NCBI RefSeq assembly: GCF_037975245.1
Contig: NC_092576.1
Coordinates: 8,030,001 to 8,094,000 of the forward strand
DNA from: Apostichopus japonicus
Taxonomy: Eukaryota > Echinodermata > Holothuroidea > Aspidochirotida > Stichopodidae
Direction of reading: 5' to 3'
DNA length: 64,000 nucleotides
The number at the start of each line of letters is the position of its first letter. Within the stretch, counting starts at the first letter, position 1. Shown here in pieces: positions 1-64,000 of the stretch. Under the pieces are notes generated by a model that did not search any database, was not told where the DNA came from, and saw only the letters and a list, made by a program, of their open reading frames with translations. The translations under genes were made by a program, and so were the position numbers.

Positions 1-640
1 GATGATACTGCTGTATCATGCACAATTCCTAAGAGCTCTGTTGAAACTGACCAATGAAATTATCAGAGTTTTGTAAATGACATAGTTCCAACATGTGACC
101 GTAAGACTTTATTGTGTAACCCCCCAAAATAAAGGAATTTGTTTTTGAAAATAAACCCTTAAACATTAAGGTCTCATTCTATCAAGATCGCAACGTATTA
201 TTATTATTATTGAGAGATCTGAGGTGGCTGGAACCTCCAAAACTGAGTAATGTGAGTAAACAGCGATGACAGTTTGACCTTTTCTTGCAAAACATCAAGG
301 TGTTAAAAAAATGTATATTATATAGTATCTAGTGTGGCTTATACGTTGTGTTTTTCTTTAACCAAAACGCTAAGGAAAATGTTTTCAATACTATTATTCT
401 ACCCTGGCACATGTGATCTATGCAGTGTCTGTCTAGTATTATTTTATTTTAAAAAAAGAAAAAAAAAACACAGAGAAAGAATGGGTTTTTTTTTCTGTCA
501 GAATTAAAGATCATCCATCGTCAATAGATCTGCGAAAATTTCCAGGGAAGGAAACATTTCCAAACAAGTACCTCTGGAAAGTTTTAGCCCTATTTATAGT
601 AGCAAGCTTAAATGGACACTTGTTGTACGTGTACAGAGTA
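1..640. other. AT-rich non-coding sequence
   Basis: I see no convincing exon, RNA gene or element end here. The stretch is AT-rich with short A, T and ATT runs. Confidence 0.5.
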
Positions 641-868
641 GGTGTACAGCGTATGAGTACAGCGTATGAGTACAGAGTAAGAGTACAGCGTATGAATACA
701 GCGTATGATTACAGCATATGAGTACAGCGTACGAGTACTACATCGTATGAGTACATCGTATGAGTACAGCGTATGAGTACAGGATATGAGAACAGAATAT
801 GAGTACAGCATATATGAGTACAGCATATATGAGTACAGCATATATGAGTACAGCATATATGATTACAT
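641..868. repeat. 13 bp minisatellite (GTATGAGTACAGC) with 15 bp variant
   Basis: About 17 tandem copies of a 13 bp unit of the form GTATGAGTACAGC are seen. The units vary by single substitutions. The last four or five copies share an inserted AT (ATATATGAGTACAGC), so a 15 bp variant has spread at the right end. The open frame read on the minus strand here is only the translated repeat. Confidence 0.9.
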
Positions 869-1307
869 TGTATTAGTACAGCCAGCAGTACAAGTAGAAT
901 TCTCCTTGTGATGAATAGAATACAAGTACTGTGCCGGCTAATTAGTTCTGAGTATACAGAGAAAGAATTATGAAGTTTCTTAAATACCCATCAGCTATAT
1001 TTAATTTAGATTATAATATACTTTTAGAATAATGCTGCTGCAAGAACTAGGTTTACAAGAATGGCTAATAAGATTTACATTGATCAGAATTACCCTTTGT
1101 ATACTGCACTAAAAAGTCTCCTGCACAAATCGAGCAGAAACCAAAGAAATCCCCACAAAATACCGAACGTAAGTTAAAACTCATTGATTTACCGAGCTGC
1201 TTTATACATTCCATCCGAGCACTTAGAATATTTGTTGTAGTCTGATTTTTTATTAGCTATTCTTCTTGTTGAGGTATTATATGACTCCTCTCTTTAAATT
1301 TTTATAA
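869..1307. other. non-coding spacer between two tandem repeats
   Basis: No gene or recognisable element is seen between the 13 bp minisatellite and the ~160 bp repeat. Confidence 0.45.
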
Positions 1308-1785
1308 GTATCCTGGAAGGAAATAAAAAGAAGGAACAACATACTATAGTACAACTTGGAAACACTTGAACAATGGCACAGTTGTTTCCTTCTTTAAATA
1401 TGAGGATTCACACGAAGTTGGGTTGGATATTATGAATGTGCATGTAAGCGTAAGAAAAATTGAACATGTATACTGGAAGGAAATAAAAAGAAGGAACAAC
1501 ATAATATAGTACAACTTGGAAACAATTGAACAATGGTACAGTTGTTTCCTTCTTTAAATCTGAGGATTCACACGACGTTGGGTTGGTATTATCAATGTCC
1601 CTATGAGCGTAAGAATTTTTTTTGTATGTATACTGGAAGGAAATAAAAAGAAGGAACAACATACTATAATACAACTTGGAAACACTTGAACAATGGCACA
1701 GTTGTTTCCTTCTTTAAATCTGAGGATTCACACGAGGTTGGGTTGGGTATTATGAATGTGCCTGTGAGCTTAAAAAAAAAAATCA
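1308..1785. repeat. three-copy ~160 bp tandem repeat
   Basis: Three head-to-tail copies begin near 1308, 1468 and 1627, each opening with a TGGAAGGAAATAAAAAGAAG block. They share the internal blocks GTACAACTTGGAAACA and TTGTTTCCTTCTTTAAAT. Copies differ by a few percent. Within each unit, TTGGAAACA...TTGTTTCC and GAAGGAA...TTCCTTC are partly inverted, so each unit could form a hairpin. Confidence 0.85.
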
Positions 1786-1974
1786 CATTCCGTTTAAAGG
1801 GATCGTATAGTGGAAAAGCTTTCAAAACTTTGAAAGAAAATTAGAAACTATTGTCAAAGACATTTCACGTAAAACACTCACTTGAAAATGAAGAATTACG
1901 CACAATTTTCCGTATAGTATGTATTCTTTTTTTGCACTATTTTTTTTGCAACTGCATGTGTTCACATTTCATAA

Positions 1975-2450
1975 TATCCCTTGTCTATTTCATACATTTT
2001 AGAAAATGGTGGGGGTTCTTTTAGATAAATAGGACCAAAATATCACCCTTCCAGAAGCCGGCTCTCCTTGCCCTCCCTACCTCAACATCCCTCTATCTGA
2101 CATCATCCATATCACCCAAGAAAAACATACTTAAACACTTACATCCGCCCATAACCCATACAAATTTCTTGTCTATTTAATACATTGCAACAAAACGTGG
2201 GCGTTCTTTTTAAAATTAATAAGACCAATATACTACCCTTTCAACAGCCGGCTATCTTTGCCCTTTATACTACCTCTTCTCATCATATCCGACTCCATCC
2301 ATGTCACTCAAGAAAAACATACTAAAACACGTATGTTGATACCTGCGTATAACCCATGCAAACTCCTTGTCTATTATATACATTATAGTACACCGTAGAC
2401 GTTCTTTTTAAAATCAATAAGATCAATGTACCACCCCTTCGATTATTTTC
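1975..2450. repeat. degenerate ~190 bp tandem repeat, three copies
   Basis: Blocks starting CTTGTCTATT near 1980, 2168 and 2360 are each followed by a cATACATT..GTTCTTTT..ATAAGACCAA..CACCC..GCCGGCT pattern. The third copy is truncated. Divergence between copies is clearly higher than in the neighbouring ~160 bp repeat. Confidence 0.7.
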
Positions 2451-5397
2451 ATTTTACGTAAGGTGATTCCACCTACCCCCTTCTCCCCCATGTGGCAGTG
2501 AACATTCACGGTGTACCCGGCTACTACACAAAAGTGACAATACTCGTCTGTGACAGGACAAAACTTCAAAATTTAGTTCCAGCATATTGACGAATGTGCG
2601 ACGAATGTCTCAAATTAACTGAAAATGACATGACATAACGACAAATATGTTTACACTAAAATCACAACTTTGTAAGAAATTTTAAGAAACAAATATGTGA
2701 GAAACAAATATTAGAACTCAAAGTTCTATTTGTTATATTTAAAATATTGACAACTTTCGGTACAAAAGATCCTTTTTTAATTACGCTATACTTAAGTCAA
2801 AATTTGAAAATATTTAGAGCGCGTTTTCTCAAAACTCACATTTTGAACATTCGTCACTGCGCCAGAACGGGGACGATATTTGGCACGTAGACAGTTTTGG
2901 AAAGTCCAAAGCTTGTCAATTAAGCTAAGTCTCCGCACATAGTTGGATCAGTTTCAGTCTCCTCATTTCAGTGTCCTCATTTTTACTAGCCCTGTAACTA
3001 AGTACTGTGTACCCGGTATAAATTATACATTTGACATTTTAAACGTGTTACCGTTGACCTCTGTTCCTATGACGACCATATATTTTGATAGTATTTGACA
3101 TCGGCAAGACACCTGTGAAGGTCCCATGTCAAAATGTTTCTTCTTGAAGTCATAGCAACAAAAAATATATCCATTAGCAATAAATTTGACCTTCAAGGAC
3201 CTCTGTTCCAGGGGGCCTGCATGACAAAAGGTTTCGCGTTCGGTACCTACGCAACAAGTTTGAGTAAACTCTACTCAGCCATTTAGAAGGACTTCTGACA
3301 CAAAATTACACTTAAATATACACTTCACGTATAGCCACGTGATATTTGACCTTGGTTCCCTTGGCAACTACACATTCTGAAAGTAATTGACATTTTAAAT
3401 ATATCTGTGAAGGTCCCTTGTCAATTCCATGTTTCCTTCAGTTTGGTTTTAGAGCAAAAATTGATTTTAACTAAATTTGACCTCTGACTTTTGGCTCCGG
3501 GGGGGGGGTGGTTCTGCGAGAGACAAGAGTTTCAAAGAATAGACCCAGTCGTTAATGAGAGAAGATTTAACTCAATATTGGACACACATACACCCACACC
3601 CACACCCATTCGCGCACGCAAACGAGGGCATGTTTTTGCCAGTACCTCAGTCAGGGACTTCCGGTCACCCTGGGGTACCCCACCGTAGCTACTCAGGAAA
3701 ATCAACCATTACCAACTTTTGCTATGGCAACTTAAATTGTTGTATATGGCCCAACTGTCATAGGAACTATAATATATCATCCTCCCTATGGGGAGCGATG
3801 AGATAATTTTGCCTTTTGTTTTATTTCGAAGCGTCCAAAAAGTAGATCTCCAAGCATATCTCTTGTGGTGTGAAATTTAGTATAACTATGTTTCATACAT
3901 TTCGTCCTTTAATGGTTGGTTAAGGTATCTGCATACTTTATGCAGCGCCCCCTTTATCAATTCGCCTGACTTATCGTTAACACACCTCAGAAGAAGGACA
4001 TATAATACACATTTAGTACAATAATATATACTAAGTTAAAATCATAAAATACGGAAAGACATCTGTTCAAAATGTTAGGAGCAAATATCAGTATGTCAGA
4101 AAACGTATCAGCATGTTAAAAGTTAATGTCAACACGCAAATATGGAAATAAATATGTATTCCACAAAGCTCACTAGATCGGTGTATGAACCTGCATGATT
4201 TGTTTGATAATTTAAACTATAATTAAATACTTCATTAGTGAATGAGTAGAATGACGTGAACGCCTTTACATGATTCTGCAATCAACACTTGTATTCAACA
4301 TGATAATAAATTATTCCACCTACATATTGTTTATCGCGTGATAATGTACAGTAAGTACTATTCTTGTCTTGTCTCCTTTCTATATCTCTTGGTACCGCTG
4401 TTGAAATTTCGCTGAGACTCCAAGTCATGCATGTTAAGTTGAATACTCAACCCTTCCACTCGCTAAAATATAAACAATAAGTTCAGGGAATCTGTTTAAA
4501 CGAAACAGTGTGCAATAATTCACCAACGGCACCAGTACATGAAAGTTTACTTATTGTTCGTAGTGTACTGGTGCTGATTGGTTGGAAAATAGTTTTTTTA
4601 TTAGTGGCTTTAATGGACAGGAAATCGGAGGCAATTAACTAGTTGAACTGCCTCATGCTAACCTTTTGATAAACAAAAATGTTTTGCCATGACACAATTC
4701 AACAAATTGGTGAAACTAATTCGTCAAAAGATGCGCCTAAGAGTCAGCAAAGAATTCTTACCTGTGAAGTCGGTCGTGATCGATACTACACAATTCTAAA
4801 ATAATATAAGTGATGCGAAGCGCATGAGTATTACCCTCTTCCCTGCAGGTGTGGGGGGGCGGAAGTGGGAGGAAATATCCAAGTAGTGAATAGCGAAGTG
4901 GCTTCACACCAACTCGTGCGGTCCTTCATTATTTTTTACCGCTTTCAATGTTTCTTTTATTACCAATATTTTGGTAGAGATGTTTCTAGAAATCAATAAG
5001 CCAAACACTGTGCCATATACGTATTTCTTAGTTTACTATTTTCAACTTACATTCGCACTAAATGTTATATTTGCCAGTAGTAATATATGAGTTCCAAAGT
5101 TCATTGGTAAAAATGCACAACTAACAATTGTCCTGTAATAAAGATCGTATTGTTTGCAAGTTAACCAACGTACTTCAGAAGAACAAACGTTTAATCTCTT
5201 ATGGCGTTCATAAGAAAAAGCAGTTGCCTAGCAAGATGTGAAAGAGAAATGTAAATATAGTAAAAAATTGAGAACCTAAAATACAAACATTTACTCGCAC
5301 GCAATGCATCAAACCGAAAGTACCGAAGCTGATCAATGCACCTCATTTGGGAAAATATGTTCACTTGCGTTTTAAGACGAACTGCTCAATGACAATC
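2451..5397. other. intergenic region, mostly non-coding
   Basis: No exon could be supported. Between about 3050 and 3490 the sequence repeats motifs such as GACCTCTGTTCC and TGTGAAGGTCCC, so it is probably an old internally repetitive element. An 11 bp perfect inverted repeat (GCACCAGTACA / TGTACTGGTGC) lies at 4529-4539 and 4564-4574. Confidence 0.45.
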
Positions 5398-8300
5398 ATG
5401 GCTTTTGCCACCAAATTTGTATTCCGTTTTTGGCTTTCAATTCTCGTAGCGATTTTCTGCGGCTTGCAGTGTGAGTATTGAAACATGTGGTAGACAATTA
5501 TAATAAATAAATGTATATCTTATTTAAGTTTAAAAGGTATTGGGCTAGGTTGAAACTTTTAAGTCGTTCCTATAAAAGCCCGCAACATACGTCTTTGATT
5601 ACAACAACCAATTTTCGCTTCAAATAACTATAGGAGAATATTTACTAAACTTACTATTATCTAACTATTTTAACAAGAGGGCAATTCATAGAGTTTCATA
5701 TCCCATCGCCAGCAAACACTACTTAAATGAACATATTATTATTAGCTACTCAATCTAGCAATACCGTTTTTTAAATTAATATGACTACATAATTTTGAGA
5801 TTTTTTTTTATCTATGTCCATTTTATACTAATTTGTAACACTAGAAATATTACCAATCATTGTCAATCAGTGAAATTCTGATGTCGCGTGAAGGTAATTA
5901 AACGTAGACTAGCCCGACTTTGTCTTCTTGGGCGCTTATACGCAGGGAATAGACATAGGTTCCGCGCCTAGGCACAGTAGAAGTATACGTATCGCGCGTA
6001 CTCACGCACCTGTTCTCAAGTCATGGGCTAGACACGGACGCAAAGTGAACCGCGTCACAAAACTGCAACTTTCCCACAATGCACTCATTGTCTTTGTTAT
6101 TCAGGTGAAACCATTAGCATCGAGGATCATCATCGGTTGCATCGAATTCTTCTGAATGATTATTCTGACGATGGATTGCTATTGAGACCTGCAAACGACA
6201 CGTCGTATCCTGTACAAGTTGGATTTAGATTCGCACCATTTATTTCGAAATTGGTAATGAAGATTTGAACAATTATGGCTATTTATTATGAGTAACCTAT
6301 TTCTAAAAACAGTATAAAGTTGAGTTATTAGAACGCTTTACTTAATAATTAGGTTAGACGGGAGGGTCGGTTGTTCGGTCTGTGCAAGATATGAAACGTA
6401 TTGGATGGTACAGAATACCAATCACATATATTTGAAAACTTCATACTTGAAATGTGTACTTTACACCAATGAACCGGTCTATCATCAACAAACTCACCAG
6501 CAGGAATCAGTCATTAAATATATTACATTTTACGTTTTTCGTTCATACTGTAGCATGAACTCAACCAGGAGTTGACATTACGAGGTATGCTGGAGTTGGT
6601 GAGTATAAACATGGTAACATGTGACATGATAAGAATGTTTCATATCACAATCAGGTGATCAATTTAGAAAAACACAATCGCATCAAGTAGAGGAAGACAT
6701 GTAACGTTGCTTTTTTAAACCAGGGGTTTTTTACAAAGTATTTTGTAGTTCATATCTGACGAGTCGTCTAAGCATTTTAGCTCAGTGACAATCCTAACAA
6801 CTAACAACACATTGCGTTAACTCTTCTGCTTTATCCGATTTTTGAGTATATACTCTGTAAATGACACTTTTAAATTCAGAGTTGGGAAGATTACCGCCTG
6901 CAATGGAATCCAAGCGACCATAAAGGTATAAACGAGACCAAAATCCATTTAAGGAGATCCGACGTTTTCACTATCTGGACCCCTGAGTTAGTACTGAATC
7001 AAAGGTATATAACTTCATTTATCTGAATACAGATTCACAATTCTTTAGTATTTATGAATCAGTGATAAAAAGGCATCAACCATTTCATTAGAGCCATCTC
7101 CATGCTGAAGGTATGGTTCAATCTCGTAATGTGTATATCGGTGGTGTTTTAGTGATATTAATGCTGTGTTACATAATGGCGATATGCTGTTAATGTGGGG
7201 AAATGACTATGACAACATTTGACTAATCATACTTTTATAAAATACTTCTCACTTCTCTCACCGACACCCATTGTCTGCTCTGTGTTTCCATTCATACAGT
7301 GGAGAAATGTGTTTTAATGGTTTATTGTATTAAATGTAAGCTGGTAGGTTTGAACACAATCATAAAAGTGTAAACAATGGCAATGTATTTTCAGCTATCA
7401 AACAGACTTTGCCAGTTTTCAACCAGAGAGCTACGTTGCAAGATTAGATTATACTGGTTTGCTGCGATGGTATACGTTGGCAGTGACGACATCACTTTGC
7501 CGAATGGACCTTTTGTATTTTCCGTTAGATAAACAGACATGCTGGCTTACTTTCACCACCTGGGAATACCAGACGACTGAGGTGAGGATACGAATGCAAT
7601 GTTGTCTACCTCTATGTGAATTTAAAATTCCTTTGCAAAGGTTGGCCCCCATTTGAAGCGTCAGCTTTAACGCTTGAATTGATATGACTTTCAAGACACA
7701 ACATAGACTCTGCCATCTGACTGACTGAGGGTACAAAAGCGTTTTTTTTTTTTGCCACTTAATCAGTTTAAAACCAAACCTAAATGTTACCTGTGTAAAA
7801 TTGCTCGCCAACTGTAATTTTCCCCTTTTTTTGTTGTTACTAGTTTAACGCATTGTGATTTGTTTTATATCTATGCGCTATATAAGAACTGTTTTGTTAC
7901 TAATATTATTATTAAAATGTGGTTGACGGCCGTTCTATGGAGTGGTGTAAAGGCCTGTAGATGCTAAATGACGCATGAATGAACATCATTTTTAAATGCA
8001 TTTTGAAAATTACAACTTTACCTGCATGTTTTATAAAAGGTAAGCTATTTGGAAGGAAGTTTGGGAGGGAGTAGGCACTTGCCTTGTTTGCTACGCAACT
8101 ATATCTATCAACGATATAAAAACATGTATAAAAAACATACTACGTTCTGATAAGTATACGAAGGTACAAATATCTCTTTATTTATACAAATAAAAATGTT
8201 GTGGTTTACTTGAAGACTGCAATCACGTTCCATGAGATGAACGGGACACTGACTAAAGTGTCAAACACTACATCAAAGTTCCGTCGTCCAGAGAAATATC

Positions 8301-11052
8301 GTTCTATGCTTAGTTTGGCTACAGAGGGTTTCAATCAATCAATCAGAAGACATTTATATAACGCCAAAATCAACAAAAATTGTACAAAGGCGCTTCCGTC
8401 CGATAAGCAGATGATATTGTGCAATAACAACAAACCTATTCATTATTAAATGAATGCCTCCGGGCTAAGCCATTGTGCACGACACGAGACTACCAATGAA
8501 ACCTGATTGTTAAAATTTAATAGTGTGTTGTGTTTTATTATTTATTGATACATCTTACATCAAACATGTTATTGTAATGAATATCGAATGCATCATTTAT
8601 ATAAATAAGTATTTCATATATTCATTTCGTTTGTCAGTCGCTTAGTGTAATACGAATTGACAGAATATTTCAAGTCAAAAATGTGTGAGATAAATCGTGT
8701 AATGTAGACAAAATTAAAGTATTTTGAGACTTAAGAATATTTCTTAATCCTATTAAGACATATTGTAATCCTTAAATAAGCTTAACCAATATTTCATACT
8801 TACAGCAAGTGTTAGATGATAGTGTTCGTGTAATATCAACCAAATGATAGTATTTTGAAAGTGGGGTCATGTATTAGGGTACATTTGTAACAATTTATAA
8901 AGTAGTACGCAATTATCTTTTATCTGCAGCAAGTGTTCTATCTAATAGACGACCTCTTCAACAATGAAACGTACCTCCACTATATAGTCGATCAGAGCTT
9001 GTGGGATGTGAAAGTGTTGGATAGAGATGCTGGTAATGTATCATACGACTGTGATATTTGTGCTGGAGAGGAACAATCTCACGTCACATACGTCATCGAA
9101 CTTAAACGAAGGCATCCTATGCTTTACTTTTTTAGCCTTATATTACCGTGCTTCATTTTGTCGATCATGACGTCGGCCGTGCCTTTTCTAGACAAGGTAA
9201 AGGATGCTGATCCTTCTACCTTTGGACTGACGAACATGCTGACATTGATGGTGTTTTTGACGTATCTGTTTTCTACACTTCCTTCATCAAGTCAGACATT
9301 ATTTGGTAAGTGTAAAAGGTACTTCAGTTGTACCCGAAATTTTCATGCTTGGACGAGATCTTATATGTTTCTAGGACCTGAGACAATGCCCAGATGATTG
9401 CAATCAATGATTCGATATCTTATCTATTAATTATGGAAAATAGTTGCAAGTACATATTCGTAACGCGGAGTCTTCTTGTGCTGTTTTAGGCCAAGTGATT
9501 TATGTAATATTTTGTCTCTCTTTCTGGTTATTGAATCACTTTTTTTTCAATCATCTTCAGGCATTGCGCTGTAGGGGAACGCATGTATTTTGTAACACTT
9601 CAATGATGCTTTCGTCGACAGTGTTTAAGGATATATTATCATATACCTGACACTGATAATACAGCACGCCGTTCTACAATAGTTAACTATGTTTAAACTA
9701 TTCCGTACACACTATGGAAAATTCATTGACACCCCAAGATTCACAGTGATACAATTACGTACGGTATAATTACCGAGCGATACTGATCTTAATAATACAA
9801 ATCACCGTGTACAGCGACACGACGAAATGTTTTACACGATTCTTGCCTTAAATAATTCGATATGGCCTGAAATAAGTATCACTTACTTATTAAAAACTTC
9901 AGACGATCAAACTTGCCGGCTAGATGTAACAAGATGTAAATTTTCATTGGTATAGTGTTATAACTAACATCGTTTCAGAATCTTACACACATTGGACATG
10001 TGTAAAATACGTCCCCTATGTTATTCCAGATTAGGAAGATGGCACCACCATTGGTATTAACAGCACTGGTTTCAGGAACTATACTCTCGATATAAAGCAA
10101 AGGCATGCACTTATCCAGTGGTCAGGAGTGGTTTACATTATCTTTTCAACCCCATTAAAAAAAACAATTTGAGTTATAAGCACTTGCAATGAAAGTAAAA
10201 CTATTTTATTGCATAAATATATCTCAGAATGCAACATTTAGCTTCTAGCAAATATTTCTTTAGGTGTAAGTGGGGGACATCCTTAGATCTCACTGCATTA
10301 GAGCTGGCTTTCATAGCCAAATCACCTTCCTTTCTGTGAAAATCCGGGATCCGCGTATGGTAAGTGCAAAACATACACCATAAATTCTGTTAACTGTTGA
10401 TTGCTATTATATCCAATTTTCTATGTCTATTTTCTGTATTTTAGGTTTTTACATCATAATTGCACTCGCGGAAGGTACGGTGACCACTTTGGGAACAATC
10501 TTTTGGCTCCGATTTCAATCTGTTTCAAAGAATAACGTAGCGAGCAAAATGGCACCACAGAAGAAGCACAATCCAAATCTCGTTTCTAAACAACCAGTGG
10601 CAACAAGCCAGGATCCCGGTGTAGGTCAGGTGAAAGATGAGTCACACAAAGGAGATGAGGAAAATGGACCTGTACAAGAAGAGGAGGAAACGCAAACTAA
10701 GAGTAAAACTGAAGATGATGGTCAGGTGAAAGATGAGTCACACAAAGGAGATGAGGAAAATGGACCTGTAAAAGAAGAGGAGGAAACGCAAACTAAGAGT
10801 AAAACTGAAGATGATGGTCAGGTGAAAGATGAGTCACACAAAGGAGATGAGGAAAATGGACCTGTAAAAGAAGAGAAGGAAACGCAAACTATGAGTAAAA
10901 CTGAAGATGATGCCTGTGGAGATAAGCCTGATCAAAAACATCTTACATGGTGGAAATGTGTGCTACTTGTAATCTTAATTAAATTTACATCAACAGCGTA
11001 CTTGATCATAATATGTCTTGTTGCTGCCAAAAATTCGCATGATATATCTTAG
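5398..11052 (+). CDS. nicotinic-receptor-like Cys-loop ligand-gated ion channel subunit
   Basis: The product should be one subunit of a pentameric plasma-membrane channel. Seven exons join in frame with GT..AG borders and encode 520 residues: 5398-5470, 6105-6253, 6554-6598, 6880-7004, 7395-7581, 8930-9305 and 10445-11052. Exon 1 gives a signal peptide ending near LQC. Exon 3 is 45 bp, the size classic for nicotinic receptor genes. Exon 4 has the WEDYRLQW motif. Exon 5 holds the Cys-loop (C166 to C180, 13 residues between, with FPLD). M1 is about 256-281, M2 about 288-311 with Leu at 9', M3 about 319-343 and M4 about 489-512. Oddities are CDIC (C234, C237) where alpha subunits have adjacent cysteines, Asp then Pro at -1'/0' in place of Glu-Lys, and three 32-residue acidic repeats in the M3-M4 loop. 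Ligand and ion selectivity cannot be read from the sequence; cation conduction is inferred. Confidence 0.9.
7850..7916 (+). mobile_element. retroposon 3' tail
   Basis: The motif ATGCGCTATATAAGAACT followed by (ATT)n is typical of 3' ends of L2/CR1-type LINEs and their SINE partners. It lies in intron 5 of the channel gene. The body upstream is too degenerate to assign. Confidence 0.45.
8310..8470 (-). mobile_element. retroposon 3' end, minus strand
   Basis: Read on the minus strand, a GAAGCGCCTTTGTACAA..GGCGTTATATAAATG segment ends in a TGATTGATTGA tail. That arrangement is expected for a non-LTR retroposon 3' terminus. It sits in the channel gene's intron 5. Confidence 0.45.
10624..10911 (+). 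repeat. three 96 bp in-frame repeats in the channel's cytoplasmic loop
   Basis: Three nearly identical 96 bp units (10624-10719, 10720-10815, 10816-10911) each encode 32 residues starting GQVKDESHKGDEENGP, rich in Glu, Asp and Lys. The copies differ at very few bases, so the expansion is recent. It keeps the reading frame and lengthens the M3-M4 loop between the membrane segments. Confidence 0.95.
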
Positions 11053-11430
11053 ATAACCTGCAAATGATATAACACCGGGTTTTCAAATACATCAAAACCT
11101 GTATTTAATGTTCTAAGCATGACTCGAGAAATTTAAAGCTCTACACATAATCCGTTAGAAAGTCTATCAAATTAAAAAGAAAATCAAATCTCAATTCACA
11201 AACGTGTACCCGCATCCACAGACAAGATACTATTCGACGTTTTATTGTCTTCTTTATCGGTGATATTAACGTGTCGTAATTAACGTCTGGGTGTGATTTT
11301 GTGTAGCAGCAACTATAATATTACATTAGGGTGCTCCGGCTCCATATTTCAGGGCTCAATTATTAAATATGTAGAACAGCAGTGAAAGAGAAACTCCAGA
11401 GAGAGATATAATTGTAGAATACAAACTTGA
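11053..11430. other. 3' flank of the channel gene
   Basis: This is AT-rich and without an open exon. It probably contains the 3' UTR, but no single polyadenylation signal stands out. Confidence 0.4.
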
Positions 11431-11650
11431 TTTACTGAAAATATTGTGTGTAAAAGTAAGTTGGCCTGACGTTTCGATCGAGCAGGATCTTCTTCAGAAG
11501 CTGAATGACAAGTAACTGTAACAGAAGGGACAAAAACACGCATAGAATCCAGACAGGTTGATGAACATGGTGAGCACAAAGAGATAGATATAAGGGTATT
11601 AGTAGACAAGGGATGCAGAGAATATTGTTGCCGGAGTGAATATATTAATC
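11430..11650 (-). mobile_element. repeat with hammerhead-ribozyme-like core (minus strand)
   Basis: On the minus strand, 11463-11500 reads CTGAAGA, then a GATC/GATC helix with a six-base loop, then GAAACGTCAGGCC. Box motifs CUGANGA and GAAA followed by a GUC triplet are the conserved elements of type I hammerhead ribozymes found in Penelope-like elements and retrozymes. The same family recurs on the plus strand near 46.2-46.6 kb, including an upstream block with CTATCTCTTTGTG. One extra A lies between CTGAAGA and the helix, so catalysis is uncertain. Confidence 0.5.
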
Positions 11651-14600
11651 ATTTCAACTTCATGAGAAGGACCAATAACTTCTCAATGATATAGACTCTT
11701 GGTCACAGAGTCTTTTACTTATAATTACTAAGGCACATAGAAGAGGGCTATAACTAACCACATTTTGATAAACATGAGATGCAACAGGTTGTCATCTGTG
11801 GTCAAGCATGAGGATTTCATGGAATTAAGACAAAAGGGGCTTGTACGACTATGGTGCGGGTGAGGGGTGAATAAACTCGTGAACAGGAAGTAAGTAGTTA
11901 CTTTTAAGACAAAGAGGCATATAAGCATATGCTTAAAGTGATACAATGGGGATATAACTTCATAATGTACATTACATATAAACGATGCTTCTTCGAAAGA
12001 AGGAAACATTTTAGGATAAGATTATTGTTTACACCATAATACTATTCGACTTTTCATATTTTTTGCTTTCTGTTATATCTCTTCTTCTTCGTAATTAACG
12101 TATGTGATTTGCGCTAGCGTTTAAAATAATCGGCAATTACAGTCAATTCGACTTCGAAACTGAATGACTATTCTCATAGCAGATGGGTTGTTCACATTAA
12201 CGTATGAACAAAGCAACAGACATAATCATAGTCAATTTACCGATAGAGGAGAAAATCTCTTCTTAAATGAATATTTATTCCAAACAGTGTTCCTTAGTAG
12301 AGATAAAGCAGATTATAAAAATAGATATTATGTACACCATGAGAACCTTGTAGTTATACAAAAGGGTACAAACACCAATACCACACACATCCCCACTTTG
12401 GGAGCCATTTTGCTCATGGTCACAGCAAATACCATTGCTCCATAGACGTTTCATTATTATATGACCAAGGAGGAAAGGGGGACAAAACAAGCCCGGGAAG
12501 GGAAAAGGGGGTTAAGAAAGGAAACCACATGCGCGCTTTGCTGCAAAATGAAGATCAAAAGAACAAGGCTGTATCGACCAGACGTCCCTTTTTAATATAT
12601 TTCTACTATGGAAAACCTGTGGAGGAAGCCAATTGTTCATCAATGTTTTAACCATTATTATAGCAATTACTTGTATATTGAAATATGTAGCTTATTCCGA
12701 GTACCTTGCATTAATTGTTTGAATATATTTTTTTTTCTCACTGACTAACTGAAGAATCATCCTGATAGCGAAGCATTTATGACTCCATGCAACATCATGG
12801 AAACATATGACGTCAGCGATCAAAGAAGCAAAGTATATACAAAATTATGAGCATATTATATCAATTAGATATTATTATAGACATTCTTCATCTCAAAGTT
12901 TTATTCACTAGTCAATCGTGTTATTTTATTAATAGAATAGCTTGTTTTTTCACATTCTCTGTTAACCTTGCTAAACTGCTCTTCACTTAGCAAGCTATTT
13001 GTTGTCTCAGCTTTTGCTTGTTTTGCATAAATACACCATTTCAACTATCATTTATGTAAATATGTATTTCCGTTATTTGAGTTCACAAAGATAAAGTGTT
13101 TATCTCTAACGAAGACTTATTAGTCACTTTATATATATATATATATATATATTGAAAAAGAATACTCGTTTAACATATTGTAGCATATAGTTTGTTTAAA
13201 TATCATAAAAAATAGAGAACTGGTAAACATGATCGCTACTAACTGTAGGTATAGGTAACATTTTCACAAGTGAAATGACAATGGAATTCATAGGTTACGT
13301 GTTGCAATTTCTTTCCAGTCATTAGCATTTACTGTTAGCCATTGTGAAAGTTGATTTCAATTTTGAAATATAATGATTAGTTTTATGTAATAAATTTTAA
13401 GAAACGTAGTTATCCATTGATCGAGAAAGGAAGGGCTTGGTGGTGTTTTCAATCATTGCCCTTTTATGCTTTTCGAATTAGAATTTTACTAAAATAATAA
13501 CAGTCCTGTCCTTAGTGTTCAAGGCAACATCTTTTTATACTCCACCCACATGTAAATTATAATAATAAGGTACTATCGTGATTAGCTCGTAGAGGGAAAG
13601 TTATAAACACTACTGAGGGAACCGAGGCAAACGTTTAGAATTCGCGATTGTGAGCCAACTTATTAAACAAAATGCATTTATCTGTCAGAATTTATCATCT
13701 TACTTAACATATCATTGTTGCTAACTTTGATATAACTCCAGTTTGTATCAATGTTTAAATACAACAATAGTAAGTTTCTTGACCTGACCCTATAAAGCTC
13801 TGATATATTGGCATTGGGCCTTGTCGCGACTCTTCTTCGAAACGTCGAAATTATTTACAGAGTCGCCACAAAATAGGAATTATGCTTGCCTTCCTTTTTG
13901 GAATATAAAACGAGAACTAACCAGATTGCGTTATTTCCTGACATTTTTAATGACTGTGCAGATTTTTTTGCTATGAGAGTCGTAAGTTTTCGTCACAAAC
14001 CTCTTGACTCAGTAGTAACCAAAGTTTTGAAAGCTGCTGATGGGAGCTCTAGAGGGAACTAAACTTATCATCAATTGACCCTGCTTTGCTACCACATGTA
14101 CTTCCGTCCATGCTCTTAAACAATCAAGCCAAAGAAACCAGATCCTGATTGATAGCATATTAATAAAAATGTTGTCCCACTGCTTTTGGCACTTTTTATT
14201 TGGAAGGAAAAACTAAACACACATGCTCAGAAGATATGTATAGAAGCATATGTGCATTTTGTGGTACTTTTGGATTGAAATACTAGATTATGCGTAAAAA
14301 TCAGCGTGAAACCAACAATTTCTACACACCAAAGTAACTTCTTTGATCCAAATTTAGGACTTCTAACATTTAAAATAAAATAAATCTACATTTTTACTTA
14401 AGGTAACATTGAGTGCAACATTTCCTCAATTGACCAATTGTTGTACCACGTGTACTTCTATTCATTCTCATTAATGTGCAATCCACAAAAACAGATCATG
14501 ATTTATAACATATCAAAAAAGTTGTTCTCCTGCTGCTTCTCGGCCCGTTTCCTGAAGAAGAACGGAGAAGATATTGGTGAAGAGATGTGAGGAGTGTTGG

Positions 14601-16649
14601 GGACATGCAAGCACTGGTTCCTGTAGTTACTTCAGTAGATCTCCCATGGAAGCATCAGGATATCTCTTTCTGCTGTCAGAGTTGTTTGGTTTGGTACGTG
14701 CTGTGACCTCATCTTACTACATGGAGACCTTTGATATCACACCTATTCGTAGTCTATATATGTGACTGATGTTAACTTAGCACATCAACTTTCTTAAAAC
14801 ATTTACAAAACAACAGACATTTAACTACAGTAAGTAGGTTGAAAAATCCTTGATGAACATATGCAGGAGCAGAAAATGGCATACCTCAGTAGATTATGTG
14901 TAGGGGGCACAAACCGTTATTGTTAACTGACGCCACCGTATTCATGTCTGAACTGAGGGTTCATGGGATTTTTCATAATTGGTTGACTCCCATTTGTGCC
15001 GAAGCAGCCATGTTGGTTACCACTAAAAACACTGTTTTCTTCCTCTGTACCCCCTTTTTCCCCCGACACAGGTATGATTTTGTTAGGAATCACTTTGTAA
15101 GAAGGTAAATTTTACATAGGTCAAAATAAGGTATCTATGTGGTCATATCATTAAGGAGTGGACACGAACTCAATCCTTTTCGGCAGTTGTTTTATTTACG
15201 TTCGTGTTCTGGCCCTTACATATGGAGATTTCGCATAGGACGGGGTTTTGCGATATGTTGTTTATACATAGACTATAGGTATAGATTTTGACCATATTAT
15301 TGGTACTGTGTATTCGTTAGTGGACAGGATTTATCATGGACAATAGCTAATGGTTTTAAGCTGTTGTAATATGATTCAGATTTACGAGACAGCCATTATT
15401 GTTTTAAACTCATAGAATCAGTTTAATTGGTCACAAAACTCATGGTGAATTATTATGACATGCATCATTATCAACCATTGTTGACCATCAAGTCTTGAAA
15501 GGGATACTGATTCCTGTGTTGGCATTTGTAGTGTCACAAGTCATGTAATTGGTGGGGGCATGTTGGGATATCCCATATATCTAGAAGGAGTGTTTCCCTT
15601 TTTTAACTAACTTAAATGACTTATGTTAAGTACCAGTTTACTATCACCTTATACAGTTTGATGTTGATCTTAATACATCTGTGCCGTAGCAGCCATGTTG
15701 GTTAACACTAAAAACACTGTTTTATTCCTCTGTACCCCTATTTCCCCCAAAACAGATAAAGCATAGGCCCTGGGGCCTAACGAGAAGGACCGACCCGGAA
15801 TCAGCCTGACCGGGGCAACATATTTACTAAATATGACTCAAAACATTCTCTGTGCATGGTATTGATATTCAACAGCCACTCCACGTAGGATATAGACCTC
15901 ATACAACGTAATGCCAAAGCTGGTTTAGACTTTGTCTAGACTACTACGTTAACAACTAACATACTCGTTATGGCCTCGAGGCCTAGGCCTAACTAACATG
16001 ATAGGTGTTGCATGCATTGAACGTATTACATTCTTAGCAAATGTTACATATTATTACCATGTACTTAACGTACGCACAGATGTCAAATTTCACTGAACTT
16101 AGTCTTCACGTAACACGATTTGGAGGGGATTTAATTTTTCGTGCATTTGGCAACTGCTTTGTAGGTTGAAGAGAAGAACTTTGTCAGGTAAAAGCTTAAT
16201 GACAAAGTGCTTATTGAGAACTAACAATTAATAAGACATGCTATATTATGAATGTCACCTTTCAACGTTGACATTTTGCGCAAGTCGCTGTGCGTCTGGA
16301 TAAGTACACTTTTCATAATGATGCTGTACTTTATACTTTGCTTTATGGGTCAGAAATGCCGCCCATCAACGGTATTGTAAATTTTCCACCTGTACTTGTA
16401 TAGCTCATAGCTCTAGAGCTGGAATAAGATAATACATCCTAGTATGACATTTGAAGTTCAGTTTTTATCAACATGCATTTTGTGTTCTGTGTACTAATTG
16501 TACTGAGAAGCCATACTGATACTATAATACCAATACATTTGCACAGTAACTCTTGTTTGTTATGCCTTATAAGTAAAATATGTTTGCTCATATTCACACA
16601 ATAAGTTCGTATTATTTGATTTACATTTATCGTCATAATGATAAGGATG
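11651..16649. other. intergenic region with duplicated non-coding segments
   Basis: No supported gene was found. Contents are an (AT)n run at about 13132-13150, a hairpin at 13820-13872, and two pairs of diverged duplicates: about 14070-14190 with 14430-14540, and 14996-15070 with 15681-15760. The latter pair shares GCAGCCATGTTGGTTA and CACTAAAAACACTGTTTT. Confidence 0.5.
13820..13872. other. inverted repeat (13 bp arms)
   Basis: TTGTCGCGACTCT and AGAGTCGCCACAA are inverted copies with 12 of 13 positions matching, separated by about 25 bases. The loop includes CGAAACGTCG. Confidence 0.6.
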
Positions 16650-19367
16650 ACAAAGCAAAAGGAAGACTATCGGTTTGTGTTAGTTGACGTGGCTCAAGAA
16701 CTGACTGAAGACGAGATCCAGAAGATGACCTTCAAATTGGGTATCCCTCGCAGTGATCGTTCAAAAATAAAACGTGGCGTACAACTTGTCGACACGTTGG
16801 GGAGGTTGGATTTGTTACTTGTGACAATGTTGATAAGTTTCTTAAATTACTAGCGGATGGTCAGAATATGGTGGCTCATGGAAAGCTGCTTGATTACAAG
16901 AAGACTTATTTATCAGGTAATTCATATATATATTCTGATGCTAAAATGGCAGGTTTACGAGCAATACTTTAATGAATCAACATTTCCAAAAGTGTATTCT
17001 TGAGTTATCTTTAAGAATCAAAGAGCTTAATGAAAATTATTGATAAATAATGTATTTATTGTGATACTAGAAAAAGATTATCCCCCGCGTTAGTGTTATC
17101 TTTTCATCACTGTGTATAAGGTCATCATGAAATAATTAAAACTTCAATACAAACAAACACCTAAATCAAAATCCTGATGTTTCGGTTGTTTAGAGTTTCT
17201 ACTTCGAGTTTTGATGACCGAGAAAAAAAAAATTACAAAAACGTACATCTTAAACAGTTACTAAAACAAATAAAGGATTAAAACTAGCACATATGGTGTA
17301 AATTTTAACAACCCTTCCAAGATGGCTTAGGGATAACACCCCTTGTGTAATTTTAACCCTAAGATATTATCTGATAAACTGATTTAATTTCTAAATTCTT
17401 ATTCAATGCAAAGTATTCATCCTCGTGATCGATGAAAAACTACCAAATATTTTTTCTTGTCTTCAGATGACAACAATCATGCTCCACATGCCTCTAAAGA
17501 TGTCTCGGATAGCCACAGGGACGTCTCAAGTGATCCGATTGATTCTCCAGATATTCCAGCAGGTAACTACAGAAAGTCATTATTTTATTCTAGTAGGTTT
17601 ACGATAATGGATGTATAATTTGGAATACTTTAATTAACAGGGAAATAATATCTTTTAAACAATATATATAAACATAACATTTGTGAAGTAGTTACTGTTA
17701 GCAAACGTTATAAGATACATTCGAACGAGCTGGAAACTAAATATAACATGGTTCTAGAGATAAAAGCTAAATAAAAAGGAAAGGAAGGAAGTATTTGACA
17801 TATACAGAACGTTTCTAAAACTCCTTCACGCAATTATCAAATTAAATAATGCTCTATTCCTTCTTAAACTATTGACACAATTTGCTTATTACTAACAGAT
17901 CCAGTCAAAAGATGCCAAAAACATCCAAAATATGAAATGGACAAATGCTGCGTGAAATGTGCGGTTGTAACATGTGTAGAATGTGCACTTAACGATCACA
18001 AAGCTCAACCATGTGACGTCATCCCGCTGGAGAATATTCCCAAAATTTTGAAGACACAACAAGGCCACGTAGACGATGCATGGCAATCATTTGTTCAGCA
18101 ACGAGACAGCGTTACTAACATGTACAAGGAACAAAAACAACTACAAGACAACGTGCGAGATTTAATACGGGAGGAAATAGAGTCCACTGCCGAAGAAGCT
18201 ATAAAGAAAATCGAAAACAATCGGAAAAGTTTGCTGCAAGCTGTTCATGAACAGGGTATTACAGAATCAGATGCGTTTTCAAGAAAGATGAAGAAGATCA
18301 AGGATGAATACACAACTTTAGAGGAACAGAAAATAGCCAATATGAACAGGGAATTCGAGGATCTAGACAAGCTGCAAAAAGTTAATGATACCTTAGAAAA
18401 TATTAGCGGTGTCTCTGCTAGTTTTGGTAGAATGCTATCTCTTGAAGATAAACAAATTGATTTTTCTTCCACGAAAGTTGAAAATGATGGCACCTTCTGC
18501 AAAGTCACTAACGGTAAACTTGTCGGCGGTGTCATGGTCAAGAAAAATCAATGTGTTCATCTACTTGATCAACGGTCTCAAGTTAAAGGTGTTCTATTTA
18601 CCTGCTTTGATCCCAATGATTCGAAAAAGGAATATTGGAAACATCCGTATCAAATTAACGATCACATATCTCCAATTGTTTTGTCTAATCGAGCAATGTA
18701 TCATGATAATCATTTCAGATTGTTGTTTGCTGCTGGAGGAACGGCTTATTTTGTTGATTTTATCCCGTCTAGGGAAGGTCTGTACGAGGGTGTCAAGCAT
18801 GTGGAGCTCGTTGAAATCAATGCTGTTGTACCAGGTTCTTGGATTACTTCTATATACGCCCACCACAATACCAACCATTACCGTAGTGAGTTTATAATAT
18901 CACTCAGCGGATGCAATGTCCTTCATCGGTGTAATTTGGTTCATAAAGGAGCCTTCGCTGAGATCAATATTTCCCCGTTGATTTCCGCAACACATAGGAG
19001 TCTAAACTCTATCACTTACAATGAAACGATGTTTGCAATAGTTATTCAGGGATCAAATGAAGTCATAATGTTCACAAACGATGGCATAATTAAACGTTGT
19101 GGTACATTAAGCCCTCCTGCCGGTCCAACGTTACTGAAGCCTGTTTCTGTCTTTTGGATGGGAGCAAGATGGTTGGTTATCTGGATGAGCACAGAAACCA
19201 AAGGGTCTTGGTTGGTAATGATGTACAAACCAAAAGAAGATCGAATGGAGGAGGTATATCGAGGTGTCGTAACCAGCATTTTGGATGTACCAGTTAGCAT
19301 TACTAACAGTGAAAGAAATGTTGTAGTAAGCCTAGTAAATACCTCCACTGCTATATTTAAATTTTGA
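16650..19367 (+). CDS. DED / B-box / coiled-coil protein with propeller-like C-terminus (TRIM-like, no RING)
   Basis: Three exons: 16650-16916, 17467-17562 and 17899-19367, with all intron phases 1. Exon 1 resembles a death effector domain: VAQELTEDEIQKM, then IPRSDRSKIKRG, then a final helix DNVDKFLKLLADG. The frame breaks at 16799-16802 (GGGG); one extra G would make the exon continuous. Exon 2 is a polar Ser/Asp linker. Exon 3 starts with a B-box-like zinc finger (CQKH, CVKC, CVEC, then His), followed by about 130 residues of charged coiled coil. A C-terminal region of about 290 residues, rich in beta-type repeats, resembles an NHL/WD-like propeller. DED plus B-box suggests an adaptor in innate immune or cell-death signalling; that is inference. 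No RING finger precedes the B-box, so ligase activity is not expected. ATG 16650 was chosen; 16638 is in frame and also possible. Confidence 0.75.
16799..16802 (+). other. single-base frame break in the DED exon
   Basis: Before the G run the frame reads ..RGVQLVDTLG; after it the domain continues one frame over with ..GFVTCDNVDKFLKLLADG up to the GT donor. Five Gs instead of four would join them. The rest of the exon and both splice phases fit, so this is a homopolymer error or a very recent null allele. Confidence 0.75.
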
Positions 19368-22300
19368 ATGTTGCCACAAAGTGCAGGGTCTTTTCTAACG
19401 TAAAAACGGGCCGTTGTTCCCAGTCCCATTCACACCCCCAGTTAGATCACTTGCCTCTACCCAGTAAAACTCTTTAGCCATGCCGGTTTGTTAAAAGATT
19501 GCGAAAAAATCATCATTGCTAGTCTATTGTGCTCCACATTGGCTAATCCCAAATCCTAAAGCATACCAAACTACGGCCAAACTTTAATACACCATGGCTG
19601 TGCATTGTTTGGGCAGAAGGTTAATACGTTTCTGAATTGTATGAACACTGTTTTTGTTAAGGTTTTTATTGTGCTTAAAATATTCACAGTAGGTTATTAT
19701 TCTGCCTATGCCGACGTGCTATGGTCATGTTGGTCCCTTTTTGAGAAATGACACCCTCCACCCACCCACCACTCAAAATGTATTAAAAGGGGTCCTGGTT
19801 TTCCTTGTGTGCTATCTACCTATCGTTACGTGTTATAGGGCTCACTCCGGATCAATTAAAGGACATTGACTTCATTTAATCATAAAGACTGACACGGGAT
19901 TTGTAGGCCATAACCACTGAGAAGGCACATGGAATACTTCCAGTGCCTATCATGACAACATTTTGAAGACGTTTTAAAATAAGTCTACTTATGCGATGGA
20001 ATTGTGTCGTGTGTATACAAATGTAAAAGATTTACACGGCCACTACTAAGAAAATGGTGACAAAACTATTTGCTATTGTGCATTTTGTGTTGCGAGTCTA
20101 TTGCAGAGATGTTGAATAAAAATACACTTAAGCTTTTCCCGAGGTTGACCCTAATTCTCATTTCTATTCGTGTGACATTTACTTTAATTTGCTTCCGGAA
20201 TTCAAATACTACTTGTGCAAATATGTCAGTGATCGGTATTTATACACGTTTTATAATCATTTTGTCTGTAGTATTACGAATACATTAAAACCACCGACGT
20301 TTTACCTGACCAAATGAAAAACTTTTGTATCCTCTATTTAAAAATTAATCTTGCATTCTGGCTCATAGAGGTATGGAAGCCAATGAACATTTCCAATGCT
20401 TAAAGCCCAGCTGTATATGAATTATTTAGCTGTATGCAATAAAATTGCGAAATCACAAGCATTAATAAACCCTTAATGTGACTAGGCACATTGTCAGCCC
20501 TCAACCCCCCACCCACCCCTTCAGTATTAATTTTTGTTATACTTGTCTAAGATGTATGCCGATTCCTTATAAACCGTAAATATTAAATAAATCATCTCAC
20601 TAGTCTGCATTGCATGAAAAAAAAATTGCTCGTCAATGATCACCGCCAAATAACACTTGCTATAACATTTTCTTTAACCATGAATTTAGATTAGACACAA
20701 ATATTTCTATTTCTGTTTCCAGAAAACGACGTGTACTAAAGGTGTGTACTTAATATGAATCATGGAAGTGAAATAGGCCGACGAAGCACAGGGAAGTCAG
20801 AACTCCCTCAATTCTGATGGTCCAAATGTGGACCATTGAAAAACCTTGTTTTTAGAGAATCATTATTCGAGATAGGAATACACTAGAGAGCTTCCCATAG
20901 CTTTATTTTGCACATAAGACAGCCTGCATCAATAAACAAAATTTTTCCGAGGGGGTCACATGGTCTTTTTTTTTTTTTTTTGTCTTCAAAGATTTGTTTA
21001 CATTCAAAAAACCGGTCGTTTTGACCTTTTTGACCTTTTTTTTCAAAAAATTATTGAGAACAGTGAAAACTTTCAAGTCAACTGCCCCTATCTCATACAA
21101 CTAGCTAAGACATACAAGGAATCAAATCAGGAGCCTCACAGGCATATGTAGAGGGATGGCTCTATATTTGGAGAAAATATGTCAAAAATTACATTTTTTC
21201 GGTCTAAATTAGGGCCAAAACACGGAACATATTCCGGAAGTATTTCTCCAGAATGCCTCACCCTACAGAGTAGATTGTTAGCTCTCCAGAAGCGCCACAC
21301 TGAAACGCTGGGCTACATAGAAAAAATTTAGCAATAGCGCCTCCACTTTGTGAGAAATCCATAGCAATTCAACTCGAGCATTTCTACGGTATAGAATTTC
21401 AGTCAGCCACAGTTGATATGCGTCGCGTCGTTAGGGTCAATGCAATCACTCACGTAATTGAAACGGTAACTATTTAGCACATATTATCATGGCTAAATAC
21501 TTCTAAGAGGCGTTGGACCTTCTTTTTATGGGCAATTTGACCATCCAGCCGTTGGAGAAGAAGATTCTGACGATGAAATTCTGAAATTCTGATACGGTAA
21601 GCCGCATAGTTGCACACTATGTATTGTGTATGTAGCGCAATTGGTATATATAGACTTACCGTTACGCGTGGCTACCATTGTATTACAGAATACATTTGTT
21701 TGTTTGGAGGGGGGAAAATCAGTCATATTCCTCACATTCAAACATCAAATTATATTTTACTTATGAAATAACATGTCTTGAACTCATCAAACTATCAAAA
21801 GTCCAGCAAATTTCATCAAAATAATTTCAAATGGGCAAACAAAGTACATTGTTTGTATCATAACCTCATTTGCATATTTACATATCTAATTAGCTTAATT
21901 ATAAAAAAAATTAAAAAAATTAAAACCTCATTTCAATACCTATCTGTCAATACTAGGGTCCCTATTGACAAAAATGAAAAGATTTTAAGTAATTACAATG
22001 TGTAAATATTTTCCCCCAGGGGTCAATGATATGGGTGGGACATGGTACACAAGGAGATAATTATTGAAACAGATTTTGAAATGAGAATATCGTTATATTA
22101 GCTTGATCGCTCATGATCCATTGCTTAAGATTGCAGCAAGCAAAGACAACCTTCAATAGCTTTATAAATGTTAATCGATGTTTATGTAAATATTATTTTC
22201 GATTATAAAGTCTTATCGCTTGAACACTTTTACATATCAGAGTTAACCATATTAAAATGAATAAAAAGTTGGCTAAGAATGTTCTTCCTTTCTATTTCAA

Positions 22301-24132
22301 ATAACTAAATTGACATTCTAATTAAATGTCACGTGAAAGATTTTTTGTATAATTAACATCAAAGCGTTGTTTAAATTAATAGATAATTCTTCTTTATACT
22401 GCTGAATATTTTGTTGTTCCATGTGATATTGACTTATTGTCTAGACAAGTGTACTTCGAACCTTCCTTATTCTTATGAAACTTATGATGTGGTATAGATT
22501 TTCATGGTAGGAATATGCGGCAAACACGACATGAAATAAACCGTATCGTAATAAACAAATATGTGAAACAAACTTGCATATGTCGCGTTTAGCGAGTTAT
22601 ACTATATTGAACAACTTGAGCTATGTAATACGACATAAACAATAAACACACAATATGAAAGTGAAGTAGCCCTCAAGTTTTGCTATGGGAAATACCTCAT
22701 GTTTGTACATAGGTTGAGGGCCTATGGAAACCTTTCTATTATCGCCTAGGCTTGGCTAGGCTAGGTAAAGTGCTTAATTCATTTTAAAAGAGTTAGGGTG
22801 GAAAATGCAGCCGGTTACTATGAGATTGGTAGATAACAGTACAAAATCTAACTATGGTATTAGGTGTTAGATTTTACATTAAAAATATATAAGCCAATAC
22901 CTTTTGGATTAACAGAAGAGTAAAAATTATGTTTGAATATTTCATGTTGAACACTGATCGTCACAGTGACAATTGCACGCACTGGAAACATTGCCGCCAT
23001 ATTGAAAAACATGTTTTGCATGTTTAATTTCGATACAAGCTTTAGTTTACAATAATTCGTGTTTAACCTATTCACCCTGCATTAAAAAAAAAAAGGGGGG
23101 AAATCCCTGCCATTAGTTTTGTTTTGAAATAAAACAATTAGAAAGAGAAACTGCTTATCATAAGCTATAATGATCGACAACTTATTGTGTGTGACAACGA
23201 AGCTTTGTCACGGCAATACATCTCTCTTAGAACAGTATTGATGACTCTAGGCAACAAAATTACTGTTAATAAATCGTGATGAAAATTTGAAATGCTATAC
23301 TGATGTTATTGTACCATTCTGAATTTAAGACATTAGTTACAGGAAACCTGATATTCTGCATTGATGCTACATAAGGCCCGACTGCTGAGTTAGAATTGTC
23401 CAAACAAATAAATAATATACACACTTCGTGGAAAATGAAAATGCGTGAATAATGGCGTCAATTTGAAAGGTCAGCAAAGGCTTTGACGTGCTTTTCACTT
23501 TGTTTTCTTCTGTTGACACCCATGTAGAGTCTAGCGGTGCAACCACCATGTTTAAGTTACGGGATGTTAACATACTAATACCTGGCAGGGTCTAAGAAGC
23601 ATGGGTTTCCATCTCTTTGAAACATTAAATTAATAAATTGAGGGTTCTAAGATGCAATGTGCTTTATTTTGCAACTTTTAAAACAATTTGTAACCATGCA
23701 GAGCAATATAAAAGGTACACGTTTTGAAACAATGTTGAAGAAAGCTTTGAAGGGAATAATCCAATTTTCATTCTCGATTTATATTCAAACGTGATAACGA
23801 TAGAACGAACTTATATTTGTTCTTACTTATCCATAGTTTTTCGATCCTATTTTCGATTTTTAGTATCACGTCCGTCTATTGTTTTAAGCTATGAACATCT
23901 CAGAATCTTTCACAAAAGCAAACAAAAGGAAATTGTGATAGTCCTTCACTCTTTCCAACGTTTTTTGCTTTGATAGCTTTGTTCTCATTTCAATTGTATC
24001 GGAAGTAAGGTTTTTACGATATCACTTCCTTGTTCTAGTACAGAAATGATATTTACAAGCTAGAGACTTCATTTTCCCTGGTCTCTGTCATCACGCATTC
24101 AAATTAAATATCAGGATTGTTTCCAGAGTGGT
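19368..24132. other. intergenic region without supported genes
   Basis: The region is AT-rich. Short open frames here lack splice context and known motifs. A T-rich tract lies at 20965-21050 and an A-rich pair at 21900-21925. Confidence 0.45.
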
Positions 24133-25914
24133 TTAAAGGTCGTTTCCTTCTTCTTGAGTATCCACAGCTAATTCCTCTTTTGTTGCCAGTTCATCTTCCA
24201 GCCTTGCTGTATCAATATCTTTCACCTCATCGCCATCTGTTGCTACATTCAGATCATCGGTATTGACCTCGTTGATGTCATCTTCATCCGTGTAAAAGTC
24301 CTCATTCGACCTTCCTTTGTCTTCATTTGCTCCATCGGCCAACATGGTACCATCGACTATTTCTTCACGCATTAAAGGCTGGTCAAATCTAGGAAACTCT
24401 TCCATATCAAAGATAAAGTTTACCAACATCTTGAACCCATTCACTCCCTTGACAGTGTCATCTGCTACATCGATGCCGTTCGCCACTTTACGAACTTTCT
24501 CGATAGAGCCTTCATCTTTTACTAATTGATAACATTGAATGAGCAACTCAAGGAAGCGAGACCTTTGGTTTACTGTACTATGCTCAACGATATCATTATC
24601 AGACATAGCCGGTTCTTGATGCAAGCCTAGATATTGAATTATATCAGACCAAAATTTTATTACATCATTTTCATTATAAAGCATGGCATCCCTGTTAACT
24701 GGAAGATCTCTCGAAAATTGACGAATCGAAATAAGATATCTCTTTACGTCTTCTGCATTTGTCAGCTTCTTTTGTAGCTTAGTTGTTATCCTTTTAACAG
24801 AAATGAATGGTGTTAATAACTTGATACCATTCTCTATAGAAGACTTAAGCACGTTGGTGCTATTCAACAACAGGGATATTGGTTCAGACTCGCCTTTACT
24901 AAACCACTTAGAGTATAAATCTTCCGCAACGAGAAACTGTAATCAAAACAGAAACAAAAGCAGACGTTATTACTTCAATAGATGTTGCTGCAAACTAACG
25001 ATGACTGTAGTCTGTAATACTATGGTGAATAGAAAAAAAATCACTGGCTAAAATAGTTAATGTCGTGTTACCAATGTTCATTTTGATACAAAAATATTAC
25101 TGTTCAACTAACACCTTCAGCAGTACGAATGTAATGAAATTGGGGTATAGTGCTTAGAACCTTGATGATTGAAGGAAAAAGTAGAAGAAATGATATTTAC
25201 TACAAAATGTTATTAAATGTTTACAATGGCATGTTTTTTGAGAAATGATTATAAAGTTTACCTCCAATTTATTCCTCATTATAAATAGTTCTTAACGAAT
25301 ACGTTCCAACATGACATCATCAAATTTCAGTTCTGAAGTAGAAATTTTACAAAAAGTGTGTGAAATAGAAAAACAATGTGCTGCAGCAACCCCTGTTGAT
25401 AGGACACAGGAAAGGCGTTGATAAGAGACACATCAGCAGCTTGTTTTTTAAGTTACTAGCATATGTCATGTCCAAATCATCTTATTCATTTTCTGAATGC
25501 ATGCTAATAACAATTTCAAGAACATTAGTTTTATATCCTATTTGGTGGCAGCGCTTTCCAACTGGATACTTCATGAGCTGACCTAGGTCAATGAGGGAAG
25601 GTCGTAACCTACCCTTAACTTCATGTCCTCTATAATGGCACGCAATGCAGGATCCTGAATATCTCCTGCAACGTTACCATCTAACACATTTTGCAGACAT
25701 TGTTGTGGTTGCAAATTCTCCGTTGAATCGTCTTCGACTTCTTTCGTATTGGTATCTTCCATATCATCTTCCGTGTATTTGACTTGTTCTGAAGTATCAA
25801 TGTCAAGGATCTCCCCTTCATATGTGCCCATAACACGATGTTCCTGGAATATTTCATCTTCTAAATCAGCGGGGTCATCAAGCATTTGTACTTCAGTGGC
25901 CCAATTTGGAAATT
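24133..25914 (-). CDS. unrecognised helical protein with acidic C-terminus (3' exons)
   Basis: Two exons join in phase on the minus strand. The first is 25914-25613, with acceptor CAACCACAG and donor AGG|GTAGGT. The second is 24936-24133, with acceptor GATTACAG and stop TAA. They encode about 366 residues of a C-terminal part. The start has the motif EFPNWATEV and an acidic stretch (GTYEGEILDIDTSE). The middle is mainly alpha-helical with no domain I recognise. The last 70 residues are strongly acidic, ending TKEELAVDTQEEGNDL. EFP(N/R), GTY.(D/G)E and EDKG motifs recur in the 62.7-64 kb exons, so the two loci belong to one family. The leading phase (two bases, AA) requires an upstream exon that I could not find before 30 kb. 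Confidence 0.65.
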
Positions 25915-26460
25915 CTGTGGTTGAAAATAATCGCAAGACTTAGTCAAAACCGGTTCTGTCAAGAACCCTCAATATGATTAACAAAAATCACATGTCGCCC
26001 CGCTTGTTTCTTTTTAGATATTTCATACCATACAAGGCCGCCTTAGTTTTTCTCAAGTAAAACATTCGGGCAGTGACTGTATCAACAGTCATTAGTTTTT
26101 ATGATGAAGAGACAGCCGTTTCATAGCATGGATTATTAAGTGAAAGCAAAGATCATTAGTAGAAACAAGTATCATTGTTACAAGCAAGGATAACTAGTGA
26201 AACCAAGGATCCTTAGTTATAACATGGATCATTAGTAAACACAAGGATCACAAGTTAAAACAATGATTATTAGTAAGGATTAAGTATTATTAGTAAAAAC
26301 AAGGATGGAAATGTGTGCATAAGTGCAACCTGTTTGTTGAGTCATTAGTTGATTATCAGGTAAAGCATATTGAGTCTGGGCTGTTTATAAGTTTCACTTC
26401 CGATTCTTTCTGCAGGCTGTGGATGAACATGAAAGAAGATAATGTTTTCTTAAAATATAT
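25915..26460. repeat. degenerate GGATCATTAGT-type minisatellite
   Basis: From about 26100 to 26310, words such as AAGGATCATTAGTAAAAACA recur at irregular spacing of 20-30 bases. The rest of the interval is AT-rich and shows no exon. Confidence 0.55.
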
Positions 26461-26850
26461 ATATTAATTTTATTATTATTACCCCGTTATTTATATAGTG
26501 CATAATCCGAAAGTTCTATTCGCTTATACTTAACCCTGGTCATCGGTAACTTTTCACACCTACACACCAAAGTGTGCGCAGTTCAAACAATCTCTCCTGG
26601 GGCACCACAGTGCACCAAAGCCACGTGTCCCCTAGGGGACTTCCCATAGGGTGCAGCCACAAACCGGCGCACGCAACTATATTTACAAATCACCTCGCAA
26701 GTCCCCATTTATACACCTGGGTGAAGAGAGGCAATGGAGATAAAGTGCCTTGCCCAACGACACAACACAATAATCTGACAAGGGCTAGAACTTTTAATCC
26801 TTAGATCACAAGTCTACTGCCTTAACCACTTGATCACAACGCCCTCAATG
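26460..26850 (-). mobile_element. tRNA-derived SINE (minus strand)
   Basis: Read on the minus strand, a tRNA-like head has an A box in GTGATCAAGTGGTTAAGGC (26837-26819) and a B box in AGTTCTAGCCCTT (26792-26780). A conserved-looking body with GGCAAGGCACTTTATC follows. The 3' end is CACTATATAAATAACGGGG plus an (AAT)n tail at about 26480-26462. This is the standard SINE plan; the family name is not assigned. Confidence 0.6.
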
Positions 26851-26999
26851 TGCAAGATTGCTAGCAAAATAGTAATTCGATTTCAAACTTTACACTTAAG
26901 TATTCAATAAGGCATAGCAATATGAATTGTCTGCATCATATAACGTAGGTAACAGTCCCATAAAGATGTACATATTCAACGTTTGCAAAATGATACCAC

Positions 27000-27163
27000 G
27001 CCCATGAGTTTCATTTTCACTTTGCCTTGTGAGCCTACGATCAAAAGCTTTCACTGCATTTTCAACTGTTATGTATTAGCGCCCATGAGTTTCATTTTCA
27101 TTTTGCCTTGTGAGCCTACGATCAATAGCTTACACTGCATTTTCAACTGTTATGTATTAGCGT
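27000..27163. repeat. 82 bp tandem duplication
   Basis: Two adjacent copies of an ~82 bp unit (starting CCCATGAGTTTCATTTTCA at about 27001 and 27083) differ at only a few bases. No gene is associated. Confidence 0.85.
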
Positions 27164-29220
27164 AAAAGGAAATTGATATATGAGCAGTGTTTATATAGGA
27201 CGAAATGAAATTGAATTAGTTTATATAAGGGGTTTCCCTTAATCCATAGAAAAGGAGAAACATCTCAGCTTGATGTAACGTGGTTTTAAATGATCATTTC
27301 GGAATTCTGTATGGTGCAAACCTTCGGTTGGAATTTCTCTTCCCTCTGACCAATGAACTACATATGATTACAGTAACTAATAACTACTATATGGACTTCA
27401 TTGATTTCTTATCGGGTTAACAAAGATATCTCTTTAACAGGTACGTATGTTTCTGTTAATAATCAAAAAGTACCGATAAGTCAGACAATAAATTGCAACT
27501 TCTCAATGTGAAAATCAAAATTTGTTCCCACTAAACAGGGAAAAAAAGTATATCAATTGAATGCATTTCAATCGTCCCAGGAATAATACAAGTATGAATA
27601 AACTGCAAATCGTCAAATGGTATGTAACAGACTATAAAACATATTTCTCCTTGATGTATTTCTAATTTCCTATATAACTTTAAGGTTTCCTAAGAATGGA
27701 CCCTTTAATCAGAAGCTTTTCACAATTGAAGAAGCTACGACACTTAGTCTAACACATGAACTATAGCGGCAGTCCTTCACATGTAACATAAAACTCAATA
27801 GGAAAAGAGAACACTGTTGTAGCCTTACATAAGATGTTTGCAGAATATTACAAGTATATGCGAAGAACATTGGGTGTTGGATTGTGTCAATTGTGCTCTG
27901 TAATTAATCACTGCCTTAAATGACTTAGAAGATCACGTTTTGATTGAGGTATTGGAATGTACATAACCATGCATTTGTATTAAGTTTTCTTCACAGCACT
28001 GAGAAGTCAACGACATCCTTATTTAGCCGTTAAGGAGCAGTCTAGAGATCACATTTTAAGCTCAATATCTTGAACCAAGATTAGATAACACTCAGTTTTT
28101 GTATCTAAAGTCTAAATTATCATATCTTGATACTCACTCTTTGTACCAAGTTGAAATTTAATACTCTAAGGACTTTAATTTTGGACATAGACTTAGTTTA
28201 GTCTGTTAAATGAGGCTACCATATAACGCTAGTCTAACAAGGAACAACATGATGAGTACTGTAAATAAATACAGGTTTCGATTTCATTCTCTGATTAACA
28301 TATTGTTCTGTTTCATGGACATCAAATGAACCCTGACCTCAACTTAAACCGTAAGCGTGTGGTACCCATTATGTCAAATGTTATATATACGGAACATAAA
28401 ATTTATTCCAAATTCCTTATACAGTCCATTGAGTTGTGCAGTTAAAAGTTTAGTAGTACTTAGCAAACGCTCCATACTTGAAAAGTACTCGAACAGTCTT
28501 TACAAGATTATATTAATAACATTCAATTTAAGGTATTCGCCGATAGGGTAAATTTATCAGATGCCAAAATAGTCTTGGTACCCTCTGAGAAAGTCCTTCA
28601 GACCAAGTGTGTAATATTGAAAATTGTAATTGATGTATTTTAAGTTGTAATTTATATTCAAGATTTCTTTAGCACAATATCACAAATTCCGTATTTCTTT
28701 CGATTTTTTCCCCGGAGACATTAAGTAGTGGCCCCGACGACAATGAATGGGTTTATCTAACTACAATGATTTATTGTATAACATCAAACAGTCAACTTCC
28801 AATCTACTGCTCAAATGTGCACTCTGAAGAGTTTTACACTCAACCGAAACTCGTATTAATTACTACCAGTTGTTACATTGGTACGAATTGTGTCTTTAAG
28901 TATCCTATGATAATGCTTAACAAATATATTATTATAACCTATGTTGTCTCTGTCTCTCCCAACAAGCCAACATTTCATTCATTTATTTCATTTTATTTGT
29001 TTTTTCACAACATTATTTATATATTTATATGACATATAACAAGAGAATAGCATTGGTACAGAAAATTTACAATCAAATAAATATAAGGAAAAATTACAAT
29101 AATTAATATTTTACCCTATGTTGTCTCTGTCTCTCCCCCAACAAGCCAACATTAACAATGCTTAGAAAGTATAGTATTATATAATATACCTAACTTGCCT
29201 CTCATTTAAAAGTTCATACA
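27164..29220. other. AT-rich intergenic region
   Basis: Nothing coding could be supported. A short direct repeat (CTATGTTGTCTCTGTCTCTCCC, near 28938 and 29114, ~176 bp apart) marks a local duplication. Confidence 0.45.
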
Positions 29221-29999
29221 ATCATGCTTCCATGTTAGTAACCCTACAAATCAAGATAAAAAAATTGGAACTGAAGACCGTATGCTAGGTAATTACCAAC
29301 TTCTTATTTCATTTAATCTGAAATTGAGTGTACCAATTAAATAAACAATAACTTTTTACCAAATTTAAACCTTTTGTTAGCTAAATGTTCCAAGAAAAGG
29401 ACAATCGGTCTTCAAGGCCGTTTGCTAGGTAATCACCAATAACGTATTCAGTTAATCTTATATTGAGTGTACCAATTACGTACCACTGACTTTGCACGAC
29501 GTGGAAATAAATATATTATTACGCTAAATATATTAAGCTTTATGCTAACATATATTTTAATATTCTATAATAATGCTTAGAAAGTAAAGTAATATACCCT
29601 TAAACGAAATACAATCATGGGTTACATGCACGCCCACATATACATACACACACACACACACCCATCCGCCTGCATAACTACAAAGGTTACGAAAAAAGGG
29701 ATGATTTGACAACCAACTTGGGTAGAATTAGGATATGAGATAAAACATTTTCGAGACGATGCTTATCTTTCATTGCTGTGTATAATGATATCATAACATG
29801 CAGGAAATGCTAACTTAGTCAGCATCATTATATTCCAAGCCGACCTAGATAACAATTCTTCCACATTGGACCAGAGTAAGGGAGACACTATCAAGTAGGC
29901 AGCCGTCAGATAATAGTCTGTGTAATAGTTTTCCAAATTATATTATTGTTATTATTATTATTAACGTTGTCTCGAGAAATAACATGCTGTATGTAACCA

Positions 30000-30120
<121 letters not shown>

Positions 30121-30397
30121 CTTTTTAATGCATAAATTGAAATAGATGGTTCTTTAAACCTCAAGGTTGCTTGCGATTAGATCTGTTTGAACTTTAGATA
30201 AGCAACCAGGAGGGAATACATCAGGGTAGTTAACCTGCAATTTCGAACCTACTCATTTTGTAGATGTTGTGAGTCAAGCGTAATTGTTAATCGCTCGAAA
30301 TCACGGTCTCTTTATCGAACAATAATTAAGTCCAAGTTTTAATGCTTTTGGTTCTTTCACTCATGTTCTGCAGGGTAACAACTTTCTTCAATCGTCC

Positions 30398-33300
30398 ATG
30401 ATGCAGGTCTTAAAACATCTATGGATAATCGTCACTATATTCATTCTACACGGTAGGACAAAGAGTCAAGTTCTTTGTTTTTTTTAATAGTTATCGTTTA
30501 TTTAGCCTCGATCTAATAGAGTTTAATAGGTTTTATCTACATTTTAAATCTTGGTGACACATGTATTATCTGCCCTAAATCTTGGTGGTTGAGGTCACCA
30601 TGATTTTTGTTTCGTTATCATTTCAGTTAAGGCAAGTATGTATTATTGCAACATTGTTTTTACTTTTTATTGGTTGAAGGTAAAAATATGTTTTTTACGT
30701 CAACTTTTGCTTCAAATCGAATTTCGTAAGCCTCAATGCAATCTGTTTCTCAGAAAATAGATGAGCCGTTTAAATTTCATTAATTAACTCTTTAGTTTGG
30801 ACCGGTACAAGATATTACCGGCTATATACTAATAAAGAAGTTTGTGAATTTATATACACGCATCCCTTTCAGTTGCTCTTATTACATGTTGATGTGTAGG
30901 TTTACTAAAGAAGGAATAAATTGTCGTTATTTTCATAGAGAGAATACTAATTGCTATTTTTATCATAAATTATTTATTTTGATGAGAAATACACTACTCT
31001 TTTTTATTTTAATTCTAAACCCAACCGTTTTAGGTATTCAAGGTGTTTTGACAGACTGTACAAGTCACCAAAATGCTCAAATCGGCAGTAGTTGGAAAAT
31101 TGACTGCAGGCTACAAGGAGATTGGAGCGAAGTTAAATATTACCGCGATAACCCGGTCGAAGGAAATTTACTGATCATGTTTAATCAAGGTAACCATTCA
31201 ACATGTGTCTGTCAAGGTCTCGAATATGAGTCAGTTATTCCGATGAGAATCTACCATTAATACACACTTCTATAATAAACACTTATATATATAGTACTTG
31301 TACATTCTTAGATACATTTTTACTTTCACTTTGTATGATTGCATTATGATGATGGTGATTTTTTTTATATCGTATAATACGAGTTCATTAAATCATATCA
31401 CTAAATGTATTAAACTTGTTTATGTTCAAGGAATAATTGCAACCCCTTTGTATGAAGTTACCATGAATTAACACTTATATAGTACTTATACATTCTTAGA
31501 TACATTTTTACTTTCACTTTGTATGATTGCATTATGATGCTGGTGATTTTTTTTATATCGCATAATACGAGTTCATTAAATAATATAACTAAATGTATTA
31601 AACTTGTATATGTTCAAGGAATAATTGCAACCCCCTTGTATGAAGTAACTGAAAAGGTAATGCAGAGTAAAGGAAAAGAGGAAGAGAAAGGAAAGTGATG
31701 AGTTGAGCTGAGTTGACACATATGAAAACAAATGAGGCAATTTAAAGATTGAAATATATAATACTAGTTCATGTACGCCAACGCCGCGGTATCAATTGCC
31801 CAACTAGTGACTGTACGAAACTATTTACTTAATATTCTTGCATTGGTTATACATAAACTCTCCTAAATGTTCACACCGTGGCTGTTGTCCTACTAATGTT
31901 ACTGTTAGTGCTGCAGTGTGCCATGGCAGTGTGCCACTTATTCATTAGGGGTAGTGGGTTGTATTGAAACTAAGGGATTTTTTGTTTTAAATTTAAAAAA
32001 ATCTTTTGATAGGAAAGGCTTGATATGATAGTCTTAGTATGAACTGTTCTGGCTGGAGAATCATTCAATTTTTTTTCCTTGCTGTTTTAATATAAGATAT
32101 CATACGTCATCTCGTTTCTACTCCGCTTTCAAGATAATGAGACGCGTAGATTTGGGTTTGGACAAGATATCGATACCATGGATATTGATGAAGATGGCGC
32201 CATAGTTATCAACAATGTTACAATAGATCACATAACTGTGTATACGTTGATATACACCGACAGAGATGGGCATGAATATCAACATGAATTTATAATTATA
32301 GGTAATGTTAATACCATTTTTTTAAAGAGAACATTCTATAGTAACATGTTACTTAAAAAACAATATGTTTAGCTTGTAACCTTATTTCACGGTTAGGTAC
32401 AGCAGCAAAGCAATCATAAATGACGTTTGGCGAATCACAAAGAATGAAATATAATCCAACAAATTAATACTAAGAAAATGTTAATACGAATTGGCATATT
32501 CTGATTTGCACGTAAAAACAACTTTCTGAACTCAGTGTTTAAAAGTTGTATGATTCCAGAAAAATATACTTTTGAAAATAATTAAAGGAGACATAAACCC
32601 ACAGAATTATTTAGGTTATTCTAGGGCAGAAATATATGCAGATTCTAAAAATCAACACCATTTTCCACGAAATACAACCATATTCCAGATATGATCCAAA
32701 CTTTGAAGGCTTATGGGAGCCGCCATATTTGATCAAAAATTTTTCAAACCACCGCTTTTCAAGCCGGAAGTGACGCTTTCGATTCACTTTCGATTTTTTT
32801 GTTGCCAACTTATAGCAGAAAAATAATCTTTGTAACCATTGATTTTATTTTCTCATTATAAATGCGTATTTACTTTTTTTGTAAATTATAATATTTGAAT
32901 TTGTGCTTTTTCAATCGATATAATTTGTTTAATTGCTTGAAAAGAATAAAATACGATCGAAAAGAAATACTCTTACTCTCGATAAAGATCGTCATTAGTT
33001 CCGCGAAAAAACACGATAAACAACTTGAAGAGCACAGGCACTCGTAACGTTATGTAGGTGTACTCCGTGTTTATATACCATACACCTACATAACGTTACG
33101 AGTGCTTGTGTGGAAGAGTACCTCGAATTCACTGTTTTATTGGTCATATTTCGTAAAACCAAACATATTTGGCTTTTTACTGATCGTGTTTCTTTCACTC
33201 CGTAAATATATTCAGTTTCACTTTAAAGCATTCTTTGTACGGAATCGAACAAAAACTCAGCACTTGCCACAAGCAACTTTGTTTACGACTTAGGCTAGGC

Positions 33301-36300
33301 GTTTGTCAGCCTAACATTATTTCTTTCAGTGCGTAATTCGCAGGCCCAGGCACATCAAAGTTAAGTACGTAGGCCTAAAGACATATCGTATTTTTTGGTT
33401 GAAAATGGAACATTTTGGACTTGAGGGCTATCAGTTTGAACCCGAGTATACTGAAGCTGAAATGGTAAATTTAGCTGCTGAAAAAAATGCCACTGACACT
33501 GACTCAGTTGGAAGTGAAACTGAGACTGATACTAGTGAAGAAGATTATTGTTTGTGTGGAGAATGTGAAGCTATGCCTTCTGAAAAGGAGAATGTTTGTT
33601 GCCACTCGGTATTTCGGCAACATGAATTGGATTTTGGAGCCTGCATCACTGAAGACCCGAACTTTGCTGCAGTATGCTTGCAGAAATTAGTTTTGGAGCT
33701 TGCTTTCCAGCAATTTCTTCAATACATAAAGAAACCGCCACTTGCAGCCCAGGCTCAAATGAACAACAGGTTAGTTTTTTTTAATTATTTTTTTATAACA
33801 ATTAAAATTAGGCAACCCTTCACTACTTTGATGTTGCTGTCTATCTTGATTTTCATTCGAATATGCACAGTAAATCAATGCAGCATTTACACCATTGAAC
33901 TCTATTAAATACTGCTTTACAATTTTAAGACCAGACACTTGCCAACAGGAGTTTTGTTTAAGTTTTCCTCATTCAAGACACATTTAGCCCATGGATCTCC
34001 ACTTTGAAGATCTTCGGAATGTGGTGCATAGAATGCATCCAAGTTTGAAGCTGCAACAGCTCAGTTGAGCAATTTTCCAACAGCCAACCTCAATGCAACA
34101 TAAAAGAAATGGAATCCTGAAATGATCTTATTCAATATGTAAAATGTGATTGTTTTCCTTTTATTTCAACAGGCAGAAAAGACTCATGGCTTATAGACAG
34201 ATCAGTTTGTGGGCAAGCAGAGGTCAACCCTTAGGAAAAGGCAACAGGAGAGTGTTACCTTCCTGCTGTGTCATGCGGATCAGGGCAGAATTTACTGATG
34301 ACACCTTCTCAGGGTACCTTGAAGTACAAGAGGCATTAACTATGGATTAAAAGGTGATTTTTCAATTTTCTATTTAATGGTATATAGCCCTGCTTATGTT
34401 TGTGAGTTTATTTTTGTCAAATAACTGTATAAACAATTATTTGGTTAAAGTTTAATATCAGTTCTACTGTACAGCACATTTAGAGAGCTGCATTTAGGTA
34501 AATCATGACGCAGAAGAACTGCATCCTTTTCAATGCCATTTAGCTGGCAATAACAGGTGGGATAAAAAATGCCAAAGTATTCCTTTTAATTTAAATTTAT
34601 TTAGCAGTGAAGCATCGTTGCAAAACATGAAATTCATTTGTTTTTATGTTATAATTTTTGTGTTATCAGAAGAATTTATGAGGTCTTTTTTTTTCTTGCA
34701 GATCAGAAGATATCGGTTTTGTTCATATGAGAGGGAAGGATGCGTAACTCTTGAATGATTATAACTCAAGATTTGGGATCTTTCATATTTATTTAATTTT
34801 GTTTTTACTATACCTGTAGTAAAAATTGTATATATCCATTCCTCATGAAAAATACTGAGAGGCTTCTATTAAACAATATTGTAAAGGATTTCAGGTTTTG
34901 CAAAGAATAAAGGCCCAAAATAGAAAATATACTGTATGTGTTTTACTCTAATTATATTTTCAGGTCTGATGAATATAAGCAGATAAATGTTTTGCTGTAA
35001 CTGCATAATATTTTTTTGGCAGTAAGTAGCTTAAATTATTGACAAAAATGTGTTTGGTAGAGACAAAAAGGAGCATATTTCCATTTGCTTCCACCAGGGA
35101 GGAACACCAGCTTAACCCCCATGAATGGCCTGAAACTGAAGTAAAAGTTAGATACATGTCCCACAAACTTCAGAGTTTGTCAAGCTACTATTTCCACCCT
35201 ATTCCATTCTTTATATTGTGATATTAAGTCCTTTCTGGGATCCAACATCTATCCACTCATTCAAAGTAGTGAAGGGCTTTGACTCCTACCCCACACATTC
35301 ATTTACCACATATCAGTATTCATCCCCTTTCATATGATTGGTAGGTTTTCAATAGCATAGTAGATCTGTCTAGCCTTGGCATGAAAAAGATCTTATTGCA
35401 ACAGGAAGATATCAACCACTAGTCTTGCATTGCTTAACTGTAGCATCCTCAATTATGTAAAATACTATTTGAACATACAATATAAGTTGTAAAATATTTC
35501 ACCGACTTAATTTTACAGAGAAGCATATCAAGTGGATAAAGCAAGCAAATACCTGTGGTGTATTGTCTCAAGTAAAGAAATGCACATACCATAATGTTTG
35601 TCATTGTCAAGAAAAATGTATTTCCACAAAATATCACAAGCACAAGGTCTACAGGTATGTAAAGAAAATATAAACATCAAACACAATATATGATGAAATG
35701 GTAACAACTATTCAAATAAATGGTGAAAACAGTTTGCAAAATCGCATGAGTTGAAAAAAAGCAACATCTCTGTCACAAATGAAACTATATGATAATAATA
35801 TGAGACTATCAAACAATGGATAAATGATTGAACAAATTTATCTTGCACAAACCAAATCATGAAAGATGTGAAAATTTATCTAATCTTCAGAATAGTTTGT
35901 TTGGTTTGAATGGGTATTTTGCATCCCAAAGGTCATATAAAGATACAACAGCCATTTTATAAACCAGTTGTAAAAACTAGTTGAACACTGGAGATTGAAC
36001 CTGGGAAGTTGTTGTAATAGGCGAAACACTAACCACTAAACCAGGGAGGTTTACGATAGTTTAGAATAATTTGTACACATGTTTAAATAAAACGTTAACA
36101 ATATACACAGAATTATGAAAATATGACTGCAGCAACAACTGTGACAGTCATTGATGAATACATAAAAAAGAGAATGTTTCACTTTGTTGTACATAAATCT
36201 TAGCATTACAAGCAAGGTGACCTTATAAACAATAACATTGTTAATAGTTGAATAACATTTCAACTCATCATTAGTGAATACATAAAAAAGAGAATGTTTC

Positions 36301-39300
36301 ATTTTGTTGTACATAACTCTTAGCATTATAAGCAAGGTGACCTTAGAAACAATAATAGGGTTCATAGTTGAATAACATTTCAACTGATCGTTGATGAAAG
36401 ACTAATCATTACAATGGATAGTATACCAAGCCCAACATAATCCAATCAAACAAAAAGTTAATGAGATCATAAAAAAGCAAATACATGGAAACAATATGTA
36501 ATATTGCATAGGTGAAAGGCATAGAGTTGAAAAGTTTTCTGGGTATTTATCTTTAAAAATGAAAATGCACCTTTATCAAGGTAAGTACTATGAACAAAAT
36601 GATAGTAGGCCTATATATTTTTTATTATGAATTACTTTATTTTTCAAGGTTCTCTTTCTAACTTTGGCAGTAAATTTTTTGCTCAAATATGCAAAAATAT
36701 TTATTAACAAGCTGCTGATAAAATTAATTGGCAAGTTTCTAGTCCTCGGCTTTCAAACATTATTGCACTTTCTTGTAAAGCAAAAAATGAATTGGAGTTA
36801 AGATAGAAAATTCCTGCTGATGCCAATGAAAAGAAGCATACCGGATAAAAACGTGATTAGTTTACCACCAAATTTTTCTGTTAAAAAAGATACACAGTAA
36901 TCAACATTAAAAGAAATAAGCTTAATTAAGAAGAAAATGCTGAACTTAAACAATACAAAATTTAAAACCTAGAAGCATGGCTCTTCAACATTTCTTCTTT
37001 TGAGGGGGCTTCAGTTGGTGCAATTTTTTTTGCAGGCGCTGCTGGCACAGGGTCAATTGTACTTGTCTGTCTTCGATATACAACCCCTTTCATTAAATCT
37101 TTGACATAATCATAGTTCTTGGCTTCATACCTCGCCTTCAGCACCCAACTCTTCGTCATTTTTGTAAATACCTTCTTGTATTGTACTTCCCCTCGTGCGG
37201 ATGAGCCTTTGTGAGGCTTCTTCACAACGGCCTTTGCCCGTCCAACATTCTGGTTGTGGTCAATTGCAGCTAACTTCAAGCGAGCTGTCATTGATGAATA
37301 ACCGAACTCTAATCTCTTTGGCGCATACTTCAAAAGGACATTGTGGAAAACTTCAAGGGCACCAGTATGCATGAATTCTGCAAGAAATCTTATGTCCTTC
37401 AAAAGTCGCTTAGCCAGGGCTACCTTCTTCAGTGCCTCGTGGGCAGATGATCCTGCCTTGAGCCATATTTTCTTTCTCTGCTGCAGATCTGTCAGTGGAT
37501 CATGGCCACATTTCTGAAATAGTGGTAAGTTAGGATCATCTGACCACTCATGCTGTCCTAGAACATGGTAGACCATAGATGACCACATCTGCACCAACAG
37601 CTCCTGGTCCTTGTTGCAAGCTCTGGCACAAAACCACAGATGGTTGATAATGGATTTGATCCAAGGTTCCAATTCTTCATTTCCCTTTTTCTTTGCCGCT
37701 TTGCGCAATTTGCTTTTGATATTTTTCGCTAGGTGAAATATATCAAAATTATGTTTTACAGAACTGTACTTAGTACGCATTAATTTTCTTATTCCTGTGT
37801 GACGGTCAGTAGCAAATCTTTTTACATTAAGTTTATAGTCATTAAGGACTCTATCCATACACCTCTGGAAGCCCACTGCTTCCATTCTTTGAGATGCCCC
37901 AGTCTCTGAAACTTGCACCAGTTCCATGTCTACCACCTTCTCTGAACTGACATCCATCAAAGAGTAGCTACAATACTTTGCTGAAAACCCTGGTGAATCA
38001 CAACGCCCATCATCAATAAGATCAGTTGGGGATCCTTTCAATTGGTCAACCACTGCCTTTTGATGTGCATCCCAATAACTGTTAATCTCTGGGATGAGGT
38101 ACATCTTCTGAAGGTCATAAAATGTAGTGGCAGAAAAGAACTGCAAATTGAAAAATTTCATGAACTGAGCAACTCTTTGATATGTCAGTCCAGAGAACAT
38201 GGTAGCCGCAGAACAGAGGAGGTTACCAATGGGCATCCTACCATCTAAGGGCTGGGAGGTCCACTTCAACACAACATGGCCAGAAATACACTTCAATGTT
38301 GCAAGCAAACCTGACCCAACAACTTGCTTTTCTATATCTGTAACACTACTTGAACATTGGGAACATTGAATATGATAACAGAGCTGTTCTATGTTCGCCT
38401 CAAATACTGTATACTTTTGTTCCTCTACTGCCTTTGTTGCAAAGGAGTCAGTGATTGAAAAGATGGGTAGGTCTGCGTCCGGTTCATAGTGTGGATCTCG
38501 CTTTTCATCATCCTGGCATCCTTTATCGCTGCCATCACTGTTGTCCTCAGCTTTTTCAATTTAAGGGGGGACTTGTGTTTCAAGGACCTCTGTGGTGGCA
38601 ATGTCTCTTGCTGCGGTGGGGTCTCCTGGGGTGGAGCCATTCCCTCAGAGGACACATCTGCTGATAAGAAGCTGTATGGGTGGTCCAATTCCACTGTACA
38701 AGCATGGTGTGTTTTGACTTGTGGTACACCAGCTTGGCATCCCATCTCTGTAACGTCAGTATATGTCTGAGTTGATGCGCAAACACTGGACAAGGCATCC
38801 TGTACAAGAATAAATAAAAGAGCATAAACACTCGAGTTAGACTAACATAAGAGAAACATCGATTTAAATCTGCCAAAAAGAAAAAAAAGAAATTTTCATA
38901 CATTATAAATGATAAAGGTAGGCATTAGAATAAACCTTGAAAAAAATGACAAAAGAGTAAAAGGGTTTGAAAAATTCTCATGCATGTTTTCCAAAACCTG
39001 CTTGTAAAGAACAAATTCTCTGGTCCATAACTGGCTGATATCTAATTTCAAGGATTGAACTGTACCAAAAATATTGGTACAACATTTAAGGCAGTGACAT
39101 ATCTACTAATTTATTTTGACACCCAGTTTTACTATGTGAGTGCAAAACTGTATTGCGACTTAATGTAATGTAAAAACATAGGAAAGAAATGAGAAAATTT
39201 TAATATGCCTTTTCAACCAATTTGCTTTTTGAAATGTGCAGTGCTCTACCTTTACAGTACTTGTTTATAGGGGCAACCTGCCTGCCCCCATTTGTTTTCC

Positions 39301-42300
39301 CCCATCCCTCAGAATTTTTTTTATGTATATACTTAAAAAAAACTACCTTGCAACAACCTTAACAAAAAAAAGGAAAAAAAGAAGTTTTCCTGTTTGGTAC
39401 ATGAATGGCCCTTAGGCTATCATAATAAAAGTGTACGTTTGGAGTAACTCTACCCTTCTCAAAAAATTCCTAACTTCTCAAAAACATTTTCTTGAAAAAA
39501 ATTAAATTAAATTTCACAGTGTGCAAAAAAGCATACTAAATTTTGAAGTTGGTTAAAAAAAAAATTGCCTACATACCCAAATTTTTCAACCGACTGGGCT
39601 ACTCCAAGCTAACAATATTTTAAGGATGACCTTATTATTTATGGTTTCTTTCTGAAATTTAAAACGAGCCCAGAGATTAACTAGCGAGCCTAATGGGTAG
39701 ATCCACGGGAGACTTTCCCACTTACAGCCCATAAAAAAATAATCTTAAATTGTGAATTCATAACCGCTATTAAATGCGGTGACATTTTTTTTTAGCTCTT
39801 TAGAAAATTCTGGAAATTATCACCCTTAGATGATTTTCTGGATCCACTATTGGAGGGCCCCTTTTTGAAATCGAGTTGAGGGCTGTTGTGTATATTTTAA
39901 TTTTTCAGTGACATTCCCTACTTTATTTCAAACTTCAGAATCTTATTAGGGATGCAAACAATAAACCCATAGTGTAAATCTGAGAACAAGTAAAAGCCAA
40001 ACTTACAGGTATGAATTGCTGAGTGATCCGTGTTACAGCAGTTGTGTGTGTGACAGCAGGGGAAAGAACCTCAGCAGGTGGATCCAATAGACTGGAAACT
40101 CCCTGTTGATAAGAGAATTAAAACAACATTTAGTTTCAATACAAAATCACTACTTAATGAAACCTCAATTCCAGGAACAAGTATGAAATTTACATTAACT
40201 GCAGTCAAAGTAATAAATTTTTAATATATACAGCTCTTGAATTTTCATGTGTGTCAGCTTGAAGTGCTATGTAGAAATGTTTCAAGAGGGTAATAAAATC
40301 TGAGAAGTTTTTGAATTTTGAAATATGATAACAATATTTTTGTTTGAATTGAAGCACTTTTAAACATCGAATGATTACAGCATAATCAATTTTTATATTT
40401 GATTAATCAGCTAATACTTAGTTTTTTGGAAGAATTAGCTCTGGTGACCATTTGTTTTCAATTTTGCATACATGTGCCCCCCCCCCCCCCAAAAAAAAAT
40501 CAAAGTCTGATTATGGTACTGCAGTAACTTTGACATAAAACAATAAAAGAAATTATAAACAGAAAAAATTAAAAATTTTAATACCTTAGGTGAACAGTGT
40601 AATGGCTGACACAGTTTCTTTGAAGGTGGCTGATCCTTTGCTGTCAAAAGTTGATTGATTTCCTACAAAAAAAAGTATGAAACATAAACATTAGAAAAAT
40701 TTCCTGGAAAAAAAACATGAAACATATGGTAAAGTAGGAGCAGTTTATGGGTTAAAAATTCCCATCAAGCCATACTAGGATCTCCAACTGAGATCGTCAT
40801 GAATGAGGGGAGGGGAATAAACAGTAACAATTTTCCAGTATTTCTAAAAGAAGTGGTTAATGTGGTCTAAAAAGGGCTATTAATTTTGTTCTATTATCTT
40901 TTTTTTCTAGGGGGGAGTGGGAGAAGTATGAGGAGGAGGAAGACGACATAAAAAATGGTCCACAAACTTCTATAAGAGAAAAAATTTCAATACTTGGCTT
41001 GAAGGCAGTTAATCGAGGAGCGACTGAGGGAACGCAACAAAGGTGGCTGTGTATATAAAAATTTTGTGCACATTACATCCACGGCAGCTGCACAGTGGAT
41101 ATAAAAATTTGGTGCACATTATATCCACGGCACCGATATTTTGTTGTTGCCAAAAGCACTGGTCGATCATCTCCGTGGATATATCATTATATCCACGGCT
41201 GTTGTAACTAGTGTACCACCTCCAGGGAGGGGGGGGGGCAGAGGGGGAACGTCACCCCCATAAAGCTTGTGTTTTGTTTTTATTCTAAGCCAAATTTTGT
41301 GAAATCATAACGTGCCGTGAACCCAGGGCCATCGTATATAAGCGATGGACTGGGGGATGTGCCCCCCCCCCCCGTGATCAGTTTGATGTAGTGACCCTTT
41401 TTTTTTTCTTTAGAAATATGGCTTCCAAAAATATGGAAAGTGCACCTCCCTTTCTGGATACCCTTGAACCACCTACATGGACATTGCTCAGTTTTAACCT
41501 TGGGAACAAACACAGTCAACTATTCCAACACCTCCCTAACAGAGCTACCCATATTTATGGAGAATATTATCCTCAGATACAGTAGCATGATCCCACCCCT
41601 GCTCAATTATAATACACCCTTCACAGGAAATGATCCCAAAAAGTAAACTCTTTTCACCTGTGGTTCATTACACAAATAAAAAATTTGACAAACTTGTATT
41701 AACAATGCTAACAGTTGTACATCAGACAACATAAGATAAGCCCTTGTTAAGTTTTCAATGATTTTGTTTGTTTTGTTTTCACACCTTTCAATTGAAAGAA
41801 TCAATGTAGGCCTATTGTACTACTAGTGCCATGTGAAGCTGTGCACTGTACTATACTACTAACAGAATCAATGTAGGCCTATTGTACTAGTGCCATGAGA
41901 AGCTATGCACTGTACTAACTTACTGTTATCTTAGCGTTAATATTAGAATTATATCGGGGTATTTTTCTAATGAATACGTGACGATATGCAAAACAAATGA
42001 TTTTTCTACATTAATTCATATATAAATATCCATCTTTTAACCCCACATCATTCACAAATCGGCAGCCTAATGTTATACTCCGATGTACTGCGCGATATAA
42101 ACAAACGACTTTCGTTAGGCCTCACCTGTTTCGCTGATCTTTTCAGAAGGCGCAGTGCTCGACAGTGGTCTTCTTTCGGGCGACGATGGACGAAAATGGT
42201 TGGAAAGGAGCCGGGTTTTAAGTTCTTTCTCGGTTTAGTTCCCATTAGTCTTGCTTTAACGTCCTCTTCGAAGCATTTCTCTTCGAAGTGGTCCTCGCAA

Positions 42301-45300
42301 ACAACTTTGTATTTGTGGAACGTAAAGTTGTCCACGGTATGGCCAGTCCCGATCTGATGTAGCCATTTCTGGGAAAGTTCTCTCTTCTCTGGGTCCGTTT
42401 TTCCGTCAGGAATAACAAAAAATCGCTTCCCCTTCGATTTTCCAGCACCATGACGATTTGTACAACCATAAGCTTGGCATTCCGGCATAATTTAAACTTT
42501 TTTTCGAACTTGAGAAGCTTTTTCCAAACTTTCTTTGACCATTGTCAACACACAATCTGCATATGAATGTACTGTGTGAGTGATTGGTTTCTGAGAAACG
42601 AAGTGAATCTACGACGTCACTAAATTGAGGGCGGGTGTAAAAAATGGCGCGCCCCATACATTTGATTATAGTAGCGAAAAAATGTTTTCAAAAATCGAAA
42701 AAAAATATGATATTACAGTTTATAAATAAACTAAGGCGTGTATAGTGTTTATAATATATCTTTCCATCTTAAGGATTAAGGAAATGTTGTGGGTTTGTGT
42801 CTCCTTTAAGAATTATATGTTATTTAACTGACTCGCTCCAATCACGTTGCTGCTATTTCATTGTTTACAATTTTCTCACAGATTGTCCTGTTACTGTTTA
42901 CGCCCACCATGGATCCGACGCACTCATAAATTGTTACTTCCCTCAGTCCCAAAGGGTTTATTGGTACGATTCAACGTCACGCAATGCTCGACCAATCATA
43001 AGTCTTGAAGAAGGCCGGATGGCGGGGCCAGGAGTATCTGCTGGGAAATACGATATTACCAATACCGGTGGTCTTTTGATAATGAATACTACTTTCAGCG
43101 ACGAAAAAACATACCGTGCTATACTTATTGTATCCAATATACATACATTAACAACAGATCAGAAAGTCATTATTTATGGTAAGTCGGTATTGTATATGAA
43201 TTGATAAGAATTTCCCTTGCTTTAAACTGCGATTATTTTAACATGCCTTTGAAATCTCCGTCCTGAATCAATATCTACTAATCTCAATAACATAATGTTG
43301 GTATATAGCAGGATAGTCTACAACGACAAACTGAAGCGAATACAGTTTCAATATGAATTTGAACAAGATTCTGCCATAATCGAAACGTTAGGTACTCTTA
43401 CTTGTTTTCTTAATCTGGTTTTCTACAGCAAACGTCGACACAGCGGTATTTTCAGTAGATGTTTGTGAGGGAAGCAACTTCTGTTTGGTGCATCTGCAAG
43501 ATCCGGCACTTCTTACATGTCGGGAAACAAATACAGGACCTCATACGTTACTGAACTGGACAAGAAATACATCGAACGGTACACGATTAGTAAATACGTC
43601 AACGTACTTTGATGGCAACAAGTACGAGGCAATCGTAACAACGAATGTAAATCTTAACTCGACAGACCGACTGTTTGTTTACATATGTAACTCTATGATA
43701 GATATTCCAGCTAGGCCGTTAAGACAAATAGTTGTAATGGTCGAAGATGAGAGCAAAGACTACATCACTACTCTGTTGAAACCGACATATTATAGGGAAT
43801 ATGATGACGTCAAATTAGTGTGCACCAATGAGAATCCTTTGTTCATATTGTGGAAAAGAAACCACGAAACTATTGGATACTATCACGAAGGAAAATCGGA
43901 TGTATTGAAACCTGGCTACGAGCTTGATAAGGATGGATCGTTGCTCATTAACAAATTCTCATATGCACATGGAGGTGAATATGTTTGTATCTACAACAAT
44001 GGTAGAGACGAGAACGTAAAGCAACATAATATCAAGACCGTTGGTGAGTACTTTTATTCTTTTAAAGTCACTCAATGTTTAGTATCATATGTACGTCTTG
44101 CGTTCTACTGACTTTAAAATAGGAGCTTTTGTTTCATGTATCTTTCTTATAATGTGAAAGAAACATTAACCGCGTGATTTTCATTGTTTTTTGAACGTCA
44201 TTCTGGTCTTAGCTTTGTTTCAGGGGGACGAATATTGACTGGCCCAGTCACAGTATTAAAAATAAATCGATATCATTCTTGATGTGGTACACCTCGAAAC
44301 TTAAAGTTAAATTGACCTGCAATATGATATTAAGGCCCCCAAGTCACTGAAAAAAAACACTATTCATTAAAAATAAACTGGCTTCAAAGTATCTAATTAG
44401 TACAGTGTCATATTATTGGTAAAGCTAGGCACATGATGACTTCGATTCTCCAGATATAGAAGAACATTGTCTTCTAAGGAGCAAACCTTTATCTTATATC
44501 ATGCTAATCAATCGGTAGGTAGAAATTTTGGAATTAGTATTGTAATCTTCGTCGTACACGTAGTAATATTCCGAAAAAGAAAAAAACCGTCATTGAAAGA
44601 GGAAAGCAAGTTAAGAAGTATATCGTTCACAACTTTCTCCTCTCATTTTCTTTATTCATGAGTTACGCCAACCAATCCTTCACCTTCTATCATTGGGTGT
44701 TCTGAACCATCGGATTGCACATTTAATGTAACGAGCAGTGGATATCTGACGTGTTACATAGAGGCCGTTCTTCCAATCGTGCATCCGAAATGGATTCACG
44801 ATGAATATGTTTCTTCCAAAATTACTTTCAGTCAACCACAGCTAATAGTGAGAAATTTTGGGTATTTGTTTAACATATATTTGACTACTTACTACGAAAT
44901 AACGACTAACCAGGGTTATGAAAGTGAGACAGACGAAGACTGGAAGGCTAACGATATCACAGCGTCCTGCTCTGTGAACTACGAGATTCTTGGGCAACAC
45001 AAGACAGTCGTTACGTTGCATCTACAGAAACGTTCCCCAGGTAACTTAATGCTTAAAATGTATGTGTATGATGATAAAGGAGCTTCAATTGCAAAAAAGA
45101 CCACCTCATTGGAGCTTACTGAATCATTTTTTTTTCTCGTAGTTATCTTCAAGTTACAATACATGGAAGAAAGAGGACTTCTTTTCAGTTGTTGGTTTAA
45201 CATTGAGGCGAAGGTGGGGAGGGGAATATTTAAAAGACATTAAAGGAGAAGCAAGTTCCCCAACCCATCCAGATTGATGTGATAAATATGCTTGTGATAA

Positions 45301-46008
45301 ATAGCTCACACTACATTATTAAATCTTCCGTTTATAATTATCGCAATGTAATCATATCGTGCCTCATAAACTTACACAAAGATTATCCAAACCTCAGTAA
45401 GGATCCCTCATGGCCAATTCTGATGTGTCCTAAAAAACGTACAGTTAATGGAAAGCAAAATGGTTATACCAATACCGTGACGTTGGGTCTTTCTTTGCGT
45501 TCGGAATGACTCAAGGAAGTCGGAACTCACAAATCATTCTTAAGATTTAAGTTTATGCGAATTAGTATTATTCTCAGCGTTAATTTAAGTTTCAGCTACT
45601 TAGCGTGTTAATCGTGTTCTTCATTCACAATATCTATCTTTTCGATTCGTTTCTTGCAGCTTTGACAGAGGATAGGATAATAGAGAGGTTTGAAAGTAAG
45701 ATTAATCATGATAATAATTTTGTTTTATTTCATATATTTACACCAAAAATAAAATTTTATCTCATATTTATTAGTACAATTTTACCTCACTACGATACTT
45801 GTTACAGTGTGACTCAAGTGTTTTATGCAGTGTTATGTTACATTGGTTAGTATATCTACAAGCTGATTTTCTTATAGTTTACCTTCATATCTTGCAAATA
45901 TAATTGGCAGACAATATTTATGTCAATAGTGTTATCAAACATTCTCGTTTTTATTCCAGCAAATATGAACTGGCAGTGCGTCATCCCAGTCAGTGTAATG
46001 TCTGTCAT

Positions 46009-46041
<33 letters not shown>

Positions 46042-46081
46042 TATAGTTTTCGCAAAATGGCACAATGGCAAAGCAGGTTAG
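30398..46081 (+). CDS. Ig-superfamily receptor, five Ig-like domains and one TM segment (copy A)
   Basis: Eight exons join with phase 1 at every junction: 30398-30452, 31034-31189, 32134-32301, 42882-43178, 43429-44043, 44663-45040, 45660-45695 and 45960-46081. They encode 608 residues. Exon 1 is a signal peptide (MMQVLKHLWIIVTIFILHG). Domain 1 spans exons 2-3; domain 2 is exon 4. Both have a Cys near the A strand and one in the B strand, but lack the usual Y-x-C Cys (YTL and YRA instead). Domains 3 and 4 share exon 5 and have canonical Cys pairs (YIC, YVC). Domain 5 is membrane-proximal (LTCYIEA..ASCSVNY). The last exon gives WQCVIPVSVMSVIIII, a transmembrane helix of mostly Ile, then KWHNGKAG and TAG. 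The structure is that of a type I cell-surface receptor; ligand and signalling are unknown. Intron 3 carries a 10.2 kb transposon. I do not recognise a named ortholog. Confidence 0.8.
31265..31650. repeat. ~190 bp tandem duplication in intron 2
   Basis: Two adjacent copies with blocks such as CATTCTTAGATACATTTTTA and TTCAAGGAATAATTGCAACC, offset by roughly 188 bases, differ by few substitutions. Confidence 0.85.
32582..32585. repeat. TTAA target-site duplication, left
   Basis: TTAA directly precedes the left terminal inverted repeat and matches 42806-42809. Confidence 0.85.
32586..32603 (+). repeat. left terminal inverted repeat
   Basis: AGGAGACATAAACCCACA, matching the inverted right end (42788-42805) at 17 of 18 positions. 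Confidence 0.85.
33039..33104. other. perfect 24 bp inverted repeat (hairpin)
   Basis: Arms 33039-33062 and 33081-33104 are exact inverted copies (core TAACGTTATGTAGGTGTA) with an 18-base loop. The hairpin lies between the left transposon end and the ballast-domain gene, so it may be subterminal transposase-binding or regulatory DNA; that is a guess. Confidence 0.9.
33405..34350 (+). CDS. P2X7-like ballast-domain protein carried by the Kolobok element
   Basis: Two exons, 33405-33769 (donor AG|GTTAGT) and 34173-34350, join in frame to 180 residues. After an acidic Ser/Thr/Glu-rich start (LEGYQFEPEYTEAE) comes the zinc-type cluster CLCGECEAMPSE..VCCHS, then FGACITEDPNFAAVCLQKLV. Exon 2 has NRQKRLMAYRQISLW and VLPSCCVMRIRAEF. 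This order (CxCxxC, CC, GACI, NRxxR.xAYR, LPSCC.WxIR) is that of the C-terminal intracellular ballast domain of vertebrate P2X7 receptors, here without any channel segment. ATG 33405 is the first Met in frame. Its role in the transposon is unknown; binding to nucleotide, zinc or DNA is possible. Confidence 0.85.
35985..36050 (-). mobile_element. tRNA-like SINE head (minus strand)
   Basis: Minus strand reads CCTCCCTGGTTTAGTGGTTAG, with an A box, and about 40 bases later AGGTTCAATCTCCAG, with a B box. This resembles a Glu/Asp-type tRNA 5' half and T arm. No clean acceptor stem or anticodon arm forms, so a SINE or tRNA pseudogene is more likely than a functional tRNA. Confidence 0.4.
36143..36385. 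repeat. ~120 bp tandem pair inside the transposon
   Basis: Two adjacent copies share GAATACATAAAAAAGAGAATG and AGCAAGGTGACCTTA blocks and end in AGTTGAATAACATTTCAACT, with a few differences. A fragment of a third copy follows. Confidence 0.85.
36962..42488 (-). CDS. THAP-domain DDE transposase of the Kolobok element
   Basis: Minus-strand exons: 42488-42126, 40662-40585, 40102-40007 and 38799-36962, all phase 0 with GT..AG borders. Exon 1 begins MPECQAYGCTNRHG and is a THAP zinc finger (C..C, then CEDHF, then SFPTIF), which should bind the element's ends. Exons 2-3 are a Pro/Thr-rich linker. Exon 4 has an acidic linker followed by the catalytic core. Counting from the Met at 38308, DDGRCDSPG (Asp100), FATDRHTGIRK (Asp168) and TGALEVFHN (Glu319) are the likely D, D, E residues, and HNFDIFHLAKNIK is a family signature. 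The linker breaks frame once at 38552-38556 (a T run on +). Further exons between 40.7 and 42.1 kb cannot be excluded. Confidence 0.8.
38552..38556 (-). other. one-base frame break in the transposase linker
   Basis: Upstream frame reads ..PLKLKK and then ends in an unrelated tail and stop. The acidic segment ..AEDNSDGSDKG..DPHYEPDAD that leads into the core is one frame over. Six A instead of five on the coding strand would join them. Confidence 0.65.
41050..41210. repeat. ATATCCACGGC-containing repeats
   Basis: The word TATATCCACGGC and its complement recur five times in 160 bases, partly as tandem ~62 bp units and partly inverted. Confidence 0.6.
41803..41935. repeat. ~68 bp tandem duplication
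   Basis: Two copies of GAATCAATGTAGGCCTATTG..GTGCACTGTACTA lie next to each other within the transposon's right part. Confidence 0.8.
42788..42805 (-). repeat. right terminal inverted repeat
   Basis: TGTGGGTTTGTGTCTCCT, the inverted partner of 32586-32603, followed at once by TTAA. Confidence 0.85.
42806..42809. repeat. TTAA target-site duplication, right
   Basis: TTAA follows the right terminal repeat; after it the intron continues with sequence that matches copy B. Confidence 0.85.
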
Positions 46082-46165
46082 GAGACCTGTGTCATCGAGA
46101 ATACATCTTATTCCAGGAATAATATTAACATCCACGTTGAAGAAAACCCAGCCTTGACAATTTGA
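46082..46165 (+). other. in-frame tail behind the receptor's stop codon
   Basis: After TAG (46079-46081) the same frame stays open for 27 codons (ETCVIENTSYSRNNINIHVE..ALTI) and ends in TGA. The paralog at 57655-57702 has the same frame without indels (SNINIHSEDNQAFDV, TGA). This looks like the original cytoplasmic tail cut off by a nonsense codon, or a read-through extension. Confidence 0.6.
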
Positions 46166-46213
46166 AAGGAGCAATACAATGAATAATTACTTGGTTAAAG
46201 TTTCAAATGTTTA

Positions 46214-46612
46214 ATCATTTTCTACATCAGGAAGGACATGACTAACTTCTCTTCTGTCCTCCCTCCTCCCCTTGTTCCCCCCTCCCATCACTCCTCTTTG
46301 CATAGCTCTCTTCCACCCTTTCTTCTCTACACCTTTCTGTCTTTGTCCTTCTCCAGTTTATTCTCTACCCTACTTTCCCTTAACCCTCTCTTTGTCCCTC
46401 CACTGTTTGTCTCCCACCTCTCTCTTCCCCTAGTGGTTTCCTTCTTCTTCTCTCCATGCCTTGTCCACTAATCTACTTACATCTATCTCTTTGTGTTCAC
46501 CATGCTCATTTGTTAATTGTCATTTATAACCTTTGAAGAAGATCTTGCTAGGATCGAAACGTCAGGCCAACTTCCCTTTACACATATTGTACATCGACGC
46601 AATTACTAAAAA
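46214..46612 (+). mobile_element. repeat with hammerhead-ribozyme-like core (plus strand)
   Basis: A C/T-rich body is followed by TTTGAAGAAGATCTTGCTAG and GATCGAAACGTCAGGCC (core 46532-46567). It belongs to the same family as the minus-strand copy at 11.4-11.65 kb: both share CTATCTCTTTGTG(C/T)TCACCATG upstream and GGCCAACTT downstream. Here the first core base is T, not C. The segment is missing at the matching place in copy B, so it is an insertion. Confidence 0.5.
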
Positions 46613-47160
46613 CATTTACAAGCGGCTAATGAGTACATAATCTATGGTATTAGCAGCTTCTTCTATGGATATTATGACTCAAGATAAGAATCAGCATTTG
46701 GAGTGACTTGAAGTGATCTTAACTTAATAAAATATCTATATTTTTAAAACTATTTTGAATTTTATTTGGAGTCATGTTGAAGGGGTGGGGTTATGTGTGT
46801 ACAGGGGTCCATTCGAATTTCAAAATGATATATGTCGTTCATGCCAAACAAAATTGATAATTGGCCTCTCATTGTGAGAATTCCCCATCCTGAAAATTAC
46901 GAAAAAGAGAGATGTAAAGAACGGCATTGGTCCATTTCCCATTATTAGTAACCTGCCTTTTTTGATAACATACATGGAGAACGTATGAAATACTTTATCT
47001 TTGAAGTATTTTAAACTAAATGAGTAAGAAGTAAATTAGTAAATTAGTAAGGAGTACTGTTTTGGCACCTTTTTATGAAGTCAATATATGTTTTATGATT
47101 ATATAGATGTAATTGTATAAATCTTGCGAAATGTTTCATGTAATATCTTATGTATATATA
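46613..47160. other. 3' flank of copy A
   Basis: Non-coding. It matches 57790-58280 with moderate divergence and includes likely 3' UTR. Confidence 0.5.
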
Positions 47161-49087
47161 CATATATCTTTATATAAAGCTAGATTTTTGTTTTTTAATA
47201 TTTAGTGTACCAATCAAATAATCACTAACCTTTGACAAAATGAGAGCCTCACATCAACTATAGGCCTATATTGAAACAATTAGATCTTTTAAGTTGCACG
47301 GCGCAATAGTATAAATTTTATCTGATCTTTCAACTAGTCTTGGTTACCTACTTAAGGACGCAATACACATGTGTTTCTCTAACACTCAGGTTCAACTCAG
47401 ATAATCGCATCTGTTTGTCACGAAATGTCAAATACAACATGCAATGATAACAAAATGATCTAATCAAATGGAAAACAATGTTTAAAAGGGAAAATGTTGA
47501 GGGTAGCTTTATAATAGCTTGCTCAGATATAACTTAATATATGAATTAATGTTCACTATACTCAACACATTCCACCATAAGAGTAAACATTCATTTTTAA
47601 TGAATTATTTTCACATCCGTTTTCATAATACAGGAAGTTATAAACGGACATAAAATATGTAGAAAATAAAAATGTGATATTAGCGAAACTATTCCTACAA
47701 GAGTACTTAATACAAGTTTGTAATTATATATCTGTTAATATTCCAAGCAAACGAATGGGAACTGAAGCCCGTATGATAGGTAGTCACCAACTTCGTATTT
47801 CAGTTCAACTGAAATTGAGTGTACCAATCGTGTACTACATGCTTTGCAAGAATTAAAAGCTAACATTAGCTATATACCTATATCGAAATAAATAGATCGT
47901 TAGAGTAGAACGACGCAATAACATGATTCTTATCTGAAAGCTCAACTAGTTTTGGTCCTTTTATCAACATAACGACGAAATATCCCCATGGCTTACTTCA
48001 ACACTAAAAGAGTCTCCTTCCATCGTCCGTCGCAGTAAATTGTTCAACCAGACAACAAAACTGCAGTGCGGTTTCGATGATGATACATGAATAATCTTAT
48101 ACGAACGTGACACCCTTTGCTCTAGGTTATAGTCAGCATGAACATCATATGTCAGTCTTAGTAGAACAGCAAAATTCATTGAGATATGACAAATAATATT
48201 CACAGTGGGAGCTGATGACCGAGGAGAAAACTTTTCTTGTCTTCAGCATACATCAGCATACAGATTGATCTTTATCAAAGTTTTCTACTCAACGTGGTAC
48301 ACCTACACTTTGTAGATTAAACAGGCCCCGTGTGATTTTCATCCCCTGGTCCCCAAGAGATTGCGTCTGGTGAACCTCTAAAACATCTAACAAGGTGACA
48401 GGTAATTATTATTAACAGTGCTTGGTCCCCCCCCCCCCCCCATTCCCGTTACTGCATCTACACCCGAAGTTTTCATTTGGCACTGAATCTCGAAACTTGC
48501 GAAATACGACGGAAAACTTCAACAACGGAAGCAAAGATATAATGCCAAAGATTCACAATGCTATCGTCTGTTCCAATAGCAATGTTGCATGTACCATGTT
48601 CTTAACACACCTTTTTGCATGGACATGTGGGCAGCGACGTACATGGCAACTCCAAAAGTTAAAGATACATTTAAGTCAATGGAGATTTCATCGGACTGCT
48701 GAATTCTTCTCCGCCCCCACCACCACCACCACCGACTTGGGAAGAATAAGGATACTGAGTACATACACATTCGACACGTTGTTTATATTTCATGGCTGTG
48801 CATATTTTTTATGATGTTATATCTGGAAGGATATATATTGTCAAACATCATTTCGAACACAGGACATGTTTACTTAGTCTACATTCTTATATTCCAAACG
48901 GACCAACAAAACAATTCATAGGCATTTGACCAGCAAGGTTGTGGATTATATCAAGATCGTAAACTTTTACATCGCCTATCGCGAGCCTACTCATTTACAG
49001 ATTTTTGAGATGAAGTGAGTCAACCGTAATCGTCAATCACTCGAAACCACTGTCTCTTTATCAAACATTAGGTAAATCCAAGTTAAA

Positions 49088-49410
49088 ACCCAGCCAGCAT
49101 GCCCAGTTGGGGCCCAATTGGGTTTCACTCGGTTGAATTGGGCCTGGTTGGGCCAGGGCCAGCCCACTCAGTGCCCATTCGGGCACAATACAGTTTGGCC
49201 CTTCTGGTTAACATACTTCAAAACATTATTGAGATGTTCAACACATACTTGTTTTTTGCTTTGGAAAGCTTAGGTACTTCCTTAGGCCACCAATCCTTGA
49301 CAACAGTTAATTCATTAACGTAGTGGCCCAATTGGGACAGGCTCGTTTTTTATCAGATTGGCCCTCATGTATGGCCCGCTTCGGGCCCATTCGGGAGCAA
49401 GACGGTTTCA
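49088..49410. repeat. GGCCCAATTGGG-rich repeat
   Basis: GC-rich palindromic words such as GGGGCCCAATTGGG and GGGCCCATTCGGG recur at both ends of this stretch. It looks like a short non-autonomous element or repeat array. Confidence 0.5.
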
Positions 49411-50610
49411 CCAGGGGCTTTCTGTGACTGTTTCGGCCGGGGGGTGGGGGTGTACGGACCCAAATTTACCGACCAAAATTGATTGTTAGCAATCTCGCTC
49501 GAAAAAATGAGGTTAGTCTGCGAAAAATATGTTAAATTGGTAAGCTTGTTAGCCGAAAAAACTGACAAGAAAAGAAAAAGAAAAGAAAGAAGGTCATCAG
49601 TATATTTGATTTTACCGACGAACTCACGAACACCCCCCACACCCCCCCCCGTACGGTACGCCCCTGGGTTTCACTCTTTCGGCTGACCTACTTCAATGTA
49701 TATATCTCATTTCCACACTGCACTATCGTTATGACAAAGCCAACTGGCAACACTGATTCCCAAATTCACTCGAAAGGAGTTGGTACTCGGTCAGTATTTT
49801 GAAAAATTTTTCTGTGAGGGTGTGACTCATTTGGGTGGATTTGTAGCAAGTTTTATTGACTTGCACCCTCATCTCCGGAAGTGTAAACTTTCTGTGACGG
49901 GTTTCCTCGTATGGAAAATACTCTAAGGGACTCACCAGAGAAATACATGCGTCATCTTAGCTTGGGACCGCCGCGACATGTGGATTATTACTATTACGAG
50001 TACCAGCTGACCTTTATTAATATACTTAATTACAGCTCTACACTCGTATCTTTACCTCGGGAACTTTAACCCTTATTATCTATATTTGTTCGGACATTGC
50101 CCGCTCGTGTAATTTACTGCTCCGCGAGCTCTTGGCCTAACGATCACCTCCTGTCCGCGTCGCAGGTGATTATTGTTTATCAGCGTAGCCTAGCGTGGTT
50201 GCTGTTCATAGGATGGTAAGCCTATGCGACCTATAGTCTACTACTACTTCGCGCCACCTTCTGGAAGTTCCAACCACGGCTTGGCGTAAAGATTCTCACG
50301 CCACCGATCTAAGCTTGGACTGAGCGACGGTGCAATGTGTGTATTTTCGTGTATTGGAGGACCGACCACTTTTCATTTAATTTTACTAGACGGACTGATC
50401 CAAATGATTAGATCAGAGGTGTGTTTTACAATACCCTTAATCTAGTATAAGTTATAGCATTATCAGGCAACTAGCCTAGACCTAATGGCATGTCATTTCG
50501 TGTATTATTCGCGACAGCCTATCCTTACGGTCTACATAGACTTAGACTTTTACAGTTGCAGAGCAATCGCGGTTGGTGTATTACTTGTCTTCATTATAAA
50601 CTTTTCATAG

Positions 50611-51274
50611 ATAAGTCTCCTTGTTCGTTTTCCAATACACCTGTCTCGTTGTGGATCACCACGCATTAATTTTCTGTTTGTAACCGATTCAACGGCATAT
50701 TCTTTCGATCACTATCGTAGGCCTGAAGGACCTGTACGTAGAATAGACTTTGTAATTAGAAGAGGAGCCACTGTTGCAGACTTGCTTCTGTATACCATAG
50801 ATAAGCTACGTCGCTATCCTACCAACGACTGGGTCATTCTTCGCTGTGCTGCAGGCATTTAACAACCTTACGGAATTCGCCAGCAATTCTTCAGGTCACA
50901 GAGTTCTCCGTCGATCTCCAGTTACTGCTCCTTGGCTAATCTCACGTCTCCAACATTTTAAGGACGCTGTTCAACGAGAGCACCCACCCATTATTGTTGC
51001 CTTTATTACTATTCCTACAGCCTCCTTTGTTAAGTTCCGGGAAAGTAGGCAGCTGTTTTCGCCAATACTCACTACTGAACAACTCAAGGCCTGTCAACAC
51101 GATCTCGACAATCAATTGGACGCAGTCAACCTATTCATCCGTTGTTTCAATCATCAACCGCAAGACAATTTCAACATTTGTAAATATGTATTTTTCATGT
51201 TCAAACTTTTTTTAGATTTGTGTAGATTAAAGGGGGCATTTTTTAAAACTGTAGTTCACCTATCTGATACTTAG
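50611..51274 (+). pseudogene. SGNH-hydrolase-like fragment, frameshifted
   Basis: After a plausible acceptor (CTTTTCATAG) an open frame reads INFLFVTDSTAYSFDHY.., then RRGATVADLL and WVILRCAAGI, and stops at a TAA. One frame over it continues NNLTEFASNSSG..VAFITIPTA. An extra T in the ATTT at 50857-50860 explains the break. The DST, GATVADL and GINN words resemble the blocks of SGNH/GDSL-type domains, which also occur in retroelement proteins. The identification is tentative. It may be a mobile-element remnant, since it lies in the sequence that replaced part of copy B. Confidence 0.4.
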
Positions 51275-52119
51275 AGCATTGAAAATCATATCGGTAGCCC
51301 TATTTCCATATTCATAGCATGTTTAGTTACCAAGATATGACTGTTTGCAGTTTGTTATTTAATAGGAGTAGAATGGCCACACCATATTTTTCATGTCAAT
51401 ACCTGGCTATTTCTAAAAGTATTATATTTCCCTTTGAAATGTATACGCATGTTTCCACACGTTCCTTACATGTGAAATAAATAATATTGTGTAAACATCA
51501 TCTAAATCCCAAGTGCTGACATAACATGTTAACATTTTAGAACGGATAGGGTTATAACTTCCATGTTTATATGACTATGAATAACAATTTAAAACATAGG
51601 AATTGCTACAAAACTAAGGAACTGATGTCATTAAATATTAGTGTTGCCGTTCTATTTTATTTCTTAGGAATGCTCATATTCTGTCGCACTAAATTTTTCC
51701 AACTGTCGCACTCTAATTTTCACATATTCTTGTAATTTGTGAGTGTCCTAAATTTTTCGGTTTTAATCAGTCATATTTACCATGTTTTCCTTGTCATATT
51801 GAATAACTGTATCTCGCGATCCTTATACTCCACCATACAAAACTTTGTATGATTTTGAATATTCTAAAAGAAATGCCTAGAACTACTGTACAACGTTCAG
51901 CATTAATTCGATTATTTTATGTATTAATTTTGCTATTAGGTGGGTTGACCCTATTCACTAGCTTACATTGGCTCTATGGTATATACAATTGAAACACTCA
52001 ATGCTAATCTATGGAAGCTTAAAAGTGCCATCAACATAAGAAAAACTTTGCCCCATAAATTGACATTTTTCAGTAAATTGTTTAGATAGCAAAATAAAAT
52101 CTTATCAAATATCAGAAAA

Positions 52120-52445
52120 TGTTGGATTGCTCAGTTGCTTTAACTGAGCAATTGAAAAATTTTCTGAAAAATGTTTAATTGAAAACTAATCATATCTCGT
52201 CAATTGGACATTTTTCTGCAAAATGTTTAATTGACAACTTATCATAACTCGTCAATTGGAAATTTTGCTGCAAAATGTTCAAATGTTCACTTCATTCCAT
52301 CTGAGCAATTGAAACATTTTCTGCACAATGTTTAATTGACAACTTATGGTATCTCATCACCTCAACATAAACATTTTTCTGCAAAATGTTTAATTGTTCA
52401 TTTCATTCCAAATTCTCAGCTGGAATGAAGTGAACAATTGAAATT
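52120..52445. repeat. degenerate ~65 bp repeat (CAATTG..TTTTCTGCAAAATGTTTAATTG)
   Basis: Five or so copies of AATTGGACATTTTTCTGCAAAATGTTTAATTG-like words alternate with TTCATTCCA. Copies are 70-90 percent alike by eye. Confidence 0.7.
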
Positions 52446-54116
52446 GTTTCATGTGAGTGATAAATAGCCCCCCCCCCCCCCCAGGAAAAAAATATTAAGC
52501 CTGTTAGTAAAAAGCACTCTATTTTTGGGTAATTCACTATGCCGTCGAATATAATTTGTTGAAAAAAAAGTTTTCCCCTTTGTTACATTAACATAGCTTT
52601 TGTAGTCAGTAGTCTATGTAGCTATCAAGCAGATAACTATACTCAGTTGCGTACTGTGTAGTGAGCGGTGGTACAGATGTATCGAAAAATAAATCCGCAT
52701 AATTCCACATGGTAATGTTGATGAGTAGTACGGGGGGGGGGGTACAAGGCAGCAGTTGGAAATTTCTGGCTCCAAAATCCATCCAGTTGGAATTTCAGCC
52801 ACTACACCCCCCCCCCCCCCCAATCATCAGGCCTTAGCTACGTCCCTGTGTAGAGATGGGATGAATAGCTACTGGCATGATTTTTAAAGCTCTATAACAT
52901 ACATAAATCACATTTTGAGTACACTTGCCCTTTAATGTGAATTTTTATGCTTAGTACTAAACCATTCCATTCTTTTTCATTGTGTCGTATCTACATTAAA
53001 CGATTATACACCTTAATTCTTGTTCATCAATGTTCTTTATTCTAGAGTACATCCATCCATTTATATTTTTGTTTTTTCCAGATTTACTGTAGTAATATTT
53101 TTTATTACCTATGTCATTATCTTGTCATAAAACATAGAAAATGTTTATTCTCACCTTGCCAGAAAAAGTAAAAGTTCAGCTTTCGGTCACGATTTTGTCT
53201 GGTTCTTCATTTTTACCATGGTAAAAGATAGGCTGGTATTCGTGTTGTTGTCGTAAGGCAAAGAGTAAACACTTTCAAGGCAACTGGTACGGTTTGATGG
53301 TCTATGTACTGTAAACCTTCCTCTGATTGGCCAATGATAGCCAATCAAAACAAATAAGAGAAACTACATGGAGCGCCTATTTTCACAGAAAGAAACAACA
53401 AGTTTTGGAAAATTTGTATGGGTGGTAACCAAGCGTATATAAGATACGTGTCTAATTCTAAATGTAGAGGAAAGCGAGAGGGGAAGTTTTGGGCAGGGAG
53501 CTTTTGGTGTGGTCCAGAAAACCTGACCAATGATCGTATTACATTTCACATGCAATGTATTACTGGACTGCATAGTGCAGAAACCATGTTTTTTAATTAT
53601 TTTCAGGAAGCCGAGGGGCAAAAAATATGAGAGAATAAAAAAAATGTGTAATGGGAAAATACTTTTGTAGCGCCATAAATACAACAAATTCCAAACATAT
53701 ATATTTGCGTGGTCGCTGGGATGTTTTATGTGAGGACGTTTTCCGGGTAAAATTGAAAATAATTTGGAAGCTCCCTTCACAAATTCCGCACAATGCCTTT
53801 CTCTATGGCTCCACCCATTTGAAAAAAAAAATGATTTTGACTAGCTTTAGCTCTTCAATAAACAAGCATAAATGCTAACACTTACTTATTCGTTCGGAGC
53901 TCTAGGTTATTTTAGAAACTATGAGTCTTTTTTCTTTTAAATTTTTAACAAATTTTGACAGGTAATGCTAGATGTGACAGTCTGAGTAAAAAATGTTCTG
54001 GCCGGAGAATCATTTAACTTTTATGATTTTTTATTGCTTATTTAATGTGAGATATAATACATCATCTCATTTCTGTTCCACTTGGGTTTTTTTCTCTGTT
54101 CCACTTGGGTTTGGGC

Positions 54117-57100
54117 ACGACATCCGTACCCTGGATATTGATGAAGATGGTGCCATGGTTATCAACAATGTTACAATAGATCACATATCTTTGTATACTT
54201 TGATATACACCGACATTGATGGACATGATTATCAACATGAATTTATAATTATAGGTAATATTAGCACCATTTAACTAAAGAGAACATTTCATCGTTACAT
54301 GTTAATCTAAGAATGAGAAATATATATTAATCTTGAAACCGAACTTCACGGTTAGCTGCAGCAACAAAGCAATCATAAATTTCCTTTCGAGAATCACAAA
54401 GAATGTAATGCAGTCAAAATATACCAAGAAAATGTAAATACGAATTGGCATATACTGATTTACACGAAAAACCAACTTCCTTGAACTCAGTGATGAACAG
54501 TTGTATGATAACAGAAGAATATTCTTTTAAGAATAACAGAGCATAACATGTGGTTTCACTGACTCACTCCAATCATGTTGCTGCTTCCTCATTGTTAACT
54601 CTTTTCTCACAGATTGTCCTGTTACTGTTTACGCCCATCGTGGATCCGACGCACTCATAAATTGTTACTTCCCTCAGTCTCAAAGGGTTTATTGGTACGA
54701 CTCAACGTTACGCAATGCTCGACCAATCATAAGTCTTGAAGGAGGCCGGAAGGCGGGGTCAGGAGTCTCTGCTGGGAAATACGATATTACCAATCACGGC
54801 GGTCTTTTAATAATGAATACCACTTTCAGCGACGAAAACACATACCGTGCTATAGTTATTGTATCCACATACATTTACAACAGATCACAAATTCGTTATT
54901 GATGGTAAGTCAGTATTGCATATGAATTGATAAGAATAACCCTGGCTGTGAACTGCAATTATTTTTACCTACCTTTGAAATCGCATTCCTGAGACAATAC
55001 CTACCAGCCTCAATAACAGAATGTACCATGTACCTAGTTTTAAAAGAAAGAAAAAAGTCACTGATCTTCTAAATACGTCTGTGTAGGAATGTATTAGATA
55101 TAGTTTCTGATTTTTTCTGGTTTTCTAAGGTTTTTATTTATTTTACAGCAAACGTCGACACAGCGGTCTATTCAGTAGATGTGAGGGAAGCAACTTCTGT
55201 TTGGTGCAGCTGCAAGATCCGACATTTCCGATATGTCGGGAAACAAATACAGGACCTCATACGTTACTGAGCTGGACAAGGAATACATCGAACGGTACAC
55301 GATTAGTAAATACGCCAAAGTATTTTGATAGAAACATGTACGAGGCATTCGTGTCAACGAATCTAAATCTTAACTCGACAGATCGACCATGTGTTTACAT
55401 CTGTAACTCTATGATAGATATTCCAGCTAAGCCGTTAAGACAAATAGTTGTAATGGTCGAAGATGAGAGCAAAGACTCCATCACTACTCTGTTGAAACCG
55501 ACATATTATAGGGAATTTGATGACGTCAAATTAGTCTGCACCAATGAGAATCCTTTGTTCATATTGTGGAAAAGAAACCACGAAACTATTGGATACTATC
55601 ACGAAGGAAAATCGGATGTATTGAAACCTGGCTACGAGCTTGATAAGAATGGATCGTTGCTCATTAACAAATTCTCATATGCACAAGAAGGTGAATATGT
55701 CTGTATTTACAACAACGGTCAAGTCGAGGACCTTTCGCAACATAATATCAAAGACCGTTGGTGAGTACTTTTATTCTTTCAAAGTCACTCAATGTTTAGT
55801 ATCATGTATACATCTTGAGTTCTACTGACTTACCCTTTGTTCCATGATAAACCGCGTGATTCTTATTGTTTTTCGAGCGTCATTCTGGTCTTAGCTTCGT
55901 TTCTGGGGACGAATATTGACTGGCCCATTACCAGTATTAAAAATAAATCGATGTCATTGTTGATTTGGTACACCGTCAGAACTAAACGTTAAATTGATCT
56001 GCAATATATGATATTGAGGCCTCTAAGTCACAAAAAAAAAAGACTTTTCATTAAAAGAAAACTGGCTTCATAGTATCTAATTAGTACAGTGTCAAAGTAT
56101 TGGTAAAGCTAGGTACATGATGACTTCGATTCTCCAGATATAGAAGAACATTGTCTGCTAAGGAACAAACCTTTATCTTATATCATGCTAATCAATCGAT
56201 AGGTAGAAATTTTGGAATTAGTATTGTATTCTTCGTCGTACACGTAGTAAAATTTCGAAAAAGTAAAAGCTATCTTTGAAAGAGGAAAACAACTTAAGCA
56301 GTATATCGTTCATAATTTTCTCCTCTCATTTTCTTTACTCATCAGTTACGCCAACCAATCCTTCACCTTCTATAGTTGGGTGTTCTGAAACATCGGATTG
56401 CACATTTAATGTAACAAGCAGTGGATATCTGACGTGTTACATAGAGGCCGTTCTTCCAATCGTGCACCCGAAATGGATTCACGATGAACATATGTTTTCC
56501 AGAATTACTTTCAGCCAAACACAGCTAATAGTGAGAAATTTGGGGTCTGTGTTTAACATATATTTGACTACTTACTACGAAATAACGACTGACCAGGGTT
56601 ATGAAAGTGAGACAGACGAAGACTGGCAGGCTAACGATGTAACAGCGTCCTGCTCTGTGAACTACGAGGTTCTTGGGCAACACAAGACAGACGTTACGTT
56701 GCATCTACAGAAACGTACTTCAGGTAACTTAAAACAACGTACAAGCGTAGGAAGGTATGTTGATGAGGAGATTAACTATTAGTGTATCATGATAAAGGAG
56801 CTTCAATTGAAAACAAACGCCCAATTGGAGCTTGTTGAAACTAATTTTTCTTGTAGTGATCTTCAAGTAACAATACTTAGAAGAAACGGGACTTCCTTTT
56901 CAGCAGTTGGATTAAAGCTCGGCGAAGGTTAGGGAGGGGGAGGGGAGGGTGTTGTTTAAATGACAGTGAAGGGGAAACAAATTCCCCAACCCATCCAGAC
57001 TTATATGATAAATATGCTTATGATGAATAACTCACACCACATTAATAAATCATCCGTTTAAAATTATCGCTCTGTAAACATATCGAGTTTCGTAAACTTA

Positions 57101-57702
57101 CACAAAGATTATCCAAACCTCAGTGAGAACCCCTCGTGGCCAATTCCGATCCGTCTTAAGGAACGGTCAATTAGATATGTAAAGCAAAATGATTTTTACC
57201 AATACCGTGACATTAGGCTTTTCTTTGCATTTGGAATACCTCAAGGGAGTCGAACTCACAAATCATTCGTAGGATGTAAGTTTATGCTGATTACCATTAT
57301 TCTCAGCTTAGTTTTAATTTTCAGATACTAAGCTTGTAAGTCGTTTCGTCATACACAATATTTATCTTTTCGACTTGTTTCTTGCAGCTGTGACAGAGGA
57401 TAGGATAAGAGAGAGGTTTCGAGGTAAGATTAAACATGATGATAATTTTGCTATATTTCATATATGCACATTAAAAATGAAATTGATGTCATATTTGTTA
57501 GTACAAGTCTACCATTACTACGACACTTGTTACAGTGTGCCTCAAGTGTTTCCTGGTGATGACATATTGGTTAGTCTATCTAGAAACTGATTTTTTTCTT
57601 TGTTCATTTCTGGTAAATATAATTAGCAGACAACATTCATGCTAAGAAGCCAAGAGTAATATTAACATCCACAGTGAAGATAACCAAGCCTTTGATGTTT
57701 GA
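54117..57702 (+). pseudogene. decayed paralog of the Ig receptor (copy B)
   Basis: Recognisable exons: domain 1b to 54254, domain 2 at 54613-54904, domains 3-4 at 55149-55760, domain 5 at 56346-56723, the 36 bp linker exon at 57388-57423 and a tail at ~57655-57702. Defects relative to copy A are several. There is no signal-peptide exon and no first half of domain 1. The acceptor of domain 1b was replaced by a short duplication (GTTCCACTTGGGTTT). Domain 2 has a net 5 bp loss giving a TGA just before the donor. There is a 4 bp loss near 55178 and a one-base gain near 55751. The TM exon is deleted. Exon sequence is otherwise very close to copy A, so the loss is recent. Domains 3-4 still form one open frame (55201-55764). 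Confidence 0.8.
54527..54530. other. probable empty site of the Kolobok insertion
   Basis: In copy B's intron, ..GAATATTCTTTTAAGAATAAC.. aligns with copy A's left flank (..AATATACTTTTGAAAATAATTAA) and right flank (TTAAGAATTATATG..). A single TTAA is present where A has TTAA-element-TTAA. Confidence 0.75.
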
Positions 57703-58350
57703 ATGGAGCTACACCATAAAATTGAATAGTAACTGGGTGAAAGTTCCAAAGTATTATATATCAACACAAGTACTTAAAACAATAACAATCGGCTAATAAG
57801 TAAATAGCCAATTTCCTCTATAGATATTATGACTTAAGATAAGAACCACATTTTTGTAGTCTATTTGGAGTGATCATAATTCAATGAAAACTCATTATGT
57901 GTATTACTATTTGAAATTTATTTGGATTTTTGGTTGTTAATGGGGGGAGGGGGGGGGGGCTTGCAGGAGTTAATTCGAATTTCAAAAATTAAATCTTTCG
58001 TTTGCAGACAATAGGTGATAAAAATCTTAGTAATTCGACAGCCAGAGTGTTTAAAAGGAAAACCAACGGCATGGGTCCATTTGCCATTGTTGGTATATGA
58101 GTTTTGTTTTAACATACATGGACCAAGGATAAAATATTTGAACTTTGAACTGCTTTTACTAAGTGCTGTTGGTACGAACTACGGTTGTGGTTCCTTTTTA
58201 TGGAGTCAATATGTTCTGTAATTATATTAATGTGTTTGTATAAATCTTGTAATATAAGTTATGTAATAACTTAAGTACATATTTGTTTCTCCCATGCAAA
58301 CCCTCCCGATTATTTTATTCGTAACTTTAATACGGTTATTTTTAAGTTTA
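57703..58350. other. 3' flank of copy B
   Basis: Non-coding; homologous to the copy A flank up to about 58280. Confidence 0.5.
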
Positions 58351-58431
58351 TTTGAGGAAACAAGCAGGAAAATTAACCGTTGTATTAGTTGTTTGGTTTA
58401 AATGTTATTCACTTGGATTCCTTATTGCAGG

Positions 58432-58746
58432 TTTAAAGGTACTTGGATCCTTTGTTATACCAACGATGGGCCTGGTTACTGGAGATTGTTTGTTGATAGT
58501 GAATTCGTCCGTTTTGGTAAAAGATATCCAATTCAATGTTCTTGCAATTATGCACACATTCATTTTATCTAAAACGTCATTGTTGTGGACGTTGTTCGCT
58601 ACTGGCACAGTGCTTCTTTCATGGTCCCGGCCAGAAAGTTCAGAAACCAAATTAGTTGGAATTACTCATATATCAACAATGATTTTATTGTTGTCATCGC
58701 TTTATGTTCGAGAAAGAGGTTATTAATGGAAAATATGCTACCTAAA
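58432..58746 (+). pseudogene. possible broken exon of unknown protein
   Basis: After the acceptor CCTTATTGCAG one frame reads KGTWILCYTNDGPGYWRLFV, FGKRYPIQCSCNYAH, a TAA, then VIVVDVVRYWHSASF.. to 58746. It looks like a compact Cys/Trp-containing domain with one stop inside, but I do not recognise it and no partner exon was found. Confidence 0.25.
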
Positions 58747-58756
58747 CATTAAAGCC

Positions 58757-59260
58757 ATCCATCCATCCATCCATCCATCCATCCATCCATCCATCCATCC
58801 ATCCATCCATCCATCCATCCATCCATCCATCCATCCATCCATCCATCCATCCATCCATCCATCCATCCATCCATCCATCCATCCATCCATCCATCCATCC
58901 ATCCATCCATCCATCCATCCATCCATCCATCCATCCATCCATCCATCCATCCATCCATCCATCCATCCATCCGTCCGTCCGTCCGTCCGTCCGTCCGTCC
59001 GTCCGTCCGTCCGTCCGTCCGTCCGTCCGTCCGTCCGTCCGTCCGTCCGTCCGTCCGTCCGTCCGTCCGTCCGTCCGTCCGTCCGTCCGTCCGTCCGTCC
59101 GTCCGTCCGTCCGTCCGTCCGTCCGTCCGTCCGTCCGTCCGTCCGTCCGTCCGTCCGTCCGTCCGTCCGTCCGTCCGTCCGTCCGTCCGTCCGTCCGTCC
59201 GTCCGTCCGTCCGTCCGTCCGTCCGTCCGTCCGTCCGTCCGTCCGTCCGTCCGTCCATCC
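58757..59260. repeat. compound (ATCC)54-(GTCC)71 microsatellite
   Basis: The array is 216 bp of pure ATCC (58757-58972), then 284 bp of pure GTCC (58973-59256), then one ATCC. No interruption is seen. All the long open frames read across it on the minus strand (DGRT/DGWM repeats) are artefacts. It abuts the LINE fragment that follows. Confidence 0.98.
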
Positions 59261-62200
59261 AAAATTATTTGTGAAAGCACGGTCAAGGGGAAAAACATAT
59301 TTGGGCGGGAGATTAAAGTACTGCAGTATGCCGACGACACCACTTTATTTTTAGACGGTACCCGCAACAGCACTGTTAAAGTGGCCATGACACGAAAATT
59401 TCAACGTCCTGTCTTTTTGGAATCTATCTAAGCATGCTCTCTAGAACATATATCAACCATCCTGCCAGTTAAAAATTTGATTTTCCCTTCGAAAATTTAG
59501 ATTTAATTTACCCTCTTCGGGCTTGAAAAGTTCGTTCGGCTGAAATTTCCTAATCTCATGACGTCATGTGACGTCATGTTTTGAACACGATTTTGCTCTC
59601 GCTGAACCCTCCGAACACATATCATACTTGCAGTACGACAAGTGTACATAAATACACATAACAATCGATAACAAGTCGGCGCGAAATCAGATCGAAATTT
59701 CCCGTGGAATGTCAGATTTAGAAGCAAATGAGGCAACCGAAGTTCACAATGATAGTGGTTCTTCACAACGCAGTGAAATTGGGCTATAATTAGAGTTCCC
59801 TTTCTAATATTTGAAGCAGAGAGTGAAGGCGATGATCATGCCAATATTTAAACGAACGTTGTGGGTGGACCTGAGGTGTTAGAACCGTATCAGTTCGACC
59901 CTGTTAAACAAGCCGAAATTGAAGCTCCACAACATATCGAAGAACAAACCCGTTCGGAACTATTGCAAGGAACATACAACGTGGTAAGAATTTATGAACG
60001 AATCATTTAAAAACAAAATCCAGTCCATTTTTTGCATGTGTTGTTGAAATTTGCGGAACACCCTAAACCGTATTGTGCGTTGTGTTACGGTGAACTACAA
60101 CCCATATATAGTGTGTTGGTTATGTATTCATATACAAGTACAAGTACAAGGATCGCCACTTGCCCATTGAAGGTTTTCTGTTCTCCAATCTGGTCTTCGG
60201 AGTTTTTAATGTGGAATACTTGACAGAAGAACGACTCGTTTATGTCGACCCGTTAAAACCCATTTGTTTTATTTCATAAAAAAAGGAGGGATCGTAGTAT
60301 ATGCTTCCGTGAAGTGTTCGCTTCATACGGAGCTGCATAGTGGCTAGGCCCAGTGAAATCGGCGCTGGTGTTGTGCACTAACTTGATCATAATCGCCGTT
60401 TTTTGTTCGTCCTTCAGCCATGGATGAAGGCTAATTGCATGGGTTATGATATTTATGCAGCCCCAACAACACAACGGACCGACATTTCTCTCGGATAGTT
60501 TACAACAGTTGTAAAACAAACCTGAAATTTCTAACGATATAGCGTAATACAGTGGTTGTTCTCTCAGTGTAAATGTGCGTGTATGTGGAACGGTATGATC
60601 GTCGGGCATCCGGTACATGCCTCGGCTTGGCACTTGTGTTCCTAACATGACGTCATCATTGTCTTGTTGTGAAATCGAATTCTCAGATGTCTACTTTCGG
60701 ATGCGAATATTAAAACGTTAATTTATAATTAGTCCTTGAGGTTTTCAAGGTGATGAGGATAGTTTTGAACATAGATTTTCTCATAGATTCAGAGGAAGCT
60801 ACTCTCGATTAGTTGGAATTTTCGTGTCATGGCCTCTTCAATGTGCTGAATACCTTAGAAAAGTTTCGACTAGCATTTGGTCTCAAAATTATTCTCAGCA
60901 AATCCCAGTTTCCTTTCCTGGGTCCTTTCATTTCAAATAACCCAGATCATGTCAGTGAATTCAATTTTTCTATTACTAACTCTCCTATTAGGTATCTCGG
61001 TACAAACTTCACTCACAATGGTAACGATCTCTTTCGCTTAAACTATGAGCAGAAGCTATCTAGCTAGGCTGAAACACCAGCTCAGAGTTTGGAATGGGCG
61101 TGATCTCACACCTATTGGCAGAAACACAATAGTGAAGTATTTTGCAATCAGCCAACTCGTCTTCCTTTTTCAGGTTCTACCTAGACCCCCAAAAGACTTT
61201 ATTAATAAAATCCAAAGCAGTATTTTTGACTTCATTTGGAACGGGAATCCTGACAAATTAAGAGACTTACTATGTATAACCCAATTGGAAAGGGAGGTTT
61301 AAAAATGATACATGTTCATAGCTTTGTGGAAGCTCTTAACACCTCATGGGTCAAGCGTACTTGTAATTATGCCAACACTGGGTATTGGAAGCTCGTTTTT
61401 CATTCGCCGTTCGGTAAAGATTTGCTTTTCAACTGTAATTTTCATGTCGAGGATATTTCTTGTACCAAAAAATATTTTCATTAAGCAAATTTGCATGGCT
61501 TACAGTAAAGTTACCTTTAAGAATCCTTCGGATCACTTTGGTGATCAAATCCTTTGGAAAATCATTTTATTAGAATTGATAATACCATTGTTTATGATAA
61601 TAAACTTCACGTTGCCGGTTTACTGTTTGTTAAGGATATATTTTTGCCAGATGGGAAGCCAATGTCCTCCAACGCTTTTCTAACCAAATTTAAGATATTA
61701 AGGTATCCTTTTACTTGTTTTCGTGGGATCATTTCTGCAATTCCTAGAAGTTGGAAAGATTCTGTCAGTTTAGAAAACGGTGTCTAGGAACAGCAAGGTC
61801 ACCTTGTCAATCTTATGTCTAGCATTTCTAAATTGTCACAAGTAGTCTATCTTCGCCTTATAGACTGTATTTCGCTCCCGTCAAAGGCCTGCTCTAAATG
61901 GAGCGGTACCTTTGACTTATTGTACGCTTTCTGAAGCAAAAATACAATATTTCCAATTCAGATTCTGACACCGCATCTTAGGAACCAATCGGCTTTTAAA
62001 TTTAATGAAAATAGCGGCTTCTCCACTCTGTACAATTTGCAATATTGAAGAGGAAACTATTGAACATTCATTCTGGTCCTGTCATGTGACGTCTAATTTA
62101 CTATCAGATTGACAACAGAAATTTGTTGGTAGACAGTTTATCTTCTCATAAAAAAGACCCATTGATTTTTTTTATCCTTCACATCAAATACTTTGTCTTC

Positions 62201-62400
62201 AATTGTAAACAAAACAATGTTAAGCCTGACTGCTACAATTTCTTCTATAAAATGAAATTCATTCTTAACGTTGAGAAGCACATTGCCTCGAAGCGAAACT
62301 CTACCATCTCTGCTCGTAGGAAATACATGGCATTAAGGACTTGTTTTTCTCATTCAATCAATGAAATTTGCGACTCTTGATTTAACCTCTGCTTATCATC
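59261..62400 (+). mobile_element. 5'-truncated Tx1/L1-like LINE, frame-broken
   Basis: The reverse transcriptase palm is seen at 59262-59379 with [16 protein letters not shown]. After a nested insertion it continues from 60838 with VLNTLEKFRLAFGLKI, RYLGTNF, LKHQLRVWNGRDLTPIGRN and FIWNGNPDKLR. It ends with a C-terminal CTIC..H..C zinc-type motif near 62035-62090 and a Lys/Arg-rich end at 62380. Several frameshifts and stops make it inactive. The 5' part is missing; the microsatellite sits at the truncation point. Confidence 0.8.
59380..60837. mobile_element. 1.46 kb TTAA-type DNA element nested in the LINE
   Basis: The ends are inverted repeats AGTGGCCATGACACGAAAAT and, inward from the right, AGAGGCCATGACACGAAAAT. 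Flanks are TTAA (59376-59379) and TCAA (60838-60841), a probable TTAA target duplication with one change. Removing the element with one flank copy restores the LINE frame (..NSTVNVLNTLEK). It carries a short + strand coding remnant beginning MSDLEANEATEVHND, and a later GPEVLEPYQFDPVKQAE exon with a GTG|GTAAGA donor. The latter resembles the N-terminus of the Kolobok ballast-domain protein. No transposase was found, so it is non-autonomous. Confidence 0.75.
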
Positions 62401-62747
62401 TATGTTTTTCTGGATATGTATACATATATTTCGGTATAAGTGGAGAAAAAGAAATACTCAATTCAGAATCAATTTTCACATTATGTTAATAATTCCTTTT
62501 GTATCATTCAGGTGACATACCTATGTTGTTATCATAACTCCTCGTACCACGTACATGTTAATAATCGTGAATAAATGAGAGAAAAAAGAAACACAGTATG
62601 TGAAGGAGAGGAAGAAGCATAAATATATAAATTTTCACTCACGATCAAAACGAATATTTACTGCGTATACTAATATAAAATAATAAATCAAAACGTGCAT
62701 ACATAATTCCATTAAGCTAGAAGATATTTCTAGCATATCTTTTTTAC
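62401..62747. other. LINE 3' end and flanking non-coding sequence
   Basis: Probable LINE 3' UTR with A-rich stretches (to about 62600), then intron of the minus-strand acidic gene. Confidence 0.45.
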
Positions 62748-63851
62748 CCTTATCTTCTGTTCCGGTGTCTAACATAAGATTAGTGGATTTTGGTGTTTCC
62801 TTCTCAAGAAGTGCCTTTTCATTTGTCTTTGCATCATATTCAATGTCATTAAATGTTTCAACGAGCTGTTTATTTTCGTACTCGTCGACATCATCTGTCT
62901 CTTCTTGGGTATCCGTGTCTAATTCTTCCTTTGTATCAGGTTCTATCTCATTAGCGGTACCACTGTCGATTAGTTCATCGTCATATGTTCCTACATTTAA
63001 TTCAGCAGTACCGCCTTCCATCATGTCACTTTCCTCCGTTTCCTTTAGCAAGAATAAAAAAAAAAGGGTTTTTTTTCGAACAGCAATTTAAGAAACCAAG
63101 ATTACACTGAATGTTATCATACATATACAAAATATGTAACCACAGATCTGCAAATTGATTTTGAAATGATAATTTAAAGAACATTACCCCCAATTTATTC
63201 CCCTTCGCCGACTCGATGGCATCTTTGACTGCTGCAAATGTAAAGTAAGATTCATGACGGATAAACAAGAAAATGAATTAAATTGCTTTGATATAGAGCG
63301 TTCTTTTGCCCAACTCAAATATGTCAATTGGTAATCTTGCATCCGCTACCATTCTAAATTAAAAACAAAACTTGTCAAAAGAAAATAATTACATACATGC
63401 ATCGGAAACTATTTTGTATTGATATACATACCTTCTTGCTCGGGATTTTCCCACACATCAGAATTTGGAAAACTTCTATAATCTACCTTCTGGCGCCGTG
63501 AGTGCAAATAAGGGGAAAAAATGCTCAATTTTGTATTGAAATTCTGGTGACATGTCCACTACAATATTATCGACATATGTCTTATTACGTTCTTCTAATG
63601 CATAACATAGCGCCTACACTTACTTCAGCAGTACCGCCCTCTATCATGTCATTTTCCTCCGTTTCCTTTAGCAGGAATAAACAAAAAGAATTTTTTCGAA
63701 CAGCAATTTAAGAAACCAAGATTACACTGAATGTTATCATACATTAACAAACTATGTAACCACAGATCTGCAAATTGATTTTGAAATGATAATGTAAAGA
63801 ACATTACCCCCAATGTATTCCCCTTCAGTGACTCGATGGCATATTTGACTG
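62748..63851 (-). CDS. acidic repeat protein with tandemly duplicated exons (partial)
   Basis: Five small exons can be placed on the minus strand, with matching phases. Alpha2 is 63851-63808 (VKYAIESLKGNTLG). Beta2 is 63665-63624 (ETEENDMIEGGTAE, donor GAA|GTAAGT). Gamma is 63489-63432 (KVDYRSFPNSDVWENPEQE). Alpha1 is 63231-63188 (VKDAIESAKGNKLG). Beta1 is 63042 to about 62748 (ETEESDMMEGGTAELNVGTY..), where the donor has been lost and the exon runs on for about 85 acidic residues to a likely donor AAGG|GTAAAA. If that donor is not used, the frame stops at 62635. The protein continues upstream beyond the window. No known domain is recognised; it shares motifs with the gene at 24-26 kb. Confidence 0.55.
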
Positions 63852-64000
63852 CTGCAAATGTAAGATAAAAGATTCATGACGGATAAACAAGAAAATGAAT
63901 TAAATTGCTTTGATACAGAGCGTTCTTTGCCCAACTCAAATGTGTTAATTGGTAATCATTCATCCGCTACCCATCTAAATTAAAAACAAAACTTGTCAGA
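63001..64000. repeat. ~622 bp tandem duplication covering exons alpha and beta
   Basis: 63001-63378 matches 63624-63999 with few differences, an offset of 621-623 bp. The unit carries one alpha and one beta exon; the second copy runs to the window edge. Confidence 0.9.

Follow-up and report, generated by a model that had tools for sequence, protein, structure and literature searches.

The window (the whole stretch of 64,000 nucleotides from Apostichopus japonicus that was analyzed) contains a bounded Kolobok transposon of 10,220 bp at positions 32586–42805 (Table 1). On its plus strand lies a two-exon gene, KolX, encoding a spliced protein of 180 aa with a P2X7 ballast domain, and on its minus strand lies one spliced gene for a THAP and DDE transposase.

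Ends and genes of the element

The left end, from 32586, reads AGGAGACATAAACCCACA and the right end, from 42805 and reversed, reads AGGAGACACAAACCCACA; 17 of the 18 bases match. A 4-bp TTAA target-site duplication and the termini AGG...CCT (5'-RR...YY-3') are present in all four full-length copies found in the genome, and because three copies besides that of the window share the same terminal bases with TTAA on both sides, the ends are not a product of chance. Both flanks recur further along the window with no element between them: 31936–32581 aligns to 53884–54536 and 42809–45922 to 54540–57641, gap-free at the element junction. The duplicate has CAGA rather than TTAA at the target position, so the four-base target itself is unseen there. 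The earlier note had placed terminal inverted repeats, TTAA, a transposase and a ballast gene within one bounded element, and the ends, the copies and the uninserted site all agree with that description. The tandemly duplicated locus around the element is an immunoglobulin-domain locus, as Ig domains were matched.

Table 1. Features of the Kolobok element and its duplicated flanks (positions in the window)
Feature	Position	Strand	Basis
Left TTAA target-site duplication	32582..32585	.	Letters of the window; TTAA also in other copies
Left terminal inverted repeat, starts AGG	32586..32608	+	Same start in three other full-length copies
KolX exon 1: N-terminal FEPEYTE motif; zinc-site cysteines C49, C51, C54, C65, C66, C80	33405..33769	+	PF20478 8.6e-8; GT donor in 4/4 full-length copies
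KolX exon 2: remaining ballast domain, C153, R125, R159, stop codon	34173..34350	+	PF20478 1.3e-5; AG acceptor in 4/4 full-length copies
Transposase exon 4: linker plus DDE core, with a 1-nt lesion (window copy) near 38559	36962..38799	-	Mutator-like transposase (PF20700) 8.6e-8; homologue alignment; AlphaFold2 model
Transposase exon 3	40007..40102	-	AG/GT sites in 4/4 full-length copies; edges from manual model
Transposase exon 2	40585..40662	-	AG/GT sites in 4/4 full-length copies; edges from manual model
Transposase exon 1: THAP DNA-binding domain	42126..42488	-	THAP (PF05485) 2.3e-14; GT donor in 4/4 full-length copies; frame runs into exon 2 in window copy
Right terminal inverted repeat, ends CCT	42783..42805	-	Inverted-repeat match; other copies
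Right TTAA target-site duplication	42806..42809	.	Letters of the window; other copies
Paralogous site without insertion; both flanks duplicated in tandem	53884..57641	+	Alignment, 78% and 84% identity

The spliced KolX model is 100% identical to P0003, named "P2X purinoceptor 7-like [Apostichopus japonicus]" at NCBI, and matches P2RX7_C (PF20478) with an E value of 1.1e-18. Only four distinct PDB sequences matched it at E ≤ 1, all of them P2X7 (best E 5.1e-8). Its predicted structure is of low confidence (pLDDT 56.8); in a Foldseek search with this model, P2X7 accounted for all 13 rows at probability 1.00 (best E 3.5e-3, none ≤0.001), and the other six rows had probabilities of ≤0.02. The seven zinc-site cysteines of KolX (C49 to C153; Table 1) align with those of P2X7, the same residues that are described for the P2X7 ballast domain and the nanor proteins (PMC7016195). 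The five GDP contacts named for rat P2X7 in that source are partly retained in the alignment: R125 and R159 of KolX align with R546 and R578, two contacts are replaced (L126 and V155), and K583 is without a counterpart.

The transposase reported in the earlier note was confirmed, with the correction that a single minus-strand gene encodes both its THAP and its DDE part, in separate exons. Exon edges come from a manual model; the four full-length copies all retain its splice dinucleotides, and in the window copy the frames join from the THAP exon as far as the lesion. The 532-aa ORF at 36962–38560 contains D184, D252, D273xxH276, a finger formed by H332/H337/C351/H353, and E403. Among 7,995 sequences scored, 134 homologues were found at E ≤ 0.001; in an alignment of 15 rows (the window and 14 chosen from the 134), D184, D252, D273, H276 and E403 are invariant and the H2CH residues H332, H337, C351 and H353 fall in the ≥90% class. 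These positions fit the Kolobok pattern of C/DxxH between the second D and E, with the zinc finger between DxxH and E. An AlphaFold2 model (pLDDT 83.3) places D184 on strand 179–187, D252 just after strand 246–251 and E403 on helix 400–412. The window copy is 1 nt shorter than the other three near 38559, possibly through an assembly error. With its transposase frame broken, this copy is probably not autonomous, although its ends are intact and it is complete in extent.

Copies of the element and genomic linkage of its two genes

The genome searched comprised 671.6 Mb in 35 contigs. The left 315 bases of the element matched 13 places, window included, and the 12 others were examined. Three are further full-length copies of 10,170, 10,231 and 10,219 bp, and the four full-length copies are 97.6–98.2% identical in pairwise comparison. 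All four carry both genes between the shared ends, the arrangement that the earlier note had named as one that would support its inference; by the manual exon model, the KolX frame is unbroken in three and broken in one, and the transposase frame is unbroken in none. Three two-ended copies (C5, C22 and C19) are internally deleted to ~1.3 kb each; C22 and C5 retain the first 53 and 28 KolX codons, respectively, and no transposase. Five further places match only the left 212–450 bases. The remaining place, C16b, is a divergent partial copy that keeps KolX residues 92–180 in two pieces. The 12 kb examined there contained no match to the transposase, and the transposase rows found 13 kb beyond it share the strand of its KolX. 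The earlier note had held that copies without the ballast gene, together with a ballast gene at a unique conserved locus, would speak against a transposon-borne gene. This combination was not seen among the 13 places, since the transposase, too, is missing from the three two-ended copies in which most of the ballast gene is gone.

A genome search with PF20478 scored 150 of 471 candidates, all 150 above the cut-off; the exons of the window are absent from this list. The last 61 of these rows form one low-scoring class (28.9–32.5 bits, one TGA each) that is evidently a repeat, and they were dropped before linkage was counted, leaving 89. Thirty ballast loci that were examined (L029–L058) comprise five multicopy families, F1–F5 (29 loci), and the single locus L043. 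F1, F3, F4 and F5 resemble the window in having a Kolobok transposase downstream of KolX and on the other strand, and F2 has a fragment of one in this position. Searched with the same queries, the 53.6 kb of the window outside the element and 75.2 kb beside the short copies yielded no match at E ≤ 0.001. The open frames of F1–F5 showed no FEPEYTE motif. Alignment of copies within F1–F5 ended without a common boundary, and 15-kb stretches of F2 and F3 yielded a single inverted pair flanked by TTAA, a weak 13/16 match in F2 with KolX lying outside it.

Linkage was counted at a distance of ≤8 kb between the 89 ballast rows and 95 transposase rows (65 loci) among the matches listed. A Kolobok transposase was found within this distance of 28 of the 89 ballast rows, and all 28 pairs are opposite and downstream, i.e., tail-to-tail; in 2,000 shuffles the mean number of linked rows was 0.32 and the maximum 3. 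Among the same matches, no transposase row lay within 8 kb of the other 61 ballast rows, including 12 of the 33 best-scoring, and no ballast row lay within 8 kb of 37 of the 65 transposase loci, a figure to be read with the window-family KolX absent from the list. The count is lowered by the use of the window's own transposase as query. In Holothuria leucospilota, the KolX genes HOLleu_03422 and HOLleu_02955 have locus tags next and next but one to those of the transposases HOLleu_03421 and HOLleu_02957, which suggests the same linkage. The proposal of the earlier note, in which the ballast domain moves about as an accessory protein of a transposon, is therefore backed by all four full-length copies and by 28 of 89 linked rows in one orientation.

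P2X exons matched the genome five times, all at 15.10–15.19 Mb on contig C15, and none of the 150 ballast rows listed comes closer to them than ~1 Mb. Among these five P2X exon matches and the 150 ballast matches listed, no fusion of a ballast domain with a P2X channel was found; in contrast to the P2X7 receptor, KolX is a separate transposon protein. The ballast exon of L043 (C19:11523823) stands alone. Of the two ballast sequences compared with PDB, it scored better against P2X7 (3.1e-15, versus 5.1e-8 for the window KolX), so a P2X7-like receptor was considered and, with all five P2X exon matches on C15, provisionally rejected. L043 may represent a ballast copy that is isolated or has been domesticated.

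Gene trees and constraint on KolX

Midpoint-rooted trees were built from 14 ballast rows and from eight transposase rows, the latter without F2. In both, the window family groups with Holothuria (100/100 in each), apart from F1–F5. F1 is joined with F3 (96/94 in the ballast tree and 83/84 in the transposase tree) and F4 with F5 (82/78 and 98/94, respectively). In these groupings the KolX and transposase trees agree. The position of P2X7 was not resolved in the 14-row ballast tree.

Selection was assessed in ten KolX pairs that are not independent, with uncorrected p values and the window-family KolX left out. Five of the ten showed fewer amino-acid changes than expected: L032–L033 (14 synonymous and 2 nonsynonymous changes, p 2.5e-8), L033–L034 (3.6e-7), L029–L042 (3.6e-4), L032–L034 (0.013) and L037–L046 (0.016). 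The constrained pairs belong to F1, F3 and F5, three of the five families. The other five were without significant constraint (pN/pS 0.55, 0.60, 1.01, 1.15 and 2.37); the unconstrained pairs, three of them at or above 1, are as expected of young dead copies and are no proof of need. The one transposase pair put through the same test, L037–L046, gave 0.23.

Placement of the element and the role of KolX

The features of the element recall the Kol0 lineage of Kolobok transposons as described in PMC9587614 (Kojima and Bao, 2022): TTAA, RR/YY ends and a DDE transposase with DxxH and a zinc finger, accompanied by KolX, a second gene whose product has the P2X7 ballast fold and seven conserved cysteines. 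The assignment to Kol0 is provisional and is based here on a KolX with the ballast fold and the seven cysteines. Hosts named in the passage on Kol0 are vertebrates, annelids, cnidarians and sponges, not echinoderms, whereas the present element is from a sea cucumber; relative to those accounts, the window KolX has two exons and the N-terminal FEPEYTE motif. The Xenopus XKol elements are also similar, being 6.8–13.9 kb long with AG-starting termini, TTAA and a THAP, DDE and H2CH transposase (PMC6004289, in whose main text the word KolX does not occur). In the sea cucumber transposase, as in those of the P element and THAP9 (PMC7776569), a THAP domain precedes an RNase H core that is interrupted by an insertion ahead of the final catalytic residue. 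The P element insertion binds GTP, whereas the sea cucumber insertion has a zinc finger instead, and a possible nucleotide-binding fold resides here in a separate protein, KolX. P element transposase was not among the 50 rows listed, from which nothing was concluded.

The central inference, that the ballast domain is a transposon accessory, is prior art. Passages of PMC9587614 treat invertebrate ballast proteins as parts of Kolobok elements, propose that P2X7 arose by fusion with KolX, and interpret nanor as a KolX that was probably domesticated. PMC7016195, in which the word stem "transpos" is absent, had proposed that a ballast exon was captured. Among the literature matches listed, KolX is used in the transposon sense only in PMC9587614, which in the library searched was also the only paper found to link the P2X7 ballast with transposons and the only one found to link Kolobok with sea cucumbers. 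The additions made here are the KolX families of the sea cucumber, their fixed tail-to-tail gene order, the agreement of the gene trees and the selection, none of which was seen in the sections of that paper that were consulted.

It is probable that the stretch holds a Kol0-type Kolobok copy in A. japonicus whose KolX is a transposition accessory factor rather than captured host cargo. The window family, with four full-length copies about 2% apart, would have moved in the recent past. Its transposase, of the THAP and RNase H-type DDE kind, would bind the ends, excise the element and insert it at TTAA; KolX, a ballast zinc-site protein encoded tail-to-tail with it, would be a separately expressed accessory factor that might, for example, hold the transposase–DNA complex together, and would be retained through selection at the level of the element. 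Copying by such elements and their deleted derivatives would account for the scatter of the ballast domain across the genome. With gene order, trees and selection in agreement, KolX is best regarded as a factor that the element requires, most likely within the transposition complex. Counting against this explanation are the absence, under the manual exon model, of an unbroken transposase in all four copies, the five of ten KolX pairs without significant constraint, the 61 of 89 ballast rows and 37 of 65 transposase loci that are unlinked among the matches listed, the C16b KolX without a transposase match in 12 kb, and the failure to find termini for F1–F5 in the stretches searched.

KolX could instead be selected in the element but act on the host, for example by countering silencing or repair, outside the transposition complex. 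The selection and linkage data fit this equally well, but long pairing with one transposase lineage would be explained more simply by a direct partner, and we regard action on the host as rather unlikely. A stronger version of the accessory role, in which KolX is an obligatory second subunit supplying a zinc and guanine-nucleotide site in trans, comparable to the GTP-binding insertion domain of the P element, is a speculative one that we hold to be quite unlikely; if it were true, the puzzling Zn/GDP site of P2X7 would be a relic of transposition machinery. For a guanine-nucleotide role, the alignment offers only R125 and R159. A passenger origin, in which a host ballast gene was caught in one element and plays no part in transposition, would accommodate the KolX pairs with pN/pS near or above 1, the solitary exon of L043 and the KolX sequence of C16b. 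It is improbable, given the gene order common to the window family and F1–F5, the single orientation of all 28 linked pairs among the matches listed, the agreement of the two trees and the constraint on five of ten KolX pairs. "Cargo," the word used in the earlier note, is accordingly wrong if KolX is a standing component of the Kolobok lineage, as the linkage data indicate. That the element is a piggyBac- or P-type transposon is very improbable: piggyBac likewise uses TTAA, a few piggyBac families have a KolX-like C-terminal part (both PMC9587614) and P element transposase likewise has a THAP domain (PMC7776569), but the ends are 5'-AG...CT-3', following the RR/YY rule given for Kolobok in PMC9587614, Xenopus Kolobok elements also combine AG-starting termini with TTAA (PMC6004289), and Pfam, which matched Mutator-like and THAP domains in the element, gave at E ≤ 1 no piggyBac DDE domain (PF13843) on the 532-aa ORF.

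At least one "P2X purinoceptor 7-like" annotation in the sea cucumber (P0003) is a transposon gene. Relatives of the unexplained cytoplasmic end of P2X7 sit inside a DNA transposon, as published in two short passages of PMC9587614, and the A. japonicus genome provides an independent, quantitative case in its gene order (28/28 among the matches listed), matching trees and purifying selection on some KolX pairs. The role of KolX is now directly testable.

Duplicated immunoglobulin-domain locus and repeats in and around the element

The Kolobok element is flanked by an immunoglobulin-domain locus that is tandemly duplicated, and the transposon is present in just one copy of the duplication. The direct duplication inside the element also gave cross-matches in the three other full-length copies of the transposon.

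Repeats and duplications in the window
Feature	Window positions	Length or identity	Remarks
Immunoglobulin-domain locus, tandemly duplicated	31936-32581, 42809-45922 and 53884-57641	78-84% identity	
Inverted repeat	33033-33110	30 nt, 97%, loop 18 nt	Inside element, upstream of KolX
Direct duplication	36148-36387	120 bp, 91%	Inside element, between KolX and transposase genes
Long simple repeat	58727-59431		Open in several frames

Ballast sequences and P2X exons elsewhere in the genome

Low-scoring fragments made up 61 of the 150 PF20478 (ballast-domain) rows listed; they had near-equal scores, each contained a single TGA, and they were spread over many contigs. These fragments are probably a short repeat derived from the 3' part of KolX, the ballast-domain gene of the element. 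Matches to P2X receptor exons in the genome numbered five, all at C15:15099425-15190968, and the closest ballast match among the 150 listed was approximately 1 Mb away. A solitary ballast exon, L043 (C19:11522323-11525769), contained an open frame (1324-1965) of 213 uninterrupted codons. No Kolobok transposase was found within 8 kb of L043 among the transposase matches listed, and the P2X search of the genome returned no match on its contig. L043 is possibly a domesticated KolX inside a host gene.

KolX subtypes

Alignments A1 and A3 revealed a KolX N-terminus, FEPEYTE/SEEEL, common to the window family, P0004, and the Holothuria protein P0005. The five other multi-copy KolX families (F1-F5, among loci L029-L058) did not show this N-terminus in their open frames. 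Judged by sequence, one genome holds two KolX subtypes, split by the FEPEYTE/SEEEL N-terminus.
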